A stretch of DNA of 64,000 bases, from contig CM077644.1 of the NCBI GenBank assembly GCA_039707465.1, positions 147,995,962 through 148,059,961 on the forward strand, in the 5' to 3' direction. The notes under the pieces were generated by a model that saw only the letters and a list, made by a program, of their open reading frames with translations, was not told the DNA's origin and ran no database searches. Numbering within the stretch: the stretch's first letter is position 1; each line of letters opens with the position of its first letter. Shown here in pieces: positions 1-64,000 of this stretch. Made by a program: the position numbers and the translations under genes. Origin of the DNA: Rhabdophis nuchalis. Taxonomy: Eukaryota; Chordata; Lepidosauria; Squamata; Natricidae.

Positions 1-555
1 CGTATGCCAAGCTGTGTAGGGCTTTGTAGGTTACAAGTAGCATTTAGCTTAGAAATGTTTTGGAAGCATAATATGATTCTGTAACGCATGACAGAATGAA
101 GACTGCAGTATTTTGCTCCAATCGCAGTTTTTGAGCAAAAGCAGCTCTATGTAAAGTATATTATGGTACTCTGTGGTTGATGAGGCTATATCTTGGGGCT
201 ATGGTCTCCTGCCACAGTCACAACGGTGCATCAGCTGAACCATGGCAAAGGCTACCCTTGTCATGACCTCCACATGTGAATCTAGGAGACTTCCCAAGAT
301 ACGGATTTGTTCCTTCAGTGGGAGTTAGAAGCAGTGTCAGATGTTTTCTGGAGCAAGTTTGTTAAACTGTTTTGTCCCATCACAGCCTTCAGGCCAAGAT
401 TTCCATATCTCTGGATCTGCCCAGATGATGATCCCTCATCCCATGTGGTTTCATGTAACATTAAAGGCTAGGGATGAGACAACTGAATCTTACAGAATCC
501 CTCAAGATCCCACCCACCAGTTTGTAAGATCTACTTGGAAGAAGTAAAGCTACTT
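1..555 (-). mobile_element. Degraded LINE fragment (L2/CR1 group), antisense
   Basis: Low-confidence call. The text resembles the complement of the 3' half of an L2/CR1-group reverse transcriptase ORF, as in the better copies at 12776-14983 and 36744-38288: phrases such as gggctttgtaggttacaag and gagacttcccaagatacgg sit in the order expected for such a tail. No open frame survives and the copy runs off the left edge. It may instead be unrelated ancient repeat DNA. Confidence 0.3.
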
Positions 556-559
556 AAAA

Positions 560-737
560 AGGTAACAGTTTCCCTGTCCAGTTGTGTCTGATTCTAGGAC
601 GCTGTGCTCATATCCGTTTCTTGGCCAAGGGATCCAGCATTGTCCAAAGACTTTTCATATGGTCATGGTTATATGCCAAAGGCACATGGGAGTGGTACCT
701 ATTGATCTACTCACATTTGCATGCTTTCAAACTGCAT
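560..737 (-). mobile_element. Sauria-type SINE fragment
   Basis: The segment matches, with many substitutions, the body and 3' end of the SINEs at 49541-49865 and 52077-52426: a ggtaacagtttccctgtcc end (the complement of the Bov-B-like tail), then the gtggtacctattgatctac block and a catgctttcaaactgc block. The tRNA-derived head is missing. It is more diverged than the other copies, so probably an older insertion. Confidence 0.6.
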
Positions 738-790
738 TGCTATGTCCTTCAGACCTCACCAAGAGTTCAGAACAGTGAGCCAGTTGACTG

Positions 791-969
791 TCTATGGAGA
801 TTCTCAGTCATCCAGGTCAAGGTTGTCCCAAGGGTGCTTTTTCAAGAGGCAACTAGACTTCCTTGTTTTTTCTTTGAAGATGTTCTGGTCTTATCCAAGA
901 TGAGAAGTGAGACGTCTTCAAAGAAAAGCTAGAAAGTCCAGTTGCCTCTTGAAAAAGCACCTTTGAGAG
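791..969. mobile_element. PLE terminal-repeat fragments, head-to-head pair
   Basis: The first half is the complement of a Penelope-like element 3' terminal segment (ctatggagattctcagtc, then caagaggcaactagacttcc). The second half is the same segment on the plus strand (aaagtccagttgcctcttg). The arms meet near 890-910, forming an imperfect hairpin. The plus-strand sequence matches the tail that follows a GIY-YIG coding remnant at 51095-51213, which ties it to PLEs. Confidence 0.6.
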
Positions 970-2006
970 TTAGTTAACTATTCTGAATATAGGTAAGTAG
1001 GAGACCGTATTTCTATAGAGACGTCTGCTTATGCCCGACAAATAGTGCTTGCCAGATCTCAAGTCTTCAGTTATATATGGCCATGGTCTTAAGCTGCCAA
1101 TGTCGGCATTGCTGTTTTCTTGCAGCACTAGATGAAGACAAAAGGTTAGGCTTGTTTGTTATGGATGTCTTACAATTATAGATTTTCTTTGAGTTCTGTG
1201 AGTTAGAGGCTGAAGAGTAAGACTAGATGGAGCACGAGGAGCTAACAGGGCATCAAACAATAAAAGCAACCCCAAAAGATAATGAGTAGGTGGATGCTGA
1301 CTTGATGAAAGACCAGATTCTGCCTAGCCCAAGAACTCAGTACTATACCAGAGTTTGAAATCTCAACATCTCTCTAGTATTTCCATGGACAGAGAGCTTC
1401 CAAGTCAGTTATTCTCTCTCTAAAGTTGAGAAACAATCTCACACAAAACAAACAAGGAAACCAACAAGCTAAGACTCTAAGCAGGCTTTGCTAATAACTG
1501 ATATGCCACTAAGTAACACTTGCTGTTTTATCCCTTAGGTGAGCTTACACTGTAGAATTAATATTACATTTTTAGCTAATGGTTGAAAATAGAGCTCTTT
1601 ATTTAAGTCTTGCCCATATGAATGGAGAGAGAAAACATTTTTCCCCCTCCCTTGCTTGCTTTTGTTTTTATGCTTCCATTTTACATTTTGCAAGCCAGCA
1701 AATGCATCCTGGATGCATCTGCATAGCAAATGGGATTATAGCAGGTTTAATTGATTTAACTGGTCAATTTCACCTGACCTACTGCATGCAGAGAAAAGTT
1801 ACAAGGAAGGAAATACATGTATAAACTGAGGATGGCCTGGACTGATTTTAGCTGCATTTCTTATGGGAAGAAGGTAGAAAGATTGGTCAGCTAGAGGCTT
1901 GTATCATATCACAGCACAGGTTTCATCATTTAGCCTTGCTGTAGAAATCCATTCTATAGAACAGACAATATATGTAAAATAAACACAGAGAACAAACTTA
2001 GGATAG
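970..2006. other. No recognised feature
   Basis: About 1 kb of moderately AT-rich DNA without a credible ORF, tandem repeat or repeat family that I can name. It may be single-copy intergenic DNA or very old repeat. Confidence 0.4.
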
Positions 2007-2014
2007 TAGTGAAG

Positions 2015-2288
2015 CAGTAGTGGATTGCAGATGGTACGCCCTGGTACGGGCGTACCGGAGCCAGCCTGGAGCACCAGATACTGTTCTGGTATGGTGCTCG
2101 GGAGGGCCCACCTGCCCGCCCATGCTCCTTACCAGTCTTTTAAGACTTCTGCGCTTCTGTGCACGTGGAACAGCTGGACAGCTGGAGCATCACAGAGGCT
2201 TGCGGAAGCCTCACTGACAGGATGCATGCGTGTGTTGCGTGTGTGTGCGCGCGCACTGCGCACCTGCTGAATCCAGAACCCACCACTG
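2015..2288 (+). mobile_element. Non-autonomous hAT-type element
   Basis: Element of 274 bp starting cagtagtggattgcag and ending cccaccactg, with terminal inverted repeats of the CAGTGGTGG type. It is flanked by an exact 8-bp duplication, tagtgaag, at 2007-2014 and 2289-2296. An 8-bp target duplication with CAG...CTG ends is the hAT superfamily signature. There is no transposase frame. It belongs to the group with an internal tacc-gg motif and a GC-rich centre, as at 10105-10441. Confidence 0.85.
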
Positions 2289-2373
2289 TAGTGAAGGCAG
2301 CAGGCTAGAAACCAGGAGAACGTGAGTTCTAGTCCCAGCTTAGCCAGGAAAGCCAGCTGGGTGACTTTGGGCC

Positions 2374-2393
2374 AATCTCTCTCTCTCTCTCTT
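2374..2393. repeat. (CT)n microsatellite
   Basis: Short CT dinucleotide run (ctctctctctctct) inside otherwise ordinary sequence. Confidence 0.8.
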
Positions 2394-2399
2394 TGGGTC

Positions 2400-3530
2400 T
2401 AACCCACCTCACACGGTTGTTGTTCTGGGCAAAAAAGAAAGGAGAAGGAAGGAGTATCACATATGTTTGCTGCTTTGAGTTATTTATAAAAGCAATAATG
2501 GCGGGAGAAAAAAAACTAAGCATTATTCAAATTTGATTGCCGCATTGGAAAGTAAAATTAGGAAGGGGGGGATTAAAGATCTCGACCCCACCCTCCCCCA
2601 TCCGATATTCCAAACTGGGTCATTTACTGAAGCTCCTATTACTGGCACCAGAGGCTGATTTGAAACCTAAAATACTATCCAAAGCGTCTTGCAACAGTGG
2701 GTATAGAAGTGTTCTTTCATTTCTCACCAGCAGAAAATCCGCCTCCATTTCAGAAGGCTTTTTTCATAGCAATTAGGCCGGGATATGGTCTCCAGTAATG
2801 TTAATGGAGGGAATTGGTGTGCCAAATTTCAATAGCGGGTGATATCACCGTACAAAAAAAAAGGATCACCTTTTCCTTCCCTGATAGCATTTGCTAAAAA
2901 ATTCGGTCCTAGAAATTGTCCTCCCGTATACCATTAAGCTTTAAAACAGCCTCTGTTAATGACATCTGAGGCTTTCTCCTTTTTTTTTTTTAATAGGTTA
3001 GCAGGACTGGGAAATGTTCTTTTTCTGCAATCAGCCGGTGAAAACTTAAAAACGATTTCTGCTGGTGACAAAGGGTAGAGAGAGGAATTAGGATCTCAGG
3101 AAAAGGGTTTTTGGGGGCCTTCTGAAGACATTTTCAGTTCGATAGGGAACTATTCATGGGTGTGTTAATTGAATTTTACAGAACTATAATGTCGATTTTG
3201 AGGTGATGCATTCTAAAGTTCATTATACAACATTCAGAAAGTGGCTGCATTGGAGATTTACATAAGGCCATTAGGGTTCTTGCTGTTTTATATCCGCTCC
3301 TGGTCTTGGCATGCTTGATTTGATTTTCTTATTGCTGCTGCATTACTTCCAGTCCCACTCTAGTTTGCAACTTGATCCCATTCCTGAAATCTGCTTTCAA
3401 GTCCTTTTCCATATGAGTTATCTGCAGGAAGACGTGGTTATAGTGATTATTCTTCAAGGAAAATTTTCACAGTTGATTCTAGCTGGGGACCGTACTATAA
3501 GTTCAAGTTTATAGTAATGGATCGGAACAG
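2400..3530. other. Unique sequence, possible conserved noncoding DNA
   Basis: No repeat family or ORF recognised over 1.1 kb. The 2560-2960 part is complex, non-repetitive and low in CpG, with TAAT-rich motifs, which is how conserved noncoding elements often look. That is inference only: conservation cannot be judged from one sequence. Confidence 0.25.
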
Positions 3531-3536
3531 CAACTC

Positions 3537-3980
3537 CAGATAGTTCTCAATCTACAACCACTTGTTTAACGCCTGTTCAGAGTTAACAACAGCACTGGAA
3601 AAAGTGACCTATGACCGTTTTTCACATGAATGTTGCAACATTCCCCCTGGTCACGTGATCAAAACTGAGGCGCTTGGCAACTGGCATGTATTTATGACAG
3701 TTGCAGTGTCCTACCATCATGTCATCATCATTTTTAATCTTCCAAGATGGCTTTCAAGAAGCAAAGCCAATGGGAGAAGCCAGATTGGCCCAACCACTGC
3801 ACGATTCACTTAACTATGGCAATATTTTGCTTAACAGCTATGGGAAAAAGGATGGTAAAACGGGGTGTAACTGTCTTGCTTAGCAATGGAAATTTTGAAG
3901 TCAATTGTTTATTTATTTATTTATTTTATCAAATTTATACCCCGCCCTTCTCCTTGTGGTTATAAGTTGAGCTTCCCGTA
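3537..3980. mobile_element. Tigger-like (TcMar) MITE, interrupted
   Basis: Diverged copy of the family seen at 7209-7603 and 26724-27106. It has the left end cagatagttctcaatctac, the internal blocks caactggcatgtatttatg and tgacagttgcagtgtcc, and a right end like ataagttgagcttcccgta. A 46-bp LINE tail at 3908-3953 splits the right end. The TA duplication is not preserved on the left. Confidence 0.6.
3908..3953 (-). mobile_element. Extremely 5'-truncated L2-type LINE tail
   Basis: A (TTTA)n run followed by accccgcccttctcc is the complement of the L2-type 3' terminus, also seen at 43110 and 56812. Only about 46 bp was inserted, inside the Tigger-like element: that element's text continues on both sides. 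Confidence 0.65.
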
Positions 3981-4546
3981 TGCTGATTTCACCGAGGTCT
4001 GTATCTGGATGTCCCTTCCATGAAGGAGAGAGCAAAGAAGGACTTAGAAGATTTTTTTTTCTTTTTGGAAGTATGACTTGAAATTTGAATAGAGCATCTC
4101 CTTTTTGTGTTTTTTTAGCTGATCCCCCAGGTCATAGTGGAAATAACAGAGCAAATGAACTTTCCAAGCTGATGGAAATGAGATGCAACAAACAGCTTAG
4201 TGTATTGGGAGCTGGCAACAGCTTCACTGTGAGCCAATAAGGCTCGCTGCCCAACTTAATTATTTTAAAAATACTCTTAATTAATTAATTAGTAAGGATG
4301 ATACAACCCTGTCAGCATGGTACAAAATGAAGTGCCAGCTACATAAACTTTACAATCTTTATAAATTACGGGTTCCCAAAACTTTTATGGGGGAGAAAAA
4401 ACTCTGGGAGCTGCAGCTTTGTGCTTTACTTGGGAATGTGTTCACCTGTTCAAGATTTTAAAAAGGCAAAAACTGGCTTGATAAAGAACATGGGGGGGAG
4501 GGGCTAGCATGGCGGCACAACCTTGTCCAAGTAAATGGATATGTTG

Positions 4547-4652
4547 CAGAGGTCTGCAAAGTTGGCTCTTTTAAGACTGGTGAACTTCTGGCTGGGGAAT
4601 TCTGGGAGTTGAAGTCCACCAGTCTTAAAAGAGCCAACTGTGTAGACCCCTG
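4547..4652. mobile_element. Palindromic hAT MITE, diverged
   Basis: The arms ttggctcttttaagactgg and ccagtcttaaaagagccaa are near-perfect inverted repeats around a centre holding ctggggaattctgggag. Ends are cagaggtctgc and gtagacccctg. No 8-bp duplication could be recognised, so it is old or its ends are imprecise. Confidence 0.6.
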
Positions 4653-4696
4653 CTCTAGGACATCAATGGATCTGTTATGGTTCATTGTGTTTAGAT

Positions 4697-4823
4697 AAGC
4701 GTTTCTCAACCTTGGACACTTGAAGATGTATAGACTTCAACTCCCAGAGTTCCCCAGCCAGCATAAAGAATTGTGGGAGTTGAAGTTTATGTATCTTCAA
4801 GCTGCCAACGTTGAGAATCATTG
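4697..4823. mobile_element. Palindromic hAT MITE, diverged
   Basis: The termini gtttctcaaccttgg and ccaacgttgagaatc are inverted. The inner arms carry cttcaactcccagag and its complement gggagttgaag. Flanks gtttagat and gtctacac agree at five of eight positions, as expected of an eroded target duplication. Same family as the precise copy at 56657-56791. Confidence 0.6.
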
Positions 4824-5011
4824 GTCTACACAGACAATACCACAATCTGATTTAGCTTCAGATAAATCACATTCAAAACTAGGGAAAAATCAAGGGAGAC
4901 CGCAGTTTTGTGTATCTGATATTAATCTTAGAGTTAGACTCATATATATAGTTGTGATGATTCAACTGATCCATATAGACTAGCATTGCTTTCACCTTCT
5001 TTTTCCTAGTT

Positions 5012-5120
5012 CAGTGTTTCTGAACCCTGAAATGTGTAGATTTCAACTCCCAGAATTCCCCAGCAGGTATGGGAAGTTGAAGTTCACACATCTTAAAATG
5101 GGCAAGGTTGAGAAACACTG
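5012..5120. mobile_element. Palindromic hAT MITE
   Basis: Starts cagtgtttctgaacc and ends ggttgagaaacactg, with inverted inner arms (tttcaactcccagaattcc and its complement). Flanking octamers tcctagtt and ccttagtt differ at two positions. Confidence 0.75.
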
Positions 5121-5129
5121 CCTTAGTTT

Positions 5130-6180
5130 CCAAGTGAAGAAATTAAGAAATGAGTATCCTTTCTACTTTTACTTCAGCTAGAAGACTGGGCAACATAATA
5201 CTGTATGCTGTTGACATTTTCATTTCCTTTTAGGAATATCTTACATTGCTGATTGGTGAAGAGAACTTCCAAGAAAAATGACACATCTGTGTTTCTTTGA
5301 TTTCTGATTTATCTCATTATTTATTTCAATTTCTTGATGGTTTTCCGACAGGACAACCTTTGTCAAATAACAACTCACTTATTATTTTATATTCTTCTAA
5401 ACTTAAAAATAGTTGCTCATTGTTAACCATGCACTATTATTTAAAAAACATACATCCCTTATGTGCTTACAAATCAGTAGGCTTTTATCTAGATCTGGAA
5501 TCCAGTTGTGTGGTACAGATTTGAATACGAAGAATCTCATTGGCTGTCCCTTTTGCCAACGCATTATGGTACAGAAAGTTATTACATATGAAACTTCAGC
5601 AGACTTCAGATTTATGGAAACCTGATTTAGCTCATAAAAACACTGGACATTGTTCAATCGAGGTATCTCTCATAATCTCCAAGCGCATTTTCAGATCTGT
5701 TAATCTTGGCCTGTTCTCTATTTGATCAATTAGGCAATTTAGACTGTAATTAGCTGGCACCAGGAACATCTCTATAAAAACTATTAAAATACAGTATGTA
5801 CACTTTCCTTCTACTTCACTATATTTTGGGTTGATTCTTATCCAGAAGTTTCAGAGCTTTGACACTATAAAATCTCCTGTTAATCTGCTCTGCATTATTT
5901 ATCTGTTTTTGCTATGCAACTGCAGATCCAATTTTAGAAGCAACTCCTAAGGTGTATTTTTACTGCTGTTTTATTACACTTTTCAGAAGCATTTCAGCCT
6001 CGGAATTTCAACTGGTGTCATTGGAAGAACTAACTATAGACTTACTTCTGTCTTATTAAAACAATAGGACATATTTTAGCTAAATAATGACTAAGATGGT
6101 CTCATTCATTTCTTGGGCTGACAATATTTGAGTGAAGACTCAAATTTTGCTATAAGATTAATAAGTTACATATATATCCC
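5130..6180. other. No recognised feature
   Basis: AT-rich DNA with no supported ORF, tandem repeat or nameable dispersed repeat. Confidence 0.4.
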
Positions 6181-6186
6181 AAAGAA

Positions 6187-6370
6187 AAGGCAACTGGACT
6201 TTCTTGGTTTTTTCCCTTGAAAATGTTTTGCTTCTCATGCCGAACTGAAGAAACTTTTGGATGAGAAGCGAAATGTTTTCAAAGGAAAAAAACCCCAAGA
6301 AAGCCCAGTTGTCCTTTGAAAAGCACCTTCGAGACAATCACGACCTGGATGATTGAGAATCTCCATAGGC
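6187..6370. mobile_element. PLE terminal-repeat fragments, head-to-head pair
   Basis: Complement arm (caactggactttcttgg, then tgttttgcttctcatgcc) followed by a plus-strand arm (ggatgagaagcgaaatg ... cctggatgattgagaatc). Same organisation as 791-969 and 40513-40733. The plus arm contains CTGAAGA at 6245-6251, a possible 5-bp stem and GAAA at 6270-6273, resembling a decayed hammerhead core. Confidence 0.65.
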
Positions 6371-6466
6371 AAAAGTTATGTAATAATAACACCAACTGAT
6401 TGCTTCCTAGACTAAGGTGTGAGAGAGTTTTATTTGCCCTCTGGGAATAAAAAATGCAGACCTTCA

Positions 6467-6800
6467 TGTGAAGTTCCCAAGAGATGACCTAATTAATTTG
6501 CGAGCCTCGAGACAAAGTTCAAAAAGAAACCATTCATTTATTAGGATCAACATCTTGGCATGATCTTCTGTGGAGTCAAAACTGAATTCCACTTAATGAC
6601 ATTTGAACTTTACCCCTGTAACTCTGCCTAGTCATAAATCACATTCACCAACAAGATGCTACGGCAGATTATGGACATGCACATTCACACACCAGCTGCA
6701 AGAATATGAGACCTGACTCTGGCCAAAGGTATGCATGGAATTCTCCTCCCTTCTCTATGGCAGCTTGATAGTAGTCATGGAAACGCTTTACAAGCTGACA
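6467..6800 (-). mobile_element. Solo LTR of an endogenous LTR element
   Basis: 334-bp repeat sharing clear similarity along its whole length with 26326-26671 (shared blocks include gagcctcgagaca, ccaaaggtatgcatggaat and catggaaacgctttacaag). Read on the minus strand both begin TGTCA and end in CA, as LTRs do, and both carry an AATAAA signal in that orientation (here the complement of the tttatt at 6536-6541). Flanks cttca and tctca weakly resemble a 5-bp duplication. No internal gag/pol sequence adjoins it. Confidence 0.55.
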
Positions 6801-7208
6801 TCTCACATACTTAATGTATGTTGGGAAGGTGGAAGCTGTTTCAGAAAAATAAAATTTGGAATAAAACTTCATAAAGAATAATAACAACCCCAAAATGGAT
6901 ACTATGGGTATATCTACACTGCCCAGTTCTCCTTTGACAGAATGGGTAAGTCACCATTTCTGTGGGATAGAAATAGGCTAAATTGTTTTGAATCAGTTGC
7001 CCATTCACCCTCAAAGGACTTTTTGGTCCAGAATTGTGGTTTTTTCTCTTCTGGGTAAATTGCTCCTCCTTCCCATCTCCCAACTACTACTGCATCTCTC
7101 CTCCTCCAATAAATAAGTCACTTCCGGGTTTACCGAGAGTTTATTTGGGCTATTTGGGAGCTGAAATCATTTTACCTCACATGACTCAAAAAATAGTAAA
7201 ATCCTGTA

Positions 7209-7603
7209 CAGGTAGTCTTCAACTTACAACCACAATTGATCCCAAAATTTCTGCTGTTTCGTGAAACATTTGTTAAGTGAGTTTTGCCCCATTTTACAAT
7301 TTTTCTTGCCTCAGTTATTAAGTGAATCACTGCAGTTGATAAGTTGGTAACACAGATGTTAAGGGAACCTGGCTTCCCCATTGACTTTGCTTGTGAAAAG
7401 GTCGCAAAAGGGGGATCATCTGACCTTGGGACACAGCAACGGTCATAAATATGAACCAATTGCCAAGCATCTGAATTTTGATCACAGATTCATGCAGATG
7501 CTGCAATGGTCATAACTGTGAAAAACGGTCATAAGTCACACTTTTCAGTGCTGTTGTAACTTTGAACCATAACTAAACAAACTTGTGAGTTGAGGACTAT
7601 CTG
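7209..7603. mobile_element. Tigger-like (TcMar) MITE
   Basis: 395-bp element starting caggtagtcttcaacttac and ending gagttgaggactatctg, so the ends are inverted repeats. TA dinucleotides lie on both sides (7207-7208 and 7604-7605), as for Tc1/mariner-type transposition. Subterminal motifs alternate around ttgttaagtgagtttt. No transposase frame is present. Internal blocks match 3537-3980, 26724-27106 and 39531-39680. Confidence 0.75.
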
Positions 7604-7824
7604 TACTTAAAAACAAAGCAGAGGAGGGGGAACCACTTACTCAGGAAAACAAAGATGGTAAACTGAAAAAACGAATAGCTGGGATTCAAGAGGTAACTTT
7701 TATGCTAAAGAAAGATCTTGACCACTATGTTATTTAAGATAGTGGGTCCCCAACCTTTCTAGCTTGGTGGCCTGTCCCAGTGTGGGAGGTGGGGATGTGA
7801 GGTGCAGCTGCACATGCTCTTACC

Positions 7825-8268
7825 CAGGGGTGAAATCCAGCACGTTCTGACAGGTCTGGAGAACCGGTAGCGGAAATTTTGAATAGTTTGGAGAACCGGT
7901 AGTGGAAATTTTGAATAGTTTGGAGAACCGGTAGCGGAAATTTTGAATAGTTTGGAGAACCGGTAGCGGAAATTTTGAATAGTTTGAAGAACCGGTAGCG
8001 GAAATTTTGAATAGTTTGGAGAACCGGTAGCGGAAATTTTGAATAGTTTGGAGAACCGGTAGCAGAAATTTTGAATAGTTTGGAGAACCGGTAGTGGAAA
8101 TTTTGAGTAGTTCAGAGAACCGGCAAATGCCACCTCTGGCTGGCCCCAGAGTCGGGTGGGAATGGAGATTTTGCAGTATCCTTCCCCTGCCATGCTCACC
8201 AAGCCATACCACGCCCACCAAGCCACACCCACAGAACTGGTATTAAAAAAAATTGCATTTCATCACTG
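7825..8268 (-). mobile_element. Nested hAT MITE with tandem expansion
   Basis: Ends caggggtgaaatcc and ttcatcactg, with an exact 8-bp duplication ctcttacc at 7817-7824 and 8269-8276. It has the reverse orientation of the related element at 62569-62830. Related copies are about 255-265 bp; this one is 444 bp because a 32-bp segment is present about eight times. Confidence 0.9.
7861..8116. repeat. 32-bp tandem array, eight units
   Basis: Units start at 7861, 7893, 7925, 7957, 7989, 8021, 8053 and 8085, each gaaccggtagcgg followed by aaattttgaatagtttgga, with few substitutions. A partial ninth unit starts at 8117. Because 32 is not a multiple of 3, three units cycle all frames; minus-strand frames of 133 and 157 codons through the array are by-products without coding evidence. 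Confidence 0.95.
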
Positions 8269-8339
8269 CTCTTACCCATCTCTCCCATAGGCCGTGGCAC
8301 GGGGGGATGGGGACCCCTGATTTAAGCAGTGCTGGTGAA

Positions 8340-9460
8340 AGGAGGTTGCATATGCTGGGAAAAAAGATACTTTTTAAAGTGGTTTGAGGTGTCTTCATGA
8401 CTCTGCACCATGATTCTTGAAGTTTGTATATGTACAGTGCATTTAACATAACTTTATAACTATGGGTATATACGTCCAGGAAGACCCATCTACTGAAGGA
8501 AAACTAACTATTCTCTTCTTAATAACTATTACTTTCTTAAAACAATAATAATAATAATGAGAGGCCACATTAGCAAGGGAATTGTCCAATAGAAAGATGT
8601 GGAATTCTATGGCGTGGACTGAATCCCTTGTTCATCTTTCCCTAAAATCTGTCACTCTGGATTGGGTTTTCTTACAAGGTTTCGAGTCAACCAGCGTGAG
8701 CAGATTAATTGGCAACTGTGGCTATGCTCCCGGTTTAAATATTAGCATTATGGTATGCTCTGCCTATGGCTGCTTTCATGCACAAAGATTATATATTCCA
8801 AACTCCTGACACTCCAGATAGTGATTGTAAGAAAGGCTTTGCAGAAGCCACCTAAATTCCATTAGCTGACAATGGGCTTTCTAAGAAACAAGCTTGATTC
8901 TTAGCTCTACTTCTCAAGCAGGAGGCTACCGTCCTGTCAAGGGATTCACAGCTCAGCTGCCTAATAGCTGCCTCCAATGTCCCCAAGGTTCTTCTAGCCA
9001 TCCTGCTGTGAAAACAGAGCTATAAGCTCACATGCCACGCAGCATGTATTCAGGACAGCTCTCAGCAGGCCCACATCGCCATCGGTGAAATGGAGCTAGG
9101 TCAGCTTTCCTTGGGAACTTTTCCAGATTCCATGAAATCTGCTCCTTACATCTGAAGGATGATGGCTGATACCCTGCTGCTTTATGAGCCCTGTGAGTAA
9201 TGCCTGTAGGCTTTGCTCATTCTCTCCATTTTGGTTGTAGCTAGAACAGAATAAAGTTTGACTGTCAGATGGTTCCAGCAGTAGATACATCCATTAAGTC
9301 TAAACTTGGAGAAGAGTTTCACTGCAGATACGAATTTATGTTGGTTTCCATTATCAGAGGACGACACTTTAGCTTATCTGTAGACAAAATAGTTGTGCAG
9401 ATTTCCATGCTGCAATTCCTTTTTTCCTACCCTGACTTATGATGAACTTATTTTCCAAAG
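8340..9460. other. No recognised feature
   Basis: No supported gene or repeat apart from a short AAT run near 8547-8558. Probably ordinary intergenic or intronic DNA. Confidence 0.4.
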
Positions 9461-9461
9461 C

Positions 9462-9706
9462 ATGAGAAGACAACAAACAATGGGTGGAAGAGGGACGCAA
9501 GCAGGAATTAAGGAAAAACTTCCTAACAGTGAGAAGAAGTAACCAGTGGAACAGCTTGCCTTTAGAAGTTGTGGGTACTCCATCACTGGAGGCTTTTAAG
9601 AGACAGGGCAGCCACTTGTCTGAAATTGTATAGGGTCTCCTGCTTGAGCAGGGAGTTGGACTAGAAGACCTCCAAAGTCCCCTCCAGCTCTATTCTGATT
9701 GATTGA
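9462..9706 (+). mobile_element. CR1 LINE 3' end
   Basis: Translates in pieces to the C-terminal end of a CR1 ORF2: a KNFLTV-like stretch, then QWNSLPLEVV, then a hydrophobic-acidic tail like GVGLEDLQ. The coding part is followed by a short octamer-like 3' repeat (attctgattgattg), typical of CR1. Strongly 5'-truncated, the usual state of CR1 copies. Confidence 0.8.
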
Positions 9707-10104
9707 ACTATTTGTAAGTATGAAGAAGGCATTCTAAGATTGTGGCTTCCTAACACGTTTTTTTCAGACAGTACATCAGACTGAATCCCACAGTATTTAA
9801 CTCCATGCATAGGGCTAGACTGGGCTGGGCTGGGCTGTACATAACTTTGCATCTATACAGTATAGAGGAAATATTTATCTAGAGATAGACATGGAGTTCT
9901 ACATGCATGAACTGAAGTTAGCAAATTCCTTTGCAGTCCAAAGATGCAACAGCCAGTCTTGTTGGAAATCAACAATTCATGTTTATCTCTGACATAGGAG
10001 TTTGAGTTTTCAAACTTACCTTGGCTCAAATAGAGACAGATTGGGAGGATTAATAAAAAATTGTAGAGGTGCAATAGGCACCTGCACTTCCAGAGGGTGG
10101 GTTC

Positions 10105-10441
10105 CAGTGGTGGATTCTGGATCCCGTTTCAACCGTACAGTTGGAACGGGCCAGGCATCACCCACATGGAGGCGTGCACTGCACGCGCACACAGGTGTGG
10201 CACGCACATGTGTTGTAGCTGCTAGCAACGCTTCCACAAGCCACTACGACGCTCCAGCTGCTCGGCAGAGTGTCGCGCAGGCATTGTACGCGCCATGCAC
10301 GTGCATGGAAGCGTGGAAGCCTTAAAAGACTGGTAAGGAGCTTGGGCAGGCGGGCGGGCCCTCTGGAGCACTGTACACGAATGGTATCCGGTGCTCCGGG
10401 CAGGGTCCGTACCGGGGTGTACCACCTGCAACCCATCATTG
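10105..10441 (-). mobile_element. Non-autonomous hAT-type element
   Basis: 337 bp with ends cagtggtggattctgg and caacccatcattg, flanked by gtgggttc (10097-10104) and gtgtgttc (10442-10449), seven of eight matching. The CpG-rich interior (gcacgcgcacacagg, ggcgggcgggcc) matches 2015-2288 in reverse orientation. It is open in several frames only because of its GC content. Confidence 0.8.
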
Positions 10442-10628
10442 GTGTGTTCTGTGAATAGACCTCTCTGGATATTTTCTTGTATTACATTAAATGCATCTTT
10501 GGATAGAGTTGGGGAACCACTAATTTAGAGGTTGGCTAAAAATAACCTTCATGTAAAAAAGAAGAACTTAAGTGGAAAATGAAGAAAGCAGGTATACATA
10601 AACACTCCCACACAGCAAGAAGAGGGAA

Positions 10629-10664
10629 GCAAGCAAGCAAGGAGGGAAGGAAGGAAGGAAGGAA
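10629..10664. repeat. (AAGC)n/(GGAA)n microsatellite
   Basis: Short purine-rich tandem run, aagcaagc passing into ggaaggaaggaagg. Confidence 0.85.
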
Positions 10665-11063
10665 GCTTTGGGAAATACTGCCATATTACAGAAGCTCAGG
10701 ATGGTATTTGGCAGCAGTCTCATGTTTTTTTATGTAAAAGTGTAACTACAACTACATTGTTGTATTTGCACCTATTAAATTCATTTATTTCTAGAAATTC
10801 ACAATATGGTATATACATAATTAGACATAATTAACCAGATTAAATTTGCAACTCATTCAAAGTGTTAGTGTGTTTTGTGAAAAAATAAGCCCACATTCAG
10901 AAGGTTTTTTTATTATGTTTTCCTTTGCATTAATAATAACATGTTACTGTATTTTATTCAAAAATCTGCATATGGATATTACTGTTTTTAAAACATTAAT
11001 TTCATAATGTGTGCAAGCCACCCACACACATTTTAAATATTGCAAACTATTTTTAAGTAGACA

Positions 11064-11069
11064 TCTTTC

Positions 11070-11139
<70 letters not shown>

Positions 11140-11210
11140 TTCCTTCCTTCCTTCCTTCCTTCCTTCCTTCCTTCCTTCCTTCCTTCCTTCCTTCCTTCCT
11201 TCCTTCCTTC

Positions 11211-11250
<40 letters not shown>
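11064..11250. repeat. Compound (CTTT)n(CCTT)n(CTTT)n microsatellite
   Basis: About 187 bp of uninterrupted pyrimidine tetranucleotides: CTTT to about 11135, CCTT to about 11212, then CTTT again. Both strands are open in all frames (Ser/Phe/Leu/Pro or Lys/Glu/Arg/Gly repeats), so the 99- and 102-codon frames here are artefacts. Confidence 0.97.
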
Positions 11251-11529
11251 TATTTCACCTACTTTTATTGGCTTCAAGAAAGTAGCATTGTATATATAAA
11301 ACCTCAACGCTCTATTTAAAACATTAAACCACCATAGTAAGCATCTTCCCAATCTCTCACTTAATACCTAGCCCCGAGCATTACTTTAAATTAAAAAGTA
11401 TTCACTATTTCCAAAAGAAGCTTTGGCAGATCTCTTGAGAAAATGCATTGCACAGAGTTACAGAATAGGCAATAATGCTTCTTAATGAATTTGATTTGTA
11501 AAACAGATTTGCAGACTCCAGATTATTTG

Positions 11530-12572
11530 TATTTCTTTTTTTATTTTTTATTTTTATTGAAAAAGTTTTATTCACACAGATTTTCCCCCTTTTTACCCCC
11601 CCCCCCGACATATAATATAAATCACATACAAATACTATACCCCCCCTCACCCCATCTTAAAATAAGTTTCTCATTCAAATATTATACCCCCTCGGCTCTC
11701 AGCAGACACAATATAAGTTTCTCTTAGTATATCAATATCCCATTAACACCATCTTCTAAGTTAATTAAAGATATAAAAAACATAATATAAATTTCTCTTT
11801 AAAAAAACAACAACCCTATCCCATTATTCCCCTCTCTAAATTAATCATACATATATATTACCCCACCCTCCACCCTAACCCTCCCCCACCTCCCATTCAA
11901 ACCCACCCCCCTGACTTCCGCTATACACCACTCTAATAATTCCAAGCATCCCAAATATTATTACCTATCAATCTAAGCATTCTTGCCTAAAAGCTACATA
12001 GTACTTCCTAATCTGATATTTATTCTGTATATAATCAATCCATTAGAAACCTTATAACTAACTCAACATAAACACCCACACCTTTAACCTTATAGTTAAA
12101 CATTAAAATACATAGAAAATAATTCTTAAGATCTAAATACCGTGTCCTATTTTTCCCCTCTCCATTTACTTAATTGCCCACTTAGCAAAAAAATGTAAAG
12201 ATTACTCTAATATTTAAAAAAAGAAAAGTTACTTCTCTCTTCACAAAGGAAACAGAAGTGGTATACGAAAATTTCAGATCCTATCACAGGAAGGATACAG
12301 TAAATTGCAAGAAAATTTCTACTTCATTACATAGATGATGGTAATTTCTTGAAATGTAGATACCATCTATAAAATATAATATAAACTTCTTCCAACAGAT
12401 ATTCCAAACCAAAAACGCAGTGTCATAACAACCAGGTCAACTGCAAATGCTCTGGTGCTATATCCCTTTTGCCTTATAGCTATGCCATTTAAGAGATTCA
12501 AATCCAAAATTATATTCAACAAGACTTCTAGGATTAAAAATATATAACATTAGAGATAATAAACCTTATCCA
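11530..12572 (-). mobile_element. L1 LINE 3' portion, rearranged
   Basis: The complement of an L1 3' end: an A-rich tail (ttttttattttttattttt) at the left, then 3' UTR and ORF2 C-terminal text. The 11925-12050 part matches 16864-17025 (ctacatagtacttc, tattctgtatataatc). The 12425-12560 part matches 18615-18745 (the ccaggtca...gcaaatgc segment complementary to the RT active-site region). Some 1.5 kb of ORF2 between these matches is absent or scrambled. Interrupted at 12573 by an L2-type LINE; more L1 text resumes at about 16597. Confidence 0.75.
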
Positions 12573-12775
12573 AATTGAAATTGAAATTGAAATTGAAATT
12601 TATTAACCGCACCCTCTCCCCACAGGGACCCGGGGCGGTGCACAGGCAAAGCTAAAAACAATATACAATAAAATACAACATACATACATTAAAATAGAAT
12701 TAAATAGTATTACCCGTGCTAAAAATATAAAATTAAGAACCCATTAAAATATTTGGAGTCAATAGACAGAGAGAA

Positions 12776-14983
12776 CTATTCAAGGCCGGCCAGTCGAAAG
12801 AGATAGGTCTTTAATTTTACACGGAAGGAGCGGAGGTCAGTGGTCGTTCTAATATCAGGGGGAAGGTCGTTCCAGAGGGCCGGGCCCGCCACAGAGAGCG
12901 CCCTTCCCCTGGGCGTCGCCCGCTGACAAAGTCTAGTGGACGGCACCCGGAGAAGCCCCTCTCTGTGGGAGCGAATCGGTCGTGAGGATGTATGGGGCAG
13001 GATCCGATCTCGCAGATAGCTAGGTCCCGAGCCATGGAGCGCTTTGAAGATGATAATTAACACCTTGAAGCGCACCCGGAAGACGACAGGTAGCCAGTGC
13101 AGCTCGCGCAAGAGCGGTGTAACGTGGGCAAACCTGGTGGTCCCCATAATTGCTCGCGCAGCTGCATTCTGAACTAACTGAAGCCTCCGGGTGCACCTCA
13201 AGGGGAGCCCCATGTAGAGAGAGTTACAATAGTCCAGTTGGGATGTCACGAGGGCATGAGTGACTGTGCGAAGGGCGTCCCGATCCAATAGGGGGCGCAA
13301 TTGGCGAACCAGGCGAACCTGGTAAAACGCCCTCCTGGCCACGGCTGTCACTTGCTCTTCCATAGACAGCCGGGTATCCAGGAGGACACCCAAATTGCGC
13401 GCCCCATCCACAGGGGTAAGATGTTCGCCCCCTATGGCCAGCGTTGGAGAAAGCTGGTTGAATCGGGCAGCCGGAAACCACAGCCACTCGGTCTTGGTCG
13501 GGTTGAGCCTAAGTCCGTTACTTCCCATCCAGATCCGCACGGCTTCCAGGCACTGGCACATCACCGCTACGGCATCGTTGGGGTGGTTTGGGGTAGATAT
13601 GTACAGCTGGGTGTCATCAGCGTACAGGTGGTACTCTACCCCAAAACCACGGATGATCTCACCCAGCGGCTTCATGTATGCATTAAACAGGAGAGGCGAG
13701 AGGACCGACCCCTGAGGCACCCCGCATGTGAGGGGTCTCGGGGTCGACCTCTGCTCTCCTGCCCGCACAAATTGCGATCGGCCAGAGAGGTAGGAGGAGA
13801 ACCACCGTAAAACGGTGCCTCCCACCCCCAACCCCCCCAGCCGATGCAATAGGATACCATGGTCGATGGTATCGAAAGCCGCCGAGAGGTCTAATAGGAC
13901 CAGGATGGAGGAACATCCCCCATCTCTGGCCCTCCAGAGATCATCTACCAACGTGACCAATGCCGTCTCGGTGCTATGCCCGGGCCGAAAGCCGGACTGG
14001 CGTGGATCTAGATAGTCAACTTCCTCCAGGTGACGGGGAAACTGTTGTGCCACCACACTCTCAACAACCTTCGCCAAAAAGGGAAGGTTGGAGACTGGAC
14101 GGTAGTTGTTCAAAAGAGCTGGGTCCAAAGAGGGCTTCTTGAGGAGGGGCCTCACCATAGCCTCTTTTAGGGAGGCAGGCAAGGAACCCTCACTCAAGGA
14201 TGCGTTGATAACCTCTTGGAGCCAGCCTCGTGTCACCTCCCAGGATGCCAGTACAAGCCAGGAGGGGCACGGGTCCAATGAACATGTGGTGGCTCGCAGT
14301 CGCCCACGTAGCCTGTCCATATCCTCGGAAGTAACGGGGTCAAACTCCTCCCAAACAAGATCTCTCTCATGGCATCCCACTGGGCCATGAATGGGGGCTA
14401 GCTCACTCTGTATCTGGGCGGTTTTCTCCTGCAGAAAAATCACAAATTCCTCTGCTCTACCCTGTAGCGGGGCTTCCCGCTTCCTCTGTTGAAGGAGGGA
14501 ACGGGTCACCCTAAACAGGGCGGCAGGGCGGTTTTCTGCGGATGCTATGAGGGTGGCACAATGATGACGTTTGGCCACCCTCAGCGCCACAATGTAAGTC
14601 CGTAAATGGGCTCTTACCTGTGTCCGGTCAGATTCAGAGCGGCTAGCCCTCCATCTTCTCTCTAGGCATCTCTTGCGGCGTTTCATCACCCGCAGCCCCT
14701 CAGTAAACCAAGGAGCCAGGGTGGTTCGCCGCCGCGAGAGAGGCCGCAAGGGCGCGACCCGATCTAAGGCTCCCACGGCCGCACTATTCCATGCGGCCGT
14801 GAGGTCCTCCACCGGGGCGCGGGTCAGGGATACAGGAAATGGCCCAAGCGCTGTCTGGAACCCATCCGGGTCCATCAAGCGCCTGGGGCGGTACCAGATT
14901 GGTAACTCTGGTTCCGCCTCCCCGCGGAGGGGAGCAGCGGTCGGAAAGTCGAGTCGGAGAAGTGAGTGGTCTGACCATGACAA
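12776..14983 (-). CDS. L2/CR1-group LINE ORF2, reverse transcriptase part
   Basis: 735-codon frame for a non-LTR retrotransposon reverse transcriptase, which copies the element RNA at a nicked target. The N-terminus holds SWSDHSLL (residues 2-9), the conserved SDH end of an APE-type endonuclease. RT motifs follow: NYRPVSNLPF (293-302), LDLSAAFD (364-371, first catalytic Asp), GVPQGSVLSP (421-430) and YADD (454-457, catalytic Asp pair). The C-terminal tail ends in RLAGLE. The nominal start is a TTG; coding continues upstream (DLGTGDIVITPL) to a TGA near 15034, so this is not a true start. The rest of the endonuclease is not recognisable. RT activity is possible on motifs, autonomous mobility unlikely. 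Confidence 0.9.
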   Translation of the reverse strand: MSWSDHSLLRLDFPTAAPLRGEAEPELPIWYRPRRLMDPDGFQTALGPFPVSLTRAPVEDLTAAWNSAAVGALDRVAPLRPLSRRRTTLAPWFTEGLRVMKRRKRCLERRWRASRSESDRTQVRAHLRTYIVALRVAKRHHCATLIASAENRPAALFRVTRSLLQQRKREAPLQGRAEEFVIFLQEKTAQIQSELAPIHGPVGCHERDLVWEEFDPVTSEDMDRLRGRLRATTCSLDPCPSWLVLASWEVTRGWLQEVINASLSEGSLPASLKEAMVRPLLKKPSLDPALLNNYRPVSNLPFLAKVVESVVAQQFPRHLEEVDYLDPRQSGFRPGHSTETALVTLVDDLWRARDGGCSSILVLLDLSAAFDTIDHGILLHRLGGLGVGGTVLRWFSSYLSGRSQFVRAGEQRSTPRPLTCGVPQGSVLSPLLFNAYMKPLGEIIRGFGVEYHLYADDTQLYISTPNHPNDAVAVMCQCLEAVRIWMGSNGLRLNPTKTEWLWFPAARFNQLSPTLAIGGEHLTPVDGARNLGVLLDTRLSMEEQVTAVARRAFYQVRLVRQLRPLLDRDALRTVTHALVTSQLDYCNSLYMGLPLRCTRRLQLVQNAAARAIMGTTRFAHVTPLLRELHWLPVVFRVRFKVLIIIFKALHGSGPSYLRDRILPHTSSRPIRSHREGLLRVPSTRLCQRATPRGRALSVAGPALWNDLPPDIRTTTDLRSFRVKLKTYLFRLAGLE

Positions 14984-15014
14984 GGGTGTGATGACTATAT
15001 CCCCTGTACCCAGA

Positions 15015-15521
15015 TCACTCTTCCATTGGCCCGAGACAAAACATCAGCCGCAGACCCTGGCTCTGTATTCCCTGGCCACCTAGCCTGCGGGGGTTGTGGC
15101 ACCCGACCGTTTGTAACCAACGGCTGCGTGCCACCAACCGGGAGGATGAAAATTGTCTCCCCTCGGTCCTGCCCCTCCCCACGACCCTCTGAATTGGTAT
15201 GCCCTCCTGAGGAACGACTCGGGTATCCCCCTTCCTTTCGCCTTCCGCTTCCCGCCGTCGACTGCTATCCTGGCCCTTACTACTGATCACTGTTTCAATC
15301 TCCATCTGTCTATATCTTTTTTTAAACCCCTCCCCCACCCCAGAACCCCTTAAAAGCCTAATTAAAAATTTATTTAAAAACCCCCTGAGCTTGCGTTTTT
15401 TCCACCTCTCTGGATTAATTAACCCATCCTTGAGGTGGGCCCGAGATAAACTAAGGGGCCAAACCTGCGAGAGGGGGGACTCTCGTAGATCGAGGAGGTC
15501 GGACCTTGAATAAAAAACCAT
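15015..15521 (-). pseudogene. Upstream region of the L2-type LINE, endonuclease missing
   Basis: A 168-codon frame rich in Arg, Lys and Gly that overlaps the end of the endonuclease region in another frame. In related LINEs about 200 codons of APE endonuclease precede the SDH motif; here I cannot find its other hallmark residues in any frame. Either the endonuclease was deleted in this copy or this stretch is 5' UTR/ORF1-like sequence. Not supported as a separate protein. Confidence 0.35.
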
Positions 15522-15529
15522 CCCGTGGC

Positions 15530-16596
15530 TCCATTGCTGGCTTTAAAGGGAGGAAACGCCTAGATAAAGTGCAAATGCAAGTCAAATCAACAGGGAAAAT
15601 AGATCATAAGAGTCAGTCAGTTCTTCCTCGGGTAGAGGCTTTCCACGGGGTGGCTGGAGCTGTTTTTCCTTTGGGCTGGCCTTGCTTCGCTCTCGCCCCC
15701 ATTCCCCGTAGATGTTTTATCGGGGAGTCCTGGGGGGGGGGGAGGAAAATTCCCTCCACTGTTCTATCAGGCCTCCACAGGGCCTCACCGCGTCGCAGGC
15801 TCACCACCCCACACCAGGGCCTCAGCCAGGGCCTCCACCACTCCAATAGGCCTCTGTTGGGGCCTCCGGCGCTCCATCGGTCCGCCGCGCCTCCCGTCCC
15901 TCTGCGGCCGCCAACCTCACCAGCCATCCCCTGTGGAGGCCTTCACCCGGCCTCGCTGCTCCACGGGGGCCTCCGCCGGATTTGAGATGGTCCGCGCAGC
16001 TCCGCCACTGCTCCGCCACCGCTCCGCCTTTCCTACCACCCGGCGTTCCGGCGCTCCCTCCAGCGCTCCGCTGCCGCTCAGCCCCTCCGCCGGGGGCCAC
16101 CAGCCTCCGCCAACCTCCGCTGGGGCCTCCGGCCTTTTGGCGCTCTCCGCCGCCGCTCCGCCAGGGCCTCCGGCCTCCACCAGCCTCCGCCAGGGCCTCA
16201 GGATCTTCCGGCACTCTCTGCCGCCGCTCCATTCCATCTGAGGCCTCCGGCCTCCACCGGCTTCTGCCAGGGCCTCCAGCCTTCCGGCGCTCCCTCTGCC
16301 GCCACTCTATCAGTCCACCAGAGCCTCCAGCCTTTGCCTGGCCTCCGCTAGGGCCTCCGACTTTCCGGCCTGCCGGTGTTTTTTCCGGCGTTTTTTTCCG
16401 GCGTTTCCTCCGGGCTCCCCCCGCGCCTCCCGTCTCAGCCGTCACACTCACCGGCGTTGGAAAGGCCTCAGTGTGACGGCTGGGTCTTCAACTTGCTGGG
16501 CCGGCCCTTACCGATCACCCCAAAGGGGCCGGCCGCGTCCTCCGAAGCCAAATGGGCCTCCGGTCAGCATCGCCTCAAACCTCCGCCGCCATTCCT
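15530..16596 (-). promoter_or_regulatory. CpG-rich 5' region of the L2-type LINE
   Basis: About 1 kb of strongly GC- and CpG-rich DNA in an otherwise AT-rich window, built from imperfect repeats of gcctccgccagggcctccgg. It lies upstream of the RT frame, where LINEs keep their internal promoter. The 209-codon minus-strand frame at 15822-16451 (Gly, Arg, Ala and Pro rich) has no recognisable domain and probably reflects base composition. Confidence 0.6.
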
Positions 16597-16863
16597 TCGC
16601 GCATGCTCACTCAAATCCCATGTTTCATTTTTCCCCCTCCTCAAGTCTTGGTTAGAGAATTCTAGTTCATTCACTCATAGGCCTTTTCCACTTCCAAAAA
16701 AAACCCCAGCATTGCAGAGATCTACATATATTTATCTAGATAGACAATTGAAAAATATAAGTTGCCTTACATTCTCCCTCACATATCCCCTCTTAAATAA
16801 CTGGTATCAATCTGTTGGAATAAACACCCATACATAATGATAATTTCTTCAAATCTAAATACC
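16597..16863 (-). mobile_element. L1 fragment, right flank of the L2 insertion
   Basis: Matches 18845-19085 of the neighbouring L1 copy (tcttggttagagaattc, cagcattgcagagatc, aagttgccttacattctcc, ggtatcaatctgttgg), corresponding to RT motifs 0-2. It continues the L1 copy whose other part is 11530-12572. It ends where the 3' UTR of the next L1 begins (ccgctatacaccactc). Confidence 0.7.
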
Positions 16864-16961
16864 ACCGCTATACACCACTCTAATAATTCCAAACATCCCA
16901 TATAATATTTGCTCTATTCACATTGTTTCAGTCACATATCACCCTATCAATCTAAACATTC

Positions 16962-17813
16962 TTACCTAAAGGCTACATAGTACTTCATGGTCTGATATCT
17001 ATTCTGTATATAATCAATCCATTTTGCCCATTCCTGTGTATAATTCTCCTGTTTCTGATCTTTTAAAAAAGCTGAGATTTTTGCCATTTCGGCAAACCCC
17101 GCCACTTTCTGAATCCATTGATCAATTGTCGGTAAAAAATCTTTTTTCCAATGTTGAGCAATCAACAACCTCACTGCTGTAACCATATACAAAATCAATT
17201 TTGTTTCCCCTTTAGTATAATCCTTGATTATACCCAGTAAAAACATTTGCGGGGTAAATTGTATTCTTTTCTTAAACACATTTTGCATAACCCACCATAC
17301 TTTTATCCAAAAAGCTTTAACCTTATTGCAAGTCCACCATACATGAAAAAAAGTAGCATCTAAACACCCGCATCTCCAGCATTTAGGTTGAGCATTTGGG
17401 TACATACATGATAACTTCTTAGGATCTAAATACCATCTATAAAACATTTTATAAAAATTCTCCCTTAAATTCTGTGCCTGCGTAAATTTAACATTCTGAA
17501 CCCATATTTTCCCCCACATATCCATCATAACCGGTTCATCAAAATTCTGAGCCCATTTAATCATACAATCCTTCACCAATTCACTTTCTGAGTCTCTTTC
17601 TAACAATACATTATATATTCTTTTAATATGTTTTGGACCAGTCTCTTTTATCTGCTTGATCAGTTCAGCCTCCTTATCCATAAAGCCGACCCTGCAGTCT
17701 TCTTTCCATCTCTTCTGTAACTGTATGTAATGTAACCAATTTAAAGTGATTCCTGCGTCCAACAATTGTTCCATAGTTTTCAATTGCCATTCAACCCCAT
17801 CAAAAATAAGCAC
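16962..17813 (-). CDS. L1 ORF2 C-terminal part
   Basis: 283 codons continuing the L1 ORF2 after a frameshift. Residues around 140-170 hold CWRCGCLDATFFHVWWTC, the Cys/His pattern of the L1 C-terminal domain (C-X2-C, then H and C), which binds nucleic acid in characterised L1s. The stop lies at the expected 3' end. It is an internal segment of a broken ORF, not an independent gene. Confidence 0.82.
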   Translation of the reverse strand: MLIFDGVEWQLKTMEQLLDAGITLNWLHYIQLQKRWKEDCRVGFMDKEAELIKQIKETGPKHIKRIYNVLLERDSESELVKDCMIKWAQNFDEPVMMDMWGKIWVQNVKFTQAQNLRENFYKMFYRWYLDPKKLSCMYPNAQPKCWRCGCLDATFFHVWWTCNKVKAFWIKVWWVMQNVFKKRIQFTPQMFLLGIIKDYTKGETKLILYMVTAVRLLIAQHWKKDFLPTIDQWIQKVAGFAEMAKISAFLKDQKQENYTQEWAKWIDYIQNRYQTMKYYVAFR

Positions 17814-17817
17814 ATCT

Positions 17818-19080
17818 TTATATAAACACCCCCCCGAGTGACTTAGTATTTATAATCCACATGGTGTCTGCAAGATCCAACCAAAGCGGTATTTTATAAT
17901 CCCAATTAGGCCGATGCTTCTTCCATATTCTCATCAAAGCACTTCGGAGAACATGGTTATTAAACACTTTGTCCACCTTATCTTCATACAACAGATATGA
18001 ATGCCAACCCAGAACAAGGTCATGACCTTCTATATTCAATAGTTCAAGTTTTGTTTTCCCAAACCAATCTGCCACACACGTCAGTACCGCCGCTTCGTAA
18101 TACAGTCGAAGGTTTGGAAGTCTAAGGCCACCTCTTTCACGAGTGTCTTGCATGATCTGCATCTTTACTCTCGGTTTTTTCTCCTTCCAAACAAATTTAT
18201 TTAATGTTGCCTGCCATTCTAACAAGGTTTTATCTGATTTAAGCACCGGTATCATCTGAAATAAGAAGATAAATCTAGGTAGAATATTCATTTTAATTGC
18301 TGAAATCCTTCCAAGCAAAGATAGTTGTAGCTTTTTCCAAACTTCAAGATCCTTCTGTATCTTTTGCCACAACACTTCGTAGTTATTTGAAAAAAGTTTT
18401 GTATTTACTTCTGCAATTTGTATTCCTAAATATTTAACTTTAGAAACAATTTCGAAACCTGCCAAACTTACTAGTCTCTTTCTCTGAATCTCTGACATAT
18501 TTTTAACCATCATTTTCGTTTTATTTTGATTCAGTTTAAACCCAGACACCATGCCAAATTCTGTAATAATATTTTTCATCCGGATAATTGAATTCAGAGG
18601 ATGTGAAAGGGTAACCACCAGATCATCAGCAAATGCCCTAGTTCTGTATTCCTTTTGCCCAATAATTATGCCACTTAAAGAGTTTGAGTCCCGAATAGTG
18701 TTCAACAAGACTTCCAGAGTTAAAATAAATAACAATGGAGATAATGGGCATCCTTGTCTTGTACCTTTTTGTATCCCAAAAGTTGTAGACAAATTTCCGT
18801 TGATAATGAGCTGTGCGTTTTGTTGCTGATAAATTGCTCCAATCGCTTGTCGAAACCGTGGTCCCATATCCATCTTTTCCAACGTCTTGGTTAGAAAATT
18901 CCAGTTCACACAATCGAAAGCTTTCTCCGCATCCAGAAAAACCAGCACTGCAGAGACCTGTTTATTCTTATCAAGATAGTCAATTAAATCTATAAGTTGC
19001 CTTACATTCTCCTTCATATGTCTGCCTTCAATAAATCCTGCTTGATCATAATGAATAACCTCCTGGATAACTGGCATCAA
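17818..19080 (-). CDS. L1 ORF2 reverse transcriptase, N-truncated
   Basis: 420 codons. RT motifs: YDQAGFIEGRH (residues 11-21), VFLDAEKAFD (47-56, first catalytic Asp), KGTRQGCPLSPLLF (105-118) and FADD (150-153, catalytic Asp pair). FADD with RQGCPLSP is typical of the L1 clade rather than CR1/L2. The apurinic endonuclease that precedes RT in L1 is lost by 5' truncation. The first ATG is internal to the original protein. The frame ends at the frameshift near 17830 and its continuation is the next frame. Confidence 0.88.
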   Translation of the reverse strand: MMPVIQEVIHYDQAGFIEGRHMKENVRQLIDLIDYLDKNKQVSAVLVFLDAEKAFDCVNWNFLTKTLEKMDMGPRFRQAIGAIYQQQNAQLIINGNLSTTFGIQKGTRQGCPLSPLLFILTLEVLLNTIRDSNSLSGIIIGQKEYRTRAFADDLVVTLSHPLNSIIRMKNIITEFGMVSGFKLNQNKTKMMVKNMSEIQRKRLVSLAGFEIVSKVKYLGIQIAEVNTKLFSNNYEVLWQKIQKDLEVWKKLQLSLLGRISAIKMNILPRFIFLFQMIPVLKSDKTLLEWQATLNKFVWKEKKPRVKMQIMQDTRERGGLRLPNLRLYYEAAVLTCVADWFGKTKLELLNIEGHDLVLGWHSYLLYEDKVDKVFNNHVLRSALMRIWKKHRPNWDYKIPLWLDLADTMWIINTKSLGGVFI

Positions 19081-19119
19081 TCTGTTGGCAAGTACTTTAG
19101 CATATATTTTATAATATTA

Positions 19120-19565
19120 TTTGTATTTCTTGTTCACTTTTTTTTTTTTGCAAGAGGAATAGGTGTTGAGCGTAGGGTAGGGCTACTGCATTTGGGCTGT
19201 AAAAATACAGATGCCAATTATATATCAGCAAAAATAAGCAGAAAACTCTTTTTCTTGGTATTTAATCAACATCTAGATGTTTGCAACCCAAGTGAGTAGC
19301 AGTTGCCTGGGGCTCTAAATTGCTAAATTACTACTTCAATTGGCTTCTTTGAACAAGGCCAATAGTGAGGAATATTTGCTGCTGTAATTCAGCAACATCT
19401 GGAGAACCTTAGGCTAGTTATCCCTACACTGTGCTCTCAAGATTTCAATTACAATCATTTTAGTCTGGGCCTTCAACAGGAATAGGTCAGTCTATCCTGA
19501 ATGTGGTTTTCCAAGTGGTAACTCAAGTATGTGTGTATTTACATGTGCATGCATCTGTGTACGGT
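19120..19565. other. No recognised feature
   Basis: Short stretch between L1 and a Tc1-like element with a T-run at 19139-19149; nothing else seen. Confidence 0.4.
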
Positions 19566-19569
19566 AGAG

Positions 19570-20146
19570 GGACGATAGATCTTGAAAACTTGAAAACTTA
19601 GAATATTGTGCAAAGGTTCATTTATTTCAGTAATACAACGTAAAAGGTGAAACCAATAAATGAGATAAGACTCATTACATGCAAAGCAAGATAGTTCAAG
19701 CCGTGATTTGTCATAATGGCGTGCAGCTCATGAAAACCCCAAATCCACAATCTCAGAAAATTATGCAATCAATAAAACAAGGATTGTACAGAGAACAATA
19801 TCAGACCTCTGAAAAGTATAAGCATGCATATGTACTCAGTGGAATATGGAGGAAGAATGGAGAGGCACACACTGCAAGATGCTTCAAGTCCAGTGTGAAG
19901 TTTCCACAGTCTCTGTTGATTTGGGGAGCCATGTCATCTGCTGGTGTTGGTCCACTGTGCTTCATTAAGCCCAGGGTCAATGCAGCTGTCTACCAGGAGA
20001 CTTTGGAGCACTTCATGCTTCCTTCTGCAGACGAGCTTTATGGGGATGCTGACTTCATTTTCCAGCAGGACTTGGCACCTGCCCACACTGCCAAAAACAC
20101 CAAAACCTGGTTCAAAGATAATTTTGTAAGCCGAAGAATTTAGTAT
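19570..20146 (+). pseudogene. Tc1-like transposase remnant
   Basis: A 154-codon frame (19679-20143) whose second half is the catalytic core of a Tc1/mariner transposase: LLIWGAMSSAGVGPL, then DADFIFQQDLAPAHTAK, which contains the second acidic residue of the DDE/D triad. The third acidic residue and the C-terminus are missing, and the first half (before about 19850) does not read as transposase, so the copy is internally deleted and dead. The region before it (cttatttcagtaat-like, actcattacatgcaaagc) looks like the element's subterminal DNA. Confidence 0.75.
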
Positions 20147-20272
20147 GTTCACAAGTTTATTCTATATAGTGAGAATATGACCCGATTAGTGAATCAGGTT
20201 GTAAAACAGTAGCACAGTAGCATAATTTATAACAAATATATTATAAGGATAGACAAAACCTAACATCTAACT

Positions 20273-20610
20273 CAGGAGTCGGCAACCTTAAACACTCAAA
20301 GAGCCATTTGGACCATTTCCCACAGAAAAGAAAACACCGGGAACCACAAAATCCTTTCCGTGCCTGACTATTTCCTGAGCGGCCACAAAACTAACATATG
20401 TAGTTGAATTAAACTTTCTGTTTTCTTCTGAAACTTTTTTTTTCTTAGATTTTTCCATGTTAGCATACTGGAGGTCAAAAAGCTCAATATATTGCATTCT
20501 GGAGGGTGTCGCACTTTGGTGTTGTGACGCATATTTTAAGTGACAGGGAGCCATAGCAGAGGGATGAAAGAGCCACATGTGGCTCCAGAGCCACAGGTTG
20601 TTGACCTCTG
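20273..20610. mobile_element. Non-autonomous hAT-type element
   Basis: 338 bp with ends caggagtcggcaacc and ggttgttgacctctg and an exact 8-bp duplication atctaact at 20265-20272 and 20611-20618. Subterminal blocks are gagccatttggacc and its counterpart tgtggctccagagcc. The minus-strand frame across it has no known domain. Confidence 0.88.
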
Positions 20611-20651
20611 ATCTAACTGACTGAATTCTGCCAGGAGAAGAGTCAAAGAGA

Positions 20652-20679
20652 ATGTCTGTCTGTCTGTCTGTCTGTCTCT
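20652..20679. repeat. (CTGT)n microsatellite
   Basis: About six CTGT units followed by a CT run. Confidence 0.85.
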
Positions 20680-20689
20680 CCACTCCCCC

Positions 20690-21740
20690 TCTCACTGTTA
20701 GAAAAAAAGCAGAGGAAAGTGACATCAGAATACTGTGGTAATTTTTCAGATGAAGAGCTGGTAGTGATAGACAAAGAGGGGACTCAGAGGAAAACTTCAA
20801 CTCTCTATCTTCTCAACCCTTGAAGTGTCGAAGCCTCAGTGCCATTATATTTGGACTTTTGGGAGCTGAGAGAGAGTTTTAAAACTCATCTTTCATTTTT
20901 CACTTTTACAGATTGCCCCAATTGCTATGGATTTTTTTTTTAAAAAAGCAAGGGGAAATGGAGAGAAATAAAAAATTAACAAGAGTTTGGCCTGGGCAAT
21001 CAAATAACATTGCCAGCCCTGATGGACAAGAAAACTTAACCTGATTTCAGAAGGTAAAAGATCTTTTAGGCTGATTGTGTAAGTGTTCTAGCTCAAGTCT
21101 GAAATTTCACAACACTGTAGCCAAAGTGATTTGCGCCAAAAGCAGGTAATTTGATGCCTCTAAATGACTGTAGGCCTGCTGATTCCTCCTTGGGAGCTCT
21201 TAATTTTTAAATCTCCTTTTTCTTTTTTTTTAAAGGAGATAAAATGCTGCAAAATACTAAGTGCAGCTGAAGCCTGTGGCATCTTCTGAATCTATACTTG
21301 ATAGTTACCAGCAACTTTCTTAGGCTATATGCACACTTACAATAAACCATGATTATTCCATGACAATGATGATTTCCCTTCTTGCCTCTGCTATATGGCG
21401 AGACAGCCTTAAGCAGGCATTAGTATGTCTGTGTTGCTGTAGTGTTTCCCCATTTATTCCAACCCCTTTTCCCTACCATGATACAATTTGTGTTGTGACA
21501 GAAGGGGGTTGAGGAAGAGGAACTGACAAATGACCAAGAAATGCTTGACAAAGCTTGATGTCATATTCATTCAATTCCAGGTGCAGTGCTTTGCCTGATG
21601 ATATATAGAAATATATGATATTTCTCCTACAGGCTTGTGATTGGCTGAAGAAGGAATCTGTCCACCATCTTGCCTATCATCCAGTCCACACACATAATCA
21701 AGACAACCTATTCCGTAATAATTCACAAGTGGTGGAAAAA
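20690..21740. other. No recognised feature
   Basis: About 1 kb with short T and A runs but no supported gene or repeat family. Confidence 0.35.
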
Positions 21741-21744
21741 TTTG

Positions 21745-22016
21745 GATAAGGATCACCTACAAGGCCAGATCCTGAAGATGAAACTCAAATACTTTGGCCA
21801 CCTAATGAGAAGGAAGGACTCACTGGAGAAGAGCCTAATGCTGGGAAAGACTGAGGGCAAAAGAAAAAAAGGGACAACAGAGAATGAGGTGGCTGGATGG
21901 AGACACTGAAGCAGTCGGTGTGAGCTTAAATGGACTCCAAAGGATGGAAGAGGACAGGGAGGCCTGGAGAAATTTGTCCATGGGGTTGGACATGACTTTG
22001 TGACTAACAACAAGAA
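21745..22016 (+). mobile_element. Bov-B (RTE clade) LINE 3' end
   Basis: The frame reads LKYFGHLMRRKDSLEKSLML, then GKTEGKRKKG and a W-rich stretch, the C-terminus of RTE/Bov-B ORF2. It is followed by the family's 3' terminus (ggttggacatgactttgtg, actaacaacaa). 5'-truncated. Bov-B supplies the 3' tail used by Sauria SINEs, so its presence fits the SINEs in this window. Confidence 0.82.
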
Positions 22017-22027
22017 GTTCATGATGG

Positions 22028-22443
22028 CAGAGGTAACCCTTGCTTAGCCACCACAATTGTGACCAGCAACTCTGTCAGGGTTGTTAAAGGAAAAACCATG
22101 TGAGGAAACTTACAACACCACTTCTGCTCCCATCATTAAGGAAATCCCTGAAGTCATTAAGTGAGAACCCAAGGCACCATGACACTTGATTTCTCTTCTT
22201 CATTTCTCCTGCATTCTGTCTTAATTCTCTGTGTTGGAATCCAATTGTGAAGCTTGCAAATGGTTATCATGTGATGGCAGGAGGCTGTCACAGTCCTAAA
22301 TGCACACTGGTTGCAAAGCATCCAAATGACAATCACGTAACTAAGGATACTGAGATAGCTATCAGTGAGAAGTTTGTCACAAAGCTCGTTTCTTATAACT
22401 GAACAGTTGCTAAACAAGACAGTCAGTAAGCAAGAACTCCCTG
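22028..22443. mobile_element. Diverged Tigger-like MITE
   Basis: The left end gaggtaacccttgcttagc and right end cagtaagcaagaactccctg are imperfect inverted repeats related to those of 7209-7603. The interior keeps the tcatgtgatggcagg and attaagtgagaacc blocks. More diverged than the other copies; a different subfamily is possible. Confidence 0.5.
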
Positions 22444-22573
22444 TTTATGCCAAAAAAAAAGGATGAATAGATAGGAGAAGTGAGCTTAGGGAATGTTATT
22501 TGTTTATCCAATTTCTAGGTTGCCCAACGTCAAATATGACTGAATGGTTTCACAACATTCCATTCAGAAGCAG

Positions 22574-22579
<6 letters not shown>

Positions 22580-22611
<32 letters not shown>

Positions 22612-22626
22612 AGGGAGGGAGGGAGG

Positions 22627-22698
<72 letters not shown>
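22580..22698. repeat. (GA)n/(GAGG)n microsatellite
   Basis: About 119 bp of GA repeats with a central GAGG block. All overlapping frames (Arg-Glu or Ser-Leu repeats) are artefacts of the array. Confidence 0.97.
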
Positions 22699-22701
<3 letters not shown>

Positions 22702-22719
22702 GCCCTGAGAGACTTGATG

Positions 22720-23640
22720 AAAAGCAATCTTTCAGATCACTCCAACCCAAAGGACCCTTTGGATAACTAGCCCAAGGCCTGGAAGAAGGGCCACAATTTT
22801 AGAGTTCATGAGAAGTTGATGGGATGGAGGCCAGGGGGAGCTCTGGGAGAGATGCTGTTCTGAAAGGCAGGAGTTGCAACAGAGAAGGTCTACTTCATGC
22901 TAGATTATATTACTTAATCAACAGGACCTGAAGCAAGCTAACTCTGTCTGATCAGAGATGGTGGAGAGATATTGTGGGAAACAGAAGGTTCTTCAGGCCT
23001 TAGGCACTATGCCATAAAATAGATGCCATGAGAAATAGCAGCTCAGTAACAAAGACAATAGGAAACTGACATGGTAGGGAACCCTAACAGAATTAATGGA
23101 AATGACGAGCAAATGGGTCTATCTTCTGGACAATAGGTGGTTGTTTTTGGTCATGTCCACCATGACATATATTTTATGAGCAGGTGTGCCTCTCCAAGGC
23201 CATTGAGGGAATAAAAAAAAAATAACCCACTTTGCTTACATTCTAAATTACTATTTCATAAATATGCACCTGAATTTTCTGCTTGAATTGAATAATGATT
23301 AATAATTCAGTGAAACCTTGCAGAGTTCAAAAATGTAACTGCCCTTTCCTTTATTATCTCTTTGTCTACTAAATATAAGCTTTCTTCTAAAAAAGTTTCA
23401 GCGACCAAGGAAACCCCAAATGACTTATTTTGCTGGCGGGGAATGGTAAAACTCCTAAATCGACATTAGGTCATTGAATCTCATTGGATTTGAAATGTCA
23501 TTAAAACCTTGAACATTGGATTCCAAATCTCAAAAAGAATCGTTGTAGCATTTGAGAATTGTGTGGCTTGGTCCTGCCATAACACTGGTTACCTCCTCTG
23601 GATGGGACACCAATATCATTCTGAAAGTGGGGATGGTACA
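22720..23640. other. No recognised feature
   Basis: No gene or named repeat seen. Confidence 0.35.
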
Positions 23641-23649
23641 TTAGAACTA

Positions 23650-24118
23650 TGGGAAGGATGCATGTCAGGTTTGAGAACACAAGCGAGCAGTTAAGACAAG
23701 GAGACCCAAACCTATTGATAGCTTCACAATGCAACGAACAAGGACATGCATTCCATTTCACAGCTACCTTGATTGTTGGCCAAGCAGGAACAAAAATAGC
23801 CAGAGAAACGATCGAAACCTGCTCCAATCGGCTCCTTGTCAGTCAACAGGAGTGTTGATTTACCACCAGCTTATCAGATACAAAGGAACGAAGGGCACAG
23901 CAGCATAAGGAAACAACAATCAACAATTTAAATAGACAGCCATCAGCATTAACAACTAAAAGCTACACCTAACCAAACACCATATAAGTACAATGTGTAG
24001 AACAGCCCAGTGCACACATTCTGATGAGATAGGTTTCCTGACAATGGGCTCCACATGAGCCCAAAGGTTTGGAAGAATAAACCTTTGGTCCCGGTGACTG
24101 ACTTAGATTGGATCCTGC
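23650..24118 (+). mobile_element. PLE-like fragment with GIY-YIG C-terminal coding
   Basis: The plus strand encodes pieces such as ASQCNEQGHAFHF, VGQAGTKIARETIE and a broken NRHIDLPPAY-like end. This is the C-terminal part of GIY-YIG endonuclease domains found in retroelement polyproteins, including Penelope-like elements. It is followed by a noncoding tail with CTGATGA at 24021-24027 and an AATAAA near 24078. The frame is broken and 5'-truncated. Assignment to PLE rather than another GIY-YIG retroelement is inference. Confidence 0.5.
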
Positions 24119-24119
24119 A

Positions 24120-25370
24120 ATATCAGGTTCCTGCTGTTTCAAATAGTTAAAGGAGCGTTATCAGATATATACTTGCTACTGGCACATGTTTTCCCGCCTT
24201 TCTGCCTGCAGTCTTCATTGCAATGGCCCTCCTTTTTCTTTTCTTTTCTTTTCTTTGCTTTTCTAGGCCTCAGTAGATGCTGCCGAAACCCAGGGAACAG
24301 GAATATTCTTTGTTGGCCAAGTGTGATTCGACCTAACAAGGAATTTGTCCCCAGTGCATAAATTCTCAGTGTACATGCAAACAACAAAGTGGCAAGTCGT
24401 AGGATAAAATCACAAATCATAAGATACAAACAACAAGTGAGAAATCATAAGGTAACAATAGGAGAAGGTAGTAGGAAAGATGAGAAGATGAATGTCCTGT
24501 AGGCACTTTTGGTCTCCCCCCCCGCCCCCCTTGCCATTTCCATTCTTCTTCCTCTGCTCATCATGACACATCAGCTGGTTCTGCAGAAGCAAGTTGTGCA
24601 AATCAAAATCACTGGTTCTCCAGCAGCAAAGGGGGAAGTAGAAGAGGCTTAATGGAAACTCAAGGAGGACCCAGGAGATTGGCTTTGATTAAGCAGCATT
24701 TGGACCTGAGATCTTGATTGTTTAGTTGCATGAATTGATGAATGCCCTCAACCGGCTCCTTACATTTTCAGTTACTGTTATAGCGAACACTCCTACTCAA
24801 AAGTGTTACATAAACCAAGCCTGAGTGACTAAAACACAACTTCATTCAGGCAATATCATCTAAAAGAGATTCTAGTAGGGGTGATGTTTCTTATCCATCC
24901 ATACCTCCAGCCATTTAATGACAGCTTAAGTTATTGTTTCTTGGTGTTTGGATACTGGTGGAAGAATATCAAACAGGAATTCATCTTTACATTCCCCTAA
25001 CTACAGCATAAACCTGACTCAGTGATTACTTTTTGTCTCTGATGTCCTCATGACATTGCCCTCAGGCAACAGAAAATTATTTATTCTTAGCTGTGCCAGC
25101 TTTAAAGTAGCATTTCCCTTTTTTCTCCTGACACAACGTTTCCAGTGGAATATGCAGTCTGGCATGCTTCACCAACGGTAAGATTGCTGATGCTGGTAGG
25201 CAGGAGGGTCTGCTCAACTTCAATAGGCTATTTTAGAGTGCAGCATGCATGCTGCCCCTCTTCTGCTAGCTGGGCTGGGCCCCCCATGGTTAGTGGCCCT
25301 CTCTTGGCTGCAGGAGAGACAGAGCCCTGGGCTTCCTCAGAGACATTTGCTCAATTGTGCTTTTTTCAAA
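24120..25370. other. No recognised feature
   Basis: Contains a short CTTTT run near 24235-24255 and a C-rich tract near 24517-24530; otherwise no supported feature. Confidence 0.35.
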
Positions 25371-25374
25371 GTAC

Positions 25375-25876
25375 CATATTTTTTGGAGTATAAGATGCAA
25401 CGGCGTATGAGAGGTTTTGAAGAAGCAAAATTTTTTTTAAAAGCTTTTGCACTTTGCAAACCTCCCAAAAATGGCCTCTTTTTTGCAAAAATGAGCCCCC
25501 CCCCCCAAATAGGCATGAATAGCCCTTAGGAGGCTTGTAAAGTGCTTCTGGGTGGGTGGGCGTTTTTTTCCCCCCCCCAAAAAATGGGCCCGTTTGTCAA
25601 AAAAAAAAAAAAGGAATGCATAGCTTTTAGGAAGCTTATAGAATGCTCCTGGGGGTTGAGGGCTGGGCAAAATTGAGCAAAAAACACCCCATTTTTCTTA
25701 CCTCCCCAGCCCCCAGGAGCTCTCTGAAAGCCTCCTACAAGCTATGCACGGCCATTTTGGTGAAGGGGGTGCAGTTTCGGGTGGCAAAAATGCTCTATTC
25801 TGTGTATGAGACGCACCCAGATTTTCAGCCTCTTTTTTGAGAGAAAAGGGTGCATCTTATACTCTGAAAAATACGG
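25375..25876. mobile_element. TA-flanked MITE, CCGTATTTTT-type ends
   Basis: 502 bp whose termini are inverted repeats: ccatattttttggagtata at the left, tatactctgaaaaatacgg at the right. TA lies on both sides (25373-25374, 25877-25878). The interior has C and A homopolymers and repeated gcatagcttttaggaagc-like blocks but no transposase frame. The termini are shared with 29964-30215. TA duplication suggests a Tc1/mariner-type mobiliser; superfamily unproven. Confidence 0.7.
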
Positions 25877-26035
25877 TACTTATGAGGTCCTGCAAAAAAG
25901 CTCATATCAACATGGGTTTAGCATTCCCCCCAACTGTTTAATTTGCTTCCAAAACTTGGGTTTAGCATGCTTATGAAAGATTTCATAAATATTCCCTTAT
26001 CTTTTAAAAGAGGTCCAGTTCTAAGATGCCTGGAA

Positions 26036-26289
26036 CAGAGGCGGTATTCATCAGGTTCTGACCAGTTCTGAAGAACCAGTAGTGGAAATTTTGAGTGGTT
26101 CGGAGAACCGGTAAATACCACCTCTGACTGGCCCAACCCCCATTTATTCTCTGCCTCCTGAGTCCCAGCTGATTGGGAGGAAATGGAGATTTTACAGTAA
26201 CCTGCCCCTGCCACACCGACCAAGCCATGCCATGCCCACTAAGCCACGCCCAAAGAACCGGTAGTAAAAAAAATTGAATCTCATCATTG
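26036..26289 (-). mobile_element. Non-autonomous hAT-type element
   Basis: 254 bp, reverse-oriented copy of the 62569-62830 family: ends cagaggcggtattcatc and ttgaatctcatcattg, flanks gcctggaa (26028-26035) and gccgggaa (26290-26297), seven of eight matching. It has one copy of the ccagtagtggaaattttga segment that is expanded eightfold at 7861-8116. Confidence 0.85.
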
Positions 26290-26325
26290 GCCGGGAAGGT
26301 AGACTGAACCAGTAAAGAGATTTAG

Positions 26326-26671
26326 TGTAAAGTTTCCAAAAGATGCCCTAAGTAAATTACAAGCCTCGAGACAACGTTCAAAAGAAATCCAGTTATTTAT
26401 TAGGAGCAACATTTTGGCATTTTCTTCTGCTTTCCATTTCCAAATCTGATTTCTGTTTAATGGCATCTGAACTTTAACCCCATGTCTCTCCTTCCCTCAG
26501 TCTGTGTCATAAATCACATCCACCAATGAGGTGGTGCACAGGCTGTGAACTTTCGCACCTCACACGACTGCTGTAGCAATCTGAGATCCAACTGTGGTCA
26601 AAGGTATGCATGGAATTCTCCCTTCCTTCAATGACAACTTGATAGTCATGGAAACGCTTTACAAGTTGACA
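26326..26671 (-). mobile_element. Solo LTR of an endogenous LTR element
   Basis: 346-bp relative of 6467-6800. On the minus strand it begins tgtcaacttgtaaagcg and ends ggaaactttaca, giving the TG...CA ends of an LTR, with AATAAA formed by the complement of 26396-26401. Flanks tttag and gttag agree at four of five positions. No internal coding region is adjacent, as after LTR-LTR recombination. Confidence 0.6.
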
Positions 26672-26723
26672 GTTAGGTTCTGCCAGCTATACATTGTTTG
26701 TTCTTCACGCACTGGATGAATTA

Positions 26724-27106
26724 CAGGTAGTCCTGGATTTCCACCCACTCGTTTATTGATCTTTTGAATGACAACGGCACTGAAAAAAGTGATTTATGAC
26801 CCTTTTTCACACATGACCATTGCAGCATCAGTATGATCAAATTTCAGATGCTTGGCAACTGACTCATATTTATGACAGTTGCAGTGTCCAGGGTCATGTG
26901 ATCACCTTTGCCACCTTCTGACAAGCCAAGTCAATGGGGAAGTCAGCTTCGCCTAACAACCTTGTTACTAATTCAACAACTGGAACAATTCGCTTAACAA
27001 TTGTGGCAAGAAAAGTTGTAAAATTTGGCCAAGCTCACTGAGCAACCATCTCACTTAGCAACAGAAACTTTGGGCTCAATTGTGGTTATCAGTTGAAGAC
27101 TACATG
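26724..27106. mobile_element. Tigger-like (TcMar) MITE
   Basis: Starts caggtagtcctggatttcc after a TA at 26722-26723 and ends near ttgaagactacatg. Internal blocks gacaacggcactgaaaaaag, catatttatgacagttgcag and cttagcaacagaaac match the other copies. The right-hand TA has decayed to ca. Confidence 0.7.
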
Positions 27107-27542
27107 CACAGCTTTTTCTGTTGCTTTGGCCATGAACAGGCATTGTCTTTCTATCAGGTTTCTACTGATTTTATTACTTTGGGGGCACAATTTTGCCTGT
27201 TCCATTTCAATGTTGGTAATGTTAGGCACCATTATGTTGCTATTATGCATGAATTCGTGATATGGTAAAATGTGGAACACCTACATTAAGATGCTATCCT
27301 GCAATAGTTGAGTTGTCAGAAAGAAATATGCCATTTTATGCCTGTCTGAGAATATCCAACTGATTGATTTTGACTGGAAATAGAAAAAAAATGTACTAAA
27401 GGGATTTTAGGTTAATCCGATAAGGCAGTGCTTAAGATACCAAAAAACTAGCTTGTGACAAGTACTGGTATCCCTTATTTCTCATCTGAATTAAACTATC
27501 CCCTCTGGAGTTAGCTATCATGGCCATAAAGAGCACAGGCAT

Positions 27543-27868
27543 CATAAGAACATAAGAACATAAGAATAGCCTTTCTGGAACAGGCCACAGCCCATCCAGT
27601 CCAGCATTCTGTCTCCCACAGTGGCTCCCCATTTGCTTCAGGGTCTTTCCAAGCAGATGTCTTCACCTGCTTATGATTCCCTGCAAATGGCATTGAGAGA
27701 TATCCTGCCTATCTCTCCAACCCGGAGGGTGTCCTTAGGCATCCATCATGATAGCCATGGATACCCTTGTTCTCCATGAACTCGTCTAATCCTTTCTTAA
27801 AGGTGTCGAGGCTGACAGCTGTCACCACTTCTTCTGGCAGGGAGTTCCCATCATTGGACACCGGTTCC
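27543..27868 (-). mobile_element. CR1-like LINE 3' end with octamer tail
   Basis: Begins with a tandem octamer (cataagaacataagaaca), the complement of a TTCTTATG-type 3' repeat. The following text complements a CR1-like ORF2 C-terminus, with blocks for the closing region around 27815-27850 (cactgtcaccacttcttctggcag-like). Many sense-strand stops: an old, 5'-truncated copy. Confidence 0.6.
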
Positions 27869-28189
27869 TAGAAAAAATAGGTTATTTCAAAAATGCGTCT
27901 TCACATAGACAGGCCAAAACAAAATTGTGCTTCTATTGCAGAGTTCCTTATAATTGTCAGGCCAATAAATAAATGCCTGACGTGATGCTTTTCTAAGTGT
28001 TGCAAGAAAAAGGCCTCATCGTCTGCAAGAACTGATGTATGGCTGTGTCTGTCTATGCTAAGAAAGCCATCTTCTCCAGAGTCAGCTAGTCCTCTCTAAG
28101 ACAATTTCCTCTAAGGGTGTTGGATGTGAATTGGCGGAATCCCTCAAAAGGCCCCATGATTGCACCTAATGCAACTGATCACCTATGAT

Positions 28190-28402
28190 CGCAATAGCAA
28201 TAGCACTTAGACTTATGTACTACTTCACAGTGCTTTACAGACCTGTCTAAGCAGCTTACAGAGGCAGCATGTTCCTCAATTTTCCAACTTCGGAAGGATG
28301 GAAGGATGAGTCAACCTTGAACTGGTCAGAATTGAACTCCAGACACTGAGCAGTGAGCTAACCTGCAATACTGCATTCTAACCACTGCGCCACCACGGCT
28401 CT
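28190..28402 (-). mobile_element. tRNA-derived SINE
   Basis: Read on the minus strand: tRNA-like head with an A-box-like ggcgcagtggttagaatgc, a weak B box, then a tail ending ctaagtgctattgctattg. Same family as 39203-39437, 52949-53189 and 53837-54072. The tail octamer suggests mobilisation by a CR1/L2-type LINE. Confidence 0.8.
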
Positions 28403-28641
28403 TGATTCTCTCCGAGAAAACAAATGAAAGCAACTGGTAAGAAATTATATTATATTCCAATTTTTATTCTTTTTAACCTTTGATGGCTATCTTGAATTTA
28501 TAATCCATGCTTCCAGAAGAGGAATGATGATCCAAAAAAGCCCTGAAGCCAGCGTGTTAATGATGTTAATAAGGGATAAATGGACAGATGTGGAATTAAG
28601 GTGACTGTGTCCCCCACAACAATGTAAAATATGTCCTATGT

Positions 28642-28652
28642 GTTTAGTTTAG

Positions 28653-28683
<31 letters not shown>

Positions 28684-28885
28684 TAAACTTATATACCGCT
28701 CCCTTTCCCGAAAGGGACTCGGGGCGGTGCACAGGAAATTAAAAGGCATAAATAAACATAACAATATACAAAATTTAAAATCAAATTAAATTATTAACCC
28801 TGTGCTAAAAATTTGCAATAAATTAAAACTGTTCCCCTTAAAAACCAATTTAAACAATTTAAACTCTAATGATAATTAGAAACAG
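28642..28885 (-). mobile_element. L2-type LINE 3' UTR
   Basis: An (AGTTT)n tail at 28642-28682, then ataccgctccctttcccg and cggggcggtgcacagg, the complement of the L2-type 3' UTR also seen at 12600-12650 and 43140-43190. No coding part. Confidence 0.75.
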
Positions 28886-29083
28886 CTCTTGCTTCAATTT
28901 ATATTGACAAATTGAGCTGTATGTACCACAGCTGGCAGGAAAAATTTGTAAAAACAAAAGTTTCTAAGCTAGACCTTTGCATTATAAGAACTATACATCT
29001 TTCCCTAGTAAACTGGAAATCTGTGTGCAGAACACTTAAATGACCAACTAGTGCAATGAATTGAAGAGAATAACATCATAGGC

Positions 29084-29445
29084 CAGTGACGGCTAACCTT
29101 TTTTGGCTTGCGTGCCAAAAACGAGGGGAGTGCAGGGGGGGTTATGCATGGGCGTGCCACACCCATAATGCTATGCACGTGATACCCTGTTTTTGGTGAA
29201 CTTTTTTGACCCTCCCCAGGCTCCAGAGGCTTTCTAGGGACCCGGGGAGGGTGAAAACAGCCTCCCCCCCACATTCACGCTTCCCTGAAGCCTCCAGAGA
29301 GCGAAAAATTGCCTCAAAAGAAGGACTAAATCAGCTGGCTAGCGCACACATGCACACTGGCACTGATAGGGCAATGCCTCGCGTGCCCTAAGAAATGGTT
29401 CCGCGTGCCACCTGTGGCACCCGTGCCATAGGCTCGCCATCACAG
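29084..29445. mobile_element. Non-autonomous hAT-type element
   Basis: 362 bp with ends cagtgacggctaacc and ggctcgccatcacag and an exact 8-bp duplication tcataggc at 29076-29083 and 29446-29453. Subterminal blocks ttgcgtgccaaaa and its partner cgcgtgccacctgtgg are inverted. The right-hand remnant at 60530-60698 is of the same family. Confidence 0.9.
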
Positions 29446-29449
29446 TCAT

Positions 29450-29960
29450 AGGCACTGAGTACATTAAATTCCAAAAAGGCTATTTTACAGTATTACAGAG
29501 TAAGCACTTGTTCTTTATGATCTAGCAAAAAAAATATTTTAAATGCAGGAAAGGTAAATTGAGCTCTGCTTTTATAGATCGTAAGTTAGTTTTTGACTCA
29601 ATTTTTACAGGATATTTTTACCATGTCGCAAGGCAGTATAGAACAATCTGTCTAGACAAATAATTGGATAATTAAGGAGGGGGCCATAAGCAATTTATTG
29701 ATTGTGGAGTGTAGATGAAATTATTATTGTTACTTTGCAATCTGATTCATCAGGGATAGACAGGCTGAAAAACCACATTGCTCTTGATCAACCTGGAGTC
29801 ACTCATGGTCAATATTGATTGGTGACATATATGATAAGGTCTGCAAACTCTAGATTTGAAAACATACAGTTATACTTGAATATGAGTAGCTGTTCAGATC
29901 TGGGAAAGCCACCCAGAAATATTCCAAATTTATATTTTATTTTATTTATTTTACTTTAAT
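29450..29960. other. No recognised feature
   Basis: AT-rich, no supported gene or repeat. Confidence 0.35.
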
Positions 29961-29963
29961 ATA

Positions 29964-30215
29964 CCCGTATTTATTCGAGTATAATGCGCACACGTGTATA
30001 ACGCGCACTCCCTAATTTTCGATTTAAAATCGGTATAAAATTTTGTTTCACTTTTTCTCGGCTCAGACCAAACATTGTAAGTGACAAACGTTGTTGAACA
30101 CGTGCGGCCATGATAAAAATTGGTTATAACGCGCACCCTCGTTTATAACGCGCACCCAAACTTTGAGTTCTTTTTTTGGTAGAAAATTTTGCGCGTTATA
30201 CTCGAATAAATACGG
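29964..30215. mobile_element. TA-flanked MITE, CCGTATTT-type ends
   Basis: 252 bp. Left end ccgtatttattcgagtata, right end tatactcgaataaatacgg: a perfect 19-bp inverted repeat. TA flanks at 29962-29963 and 30216-30217. The subterminal gcgcac motif recurs four times (ataatgcgcac, taacgcgcac), a possible transposase-binding array. Better preserved than 25375-25876. Confidence 0.8.
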
Positions 30216-30224
30216 TACTTTTGT

Positions 30225-31770
30225 GCATTAATATATCTTGGAAAAAGTGTTTTGAGAAGTCTCAATATCTCCTGCATTGTTCATAGAAATTAACAGTTTT
30301 ATACAAAAGGCAGACATAATATGCCTTATTACATGACCAGCCCAGCAACAATATATAAAACTAAGGAGCGCTACCAAGCTGAGCTTAATTTCTGGTATCT
30401 GCAATTCCTGTAGGATTTTATTTTGCTTTTTTACAAGAATACAGAAGTTTCTATTATTGTTGTCTTCAAGACAACAATAATAGAACATTGTTGTCTTCAA
30501 GTTGTACTTCTCAGTCCATGCTGCAGCCAAAAATCTTCTGGTGACCTTCCAACCAAGAATTAACTAAGTTAATCTTAGTTGGCTTTTTATGAGAATTGAA
30601 TATGGTTACATGGAGTTCAGTTCTGGAGTCCAAAAATTAATCGCTGTATAAAATATTTAGATCTAAATTTCTATTTGAAGAAATAACTGAAGCTGGGATT
30701 TGCTCATTGGGAATTATGGGTTTGATTGTGCTCATGATTTTCATTTGTTAAAAATCAAAGTTAGCACAATTGCTACTAATCCTGCCAGCTTGAAGAGTGA
30801 TTCAAATATTTAACCCAACCTTATCTCTATTGCTTTATCAGAGGTTTGTCGATAAATTGCTCAAGGTATTATCTTTGCCAAGATGCACGGCAACACATAC
30901 ATAAAATCTTAAATACAGAAGACTTTCCCCATGGCTAGGTTAAATTGTTTCGCATCAGCAATGATGGAAAGCATGTTTAGAGATCTTCCCTCACATTTCA
31001 GTGTCTGCTTATGCAGAAGTAATATAAGGGATGGGACCCCATTACATTTTGTGCTTCTGTATGCTAATTTTAATTGGGATATTTGAGCACATTTTATTTC
31101 TCCTGCGCTTGCTTTCCCAGGATCCCAAAAATTCAAGTGTGATTTTTTTAATAGTTCTATATTATATTGTTGCCAATCACCATCCTTGGAAATACAGTTA
31201 GGTTTTTGCTGCTCTTATTAGAATTACCCGCTAGGTACAAAGTGACACTGAACTCTTTAAAGTCGAATGCTATTATCTCAAATGAATGTATTCCTGAATT
31301 GATTTTATGTTTTATGGACTGTAATACTAAATAAATGTCATAGATGTTTGAATACTGCATATATTCTAAAAATATTTTTTTTTATTATAGCTCAGTCCTT
31401 TCAATGGAAGTCAGGGTGCCTATAAACGAGGATTTTATGATACAGTTACAAGTACCCTGTCTCATTCATCTATTTTTCTGGGTCTCTTTCCGTTTTGCTT
31501 TTTCTTCCCATAAAAATCATGCTTGAATTGATTTCAAGCTGCATCATCAAAATATTTTTTTAAACTCATGTTTGCAGACTTGACTTTTTTTGTAGTATGA
31601 CTTGAAAAGTACAAAAGCCAGGGATGAATAATCAGAAACTTTAATTTATGGCTAGTACTTTGGGATGAGAAACCTGAAATTTAAACCTAAGTACTGTAGG
31701 ATTTCACTAGGATTTCAATTCTGGTGCAGTTTTCTGTTTTTAGCAAAAATGGGGGCCACTGCATGAATTA
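30225..31770. other. Mostly unique sequence
   Basis: No repeat family or gene recognised over 1.5 kb apart from a 33-bp palindrome at 30451-30483. The 30880-31140 part is complex and non-repetitive and could be a conserved noncoding element, but nothing in a single sequence proves it. Confidence 0.3.
30451..30483. repeat. Perfect 16-bp-arm palindrome
   Basis: Arm ctattattgttgtctt, one central c, arm aagacaacaataatag. A partial third copy (cattgttgtcttcaag) follows at 30486-30501. Confidence 0.9.
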
Positions 31771-31777
31771 TTTAAAG

Positions 31778-31851
31778 CAGGGATCTCCAACCTTTGCAAT
31801 TTTAAGTCTGAAGTCCTTCAGACTTAAAGTTGCAAAGGTTGGAGACCCCTG
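31778..31851. mobile_element. Miniature palindromic hAT MITE
   Basis: 74 bp, essentially only terminal repeats: cagggatctccaacc...ggttggagacccctg. Flanks atttaaag and atctaaag agree at seven of eight positions. Same termini as the larger copy at 54448-54582. Confidence 0.85.
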
Positions 31852-32026
31852 ATCTAAAGGGTGATCCAAGTTTGACTCTGAACATACACGCATAGAAAAG
31901 TTTGTAATCTTCATCTGTTTACCCAAGTATATGTGTCTGCAAGATTGTGCATGTTGTTTTTCCATTATTAGGAATTCCACTTAATTCCATCTTGATATTA
32001 GCTATCTGCTGTCAGTTGGCTCAATT

Positions 32027-32206
32027 CAGCTGCTTCTATCTGGTTCGGGTGAACTGGTAGCAGTGGCGGCAGGAGGTTCTGCCCACTCACTGGGACATCA
32101 TCACGCCCTGTTTTTGATGCTCTGCGCATGCGTGGAAGGTCCTGCGCATGTGTGGAGGTGGCACGGGCGCTCCCATTTGTGAACCAGTAACTTGATTTCC
32201 CCACTG
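32027..32206. mobile_element. hAT-type element of the ACCGG-motif family, diverged
   Basis: Contains ggttcgggtgaactggtag, ggcggcaggaggttctgcc and the end ttgatttccccactg, as in 60376-60529. Flanks gctcaatt and gctcaaac match at six of eight if the end is moved by one base. Boundaries are approximate. Confidence 0.6.
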
Positions 32207-32214
32207 CTCAAACC

Positions 32215-34270
32215 CTAAGCCCAGTGTGAAACAGCACAGTTGGGTAAATTTTAAACCAGGCTTAGATGTATCTAACTTGCCCTATTTCTGATTCAAACTG
32301 TTCCGGCAATTTCCTTCCCTAATATGGAGTTCACAAAGTCTCTCATATTACACCAATACATGATTTTTAAGTAGAGAGATAAATTAATAGTAGAGAGCGA
32401 AAGAGAGATTAAAAAAACAGCTCTTTTTATGTTTGCTTTCATAAAATGCTTTGGTGAGAAGGGAAGGAGATGGCCATTGATTGTTGGATGCTGACAGATC
32501 TGCCCTTAAATCAGCATAATCTTTGTTGTTCGCTTCTACCAACAGCATCTCTTCTCTTGATCTTTTCTCTGTTGTATCTAACGGCAGCATACACATGTCC
32601 TGACAGCATCTTTTTCCTGTTGTATCCCCATGACATTACTTTCATCTCATCCCAGCCCATGAATTAAAAGCCTTACACTGTCTCTTGCTGTATCAGTGAT
32701 GGTGTGATGCTTTCCTCAACTATGATCCAAGGACAACCACAGGCTGTATATTGTCTGTTACACTTTGTCAGCCTATTGCCTTGGATCGAAGTTACTTGGC
32801 CAGCTGTGATTCGAAACAGAAGCAAGAAAGGCTGGTTAGGGAAACGCTGGCTAGGGAATTCTGCGAATTGAAGTCCACACATTAGCTCTTAAACTTGCCG
32901 AGGTTGAGAAACAATGAACTACGGGGTCAGCAAATGTCATGCCAGTTCTAGTTTTTGGCTTACTCAAAGTTGGGTGTTGTAGCGTTGTATTTGTTTATGG
33001 TGGTGAAAAATCAAAAGTGTAGTAACAGCTGTTCTGACTAACGCCTTTTAATGAAAGACGTACGCTTTCATGAGCTGCAACACACACCGTTAGATTGTTT
33101 TCAGTAAAATTTGTCACTCATCAAAGCTGCTACCAGACGTCTGATTCAAAGATGGGTAGAGAGTATTCCAATTCAGCACGGGAGAAAGGATCAGTTTTGA
33201 GGACAGAATGAAGAGAAAGTGAAAAAGGCTTCCTTAATTTAAACACTTTCTTCTCTCTTTGTTTTCTCTTTCCAATCCACTGAAATAAGAACTTTAGTGG
33301 CAATCGTATCTATCTGACTGGCCTGGAGATTATATTTTCTTTAAGAAAAGTTGTATGAATTATTCTCTTATCTTTCTCTCTGCCCTTAGCTCCAGCAGGG
33401 CGCTCTGGAGGGGGACGTCATTATTTCTTACCATTGTCCTTTCTGTTTGCAGAAAATCTTATCATCCTAACTGCCTGAAATTTGCCACAGATATTTTTCA
33501 CGACTGGATCCATTTTCACCGCAGTTTTCATCACATTCTGTCTGATTTCAAAGAAGCTCTGACTTAGAGTCACCTTGGAGGATCCTCTTCATCAGAGCCA
33601 AGAAGCAACGTGATTTGTTTCAGTGAAGCTGTTTGGGTTCTTTCAAAACTTCTTCCTCTCTCCTGTTTACGTTCGACCTGTGAGAAAGCAAAGAAAGAAG
33701 TATGGATTCAGTAGTATGGATCACATCTTAATACAGAAGATCCTCAAAGTGAATATAAAGATAAATCCAGCGACTTCTTTTACGCTTAATGGACAAAGAA
33801 CTTGAAATATTTTCTTTTGGAACTTTGATGTTGTATATGTTGACAGCAGCAAGAATGTTCTATGCCCAAAACATGGAAAGATACCTTAATTCTCACAATG
33901 GATGACTGGGTGCAAAAGCTGATGTAGTTAGCAGAAACGGCTAAATTGACAGCTTTGATTAAAGAATAGAACACAATGTTGTTTCTGCTTGGAAACCGAT
34001 TTTGGACTTTGTGCTTGAGGTGGGGAAAAAATGAACCTTTGATTTTGAGTTTTGCCTTGTTATAGAAACGGCTAGTACTGTATACTGTATATTTCTGTGT
34101 AAAAGTAAAAAAAGTTGAGATTATATTTACTTTATTCTATTGAGCTAAAAAAAGTCTGAAGTCAACATTATTCTTTTTTCTTTTTCTTTTACCCTAAACG
34201 TTTTTCTCGTCCCCTTCTCCTCCTTTCCCCCTCCCGATATTCTCATTGTTCTTTGTAGTTTTAAATATTT
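32215..34270. other. Mostly unique sequence
   Basis: About 2 kb with no nameable repeat except a decayed half of a palindromic hAT MITE at 32842-32925 (aattgaagtccacac, then ggttgagaaacaatg). Short open frames here show no domain and no exon-like structure that I can defend. Confidence 0.35.
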
Positions 34271-34272
34271 AC

Positions 34273-34669
34273 TGTCAGAGTTTGCTGCAAAAATCAAATT
34301 CAGAAAGCACACACAGATAACTGATTCAGCAGGATTCATTAACTTCTTTATATACATAATAGCACATGAATAAATGTACAATACCTACAGAAGATTCTTC
34401 CAACCTGGTAGAGAGGAGAGATTGGTTTCCAGTTTCAATTCAGAGAGCAGATTAGATTAGTTCTCTTGCACAGACTCAGAGCTACATAGATAAGCCAAGC
34501 CCAGGCTCCGAGTTGTGTGGCATGGCTCTCAGTCACCAAATATTTCCCATTGGCTGACCTAGTTGCCATGCCTATACATTGGCTGACCTTGCTACTATGT
34601 CCTATTCCAGCCAATCCCCAATGGCTGACCTGTTGCTATGTGCTATTCCAGTTCATGAATATTCTGACA
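34273..34669. mobile_element. Solo LTR, TGTCAG...CTGACA type
   Basis: 397 bp beginning tgtcagagtttgctgc and ending gaatattctgaca, so the ends are inverted (TGTCAGA/TCTGACA), as in LTRs. Flanks tttac and ttgac agree at four of five positions. Internal tandem-like blocks (attggctgacct) occur three times in 34549-34632. No gag/pol adjoins. Orientation not decided. Confidence 0.55.
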
Positions 34670-35399
34670 TTGACAAACTAATAAAGCATGAAATCAGAAA
34701 AACTTCCTCTGTCTTGACTATCCTTCACCAGAGCCTGGGTCCTTTTTCAACTCTGATGAGGCCTGGAAGTTGGGAGAACCTTTGGTGAGTCCACACAAGT
34801 TCACCTTGCTGAGTTTGAGAAACACCACTATACATGATCTCTAACGTGCCTTTCTTACCTCTGTTTCAAATCACAGGCCTAGAAAAGCCGGACCGAGAAG
34901 AGGCAGTGCAGTGGAGCCAGAGACACAACCACTTAGCTTTAGTGTTGCTCTTAGAAGCAAAGAGGTCCTGTTGATTCACGGAATAGCTTTAAGGCAGGGC
35001 TTCCTCCTGAGACTTCATCAAAAAGAAATCTCCTTTGAAGATTTACACAGCACCACTAAGATAACATCAGAAATGAAAGGAGTTTTAAAACGACTCGTTA
35101 ATAGCTTCTGAATAATGTGGTTATACTATTTAGCTTTATAAACATTGGATTAAACCTATACGACATAGTAACGTATTTTTTCCAATCTTGCCTGTCCATT
35201 GAGGGAAAGTAGGAGGAAAACTGACAACTATTTTTCTTTCTTTCTTCTTCTTTGTTAGTTTTCACCGGTCCATGTATCTGGTTTTTGTATTATTAATTGA
35301 AGTGAAATGCAACTGCAAGCGGTGCTTGTTATTTCAGCGGTTTCAAAATTAACTTTTAATTCCCCAAAAAAGCAATATAAAGGAGTTTGAAATCTTTTA

Positions 35400-35605
35400 A
35401 TAAATTAAATTTCGCCTCAGTTCTAAGTTGCTCCTCTCCGTGATTAGTTTCCATCCATAGCTTCTTGTTCTGACTTCAGATGCTTTGGAGAATAGTTTGA
35501 CTCCCTCTTCTTTGTGGCAGCCTCTGAGATATTGGAACACTGTTATCATGTCCCTCCTAGTCCTTCTTTTCACTAAACTAGACATACCCAGTTTCTGCAA
35601 TGATT
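35400..35605 (-). mobile_element. CR1 LINE fragment (ORF2 C-terminal part)
   Basis: The minus strand encodes SLVKRRTRRDMITVFQYLRG, then KLFSKAS and LELRRNLI, a conserved stretch near the C-terminus of CR1 ORF2. It is followed (leftward) by AT-rich DNA, so the last part is lost. Homologous to 44170-44397. Confidence 0.8.
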
Positions 35606-35703
35606 AAGATGATTAAGTTCTAGGAAATTGAAACATTTCCCCAGCCAAATTAATGTTTTTCTGTTTTCAGAGAAGAATATTTCTAGAATATTCCCCCCAA
35701 ATA

Positions 35704-35749
<46 letters not shown>

Positions 35750-35755
35750 TATCTA

Positions 35756-35835
<80 letters not shown>
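35704..35835. repeat. Compound (CCTG)11-(TCTA)-(CTGT)n-(CCTG)10 microsatellite
   Basis: Eleven CCTG units (35704-35747), a short TCTATCTA interruption, about ten CTGT units, then ten CCTG units (35796-35835). The long Cys-Leu-Pro-Ala open frames across it are artefacts of the array. Confidence 0.97.
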
Positions 35836-36671
35836 AATGTTGCAGAGCCTCTGCAGTTTGTTGTTTGTAAGGGTGAACAACCGCCATGGTGCTGCAAGAT
35901 TCATAGATTTGGGACTTGTTCGTAAATGCTAGGGGGTGCTTATCACATAACTTTGAATGTTCACTAAGGAATACCTATTTGAACCATGTCAGCCTAAGCA
36001 CCATAAAATATACACAATCTCCATGAATTTCCTTCAGATTGGTTGCTGTGCAAAGAACTGGGAATATCATAACCTCATCGCAATCTAATCAATTCTCCCC
36101 CAACCCATGAGGTGGGAATTGTATACGTTTATTGAAGCCTGTTAAGTATGGGCTACCTCTGGAAAATCTATCCCTGGTTTCCATTTTCTTCACTCCTTCG
36201 TCTTGTAATTTTTTATGCGAATTTATAGTTTACTAACCTCAAATCCAGCCTTCCCAAATGCTTGCTTTTTCCTGTGTTGTTAAGAGCAGATTCTCCACCA
36301 AGGCAGCTCTTTCATTTAAGATCCCCATTAATAATTTGCCTGTTCATGTTCTCTAGCTAAAATGTGGGAGGATACATGTCCCAGTTCATACATATTAGAT
36401 CCCGATTATATTGCATTCATAAAAGCACAGATACCAATCCTGCTATCAAGAAAAATGAGACACAACTGTCGGTCGCAAAGTATTGGTGCAATGAGCGATA
36501 AATGCCCTGGATATGGCTTAGAGTTCTTCAAATGCAGGGGGTGAAATCCTCCCAGTTCGGGCCAGTTCAACCCAACCGTTAGGGACGATTGTTCTTGGTT
36601 CTGCGAACCGGTAGTGAAAAACAAAGCTTCCAACAATTGCATGGCTCAGCTGTGAACTGTGCAATTGTCTG

Positions 36672-38478
36672 AAGCTTCTACACTCCGAGACTAGTCTTGA
36701 GGTTCCATCTTGGGAGGAGTTTGACTTTGTCACCACCGAGGATATGGACAGGTTGTCAAGGAAACTTAGGGCGACCACATGTTTATTGGACCCGTGTCCG
36801 TCCTGGCTTGTACTGGCATCCTGGGAGACGACACGAGGCTGGCTCCAGGGCATTGTCAACGCATCTCTGAGTGAGGGGTCCTTACCTGCCATCTTGAAAG
36901 AGGCGGTAGTGAGGCCCCTCCTCAAGAAGCCGTCCCTGGACCCAGCTTTACTAGAGAACTATCGTCCGGTCTCCAACCTTCACTTTCTGGTGAAGGTTGT
37001 TGAGAGTGTGGTAGTCCAACAGTTTCCGCGACACCTGGAGGAAGTTGGTTATCTAGACCTGCGCCAGTCCGGCTTCCAACCCGGTCACAGTACCGAGACG
37101 GCATTGGTCGCGTTGGTTGATGATCTCTGGAGGGCGCGGGATAGAGGTTATTCCTCTATCCTAGTCCTGTTAGACCTCTCGGCGGCTTTTGATACCATCG
37201 ACCATGGTATCCTATTGCGCCGACTGGGGGGGTTGGGGCTGGGAGGCACCGTTTTGCGGTGGTTCTCGTCCTACCTCTCTGGTTGGTCACAATATGTGTT
37301 GATGGGAGGGCAGAGGTCGACCTCGAGACCCCTCTTATGTGGGGTTCCTCAGGGGTCGGTCCTCTCGCCCCTCCTGTTTAACACATATATGAAGCCGCTG
37401 GGTGAGATCATCCGTGGTTTTGGGGTGGAGTACCATCTGTACGCTGACGACACCCAGCTGTACATATCCACCCCAGACCACCCCAACGATGCCGCCGAAG
37501 TGCTGTCCCGGTGTTTGGAAGCCGTACGGATCTGGATGGGTGGTAACAAACTCAAGCTCAACCCTGCCAAGACTGAGTGGCTGTGGTTTCCGGCACCCCG
37601 GTTCAGCCAGATTACTCCAACTCTGGCCATTGGGGGCGAAACACTGGCCCCCGTGGAGAGGGCGCACAATTTGGGTGTCCTCCTGGATTCTCGGCTGTCC
37701 TTGGAGGACCATATGACGGCCGTGGCCAGGGGGGCGTTTCATCAGGTACGCCTGATGCGCCAATTGCGCCCCTTACTGGACCGGGCTGCCCTTCGCACAG
37801 TCACTCAAGCTCTCGTGATGTCCCGTCTCAACTACTGTAATGCTCTCCACATGGGGCTTCCCTTGAGGTGCACTAGAAAGCTACAGCTAGTCCAAAATGC
37901 AGCCGCGCGGGTAATTACGGGAGCCACCAGAAGCTCCCATATAACACCAATCCTGCGCGAACTGCATTGGCTTCCTGTGGTCTTTCGGGTGCGCTTCAAG
38001 GTTCTGATGACCATCTTTAAAGCGCTCCATGGCTCGGGGTCTAGTTATATGCGAGACCGTCTCTTGCCCCATACATCCCTTCGGCCGATCTGCTCCCACA
38101 GAGAGGGCCTTCTCAGGGTGCCGTCGGCTGGACAATGCCGACTGGCGACACCCAGGGGAAGAGCCTTCTCTGTGGTGGGCCCTGCCCTTTGGAACGACCT
38201 ACCCCCTGAACTCCGGACCATCACCGACCTCCGCCTCTTCCGCCAATGTCTAAAGACATACTTTTTTTATCAAGCCGGCCTAGCCTAACCTCCCATGGGG
38301 ACTTTTAGAAAAGTTTTAAATTGGTTTTTTAATAATTGGTTTTAGCATAGGACTGGGATTATTTAATATGTATTTTAAATTATTTATCTATTTTCTATTT
38401 TGTATATTTTTAAATGCCCTGTGCGCCGCCCTGGGTCCTCTGCGGAGAAGGGCGGGATATAAATGTAATAAAATGAAA
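36672..38478 (+). mobile_element. L2/CR1-group LINE, 5'-truncated
   Basis: 1.8-kb copy closely related to 12573-16596: RT domain to 3' terminus, ending gccgccctgggtcctctgc, gggcgggatataaatg and a short A-rich tail. The left boundary is where similarity to the longer copy starts, just before the WEEFD segment. Inserted into a hAT element. Confidence 0.88.
36744..38288 (+). CDS. L2/CR1-group LINE reverse transcriptase, truncated
   Basis: 514 codons, intact to the natural stop (...YQAGLA). Motifs: NYRPVSNLHF (residues 72-81), LDLSAAFD (143-150), CGVPQGSVLSP (199-209) and YADD (233-236). The aligned residues of the 735-codon frame at 12776-14983 are strongly similar, so both are young. The ATG is internal to the original ORF2: in-frame coding (SWEEFDFVTTED) precedes it. 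The endonuclease and N-terminal half are absent, so it is not autonomous. Confidence 0.9.
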   Translation: MDRLSRKLRATTCLLDPCPSWLVLASWETTRGWLQGIVNASLSEGSLPAILKEAVVRPLLKKPSLDPALLENYRPVSNLHFLVKVVESVVVQQFPRHLEEVGYLDLRQSGFQPGHSTETALVALVDDLWRARDRGYSSILVLLDLSAAFDTIDHGILLRRLGGLGLGGTVLRWFSSYLSGWSQYVLMGGQRSTSRPLLCGVPQGSVLSPLLFNTYMKPLGEIIRGFGVEYHLYADDTQLYISTPDHPNDAAEVLSRCLEAVRIWMGGNKLKLNPAKTEWLWFPAPRFSQITPTLAIGGETLAPVERAHNLGVLLDSRLSLEDHMTAVARGAFHQVRLMRQLRPLLDRAALRTVTQALVMSRLNYCNALHMGLPLRCTRKLQLVQNAAARVITGATRSSHITPILRELHWLPVVFRVRFKVLMTIFKALHGSGSSYMRDRLLPHTSLRPICSHREGLLRVPSAGQCRLATPRGRAFSVVGPALWNDLPPELRTITDLRLFRQCLKTYFFYQAGLA

Positions 38479-38540
38479 TGACTCCACTTTTAAAAGCATT
38501 TTTAAATTGCTTTAAAAAGCAGTGGGAATGCTACAAAAAA

Positions 38541-38621
38541 AGAAAGAGAGAGAGAGAGATGGAGAGGGAGGGAGAGAGAGAGAGAGAGAGAGGGAGGGAG
38601 GGAGAGAGAGAGAGGAGAGGG
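38541..38621. repeat. (GA)n/(GAGG)n microsatellite
   Basis: About 80 bp of imperfect GA repeats just downstream of the L2 3' end. Overlapping Ser-Leu or Arg-Glu frames are artefacts. Confidence 0.95.
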
Positions 38622-39202
38622 AAGAAGAAAAGACCACAAATATGGTACTAGATGCAGCTTCAGAAGATACCTTGAAAGAGCACAGCAATTCAGGGCTGGA
38701 AGGGACCTGGAGCTCCAGCAGGACATTGTTAAAGTGAGTTTCTGTCTTTTGACACACACCCCACTCACATGACTACATAGGCACGCCCACACAGTCACAT
38801 GACACCTCCCCAAATCACGCCCACAGAACTGGTAAGAAGTTTTTTAAAATTTCACCACCGCTTCAAATGGATAGAAATGCTGCAAAGTGATGATGAAATA
38901 GGCTTCTTTCCTAGAGGTGTAGTACACAAGCATAATAAAAGGAGATTGTATCTGCAAGAAGAAAATAATAGGGCCATTGAACCTCTTTTGCATCACTGGT
39001 CAGCATTACCGCTATTCTTATGTGGCTTGTTCATTTGTTTGTCCGGTTTCTATCTTGCTTTTCACATTGGTTACAGTTACAACCTACGAGGTAAAGACAG
39101 TGATTGGGCTAAGATATCAGCAAGTTTCCAGGGCTGAAGATAAGCTTGAATCTGTATCTTCCCAATCCCAACTGAATGCTACGGTATCACCTAAGAAGCA
39201 TC

Positions 39203-39437
39203 ATAGCAATAGCACTTAGACTTATCTGCTGCTTTACAGTGTTTTTACAGCCCACTCTAAGTAGTTTACAGAGTCAGCCTATTGACCCCAACAATCTGGC
39301 TCCTCCTTTTACCCACCTCGGAAGGATAGACGGCTGAGTCAAGCTGGAGCCTGCTGAGATTTGAACTGCCAAATTGCAGGCAGCCGGCAGTCAGCAGAAG
39401 TAGCCTGCAGTGCTGCACTCTAACCGCTGCATGGTTC
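39203..39437 (-). mobile_element. tRNA-derived SINE
   Basis: Complement of the family at 52949-53189: tail complement atagcaatagcacttagac at the left, ccaacaatctggctcctcc in the body, head complement ctctaaccgctgcatgg at the right. Confidence 0.8.
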
Positions 39438-39530
39438 ATGCTGGAAAGGTTTCTATCAATGAGCAAACTATTAATCTCCAGACATACTTGGATGGAAAAC
39501 TGAGAGATATTTTGTTGCTGGAAGTCAGTA

Positions 39531-39680
39531 CAGGCCGTCCTTGACTTGCAACAGTTCTTTTAGTGACCATTCAAAGTGACAACGGCACTGAAAAAAGTGA
39601 TTTATGACTGTTTTTCACACTTATGACCATTGCAGCATCTCTATGGCCACATGATCAAAATTCAGGTGTTTGGCCTTACA
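39531..39680. mobile_element. Tigger-like MITE, one end only
   Basis: Begins caggccgtccttgacttgc after a TA (39529-39530) and keeps gacaacggcactgaaaaaag and ttcaggtgtttggc, then breaks off. The right half is missing. Confidence 0.6.
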
Positions 39681-39684
39681 ATAG

Positions 39685-40505
39685 ACTTTACTGCATGTCA
39701 TTGATAGTAAACATTTCTGCACTGTGCATTTTTATAAGTGCAGTTTAGCTATTTTTTGTTTTACAAAAATATGTATCTATACAGCAGATTAATTCCAGTT
39801 GGGTACAAATGTACCACCTAAGTTGTTAGTGGAGAAATTTTATAGCACATCCTGAGACAGTAGATGTGCAATCCTAATGATGTTTAGGATTCACCTGATG
39901 CTCTTAATTATTCAAACTGTGTCACAAACGCAGACTGTAGGCCTTGCAACATTCTTCATCAGACAGAGTCAATATTATTCTTCCCCTTATTGAAGGAGTA
40001 AAGCTGAGAGAACAGCTTGCTTAAAACATGCAGCAGGGAATTAAATCTCTCACTATTGTGCAAAGCTAGCAATATGGATTCATACAGTACTTAAAAACTA
40101 ATGTTATGTACTAAAACTGATTGGCTGAGTGATGTTTGTTCTTAGTTATAAAATGCCTGGCTTTTTTTTTGACTCCAGTTTATTTGACATTTAGAGGCTG
40201 TATCACAAGAAACAAAGAAACTTCAGGGGAAATAAAGAAAGCAGGGAAGAAAAGGAGAAATATTCCATCCTTCTGATTAATTAAGAAGTCTGGAAGGGGA
40301 CCTGGAAAAGTGTTCATGAACTAAGACAGCAAGCAGAGAATTTCTATCTGAAGAATTAGAAATTATTGAAGACGAATTCCAGAAGATGGATAAAGCAGGG
40401 TTTGCGTTATTGTTGACACATTCAAGTCAGTGTTGACTCTTGATAACTACCTGGACAAACCACGTTTTCTTAGTTGAGGGCAAAGAGCATAGAAACTTTA
40501 TTGCC
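39685..40505. other. No recognised feature
   Basis: AT-rich; no gene or named repeat seen. Confidence 0.35.
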
Positions 40506-40512
40506 ATATCTG

Positions 40513-40733
40513 AAAGGTGCTTTTTTCAAGAGGCAACTGGACTTCCTGGTTTTTCTTTGAAAACGTTTCGTTTCTCATCCAGGAAGTTTTTTCAGCTCTG
40601 AAGAAGGAGCTGAAGAAACGTCTGCGATGAGAAGTGAAATGTTTTCAAAGAAAAACTGGAAAGTCCAGTTGGCTCTTGAAAAAAAATCATCTTTGGTACA
40701 ACTATGACCTGCGTGACTGAGAGTCTCCATAGA
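40513..40733. mobile_element. PLE terminal-repeat fragments, head-to-head pair
   Basis: Complement arm (aggtgcttttttcaagagg, ggacttcctggtttttc) followed by a plus-strand arm (gaagtgaaatgttttc, aaagtccagttggctcttg, gactgagagtctccatag). Third head-to-head pair of this type in the window. Confidence 0.7.
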
Positions 40734-41079
40734 TATTTATTGTCATGTGTATTTTCTGTCTTCGATGGTACAAGACACAAAACCCATTTGAAGAGGGCAG
40801 GGAACCATCCCGAGATAAACATCCCAATTATGGATGGATGGATGGATCCCCATGACACATTAAGCTAAAATCAAATGATGCATATTTATCCCAGATGATA
40901 GTCACGGCTTAACTATGTTCACAAATTACTACTGATCCTGTTTTTAATTTTGTCTTTAGTACTAGGTTTAGCATTATGAACACAATCTAATTCTAAACAC
41001 AAGGGTCTATTACATTGGGGGCCTTTACACCAATAATATCTCTCCACAGGAGTTTCTATCCTGGAAGCCCTTCAGCAAT

Positions 41080-41369
41080 TGAGCTTGTCAATCAGAAGGT
41101 TCGGCAGTTCGGTGGCTCGAATCCCTAGTGCCGCATAATGGGGTGAGCTCCCGTTACTTGTCCCAGCTTCTGCCAACCTAGCAGTTCGAAAGCATGTAAA
41201 AATGCAAGTAGGTAACAGCGCTCGGTGTGCACTTAGTCATCCTGGCCACATGACCACGAAGACGTCTTTGGACAGCGCTGGCTCTTCGGCTTTGAAACGG
41301 AGATGGGCACTGCCCCCTAGAGTCAGGAATGACTAGCACATATGTGTGAGGGGAACCTTTACCTTACTT
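41080..41369 (+). mobile_element. Sauria-type SINE
   Basis: tRNA-derived 5' part with a B-box-like ggtggctcgaatccc (from 41111), the tRNA-unrelated body (cccagcttctgccaacc, acagcgctggctcttcgg), and a Bov-B-like 3' tail (gagtcaggaatgactagc, ggggaacctttacctta). The A-box end is truncated. Sauria SINEs use Bov-B machinery through this tail. Confidence 0.85.
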
Positions 41370-41500
41370 TTTTATTTACTCTCTTTCCGATTCCATCCAC
41401 CAAACATATTTGCTTTCTTAGCTGGTGTGGTGGCTGCAGAAAAATTCCTGGGTGTTTGTCCCCAAGCAAAGATAACATGTAGCCCTCTGTTCAGCTTCGC

Positions 41501-41545
41501 CTGATCTACCAGTTCTACCTGATCTACCAGTTCTACCTGATCTAA
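41501..41545. repeat. 18-bp tandem repeat, about 2.5 units
   Basis: Two exact units of ctgatctaccagttctac and a partial third, directly before the L2 fragment. Confidence 0.9.
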
Positions 41546-41554
41546 CTTCCTGGA

Positions 41555-42210
41555 TTGGGATGCCCTGTGCACAGTCACTCACGCCCTTGTCTCTTCCCGT
41601 CTGGACTACTGTAATGCTCTCTACATGGGGCTCCCCTTGAAGAGCACCTGGAGGCTCCAACTGGTCCAGAATGTGGCCGCACGGGTAATTATGGGGGCAA
41701 CGCGACGCTCTCATGTAACACCCTTCCTGCGTGAGCTACATTGGCTTCCTGTGGTTTTCCAGGTGCGATTCAAGGTGTTGGTTACCATCTTTAAAGCGCT
41801 CCATGGCTTAGGACCTGGGTACTTAGGAGATTGCCTTCTGCCACCGAGAGCCTCCCACCGGCCACTACGGTCCCATAGAGAGGGTCTCCTCATGGTGCCG
41901 TCAGCTAAACAATGTCGACTGGTGACACCCAGGGGGAGAGCCTTCTCTGTGGGAGCACCCGTCCTCTGAATTAAGAACTCAAAACCTTTTTTTTCCAACA
42001 AGCCGGGCTGGCATAAAAATGAATTTTTAAATACAAATTTTTATTAATTTTAATTGGGGTTTGTTTGGTTTTTTAATTTTAAGAGAGGCCAACTTGTTTA
42101 ATATGCTTTTAAAATTGTTTTTAACTTTTATATATCTGTTTTACTTTGGCTGTACACCGCCCTGAGTCCTTCGGGAGTAGGGCGGTATAAAAAACTAATA
42201 AACCTAAACC
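41555..42210 (+). mobile_element. L2/CR1-group LINE 3' fragment
   Basis: Encodes the C-terminal part of the RT ORF (starting CTVTHALVSSRLDYCNALYM-like, then LHWLPVVFQVRFKVL; 115-codon frame 41625-41969). One frameshift or deletion follows near the end, then the 3' UTR and terminus ccgccctgagtccttcggg, gcggtataaaaaactaat. Subfamily close to 62928-63295. Confidence 0.85.
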
Positions 42211-42219
42211 TCTCTATGG

Positions 42220-43100
42220 GGATAGTCCTGCAGGCTGAGCTTTGAATGCTTCCCTTTGTTAATATCAGGCTCAAGGAACCAAGAATGATGCAATGAATTT
42301 CTCAAAGTAGTCTCTTCATTGCTGTTGGTCCATTGACAAGAATCTCGCCAGACTAAAGCACCTTTTTTATAACTATCAGATACATCCTATGGAAGTTTAA
42401 GGAGGATCCCTCCTTGGCTTCTTTCTGCATACAAAAACCCTCAAGCCTGATTTGTCTCTCAGCTCCTTGGGAAAGAGCCCCTCCCTCCTGCAACTCAGGG
42501 ACATATTCTACCTCCGTTAATAACCGAAGGGACTGACTGATGGGATACACCCTTTTCCCAGCTGGAGAGCTTTGAATGAGGAGGTACAGCTCCTGCGTCA
42601 TGACTGTACCACGTCACTTCCAGCTCAACAATAGCAAGGTGACAAATGCACAACCGTCTGCTCCAGACAGAGATTTCCTGCTCAGCTGCAGCCCAATATA
42701 GTCATTCTAGCTAATAAAAAGTTAATGGCATTCTCAGTCACCCCTTCTGAGCCAATGGGCTTCCTCTTCCTCTTTAGTATCACCGGCTCAGTGGGTGGAA
42801 GAGATAAAAGGCTTCTGAAGGCAGCAGCCTTCTTCCTCCTCCATTGGAGAACACTTTGGGCCTTTTCTCTCCCGTCTCATTTGGAACCGCACATAAGTAC
42901 TATGAACTATGATTCAGTGCCAATGACATAATAAGCCTATCCCCATGAAAGGCGTGGAGGATGCATCTCCTGGTTGCTGAGGAATATCACTTCGTTCTAT
43001 TTATTTAGCAAGAATGGGGAGGGGGTACGTATCTAGTGCTGAGACGTGGGAGTTCATAGAAGTAATTTTCACACATTTTCATAAGCCATAAAACGGAAGA
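42220..43100. other. No recognised feature
   Basis: No gene or named repeat seen in about 0.9 kb. Confidence 0.35.
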
Positions 43101-43107
43101 TCTTGAC

Positions 43108-43497
43108 TTCTTTTATTTTATTTATTTATTTAAATTAAATTTATACCCCGCCCTTCTCCGGAGAGGACCCAGGGCGGTGCACAGGAATTTAAAAAACATA
43201 CAAAATGACAAAATACAAAATTTAAAAGACATATTAAATTCCCATCCTATGCTAAAATCCAATTAAAATCCCCAAATTAAAACTGTCTAAAATAGTCCCA
43301 GCGGAAGGTTACGCTAGGCTGGCTTGGTGAAAGAGATGTGTCTTTAGACACTGGCGGAAGAGGCGGAGGTCCGAGATGGTACGAAGTTCAAGGGGTAGGT
43401 CGTTCCAAAGGGCGGGGCCCGCCACAGAGAAGGCCCTTCCCCTAGGTGTCGCCAGTCGGCATTGCCCGGCTGACGGCACCCTGAGAAGGCCCTCCTA
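43108..43497 (-). mobile_element. L2/CR1-group LINE 3' fragment
   Basis: (TTTA)n tail, then taccccgcccttctccgg, ggcggtgcacagg, and the complement of the ORF end (ctggcttggtgaaagag, ggtcgttccaaagggcgg). Closest to the 36672-38478 copy. Ends at ccctcctacc. Confidence 0.85.
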
Positions 43498-43944
43498 CCT
43501 TCCCAATTTGCTACCCTCTGAATGAATTGGGATTGCTATCATTTTGAAACTCTTGCAAGCAGAGTTTCTTCACTTATTTTTATATGTTTAAAATGTATAT
43601 GCTTCAAAACCAATCTTTCCCAATGGAATTTAGAGGGCATCGGGTTAGGACAAACTGCTCTGGAGATAGCAGGATGTAGATGAAGAAAGAAAGCTATGCG
43701 CTGCTTTGTTGTGGAGAGAAGTATATAACCTCCAAAACAATTGATGGGAAAAAATAATGTATGAAATAATGATGCATTTATTTTATGGACTAATTAACAC
43801 CAGCATCCAGCACAACATCTTAATCCTTCTACAACAGAGGTGATGAAAATATAGCTTTCTGGTTGCTGTGGGACAGCAGAACTTGTCAGCAAATCCACTG
43901 CTAAAGGATGCTTAAAAATGATAACAAACTCAATTTTTTTACCT

Positions 43945-44397
43945 TTGTCTTAACAGAAGAACAGAGTTGGAAGGGATCTTGAAGGTCTTCTAATCCAACC
44001 CCCTGCTCAGGCAGGAAGCCCTGTACCATTTCATACAAATGCTTGTCCAATCTTTTCTTAAAAACCTCCAGTGTTGGAGCGCCCACAATTTCTGGAGGCA
44101 AGTCATTCCACTGATTAATTGTCCTAACTGTCAAGAAAGTTCTCCTTAGAAATGTCAACCTTCTAGGTTGGTTCTCTCCTTGATTAGTTTCCACCCATTG
44201 CTTCTTGTCCTGCCTTCACATGCTTTGGAGAACACTTTGAAACCTGCACCCCCTCCCCCCCCCCACTCTTCATTGTGACAGCCCTTCAAACATTGCTATC
44301 ATGACATTCCTAGTCTTTCTTTTCATTGAACTAGACATACCCAATTTCCCCAGTCCCCTAATCATCTTTGTTGCTCTTCTCTGCATTCTTTCTAGAG
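43945..44397 (-). mobile_element. CR1 LINE 3' fragment
   Basis: The minus-strand frame reads RRTFLTVRTINQWNDLPPEI, then LEVFKKRLDKHLYEM and GVGLEDLQ, the CR1 ORF2 C-terminus. Upstream coding continues, with a C-run insertion near 44260, to about 44397, where the sequence inverts (next feature). Confidence 0.85.
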
Positions 44398-44445
44398 TTC
44401 AGAAAAGGGCAACAAAGATGATTAGGGGACTGGAGGGACTTTGAT
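44398..44445 (+). mobile_element. CR1 5' part in inverted orientation
   Basis: Plus-strand CR1 text (agaaaagggcaacaaagatg, encoding a KRATKMIRG-like segment) abutting the minus-strand CR1 fragment. The same segment appears in reverse at about 44356-44378, making a short palindrome. Fits a 5' inversion formed during target-primed reverse transcription. Confidence 0.6.
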
Positions 44446-44690
44446 CACTTTAGTTACTCCAGTATATAAATGATGCAGAAAATATTACAGAAAGAAGTGT
44501 GTTGCTCATTATACTGATCTCGACATGCAACTTTTATGAAGTACTGGAAGATGTCACATCCATGGGGGAAAGAGTCATTCAAATCTCTAGCAGATAAACA
44601 CAAAGTCCTTGTTTTGGGAAAAACATGGGGAACAGGATATCATATGGACACTCTGTTTATCATTTCACTAGTTTAACTACTTGTTTTACA

Positions 44691-44704
44691 GATAGATAGA
44701 TAAG

Positions 44705-44784
<80 letters not shown>

Positions 44785-44785
44785 G
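44691..44785. repeat. (GATA)n microsatellite
   Basis: About 95 bp of GATA units with one early interruption (taagtagata). GATA arrays are often abundant in snake genomes. Confidence 0.97.
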
Positions 44786-44789
44786 TTAG

Positions 44790-45710
44790 TTTTCTGGCTT
44801 TCTTAAAAAAATCTTGATATCTCAGAGCGATTTGGTTACCTGACCATGAGCTCCCTCACAAAAATAGGATTTCAGGATTTCCAGGGATGAGAAAAGCTGT
44901 GTATTTCAATAATACAGAAACATCCCATGTTGTGCTTGACTGGGTTTAGCTGTGGGAAATAAATGTTATGCAAATTGACAAGACAGAATAGGTCATGCAA
45001 AGAGTAAATGCTATGCGTTAAAAGGAAAAAATATGCTTCGCATAGGTCAGTTTTCTACATTAGTTATACTGTACCAGGTGAGTTTCTTTGTGTTTGCTAG
45101 GAAAGATGCAAAAATGAGAATGTTCAGAGGGGAGGAATGAAATTGAAGGATAGATGCCTAGGCAAGGAAAGTAAAGAGAGAAGAAAGTATTCTATGGGGA
45201 AAAGAGACTGAAATAGAGAGAGAGAGAGATTTATAAATGCCAAAATGGCTACTTCTGAGATAAAAGACACGGAGACCAATTATTTTTCAGTAGCCTGTCA
45301 AGATTGCAATGCTGTGTGTTTCAAGCTCTGGGAAGGAGAAAGCGCAAAAAATATGAATCTGGTGTTTTGAATACTGGCTCTAAAGACCGCCAAGCTGTGC
45401 CTTTTACTAGAGAAAAAAGGGACATGATACCAGTGGAAATGTAGCTTTTCTTTGGTATGGACCTTGGAACAAAATTAAACCTTTTGGTAGACATTCCAAC
45501 CAAAGGCAAAGTACTCCTCAGGGCCTGCATAATCCACAACTCACCTGTGTTAAAGTATCGGTCTCCAGTGAATTTCATTTACTACTAGAAGAAAAATCAG
45601 GTGAAATTCAGTATGGCTTTTTGCCTATTGGCAAACATTCTCCTTGCCAAAGTGTATTTTGCTTTACAATTCCAGCTCCTTTCTTTCAGGATCCAATCTG
45701 GCTCGGTTAC
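44790..45710. other. No recognised feature
   Basis: A short GA run near 45216-45227; otherwise nothing supported. Confidence 0.35.
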
Positions 45711-45721
45711 CAGGATCACAC

Positions 45722-46111
45722 TGTCAGGGTTCCAAGTAATGCCCCTAATGAAAGAAGACTCCAAGGCTTGAGCTTCCTCAAAGTCCCATTTTATTAGAGA
45801 TGTCATATTGGCACATCTGGGAAAACCCGAATCTTAAAGCTTCCAGGTTTTCCCCCCCCGAACAAAAGTTCAAGTCCCTTCCCAAGCACCCACCTGTTCA
45901 TCACATGGCCCAATCAAGCCCCGTCCCAACTGGAGATGCCTCCCAGTCACACTACTTCAGTTGCAGGCAAGACGTCCTTGACTCTCTGAGAAAGAAATGT
46001 TATTTTGACTATACCTATCTCACTCCATATATTCCCCCCTCCCAGTTTCCCACAGCATTACATGTGGCAGGCCTGAAGGCCCAATGCAAAAGATGGCTTC
46101 CAGGTCTGACA
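45722..46111 (-). mobile_element. Solo LTR, TGTCAG...CTGACA type
   Basis: 390 bp beginning tgtcagggttcc and ending ccaggtctgaca, giving inverted LTR ends. The complement of cattttattagag supplies an AATAAA on the minus strand. Flanks cacac and cacat agree at four of five. No internal region adjoins it. The 142-codon plus frame through it is not supported as a gene. Confidence 0.6.
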
Positions 46112-46114
46112 CAC

Positions 46115-46865
46115 ATGTTTAGTCTTCCGAGCTTTCGGACTCATGCTGGAGGCCATACTCGGGAAAGTTTTCTCTCACCAGAATGTGTCCTTCAATTCAG
46201 CTCAGTAAAAAAAGCCAATACCCCATAGCAGTATATTTCTGCAGCAAGGAGAACAGATGCTCAGAGTATGCGAGTATCAAACTAAGGGGGTACATTGGCC
46301 AACCACAGATATCTGGGAGAAATAATCCTCTGTAAATTTGTCTTTCTCAAGAATGATCCCAATCATCCTGAACATAGTTGCTGGGACAGAATCTATGGGC
46401 ACAATAATGGCAAAGAAACACCTTTAGAACTCTTGTCATAGGTGCGTATGTCCAAATCTGAGATTGTACTCATGGTCAGTCATGTTCACTTTTGGTCATA
46501 CATCATTGTTGGTCTGAATGTTTTTTTAATCTGCTCCAGCTAATGAACTTCTTTGATAAACCAGAGAGATGTCCAGGATCAGCATGTGGGGAGAAGTTGT
46601 CCAGAGCCATCTTCTCCAGACTTTAGGTTGTCTCCTTGTACCAGAGATTGGCCAGGTCTAAAAGTGAGATTCCCCCTTTGTCATCAGAAATATCTCCATT
46701 TGTCCAGGAAAAACTGTCAGGACACAAAAAGCATCTGATCGCACCACTTAATGTTTTTCCCCCGCTTGCAGATCTTGTGTGAGTCCAACCTTGAAAGCCA
46801 AATCCAATATGCTCTAGGGCCCTTGGTGTCATAATTGGCTTTTCTGTTGTCTTGCATTGGCTTAC
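46115..46865. other. No recognised feature
   Basis: May include more LTR-element leader sequence but nothing diagnostic was seen. Confidence 0.3.
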
Positions 46866-46872
46866 TGAATAT

Positions 46873-46952
46873 TTTGAATTTATTTATTTAAGAAAATTTG
46901 TATGGCCACCCATTTATTCTTAGTGACTTAAGTGGGCGGCTTACAAAAATAG
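46873..46952 (-). mobile_element. LINE/SINE 3' tail fragment
   Basis: tttatttatttaag followed by atggccacccatttattc and gggcggcttacaaaa, the complement of a LINE terminus related to, but distinct from, the L2-type tail elsewhere in the window. Confidence 0.5.
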
Positions 46953-47203
46953 AAACCTGTTCTGACCCCCCTTTCTCCGACTAATACAAGACTGGCTGCT
47001 TGCCACTGACTCTCTTGGCTGCTTGCCTGAATGACTCTGAACAGATACAAAGCTTCCTAACTCGACTAAACACGAACCTGAAAATCAACATGAATAAACA
47101 CTTACCTAGAAATCCAACATTGTTCTCTGCAAGGACTTTCTTAGCAAAGACTTCCTTTTAAACCCTCTTGGGAGGGGCCAGTCATTAGGCAGCTGGGACT
47201 AAT

Positions 47204-47587
47204 TCAAATCCTACGAGTTTGCTTCTGATGCAATTGAAGCTTCCTTTTTTCAGCCCTTCTCACTCTAGCATCAGGGACAAACTCCCCTTGATCCTCCCCA
47301 CTATTCCAAGACCCAGGTGCCTCCTGATGACCAGCCGGGCTCTCTGCTCTCTCAAGGTCGCCCTCCTCCTCCAGAACAGACTCATAGGACTCCTCACTAG
47401 AGGAGTCCATCAGCAGCTCATCCGGAGCCGGCTGGGCCACAACAGAAACCCAAAATAAAAACAATAAAAACAGTGATCCCCTCACCCTCTGGGTGACAAC
47501 ATTCAAACAAGCAAGCCACTTGAGGTGCTCCATATCATCCTGGGTTCCCCATGCCCATTGCCAAGCCAGGTTTTCATGGCCTTGCAA
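47204..47587 (-). CDS. Unidentified 127-codon frame, acidic
   Basis: Not recognised. N-terminal part Trp-rich, a hydrophobic stretch around residues 37-51 (GSLFLLFLFWVSVVA), then an acidic Ser/Glu-rich region (SSSEESYESVLEEEGD) and a basic C-terminus (RRAEKRKLQ). The surrounding 46955-47640 text looks like retroelement leader or LTR sequence, and a hAT fragment follows at 47662. It could be a fragment of an LTR-element gene or a chance frame; no neighbour helps. Confidence 0.25.
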   Translation of the reverse strand: MQGHENLAWQWAWGTQDDMEHLKWLACLNVVTQRVRGSLFLLFLFWVSVVAQPAPDELLMDSSSEESYESVLEEEGDLERAESPAGHQEAPGSWNSGEDQGEFVPDARVRRAEKRKLQLHQKQTRRI

Positions 47588-47661
47588 AAGAATATCAAAG
47601 TAGGGGCCAATCTAATCTCCACGATGAAATTCCAAAGGGAAAAAGCCACCACAGACAAGGT

Positions 47662-47800
47662 CAGGGGTGGGATTCAGTTGGTTCAGACAAGTTCGGGTGA
47701 ACCAGATGCTAATTTTATATCTGGTTCGTGGAGCCAGCAGTTGAAAGGACTGGTTGGCCCCACCCACCCCGCTCCACCCTTCCCAGGAGTATCTTCGTAG
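47662..47800 (+). mobile_element. hAT-type element, left part
   Basis: Begins caggggtgggattcagttgg and continues gttcgggtgaaccagatgc and ggttggccccacccacc, matching the ACCGG-motif hAT family. The right end was not found, so no duplication can be checked. Confidence 0.6.
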
Positions 47801-47809
47801 CCTGTGTAC

Positions 47810-48410
47810 ATCATACCTAAGAAAACTATAAAAAATAAAACAAAAACACACATTTTTCACATTCTACACCAAAAGTAAGAGGCTAAGGAAAAATAATAAT
47901 AATAAACAAAAATCTGCCAGTTTCTGCCAGATTTTGAACCTGCAGCCTTCTATTTGCAAACTCAAATGTTTTACTACCAAAGCATTCCTGGTAAAGTTAA
48001 CTGTAAAAGATATTGCAGAAGAAAGTAAATCCTGACTCGTTAAAGGAACATTCTTGCCTCTGGAAAATAGCCAGCAAACTCCTGGGGTTAGCTCACAACT
48101 TTATTCAGAACACATCAGAGTGCTCAAGGTGACATAATATGGAAAAGCATACCCTGGAAATAGAGCAGAAAAATACATCTTGATATTGCTTTGACAGTAA
48201 GTGGGGAATTAATTGGGGGCTCTGCCCTCCATCACAGCCATTGAGAAATGGTTGCCTGCTCATTCTGGCTTTGTAGTTACTGGGTTTATTTTTTTTATTT
48301 TATTTAATAACAAATGTGTTTACATTTTTTAATATATTTATTGTTTTAATTAATTGTTGCATGTCACTTAGAGTCACATTTTTAGATGGGCAGCCATATG
48401 AATTATATAT
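47810..48410. other. No recognised feature
   Basis: AT-rich DNA upstream of the ribozyme locus; no gene or repeat identified. Confidence 0.35.
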
Positions 48411-48414
48411 ATTT

Positions 48415-48505
48415 TCACAGCTCCTGTTATGAGGCCCTTTAAGGGAGGAGACAAGCTGTCTTCCTTCTCTGCCTTTCAGAGATCATCAGCCCTTAAAAAT
48501 CTAAT
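48415..48505. repeat. Degraded partial copies of the ribozyme unit
   Basis: The first part (tcacagctcctgttatgagg, ccctttaagggaggagac) is an inverted match to the middle of the 337-bp unit. The last part (cagcccttaaaaatctaa) is a direct match to its start. It therefore repeats in miniature the inverted-then-direct layout that follows. Confidence 0.65.
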
Positions 48506-48532
48506 ACACACACACACACACACACACACACA
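48506..48532. repeat. (CA)n microsatellite
   Basis: About 13 CA units between partial unit copies. Confidence 0.95.
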
Positions 48533-48533
48533 T

Positions 48534-48736
48534 ATGAGAGAATATTATCACAGCTCCTGTTCAGGGTCCCTTTAAGGGGAGGAGACTTAACGTCATCCCT
48601 CTCTGCCCTTCAACTCAACCTAGAGATCATCCAGACAGAGAACCAATTAGATTACTGCTGTGTGACATTTTTTAGATTTGTGTTAGATTTTTAAGGGCTG
48701 AAAATAAAGAGACCAGGATCCATTTCAGGATGGATA
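48534..48736 (-). repeat. Inverted partial copy of the 337-bp ribozyme unit
   Basis: Complement of 48741-48903, including ccctttaaggggaggagac, agagaaccaattagattac and gatttttaagggctg, plus the 3' half of the ribozyme: on the minus strand CCTGAAATGGATC runs directly into CTGGTCTC. It lacks the tRNA-like part. With the direct copy it forms a palindrome with arms of about 165 bp. Confidence 0.85.
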
Positions 48737-49061
48737 TTTTCAGCCCTTAAAAATCTAACACATATCTAAAAAATGTCACACAGCAGTAATCTAATTGGTT
48801 CTCTGTCTGGATGATCTCTAGGTTGAGTCGAAGGGCAGAGAGGGATGACGTTAAGTCTCCTCCCCTTAAAGGGACCCTGAACAGGAGCTATGATAATATT
48901 CTCTCATTTAAGAGTCCTGTAAATTGGCTGATGTATCAGGGATACCGGATAGCTCAAGGCATAGAGAAGCCTGCCTCATATGCTGGAAAGCACCAGTTCA
49001 AATCACAGTAGAAGGAGTATGGCCAGCTGAAGAAGGCTAATAAGCCTGAAATGGATCCATC
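48737..49061 (+). mobile_element. Ribozyme-bearing unit 1 (337-bp period)
   Basis: First direct copy of a unit repeated at exactly 337-bp offset: 48741 aligns with 49078, 48811 with 49148, 49021 with 49358. Differences from unit 2 are few single substitutions (for example ctcctcccc against tttctcccc, gagctatg against gagctgtg, aatcac against aatccc), so about 98 per cent identical. Order: leader, gggaccctgaacaggagc block, tRNA-like segment (48941-49010), hammerhead core (49021 on). The 66-codon frames in both units are too short and featureless to call genes. By architecture it resembles small hammerhead retroelements or a PLE terminal repeat. Confidence 0.8.
48950..49005 (+). promoter_or_regulatory. 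tRNA-like A and B boxes, unit 1
   Basis: A-box-like tagctcaaggc (48950-48960) and B-box-like agttcaaatca (48995-49005), 45 nt apart as in tRNA genes. The 5' text ccggatagctcaaggcatag resembles a tRNA-Lys 5' half. Known role of such boxes: internal RNA polymerase III promoter. Functionality is inference. Confidence 0.55.
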
Positions 49062-49067
49062 CTGGTC
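49021..49067 (+). ncRNA. Type I hammerhead ribozyme, apparently complete
   Basis: All invariant core positions are present. Stem I 5' strand GGCCAG (49021-49026); core CTGAAGA (49027-49033), fitting CUGANGA; stem II AGGCT (49034-49038), loop AATA, AGCCT (49043-49047), five perfect pairs; core GAAA (49048-49051); stem III ATGG against CCAT (49051-49054, 49057-49060) with a very short loop; T49060 and C49061 form the UH cleavage site; stem I 3' strand CTGGTC (49062-49067), six pairs with one G-U. Predicted self-cleavage is after C49061. The tight stem III resembles PLE and newt hammerheads that work best as dimers. Activity untested. Confidence 0.85.
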
Positions 49068-49286
49068 TCTTTATTTTCAGCCCTTAAAAATCTAACACAT
49101 ATCTAAAAAATGTCACACAGCAGTAATCTAATTGGTTCTCTGTCTGGATGATCTCTAGGTTGAGTCGAAGGGCAGAGAGGGATGACGTTAAGTTTTCTCC
49201 CCTTAAAGGGACCCTGAACAGGAGCTGTGATAATATTCTCTCATTTAAGAGTTCTGTAAATTGGCTGATATATCAGGGATACCGGA

Positions 49287-49342
49287 TAGCTCAAGGCATA
49301 GAGAAGCCTGCCTCATATGCTGGAAAGCACCAGTTCAAATCC
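49287..49342 (+). promoter_or_regulatory. tRNA-like A and B boxes, unit 2
   Basis: tagctcaaggc (49287-49297) and agttcaaatcc (49332-49342), the same 45-nt spacing. The B box is closer to the GGTTCGANTCC consensus than in unit 1. Confidence 0.6.
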
Positions 49343-49357
49343 CAGTAGAAGGAGTAT

Positions 49358-49397
49358 GGCCAGCTGAAGAAGGCTAATAAGCTTGAAATGGATTTTC
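49358..49397 (+). ncRNA. Hammerhead ribozyme, 3' half lost
   Basis: GGCCAG (49358-49363), CTGAAGA (49364-49370), stem II AGGCT-AATA-AGCTT with one G-U, and GAAA (49385-49388) are intact. After tggat the sequence becomes tttcgcggg, removing the 3' strand of stem III, the UH site and the stem I partner. It cannot cut here by itself. Confidence 0.8.
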
Positions 49398-49502
49398 GCG
49401 GGTGTTTGTATATAGGTCTTTGGTTGTTCGGGTTTTCTCCCACGTAGAATTGGAAGTATCTTCATGACGTTTCGATGAAGTCTCATTCATCATCTTCATG
49501 CA
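49398..49502 (+). mobile_element. PLE-like terminal-repeat fragment
   Basis: ggtctttggttgttcgggt, ttctcccacgtagaattgg, then gacgtttcgatgaagtctc and a terminal cattcatcatcttcatg. This motif set is known to me from dispersed Penelope-like terminal sequences in vertebrates. It directly abuts the broken ribozyme of unit 2, so unit 2 may be fused to a second element or be part of one composite PLE end. Confidence 0.45.
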
Positions 49503-49540
49503 TATATGTATATATGCATGCACGCATACATACATACATA

Positions 49541-49865
49541 AAGGGAAAAGTAAAAGCTCTAGGAGGTGATGCTCATCTCCATTTCAAAGCCGAAGAGTCA
49601 GTGCTGTCCAAAGACGTCTCCATGGTCATGTGACATGACTAAACGCCGAAGGAGCACAGAACGCTGTTACCTTCCCACCAAAGGTGGTTCCTATTTTTTT
49701 ACTTGCATTTTTTACATGCTTTCGAACTGCTAGGTTGGCAGAAGCTGGGACAAGTAACGGGAGTTCATTCCATTACGCGGCACTACCTTAGGGATTCGAA
49801 CCGCCGAACTGCCAAACGTTCTGATCGACAAGCTCAGTGTCTTAGCCATGGAGCCACCACATCCC
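49541..49865 (-). mobile_element. Sauria-type SINE
   Basis: Complement layout: decayed Bov-B-like tail (gggaaaagtaaaagctc), body (gccgaagagtcagtgctg, ttcccaccaaaggtgg, gctaggttggcagaagctg), then the tRNA-derived head with B-box complement gggattcgaaccgcc and A-box complement cttagccatggagcc. Nearly full length. Confidence 0.88.
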
Positions 49866-50092
49866 TTACATACATACATACATGAAAAAATAAGCTCTTA
49901 GATAGACTGCTTAGGTTTAATGGGCCTGGTTGTTGCCTTTCAACAACATTGTGTTGTTGAATGGCATGACATTGTTTGCCAATGTCATGCCATCACCATC
50001 TGTTTCTGACCCTGATAAAGAGTTTGAATTATTTGTTTCCTCAGAAATTCATCAATATGTGCATAATTTGGAAACTCAGAGGGGTGCCCTAT

Positions 50093-50131
50093 AAACAAAC
50101 AAACAAACAAACAAACAAACAAACAAACAAA
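50093..50131. repeat. (CAAA)n microsatellite
   Basis: About ten CAAA units. Confidence 0.95.
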
Positions 50132-50631
50132 CTTCTCTTTAATTATTTTCCTGTTACATTAATCCTCCTGTTTCTTTTGTGCGTGTGTGCAGTTCTTCCA
50201 CCTTGTAAGTCCCTCCGTACAGCTTTCTCACATTTTGATAAGCATTGTGCAGCAATAAATAATTTTTAGCACCTTTTTAATGAAATACAATTTAATGTGG
50301 CTTTATTGTATTTTTCTTTCCTTCCTAAAACACAGCAAGATCCACTGGGGAATTTGTTCCAATATGATATATAATTTTATTTAGAAAATGGTCCTTTTCT
50401 CACTGCAGTTGCCAACTGAGGAAGCAAATCCTGTGAACCGAAATCTTTCTACATGTAGCAGCTGGCGATTCTAGTGAACTAGTTGCGGCTCTACAACCTG
50501 ATATACAGTCCGGAGTCTGTAAGGAATTTAGGCTGTAACATTTTTGCTTATGCAGTAGCATTTCCGTGATTAACATTCTTTTATCTGCAACTACCTAGAG
50601 TTGTTTGGAGTTGGGCAAACAGAAACTGAAC

Positions 50632-51213
50632 AATGTGGTACATGCAGCACAATGCAGTGAGCTATGTGCAGATCTATACATTGGGGAAACAAAACAGTCA
50701 CTTCATAAATACATGGCACAACTTAGGAGAACAAGTCCGTGAGGAAAAGATTCAGCAGTCCATCTGCATTTAAAAGACAAAGGCCACTCTTTTGAAGACA
50801 GCAAAGTCCACATTTTGGACAGAGGGGACCGCTGGTTTGAAAGAGGGGGTCAAAGAGACCATCTATGTCAAAATTGAACAGACCTCTCTCAACAGAGGGG
50901 GAGGGATACGACATTCTCTATCTCCAGTCTACAACACAGTCCTTTCAGCAGTTCCAAGAAGGTTCTACACCCATTTGCACCATTCAGTGACCCTGAAGAG
51001 ATAGATAAACCTCCAGGTGGCCTCAATGACTCACTAAAGGAAAGCAAATGACCAGCTATCTGCAAGGAATATAAATCCTTCCCTTCCCTGCTATCCAGTC
51101 AGAGCTGAAGAAGCTTCTTGGATGAGAAGTGAAAGTCTTCAAAGAATAATAGTCGCCTCTTGAAAAAGCACCTTTGGGGCAACCATGACCTGGATGACTA
51201 AGAATCTCCATAG
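50632..51213 (+). mobile_element. Penelope-like element 3' end with GIY-YIG remnant
   Basis: Coding pieces: DLYIGET-like around 50675 (the YIG half of a GIY-YIG endonuclease), then WFERGVKETIYVKIEQ within 50792-51004 (with the conserved Glu after the Ile-Tyr segment) and LNRGGGIRHSLSPVYN. Several stops and frameshifts: dead copy. It is followed by the 3' terminal repeat (gctgaagaagcttcttgg, atgagaagtgaaagtc, gcctcttgaaaaagcacc, cctggatgactaagaatc). PLEs pair a telomerase-related RT with this nuclease; RT is missing here. This copy links the terminal-repeat fragments elsewhere in the window to a PLE. Confidence 0.8.
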
Positions 51214-51219
51214 ACAAAT

Positions 51220-52070
51220 CCCTCAGTGATGTGGTTGTTGGACTTATGTGCTCTGAGGAAGATGAGAGCCATGCCAGAAATTCAACTATACAGGTCTCAT
51301 TAGAGAAGCCAGACAAAAAAGTATCTCTCCCATAGACAATATGGTGGGACATAATTTACAGAAACCCATATTGAATTGGTCATCCCCCAAGTAAAAAAGA
51401 ACCATACTAGGTATTGGACTTCTTGGACATCTGGTGTCAAATGGGCTACAGGATTAGCTACAGGCTATTGGCTCAGCAACAGGGCCAGCAACTGCAGGTC
51501 TATTGGAAGAAAAGGTGTTTAGTAGAACAACGGTGACAAAAGAATGCAAAGTTAGTACCAATAGTAATAGGTGCATTACTATTGAATACCATGGCACCAG
51601 TTGAATACTATTAGCATTGACAAAGTCATCATCAATCAATTGCAAAAGACAGTTTTATTTGGAACAGCTTACATCCGATGGCCATACTTTTAACACCATC
51701 AGAGAACACCTGCCTATCTCAGGATCTTGGGAAGGGCTTGAAGGGTGGGTAAAATTGCCAAGTCCAGTCTAAACATCTGGGTGACTGTGTGATCAACCAT
51801 AGTAATAAAAATATTGCATGTCCCTGTACCCATGGCTGGTGAGTTAAGAGACTTGGGACCAAATCCCCATCTCCAAAAGGACTGCAATTGTGTGGTCATG
51901 GCTTTGCTGCCATCTTGACTTTTTTGATCTCCAACAGATATCCTCACCCAGAATGTGTGTGTGTGTTTGTGTGTGTGTGAGAATTTTATACCTATTCATG
52001 TATGTGCAGTTTATAGATTCAAAAATTGGCCCTTCTGGCCAGTGCCATTAATAAAAATAGAATCAATATT
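51220..52070. other. No recognised feature
   Basis: A GT run at 51955-51978; otherwise nothing supported. Confidence 0.35.
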
Positions 52071-52076
52071 ATACAT

Positions 52077-52426
52077 AAAGGTAAAGGTTCCCCTCGCACA
52101 TATGGGCTAGTCGTTCCTGACTCTAGGGGGAGGTGCTCATCTCCGTTCCAAAGCCCAAGAGCCAGCGCTGTCTGAAGACGTCTCCGTGGTCATGTGGCGA
52201 GCATGACTAAATGACGAAGGCTCACAGAACACTGTTACCTTCCCACCAAAGGTGGTCCCTATTTTTCTACTTAGATTTTTACATGCTTTCAAACTGCTAG
52301 GTTGGCAGAAGCTGGGACAAGTAACGGGAGCTCACTCCATTACACGGCACTAGGGATTTGAACTGCTGAACTGCCGACCTTTCTGATTGACAAGCTCGGC
52401 ATCAGCCACTGAGCCACCACGTCCCA
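52077..52426 (-). mobile_element. Sauria-type SINE, near full length
   Basis: Complement layout from tail (aaaggtaaaggttcccctc, gtcgttcctgactctagg) through the body (agccagcgctgtctgaag, ttcccaccaaaggtggtc) to the tRNA-derived head (complement of B box at 52345-52358; complement of A box in catcagccactgagccacc). The (ACCTTT)-like end marks Bov-B-dependent mobilisation. Confidence 0.9.
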
Positions 52427-52948
52427 ATCTTATGCATAAAGTGAATACTGGTAAAATAAATTTGTCAGGAAACACCATCCATTCGTCTAAAAATTCAAAA
52501 GGGATAAAATGACTTGTTACACATTTCAAATGACATTTGGCCAACCGATAATCTGATTGACCTTTCTTGGTTTTCAGGAGTTCCTCAAATATTTCTCAAA
52601 ATATCAGTCTCTATTTCCTATTTTTTCCCTCATTCAGAAACCAAGTTTTCATCTCATCAGAGAGCAACTTTGAAGTATTCCAGGGAAACAGGATTTAATC
52701 GGCTTTCCTGTGGCCAACAGACTAAAGCCTGCAGCCTGAATGTTAAATATTGCCGCAGACAGCTTTTGGAAATGTTTTAAAAAGAACTGACCTGTGAAAT
52801 TTAGACCTCTCCATTTATAATACTTTATGGTGCGTGTGATTTTTCTCCTTTTTCCTGTCTTGCAGAAATTGGTATTTTTAATGTAATCTTCCCCTGATCT
52901 TGCCTTCATATCCTAGTTGGCTTCACAAAACCTTAAGGCTTCCTAGAT

Positions 52949-53189
52949 AGCAATAGCACTTAGACTTATATACCGCTTCACAGTGCTTTACGGTCCTCTC
53001 TAAGTGGTTTACAAAGTCAGCATATTGCCCCCAACAATCTGGGTCCTCATTTTACCCACCTTGGAAGGATGGAAGGCTGAGTCAATCTTGAGCCTGGTGA
53101 GATTAAAAACTGCCAAATTGCAGCCAGCCGGCAGTCAACTGAAGTACCCTGCAGTACTGTACTCTAACCCCTGCACAACCATGGCTCAT
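52949..53189 (-). mobile_element. tRNA-derived SINE
   Basis: agcaatagcacttagactt tail complement, tgccccaacaatctggg body, then head complement with gagattaaaaactgcc (B box) and ctctaacccctgcacaacc (A box). Same family as 53837-54072. Confidence 0.82.
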
Positions 53190-53559
53190 ATAGATGGTCT
53201 CTATGATGCTCTACCATATAGCGACTAAACACAACATCTTGCAAGAAAGGGACACCTCTTGGAATGGCTTATGAAGATACAGACTCTAGTTTTGCAGTGA
53301 TGGATCTTTGTGGCTGCCCAGCTATGCTTTGGAGTATAATGCTTGTATAAATTTGTCACAAACATTTCTCCTTGCCCTAAGATTCTATTTTTAATAGAGA
53401 AATACCAATGCAGTATTCCACTGCTATTATAGATTTAAGACTATTAGAGAACCTGAAAAGCATTATTTGCAATAGTAGATGACAAATAGTAGATGACAAA
53501 ATCAGAACAACTATAACTTTTCATCACTAATGAAGAAGTACCACAAAGATCAGATTTAA

Positions 53560-53810
53560 AACACCTGTCGAGAACTGTGAATGATCACCGAATGCAATTG
53601 GCTGGCCATATCTTATGTATGCCTAAAGAACAGCATCCAAAAATTGGATGCCTCCTGGAGGGAAAATAGGCTGGTCCTAGAAAACTTGGCACCAAACATT
53701 TAAGGAAGATTTTAAGATCATTAATGTCTCTTGAGACAAAGTCGAAGATGCTGTGAAGGATTGCAACCCATGGAAATTCCTTGCTACCTAATGTGCTCTG
53801 CACAGGACAT
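53560..53810 (+). mobile_element. Possible LINE ORF2 C-terminal remnant
   Basis: Plus-strand translation in pieces gives LAGHILCMPKEQHPKIGCL-like text and a closing DCNPWKFLAT, similar in pattern to the extreme C-termini of RTE/I-group LINE polyproteins (a GHI-R motif, then a W-containing end). Stops interrupt it. Weak call. Confidence 0.3.
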
Positions 53811-53836
53811 GGTGATGATGATGATGATGATGATGA
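53811..53836. repeat. (GAT)n microsatellite
   Basis: About eight GAT units immediately before a SINE tail. Confidence 0.9.
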
Positions 53837-54072
53837 TAGCAATAGCACTTAGACATGTTGCTTTACAGGACTTTACAACCCTGTCTAAGTAGTTTACAGA
53901 GTCAGCCTATTGCCCCCCAACAATCTGGGCCCTCATTTTACCAACCTCAGAAGGATGGAAGGCTGAGACAATCTTCAGCCTGGTGAGATTCAAACTGCCA
54001 AATTGCAGTTAGCTGCAGTCAGCAGACCTCACCTGCAGTACTGCGTTCTAACCACTGCGCCCCACGGCTCTT
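53837..54072 (-). mobile_element. tRNA-derived SINE
   Basis: Complement layout; head complement ctaaccactgcgcc (A box GGCGCAGTGG on the minus strand) and gagattcaaactgcc (B box GTTTGAATCTC). Tail complement tagcaatagcacttagac. It is directly joined to the GAT run, as if the microsatellite grew from the insertion junction. Confidence 0.85.
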
Positions 54073-54239
54073 CAAGATGATGATGTTGATAACTCCCCAG
54101 TATTTGAGCATTGTAATACCGTATGAGATTATGTTTTCCATAAGATATTTTCCTAACTATTAGACACACTCAGTCACTAATACCTCATGTAGCTCTGCTT
54201 TTCTCTTACATGTAGGCCATGTTTTACCACAGTGTACAT

Positions 54240-54652
54240 TAGTGGTGCAATTCAATTTTTTTTACTTCCAGTTCTGTGGGCATGGCTTGGTGGGCGTGAA
54301 AGGATACTGTAAAATCCCAGTTTCCTCCCCACTGCAAAGGAAGGTTACTGTAAAATCTCCATTCCCTCCCGATCAGCTGGGACTCCAGAGGCAGAGAATA
54401 GATGGGGGCGGGGCCAGTCAAAGGTGGTATTTACCGGTTCTCTAAACCAGGGGTCTCCAACCTTTGCAACTTTAAGTCTGAAGGACTTCAGCTCCCAGAA
54501 TTCTCCAGCCAGCTTTGCTGGCTGGAGAATTCTGGAAGCTGAAGTCCTTCAGACTTAAAGTTGCAAAGGTTGGAGACCCCTGCTCTAAACTACTCAAAAT
54601 TTCTGCTACCGGTTCTCCAGAACTGTTCAGAACCTGCTGAATACCACTTCTG
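54240..54652 (+). mobile_element. hAT-type element hosting a nested MITE
   Basis: Ends agtggtgcaattcaatttt and gaataccacttctg. Flanks gtgtacat (54232-54239) and gtgtacaa (54653-54660), seven of eight. Same family as 62569-62830 and 26036-26289. A palindromic MITE interrupts it at 54448-54582. Confidence 0.85.
54448..54582. mobile_element. Palindromic hAT MITE, nested
   Basis: 135 bp, almost a perfect palindrome: caggggtctccaacctttgc to gcaaaggttggagacccctg around a centre agctttgctggct. Exact duplication ctctaaac at 54440-54447 and 54583-54590. The host element's text continues across the duplication. Confidence 0.95.
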
Positions 54653-54664
54653 GTGTACAATACA

Positions 54665-56640
54665 GTAGAATATAAGCTTGAATGTTATAAATCTGAACAG
54701 AATAAATCTGTTCTGATTTATGTTTTAACTGTGAATTTCTTTGGGGTCACTTTGGATAATCTTTATAGAAAGGGAATTCAGAAGCCTAAGATTAGCCCTC
54801 CGTCCAAGATCAATGCATAAGAAAGTGCAGAATAAAACGTATGTATGGATAGCTAGTGCTCACTATGATACATTGCTTTCTTGGGGCTATGAGGATTCTT
54901 TATGAAAAGAGCTAGGTTCTATTGATCCAGAACTGCTTTTCTGTTAGATCACTTGCTTATTTTGCAGCTGGAGGTCATACTTTAAGCAGAAAATTTAAAA
55001 TAAAATGCGAAAGAATGTGCAATCTTCCCCCTGACAGAATGCTATGCCTGCTTTCTGTTGGTGATTCATTTTGAAAGTTTTTGTTTCCATTTATAAACTA
55101 TTACAATCGGGATAGATGACCAGGATAGAACAACCTCAAAACCATTAACAATGCTGGGATGACAATATAGAGTACAATAATACAATGGCATCTACTCAGA
55201 TCAGAGATATCTTTCATAGCAATTCAATTTCAGTTTCTAGAAGGTGCTAACCGTGTCTTTTTCCATAAGTTGGATGGTGCAGGAGAGAAATCTAGCCTGT
55301 GGACCCCACTCTTCTTCCAGTTTTGGTGACAAGGGACCATCATTAAATGTCACTGGAGACCATACCCCAGAGAGATCAATTCTATGTGAGATGTGGGATC
55401 CTGAAGCAGCGCCAACAAGTTCTTTCTAGAAGCCACGTCATACGGATCATTTTTCTGGACTTGTCTCTATCCAGCGCTTCCTCCCACATTAAATTCTTTT
55501 GTTTTTGCTGGTTCTGTAATTGTGCACAGTAGCCTTCAGGCAACAGATGGTGCAGAAGAGAGTGACGCTGCCGGCTTGCAGTCTTATTTGGGTCTCCAAC
55601 AATTTGTTAGATGTGGAGGTTCTAATGATTACACAATCTGACTTCTTCAGCTCTTTGCCTTACGGAGACATAAGGCTGCAATCTCCTCCTGATGGGAACT
55701 GTAGTTGCAAACATCTGGAGAGGCACCTGATTTGGAAGGGCATCTGATTTGAAAAGGCTGTCTTGTCTCATGATGGATAGTACAAGCAGAAATAGAATAG
55801 GAGGGACATTACATTAATTATTCACCATGCTCCAGAGGGCAATTGCGGTCTCCATTGCTACTGCTCTTAAAATCCAAGGCCTTATAATTATAATAAGACC
55901 TTGGGAGGTTTGCACGAGGAGTCCAATTAATTGTGCTGTTCTGCTACTCTGTTTGTTGAATTTTTCTTTTACTCTTATATTTTGAAGGTTTAGAATGGTA
56001 GATGCCTTATTAGAGCTGTATTCCAAAAGGCAATTTAATACATACACTGTACCTCAAATTTTACAAGCAGTGTTAGCGTTCTGTGTGGTAATAAAACAGT
56101 GTAATGTATTTACAGCATTAATCAACAACCATAACTCTTTCATCCACAAGAGGTTTATACTTTGGAGTTCTTGGGTATGTTTGTGTGCTACATATAATAA
56201 ATATATATTATAAAGAGAATTATATACCTATGAATAGGACATATGTGTATTAGAGAGTAAAGAATGGTGATGAATTCCTGTAGAGAACACACCTGAGATT
56301 TCCAATTTTGGGAAAACAACAAATAAATTGTTAAGCAATCAAAGCAATAAATGAGTAAGATATAGTAAAAGATACTGCCTCGAAGCACGTGCTTTTAAAT
56401 AAATAGGGGTAACATTTCCTCATTAATTAATACTTGCACAACATTTTTACAATCAGCTTTAACTTTTTTGTTTCCTGAGGTCACACCCAGATTTAAGGAA
56501 CCCCCCTAGAATGCTAATTCCTATATTCATAGCCATGCAAATGAGTCATGGGAGATCCAGCAAGATGTCATTTAAAAATCAAGTCAAGTCTTCTGTCAGT
56601 CTAAACTATCTAGCCACAGGCAAGACAATCTGACTATCCA
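54665..56640. other. No recognised feature
   Basis: About 2 kb without a nameable repeat or gene. Around 55690 a gggaactgtagttgc string hints at an old MITE half. Confidence 0.3.
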
Positions 56641-56656
56641 CAATAATATTGTAGAC

Positions 56657-56791
56657 CAGTGTTTCTCAACCTTGGCGACTGGAAGTCCTGTGGACTTCAA
56701 CTCCCAGAATCCCCCAGCCAGCACAGCTGGCTGGGGGATTCTGGGAGTTGAAGTCCACAGGACTTAAAGTCGCCAAGGTTGAGAAACACTG
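56657..56791. mobile_element. Palindromic hAT MITE with exact duplication
   Basis: 135 bp: cagtgtttctcaaccttgg at the left, ccaaggttgagaaacactg at the right, near-perfect arms meeting in agccagcacagctggct. Exact 8-bp duplication ttgtagac at 56649-56656 and 56792-56799. Very low divergence between arms suggests a recent insertion. Confidence 0.96.
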
Positions 56792-56811
56792 TTGTAGACA
56801 ATGAGAAACAT

Positions 56812-56880
56812 TTATTTTATTATTTATTTATTTATTTAAATTTATATCCCGCCCTTCTCCAAGAAGGACCCAGGGCCCTT
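56812..56880 (-). mobile_element. L2-type LINE tail, extremely truncated
   Basis: (TTTA)n then atatcccgcccttctccaag and gacccagggccc, the complement of the L2-type 3' end. About 70 bp, no coding part. Confidence 0.75.
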
Positions 56881-57126
56881 GATCAAAGCATATGGAGACT
56901 ATCTACTCTCAATTGTTCCTCCCATCGCTGGTTCTGTGGTGAACCCATCTTAAACGGTGCCTAGTCAGGAGAAAGGTATCAGATATCAAAATAATTTGAA
57001 TCAATTTCTCTTATTTAAACTGGGTTCAGGAAAACCAGATTCTCAGTATCCTAGTCAATCTTCACCAATGCTATGGGGAATTTTAAAATAGCTCTTTCCT
57101 CGGTAGAGATTTTTAATGTCTTAGAC

Positions 57127-57244
57127 CAGGCCTGTCAAACTGGTGGCCCGCGGATGCATCACACACCAGCCATGCCTACGCTGGCTCCGTAAAGGCCGAA
57201 AAGTCACTATACGTCATGTGACATGATCAAGTTTGACACCCGTG
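57127..57244. mobile_element. Short hAT MITE
   Basis: 118 bp with ends caggcctgtcaaactgg and caagtttgacacccgtg and an exact 8-bp duplication tcttagac at 57119-57126 and 57245-57252. Confidence 0.92.
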
Positions 57245-57389
57245 TCTTAGACCAGCACCCAACCACTCATATCAACCAATATAAAGCCTGGCATTGTTGC
57301 TATTAGATACGGATATGCACAGAATCTGGAGGTTTCTTTAAAATGACAAAAACGTGTCATTGTCACGAAATAAATTATATCCCTTATAT

Positions 57390-57669
57390 CAGGGGTCCCC
57401 AACCTCAGGGCAATCGCTCACTACCGGGCTGTGGCCTATTTGGAACTGGAAGTGGGGGGCCAGCATGCACATGCTCTCAGCTCAACTTTGCATAAGTGGC
57501 AGGCTGGCGTGTGTGCACATGTGCAGAGCTAACTTGATCTGAGCACGCATGCATGTGCGGGCCAGTCTGCCACTCATACAAGTTGAGCTGTGCATACCAG
57601 CCGGCCACTAGTGCTACCTGCTTCCCCTGTCTCCTTGCCATGGCAAGTCTCCAAGGTTGGGGATAGTTG
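57390..57669. mobile_element. Non-autonomous hAT-type element
   Basis: 280 bp with ends caggggtccccaacctc and ccaaggttggggatagttg. Flanks ccttatat (57382-57389) and ccttacat (57670-57677), seven of eight. Same termini as the outer element at 7740-8329. Confidence 0.85.
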
Positions 57670-57979
57670 CCTTACATATTTGTGTACTGTGCCATTTGCT
57701 CCTTCCTGCCCTTCACCCTCTTCTTCATTTCCATGTTACTAAGTCGGCAGATGTTACAGAAGAGACCTGCACTATTGCTTTGAGATGTTCTGTGCTCTGG
57801 CTGGTGTTTAGCCTCTGTAGGTTCTTTGGTGGCCTGGTTACCGCTATCTACCCTACCACTAATTCTTCTGGACATAATTGGTTTCTACAATAAAACACCC
57901 CTGCATGACATGGCCAAAATAAGTGAGACACAGTTTTGTGATTTTTGCCTTATGGTGACATGTGTGGTGTTATGTGTTC

Positions 57980-58413
57980 CAGGGGTGGGTTCCTGCCAGT
58001 TCTAACCTCTTCTATAGAAGAGGTTCCACACATCTACAGTGCCGTTTAGAACTGGTTCCAGCTCCCTCCCACTGCCCATCCGCACATCATCAAGATGAAG
58101 ACCGAAAGGAGGAATTCTGGGAGTTGAAGTCCACAAGTCTTAAAGCTGTCAAGTTTGAACACCCCTAGGGTTTTTTTCCTAAAGGGTTAGGGGTGCAAGG
58201 GTCTTGTAACTTGGCAGCTTTAAGACTAGCGTGCTTCAAATGTCAGAGTTTCTGAGCCAACATATTGGTTGGTAAGTAAGAGCATTGTTAAGTGAGTTTC
58301 ACCACATTTTACAAGTTGGTCACGCCCACCCAGTCACATGGCTGGCAAGCCACTCCCACAAAGCAGGCCACACCTACAGAAGAGGTTCTAAAAAATTTTG
58401 AAACCCACCACTG
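57980..58413. mobile_element. hAT-type element with internal MITE debris
   Basis: Ends caggggtgggttcctgcc and ttgaaacccaccactg, exact 8-bp duplication atgtgttc at 57972-57979 and 58414-58421. The interior includes halves of a palindromic MITE (gggagttgaagtccac, cagctttaagactagc) and a piece of Tigger-like text (cattgttaagtgagttt), so other elements landed in it. Confidence 0.9.
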
Positions 58414-58555
58414 ATGTGTTCCAATACTTAATGCATCAATATGGTAAACAAAAAGATGGCTGGCTAGAGAGCAGAGACCGGGGAGTGGGGTGGGTGGGAG
58501 GAGAGGGGTGGAGTCTGCCTTCAATTTAAAAGTCCCCTCCAGCATAGAATTCCCC

Positions 58556-58831
58556 CCGAGGTGGGTTCCTACCAGTTTGGACCGGTTCCGCCAAACAGGT
58601 AGTAACTTGGCGGCCTGGGTTGCTGGAACCGGCAGCAACCCAAGCCTGTCACACCCCCAAACTGGTTCTCTTGACAGCACTGCAGGTGCAGCTATCTTGT
58701 TTTTTCCTTCTGCACATGCACAGAGCAATTTTTGTTGTACTGAGCACGCATGCGCAGCATGCAACAAGCACGTGTGTGGGTGCTGCATCCCTGAGCGAAC
58801 CAGCAATAGCAGCAGCCGAAACCCACCCCTG
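58556..58831. mobile_element. Non-autonomous hAT-type element
   Basis: 276 bp with ends cgaggtgggttcctacc and gaaacccacccctg and exact flanks aattcccc at 58548-58555 and 58832-58839. Interior has accggttccgcc and cgcatgcgcagc. The long minus frame (58309-58962) across it is a chance frame over repeats. Confidence 0.9.
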
Positions 58832-58959
58832 AATTCCCCCAGGATTTGCTTCCTACCTTTTGAGTTAGGAATCACGTTGGCTATCCTAGCATTCAAGGAT
58901 GATTGGATTACAACCTGCCCTTGGCTATGATGCCATGGGACAACAGAGTTTGGTCTACC

Positions 58960-60125
58960 CATACTTGCAAGGGAACAATGCCTTAAAATAACCTTTATTG
59001 TTAAGAGTAAAATGGGTGGCTAGTTTAATTGAGGAGGAAAAATGGGGCCTCGGTTTTAAAGTCTGGGAGATGCTGCATTTCCTTAAAACAGAAATCTTTT
59101 TAAAGATTATGTTGAGAACGTTATTGCTCTGTAGAGGCGGGGGGGGGGGGGAGGGAGGGATCACCCTAGGATTTATAAAGAACCCAGAAGTAATAATTAT
59201 ATTTGCTCTCACATGCATGAAAATAAGCAAAGGCAAACCTATTAAGTTATCAGAATTTAAATAAAAAGCAACTTATTTATTCATGAGCCCACAGATGAAA
59301 AATAATTTTATTCTTGTCTAGTAATTAAAGTGTAAATATCCTTTAAATCAAACTTAAGATTAATGAACCCTCCAGAAAAAAAGAAAAAAAAACAGTTGTT
59401 CTTTAGCAATAAAGAGGGGAAATAAACACAGATGGGAAATGTGGATTAATTCCTGCGCCAGCCCCTTGCTTATAACTTCACTTAAATATGAATTGTTGTA
59501 GCATTGAGCAAAACAACCCCTTTTGAGCTGTGAATTACAAATAAGAATTATTTCTTCAGGCTATTAATAATGTAAATTTGTTTGAATTACATTTATCGTC
59601 TAAGCAGTCCTAAATCTATACGTGGTAGGAAAATTCAGCATAACCAAAGACGGTCTTATGAATAAGACTGAAAATTAAGTAAAATGGCACAAGATGTTTC
59701 TTGTTAAATGCACAATTTGGAGCTCAATTGGCTCAATTCAGAGACATCCTATGTGCTTTTTTGGTCTTCCTAATAGCCTTCTGATAAAAGACTTGAGTAG
59801 AAACAGAAATAGATTTCTCAGCCTACTCAAATGGCTAGCCTACCCAGATTGCTGGTCAGGGATCTGAATGTGCAGTTCTAACATTCTAGCTTCCATCTGA
59901 TGCATCCTGCTTAGAATATCTCTAAATACACATATATCACAGCTTTCCCCAAAATGACAGCTATGGTTCCAAAAATCTCCATCCAACGTGGCTAATGATT
60001 CGTGGGGAGATGTCCCCCAATTGTGGTTTTAAGTCCCCACCAGTTCATGAGCAACTTGGGAGGAAAGGATCTTTGTCCAAAGGAGCTGAGAATGACTTTG
60101 TGCTATGAAAACTAATTTTGTTCCT
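58960..60125. other. Mostly unique AT-rich sequence
   Basis: Contains a G-run at 59138-59150. The 59160-59620 part is rich in TAATTA/TTTAAAT-type motifs without repeat signatures and might be a conserved noncoding element; not demonstrable here. Confidence 0.25.
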
Positions 60126-60149
60126 CGCAGGAGTGTCCAGCCGTTGTCC

Positions 60150-60698
60150 AGCTCAGCTCCACTGCACATAAGCGTGCGCCTCCCACCGGCCAGCTGATTT
60201 TTGGGTCTCTGCTGTGCATGCGGGAGATGCGCGTGCATTTGTGGGGTGAGGCAGGGGGTCACATGTGCATGTGTAGAAGTGGGGAGAGCACAGGGGAGCG
60301 TGGCACCCCATTTTTAGTTTCAGGAGGCTTCAGGGAGGCCTGCTTGGCCCAAAACGGGGCACAGGGGTTTCACGTTAGAGGTGGGTTTCTGCTGGTTTAC
60401 CCTGGATCGGGGGAACCAGTAGTGGTAGCGTCAGGAGGCTCTGCCCACCTGCTTGGATGCTTCTGTGCATGCGCATGCACAAGCGCACATAAGTGAACTG
60501 GTAGTAAAATAAACTGAAACACACCACTGGTTCATACGCATGTGTGTGGGGAGCACAGGGGGGTCATGCACCTGTGTGGGGTTGGGGGGATGTGGGGGTC
60601 ATGTGTGCATGTGCAGGGGGTAGGTGGGGAGCATTGCATTATGGGTGTGGGCACACGTGATTTCGGCATGCGAGGAGAAAAAGGTTAGCCATCACTGC
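60150..60698. mobile_element. hAT-type element, interrupted
   Basis: The right end aaaggttagccatcactg (to 60698) matches the inverted left end of 29084-29445, and GC-rich text on both sides of 60376-60529 (gtgtggggagcacaggg twice) looks like one body. The left end is not located, so the boundary is approximate and no duplication can be shown. Confidence 0.5.
60376..60529. mobile_element. hAT-type element of the ACCGG-motif family, nested
   Basis: Ends tagaggtgggtttctgc and gaaacacaccactg; interior gggggaaccagtagtgg and catgcgcatgcac. Flanking octamers tttcacgt and gttcatac agree poorly, so the duplication has decayed or the ends are off by a base or two. Confidence 0.65.
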
Positions 60699-60907
60699 CT
60701 TAGATTATTCTTTTTGCATGTGTACCAAATAATCTGCAGTTGGAAGATGCCGTTTCCCTGATTTCCTCTGTGACATTTCTCAGGGCATCTGTGTGGTTCT
60801 CAAAGGCAAGAGTGAAATCCTTGCTGATACTTCCATGGCCTCAAAGAATGGGCTCTTCTCTGCAATTGTTTGCCTTGGTTTCTAGCATTAAAGTGTCATT
60901 ACAGGAA

Positions 60908-61043
60908 ATGTCTACGGAGATTCTCAGTCACCCAGGTCATGGTTGTCCCAAAGGTGCTTTTTCAAGAGGCAACTGGACTTTCTGGTTTTTCTTTGAAGAT
61001 GTTTCGCTTCTCATCCAAGAAGTTTCTTCAACTCTGACTGAAT
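60908..61043 (-). mobile_element. PLE terminal-repeat fragment
   Basis: Single complement arm: tctacggagattctcagtc, caagaggcaactggactttc, cgcttctcatccaagaag, ttcttcaactctgactg. Unlike 791, 6187 and 40513 it has no head-to-head partner. Confidence 0.75.
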
Positions 61044-61049
61044 GGTGGG

Positions 61050-62555
61050 GGAAAACCAGAAAGTTGCAGTACATATATGTCTATTGGTTCTCTTGGAGGG
61101 ACAACAGCAGGTCAGTAGTAAACGAATAGCCAACCTTATCACTCTGGGCCATTGGCTAGAAAATACATTGGTCCTCAATTCCTGCCTGTTGTATGATTTA
61201 TTTCAGTGATGGTGGATGTTTTCTTGGCTCAGGAAACAGCCATTTGGTATACATTTGAGAAGGATGAATATTCAGAGTTTTCTGTGGATTTTGTCATGCC
61301 ATGAATTTTATCCGTTTTGTTTATTGGATTAACTCACAAGCACTAAACTAGAGTACCTCAATGTGCCCTGAAGAGTTTTTGGAAACTGCAGTTCATGTAA
61401 AATGCAACAATTATGAACTGGTGCCTGAAAGCCACAATAGTCACAAGGCACCTGGCTTCCAAGAGGTTTCTGTGAACAATTTTTAACCTATAAAGTTCTA
61501 AGTGGCCCGGCCCACAGTTTGTATCCAGATTACTTGGTAGAAATAACCCACCTAGGGTCCTTAAATTAGATGGAAACATTCCACATTCCCCACAATAAGT
61601 AAATATGAAGGTTGGAGACATATTGACAGTGTCTCTTCATGGTGGAGCCTACTTTGTGAACAACCTTGTAGCAGAGCATGAGTAGAAACCTTCTAGAAGG
61701 TTATGGCATTGCAACTTTTTCATAGGACCTTTGGAGATTATCTACAACTATCACTGCTATTAGAATTGTGTGTGTGTATGTGTGTGTGTGTCAATGTTAG
61801 TTGATTAATTTGCATTATCATTATTATTACTCCTACCCTTTTATATTTTGTAACATTATTGTAGGTTTTTACAGTTTTATCAGTATATTTTTATGGTTCA
61901 TCAGTAATGCGAACCTCCCCAGGTTTTGACTTTCATAATGGTGGTATAGAATCAGATTATATGTTGTGAACTTTAATTCCCACCAGCCCCAGCTCCTATG
62001 ACCAATTATTGGGAATTGTAGGAGTTGTATCGGAAAAAATCTGGAAAATATCAGGATACCTAAATCATTTTAATTCTGCAATTGAATTGAATCGAAGCAT
62101 TGTATTTTGATATACTCTCCCAAAACTGCACAAATTCAAGTTAAACTATAATAATGGCATGTATAGGTATGTATAGGTTCTAAATGTAAATTTAGAACCT
62201 ATACATTACTTCATTTAAATTCATAAAAACTTCCCAACAATAACCAAACAGCTGAATTAAAACTCAGTAGATACAATGGTATGGAACAATTGATATTCAA
62301 AATAATAGACATAAAATGGCAGGAGGTTAAAACTGGGTTGAAAGGAAATCACATTCTCTCTGGCACCTTCCAACTGATTCTAGGACTTAGGTCGACTCTT
62401 CCCAGTATTTCAAGCAGTGGACCAGTTAGGAGTTTTGAGACTAGGCTGTGGCCAGGCAAACAAATGCAGGTGTGCCCATTTATAAAATGGCTCCTATTTA
62501 CCAGAAGGCAGAGAGATTGTTTCTGATTATTTCTTCTAGCTTCCAAGACTTCAGC
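61050..62555. other. No recognised feature
   Basis: A GT run at 61773-61791 and a decayed palindromic MITE-like pair near 61975-62030 (aattcccaccagcccc, ggagttgtat). Nothing else supported. Confidence 0.35.
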
Positions 62556-62568
62556 ATCCTATCTTACT

Positions 62569-62830
62569 CAGTGATGAAATTCAATTTTTTTTACTACTGG
62601 TTCTGTGGGCGTGGCAGAGGAAGGATACTGTAAAATCTCCATTACCTCCCCACTCCAGGGGAAGGTTACTGCAAAATCCCCATTTCCTCCCAATCAGCTG
62701 GGACTCGGGAGGCAGAGAATAGATGGGGGCGGGGCCAGTCAGAAGTGGTAATTGCCGGTTCTCCAAACTACTCAAGATTTCCGCTACTGGTTCTCCAGAA
62801 CTGGTCAGAACCTGCTGAATTTCACCCCTG
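62569..62830 (+). mobile_element. Non-autonomous hAT-type element, well preserved
   Basis: 262 bp: cagtgatgaaattcaattt at the left, tgctgaatttcacccctg at the right, exact 8-bp duplication atcttact at 62561-62568 and 62831-62838. A clean reference for the family of 7825-8268, 26036-26289, 36535-38861 and 54240-54652; it has a single ccgctactggttctcc segment where 7861-8116 has eight. Confidence 0.95.
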
Positions 62831-62927
62831 ATCTTACTCTATCTTACCCAACTTTGGAAACAGTTACTTTTTGTGAGTTTGGGATCAAAGGATCCCATAT
62901 TTCCAAGAAGATGATAGATGAAGTAAG

Positions 62928-63295
62928 CCAGTACGCTCCCACAGAGAGGGTCTCCTCATGGTGCCATCGGCTAAACAATGTCGACTGGAGACACCCAGGG
63001 GGAGAGCCTTCTCTGTGGGAGCACCTGTCCTCTGGAACGAATTTCCCCCGGAATTAAGAACTATCCCTGACCTACGCACCTTCCGCCATGCTCTCAAAAC
63101 CTTTTTTTCCCAACAAGCCGGGCTGGCATAAAAATGAATTTTTAAAAATGAATTTTTATTAATTTTAATCGGGGTTTGTTTTTTTTTAATTTTTATGAGA
63201 GGCCAAATTATTTAACATGCTTTTAAACTGTTTTTAACTTTTATATATCCTTCGGGAGTAGGAGTAGTAGTAGTAAACTAAACTAAACTAACTGT
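62928..63295 (+). mobile_element. L2/CR1-group LINE 3' fragment
   Basis: Encodes the last ORF segment (RREGLL/PSAKQC-like, then a WNEFPPELRT-type stretch) and the 3' UTR (gccgggctggcataaaaatg). The terminus is cut: tatatatccttcgggagtag lacks the ccgccctgag part found in 41555-42210, and an (AGT)n/(AACTA)n tail follows. Confidence 0.8.
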
Positions 63296-63299
63296 GAAC

Positions 63300-64000
63300 T
63301 CCTGTTTCAACAGTGGAAGTTTCTGTCATTCCCATCCCACTCAATTTTATTTGGGATGTTGTTATATTCCTGGTAGCTGAAATCATTCCAAAATATCAAT
63401 CTACAATATCTATTTTGGTTCTTGCTCCGGTGCAACATTAAATCCATTAGCACAACAGTAAAAATTCTATCTAATGCATCCCTGTCTGTAGGGTCTAGGT
63501 TGACTGATCCTGGGAGATCACTTACAGAAGAAAATGTGATGGATTCTCCCCCCCCCCCCCAATGATTATTTACAACTGAAGAACAAGAGCATTGCTAACT
63601 TGACTATTAATGCTTATTGTTGAAACTATCATTCTAAATATTACATACAGAAGTCTATGTCAAAGGCAAGGGAAAGGATATAAAATTTCACTTTCCAACT
63701 GACCCTTCCTGTTCCCATTGTGAATTGGCAGTTTGCAAAAGTTTGCAATACTCTACCTCTCCTGGCTTTCGAAAGGTCTGCAGGACTTCCATGTTTCAAT
63801 AAGGTTTTGTTCAATTACGCTGAGCTGCAGGCTGTGCTACTTTATACACAGCTGATGCTGTTTTGAAAGGAACTAGGGGGGTTAGGAACTTCTTGCATTT
63901 TCTTGTGGGAGAAATATAATACCGGAGAGACACTTTCAAGAGAGAAGAGATGAGTGGGAAGAGGTAATTTATTATTCTTTACATCAGAGATGCAGAACAG
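63300..64000. other. No recognised feature
   Basis: A C-run at 63547-63560; otherwise no supported gene or repeat to the right edge. Confidence 0.35.

Follow-up and report, generated by a model that had tools for sequence, protein, structure and literature searches.

We describe a family of retrozymes, small tandem units with a hammerhead ribozyme, that appear to be copied around the genome of a probable amniote by a Penelope-like element (PLE). The copy from which we started lies in a 64,000-nucleotide stretch of DNA, here called the window. We consider it likely that the unit is a nonautonomous retrotransposon of the animal retrozyme kind, with the PLE-driven cycle proposed below. A hammerhead retroelement of this kind had been put forward in an earlier note made from the sequence alone, and that reading is upheld by covariation in the ribozyme and by many dispersed tandem copies. 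The features of the locus, in window coordinates, are as follows.

48409..48477, minus strand: older, diverged retrozyme piece, 78.6% identity (sequence comparison)
48534..48729, minus strand: inverted partial retrozyme copy, in 5'-to-5' junction with the array (sequence comparison)
48735..49071, plus strand: retrozyme unit 1 (337 bp, family A; Tandem Repeats Finder), the query unit for the genome comparisons
48755..48767, plus strand: internal 3'-end site 1, AC-rich CTAACACATATCT, used in other copies
48800..48841, plus strand: hairpin kept across families A, B and C (between-family comparison)
48901..48907, plus strand: internal 3'-end site 2, CTCTCAT, used in other copies
48950..48959 (unit 1) and 49287-49296 (unit 2), plus strand: Pol III A-box-like sequence (motif match)
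48995..49005 (unit 1) and 49332-49342 (unit 2), plus strand: Pol III B-box-like sequence (motif match)
49015..49069, plus strand: complete type I hammerhead, predicted cut after C49061 (model R1, Rfam HH9)
49021-49026 with 49062-49067, plus strand: hammerhead stem I
49027-49033, plus strand: hammerhead core CTGAAGA
49034-49038 with 49043-49047, plus strand: hammerhead stem II, with loop AATA at 49039-49042
49048-49051, plus strand: hammerhead GAAA
49051-49054 with 49057-49060, plus strand: hammerhead stem III, within the palindrome 49051-49060
49072..49393, plus strand: retrozyme unit 2, ending within its own hammerhead at TGGAT (Tandem Repeats Finder, alignment to unit 1)
49352..49393, plus strand: truncated second hammerhead, with stem I 5' strand, core, stem II and GAAA (R1, 41.9 bits)
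49394..49510, minus strand: Penelope-like tail of type F with a minimal PLE hammerhead, in 3'-to-3' junction with the array

Tandem Repeats Finder reported a direct repeat of period 337 at window positions 48735-49393, with 2.0 copies and 97% matches; over its 322 bases, unit 2 shares 97.8% identity with unit 1. This bears out the two head-to-tail 337-bp units of about 98% identity that the earlier note had described. The same note had unit 2 begin exactly at the predicted cut; this proved to be a choice of register, as the 5' end of the array at 48735 is position 11 past the cut. The 3' end of the inverted partial copy is at site 2 and adjoins a (CA)n run at 48506-48532. The order of inverted piece (48534-48729), array (48735-49393) and minus-strand PLE tail (from 49394) is the full insertion pattern. 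Matches to miRNAs on the inverted repeat at 48589-48852 were below gathering scores and are accounted for by the inverted copy.

We could read all parts of the first ribozyme in unit 1, including stem III, the cleavage site and the pairing 3' strand of stem I, as had been claimed. Model R1 gave this hammerhead 89.3 bits, although one of the rows from which R1 was built has the very sequence of the window copy. The further claim of a hammerhead core in each unit holds for the complete ribozyme of unit 1 and for the core and stem II of unit 2, both of which are present. However, unit 2 is cut off inside its ribozyme: the element ends with TGGAT (49393) within stem III, and neither the cleavage site nor the 3' strand of stem I is present. 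The R1 match on this hammerhead runs to 49406, past the end of the element. Because the unit 2 ribozyme has no cleavage site, the window locus alone cannot release the 337-nt RNA that had been predicted from it; with a cleavage site in only one of the two ribozymes, a whole unit is not excisable. Longer arrays, such as the 18 units of locus L013, could release RNA of unit length. A covariance search, which the earlier note had proposed, gave a divided answer. On 86 bases, Rfam HH9 matched 49013-49079 with 23.3 bits (E 3.4e-4), below its gathering score of 52; at gathering scores Rfam reported no hammerhead model in the whole window, and a lax Rfam scan of 48301-49800 (1.5 kb) reported none.

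The loop of stem III has two bases, too few for a hairpin, and the palindrome TGGATCCA suits a dimer. In fold predictions, one ribozyme alone formed stems I and II without stem III, and an 85-nt stretch took an alternative fold. Two copies cofolded into a dimeric hammerhead with a shared stem III of ten pairs (-41.6 kcal/mol, versus -13.1 for one). The fold of the whole 337-nt monomer was not unusually stable (z -0.33). Axolotl retrozymes, whose stem III is similarly short, cleave much better as dimers, according to PMC7229834.

The unit belongs to a large dispersed family, as a copy-number survey, also proposed earlier, confirmed. With the best 40 of 2,002 candidates scored, there were at least 173 genome matches to the 661-base query. 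We then counted exact matches to a core pattern that fixes the core (except position 7), two loop II bases, GAAA and most of stem III. There were 8,813 and 8,794 of them, 17,607 in all, in 1.92 Gb, and none in the same 1.92 Gb when the pattern was read backwards. This count was used in place of a search with the 86-bp ribozyme DNA, which skipped common words and gave 12 candidates only. Loci with their flanks, first 20 and then 12 fresh ones, were all taken from the best family A matches and so do not sample the family at random. The longest array has 18 full units (L013), unit lengths are 337/338 bp and 345/346 bp, and the copies are dispersed over many contigs. Units within one locus differ by 1.7%, and units of other loci by 2.9%. 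The unit consensus has 44.1% GC, the longest stop-free stretch of the doubled unit is 61 codons, and a frame with reverse transcriptase (RT) and GIY-YIG is absent from the unit.

The family survey covered 91 motifs, two of which, long-looped, are plainly unrelated. Family A has CTGAAGA, AGGCT/AGCCT and TGGATCCA; family B has CTGATGA, GAGCT/AGCTC and TAGATCTA; family C has CTGACGA, GGGCT/AGCCC or GGACT/AGTCC, and TGGATCCA. The core position that varies between the families is the one that tolerates any base. Four islands are best kept across A, B and C: ACACATATCT-AAAAAA, the hairpin TCTCTGTCT...GGCAGAGA, the B-box region and the ribozyme.

On this comparative evidence, the hammerhead is kept by selection. 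Covariation set A1 comprised 35 of 38 distinct ribozymes, three having been dropped because the 5' strand of stem I was foreign flank; 96.8% of cells were paired in these 35 copies, versus 19-51% in slid structures, the 38 having been prefiltered for some pairing. Changes on both sides of a pair occurred in 28 cells versus 7.2 in shuffles (0 of 500 reached 28), and five pairs had such changes versus 3.0 in shuffles (8 of 500); the number of pair types in the 35 copies, 10 versus 11.9, was not above shuffles. The unfiltered genome list is the better test. We took the 100 first listed of the 17,607 matches; these all lie in the initial 20 Mb of a single contig, and some are array neighbors related to one another. 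Stem II, left free in the search pattern, was fully paired in 92 of these 100 places (79 without G-U), and the free stem III pair was Watson-Crick in every one (47 G-C, 53 A-U). Stems II and III also covary between families A, B and C, so that the compensatory changes in other genomic copies named as a check in the earlier note were found in these two stems. Within family A, the ribozyme diverges from consensus by 0.8%, versus 1.7% for the whole unit.

PLE tails were present in 20 of 33 loci (13 of 21 in the first set, 7 of 12 in the fresh set) and absent in 8 of 21 and 5 of 12. Of the 31 tail matches in the first 21 loci (118.7 kb), 29 were no more than 200 bp from a retrozyme piece, the other two were 200-1000 bp away, and no match lay farther off; two of the 31 are the same piece in L021. 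This distance test was devised after the adjacency had been noticed, and the enrichment was measured against the sequence flanking these loci and the remainder of the window. A descriptor search found 15 minimal PLE hammerheads in related tails. In L018 and L022, a type G tail runs into frames with weak similarity to GIY-YIG (E 0.006, below the Pfam cut-off). In L021, a third tail type leads into a single frame that matches RVT_1 (E 2.8e-8) and, slightly short of the Pfam cut-off, GIY-YIG (E 2.1e-4). A fourth frame, in L014, had no RT or GIY-YIG match in Pfam. A PDB search with a PLE frame gave no matches. The L021 tail is 69-75% similar to types F and G. We call the type F tail of the window a PLE because of its minimal hammerhead, in which C3 of the core is A, and its 69% similarity to the L021 tail; no type F tail itself was observed beside a frame.

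The genome's PLE with RT and GIY-YIG looks young: among 91 scored matches (8,649 candidates), the main row was 95-100% identical to the query in 86, and by our own count 18 of the 91 had stop-free frames of at least 800 codons. PLE copies within 6 kb of each other, among the 91 scored matches, formed 15 5'-to-5' pairs, no 3'-to-3' pairs and 7 tandem pairs. Three further PLE loci were found by protein, with retrozyme pieces in two and none in the third; L044 and L045, PLE loci found in this way, carry pieces matching retrozymes of families A, B and C. At window positions 50599-51001 (plus strand), we noted peptides that resemble, by eye, a second, different GIY-YIG piece (YIGETKQSLHKY), for which Pfam returned no families.

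The retrozyme and PLE pieces abut, and PLEs form tandem pseudo-LTRs (pLTRs) with hammerheads (PMC11167929). Both points would fit a 337-bp unit that is a PLE terminal repeat left as tandem fragments, and the earlier note had offered "PLE-derived repeat" as one reading. However, comparison of the unit with PLE pieces (short of a full pLTR) gave no significant similarity (best E 0.012), and the unit has no coding part, with its longest stop-free stretch at 61 codons. The PLE tails moreover have a hammerhead of their own, the minimal kind with a two-pair stem III and GAAACGTH, which is absent from the unit, where TGGATCCA or TAGATCTA stands instead. We regard a pLTR origin as very unlikely. The retrozyme unit is associated with PLEs rather than PLE-derived.

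We found marks of insertion at the ends of the retrozyme pieces. Three 8-bp bins took in 29 of 46 family A 3' ends, where random placement gave 11.7 on average and at most 18 in 20,000 trials; the main pile-ups were at unit positions 25-31 and 174. These sites adjoin TA/CA runs, and flanks with period-2/4 repeats were seen at 18 of 46 3' ends versus 5 of 46 5' ends (background 3.3%). In the fresh 12 loci, with windows preset, 16 of 29 ends lay within positions 24-31 or 172-176, where 1.1 were expected. The 5' ends fell in three bins in 20 of 46 cases, partly through a query-boundary effect. The cleavage site was not favored as a 5' end (2 of 48 within 2 nt), which is too few to claim linear cleaved templates. 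By strict counts, 5'-to-5' retrozyme junctions occur in 22 of 33 loci (13 of 21 first, 9 of 12 fresh); a looser set had some heavily overlapping opposite-strand pieces. The first set had 20 5'-to-5' junctions, 6 3'-to-3' and 4 in the same direction, and the fresh set 10, 2 and 6, respectively.

Internal 3'-end sites, an AT-rich target and priming from both strands are the genomic signature that Penelope-like mobilization would leave, and all three can be read from these loci. In work on the anole PLE protein (PMC11167929), reverse transcription began at an internal, AC-rich site, the DNA that was cut was AT-rich, and both strands were extended; this behavior predicts the retrozyme insertion geometry in the present genome. 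Insertion of the anole PLE still took place when its hammerhead was mutated (PMC11167929), so the part of the ribozyme may lie in processing the RNA and not in inserting it. Retrozymes and PLEs insert together, with the same geometry and into the same type of target, and this is genomic evidence for PLEs mobilizing retrozymes. In PMC7229834, PLEs are "a strong candidate" for animal retrozyme mobilization, without demonstration. A shared preference for microsatellites could also place retrozyme and PLE together without one enzyme.

Two other modes of spread bear on the same marks. Growth as a satellite by unequal exchange, without an RNA stage, would produce head-to-tail arrays (here of up to 18 units) and some homogenization. 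It is scarcely credible for a family dispersed on many contigs, often as short arrays in differing surroundings, with gathered 3' ends and inverted pairs. We also considered a SINE moved by a LINE (CR1, L2 or BovB), in which twin priming would produce the inversions and the hammerhead would be incidental. Twin priming yields the same junction geometry, A/B-like boxes are present, and frames that look LINE-like by eye occur in the loci. However, the 3' ends of both arms lie at the same internal sites beside microsatellites, whereas random internal priming predicts otherwise; the hammerhead covaries and is better kept than the whole unit (0.8% versus 1.7% divergence); and PLE tails are the close neighbors that were counted. 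We therefore think LINE-driven spread improbable.

The unit carries A- and B-like boxes upstream of the ribozyme on the same strand. In the family consensus, the two boxes match with no mismatches, 45 nt apart, and 0 of 300 shuffles were as good. The boxes of window unit 1 have two mismatches (1 of 300 shuffles) and those of unit 2 have one (0 of 300), all of them in the B box; a C copy and the two tested B copies each have one (0 of 300 each). The spacing is 45 nt in families A and C and 66 nt in B. In family A, the A box diverges by 0.6% and the B box by 2.2%. The A-to-B-box segment is the most divergent region measured in that family, at 3.8% from consensus versus 1.7% for the unit, and this counts against a promoter kept by selection in family A. 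Family A also has TTTT about 12 nt past the cut, which could end Pol III transcripts early. ARAGORN, in its bacterial setting, found no tRNA genes in 20 loci, and lax Rfam scans gave no tRNA family. Because no tRNA was found, we term the boxes Pol III-like, not tRNA-derived. A tRNA origin of the unit head is likewise unsupported, as no tRNA model matched. With respect to tRNA-derived SINEs, the unit has A and B boxes at tRNA-like spacing, as a sequence match only, and lacks tRNA homology.

We propose the following cycle for the retrozyme. Each unit would first be transcribed; that Pol III does this from the A/B-like boxes of the unit has, in our view, about even odds. Where hammerheads adjoin in the multimeric RNA, their palindromic stems III would pair to form a dimeric ribozyme, a structure that is supported, and this would cut after the C of CCAUC. 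A host ligase would then circularize the unit-length RNA, as we infer from published animal retrozymes. The genome's PLE, as the presumed enzyme with RT and GIY-YIG endonuclease, would open TA/CA-rich sites and prime cDNA synthesis with both DNA strands, beginning at AC-rich sites within the unit. Copying round a circle or along a multimer would account for the marks seen in these loci: tandem arrays, 3' ends at fixed sites with variable 5' ends, and inverted pairs joined 5'-to-5'.

Hammerhead_HH9 (RF02275), which we take to be an amniote hammerhead family, is the best-matching hammerhead model for copies of A, B and C, and the common sequence is CAGCTGA-GA ... GAAA ... TCCTG. In a search that scored 58 of 145,076 candidates, one HH9 locus was found above the cut-off, at G000 C1:378970325-378970406 (L041, 88.7 bits); no HH9 locus above the cut-off was found in 14 control genomes. 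The presence of L041 speaks for an amniote host. The second match of this search (L042, 36.8 bits) sits in a retrozyme copy. Retrozyme copies score 23-37 bits to HH9, all under the cut-off of 52, with the window copy at 23.3 and others up to 36.8. In the other direction, R1 matches the HH9 locus weakly (24.2 bits, E 7e-6 in 6.2 kb). No retrozyme unit was found in 3 kb of sequence around L041. Because the likeness is partly that of the universal core, a descent link between HH9 and the retrozymes is only a lead. Amniote intronic hammerheads are thought to be domesticated from retroelements (PMC6155905).

A wider reading would join these points. Retrozymes would persist in amniotes as large families that live as satellites of PLEs. 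They would be transcribed from Pol III promoters, cut themselves as hammerhead dimers and form circles, which the PLE enzyme would copy repeatedly after opening a microsatellite, with both of its strands as starting points; the conserved HH9 would stem from this lineage as well. We hold this tentatively, as rather unlikely in its entirety, and the divergence of the A-to-B segment lowers its weight. If it were true, parasite and domesticated descendant would still be present in one genome.

The present family shares much with the animal non-LTR retrozymes described in PMC7229834, above all the 330- and 350-bp repeats of axolotl and newt. Both have a type I hammerhead whose very short stem III lies around a palindrome, so that a dimer is the expected active form. 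In both, units of about 330-350 bp stand in tandem, from two to many in a row; both are noncoding with GC below 50%, and both occur beside PLEs with minimal hammerheads. By the marks that define animal retrozymes, the family consists of dispersed tandem repeats in the range of about 150-450 bp, from dimers to multimers, and the unit has a type I hammerhead, GC below 50% and no coding capacity. It differs from the known animal retrozymes in occurring in a probable amniote, in being joined physically to PLE tails and in having Pol III-like boxes. Plant and animal retrozymes seem to lack promoters according to a review (PMC7761336), and a later plant paper reports a retrozyme promoter in an LTR. 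The schistosome SINE-like repeats Sm-alpha and Sj-alpha, likened here by description, are also small repeats with a hammerhead; Sm-alpha is reported as derived from tRNA-Gln in PMC2770079, whereas the present unit has A/B-like boxes without a tRNA model match. The Poseidon PLE of the green anole (PMC11167929) has the same internal AC-rich RT start, AT-rich targets, both-strand priming, tandem arrays and a hammerhead. Unlike Poseidon, the present unit has no RT/endonuclease frame and has a different hammerhead, and no similarity of the unit to PLE pieces of its own genome was found.

Retrozyme-type families were known from amphibians and invertebrates. Mammalian hammerheads are described as isolated motifs (PMC7229834), and those of amniotes as intronic motifs that have been domesticated (PMC6155905). 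This picture would change with a tandem family of 17,607 core matches in a probable amniote. Circular RNA made by ribozymes would then have a vertebrate source, and HH9 a candidate relative. We found no report of an amniote retrozyme family in the open-licence literature; supplements and the key papers of 2010, 2014 and 2017 might mention reptile copies. Purified anole PLE protein already exists (PMC11167929).

We observed other repeats in the window. Two open frames resemble, by eye, CR1/L2-type LINE reverse transcriptases, one of 755 codons at 12779-15043 (minus strand) and one of 556 codons at 36618-38285 (plus strand). An open frame at 19664-20140 (plus strand) is, by eye, like a piece of a mariner-type transposase. 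Tandem Repeats Finder also reported a 32-bp minisatellite at 7857-8123, with 8.3 copies and 95% matches.
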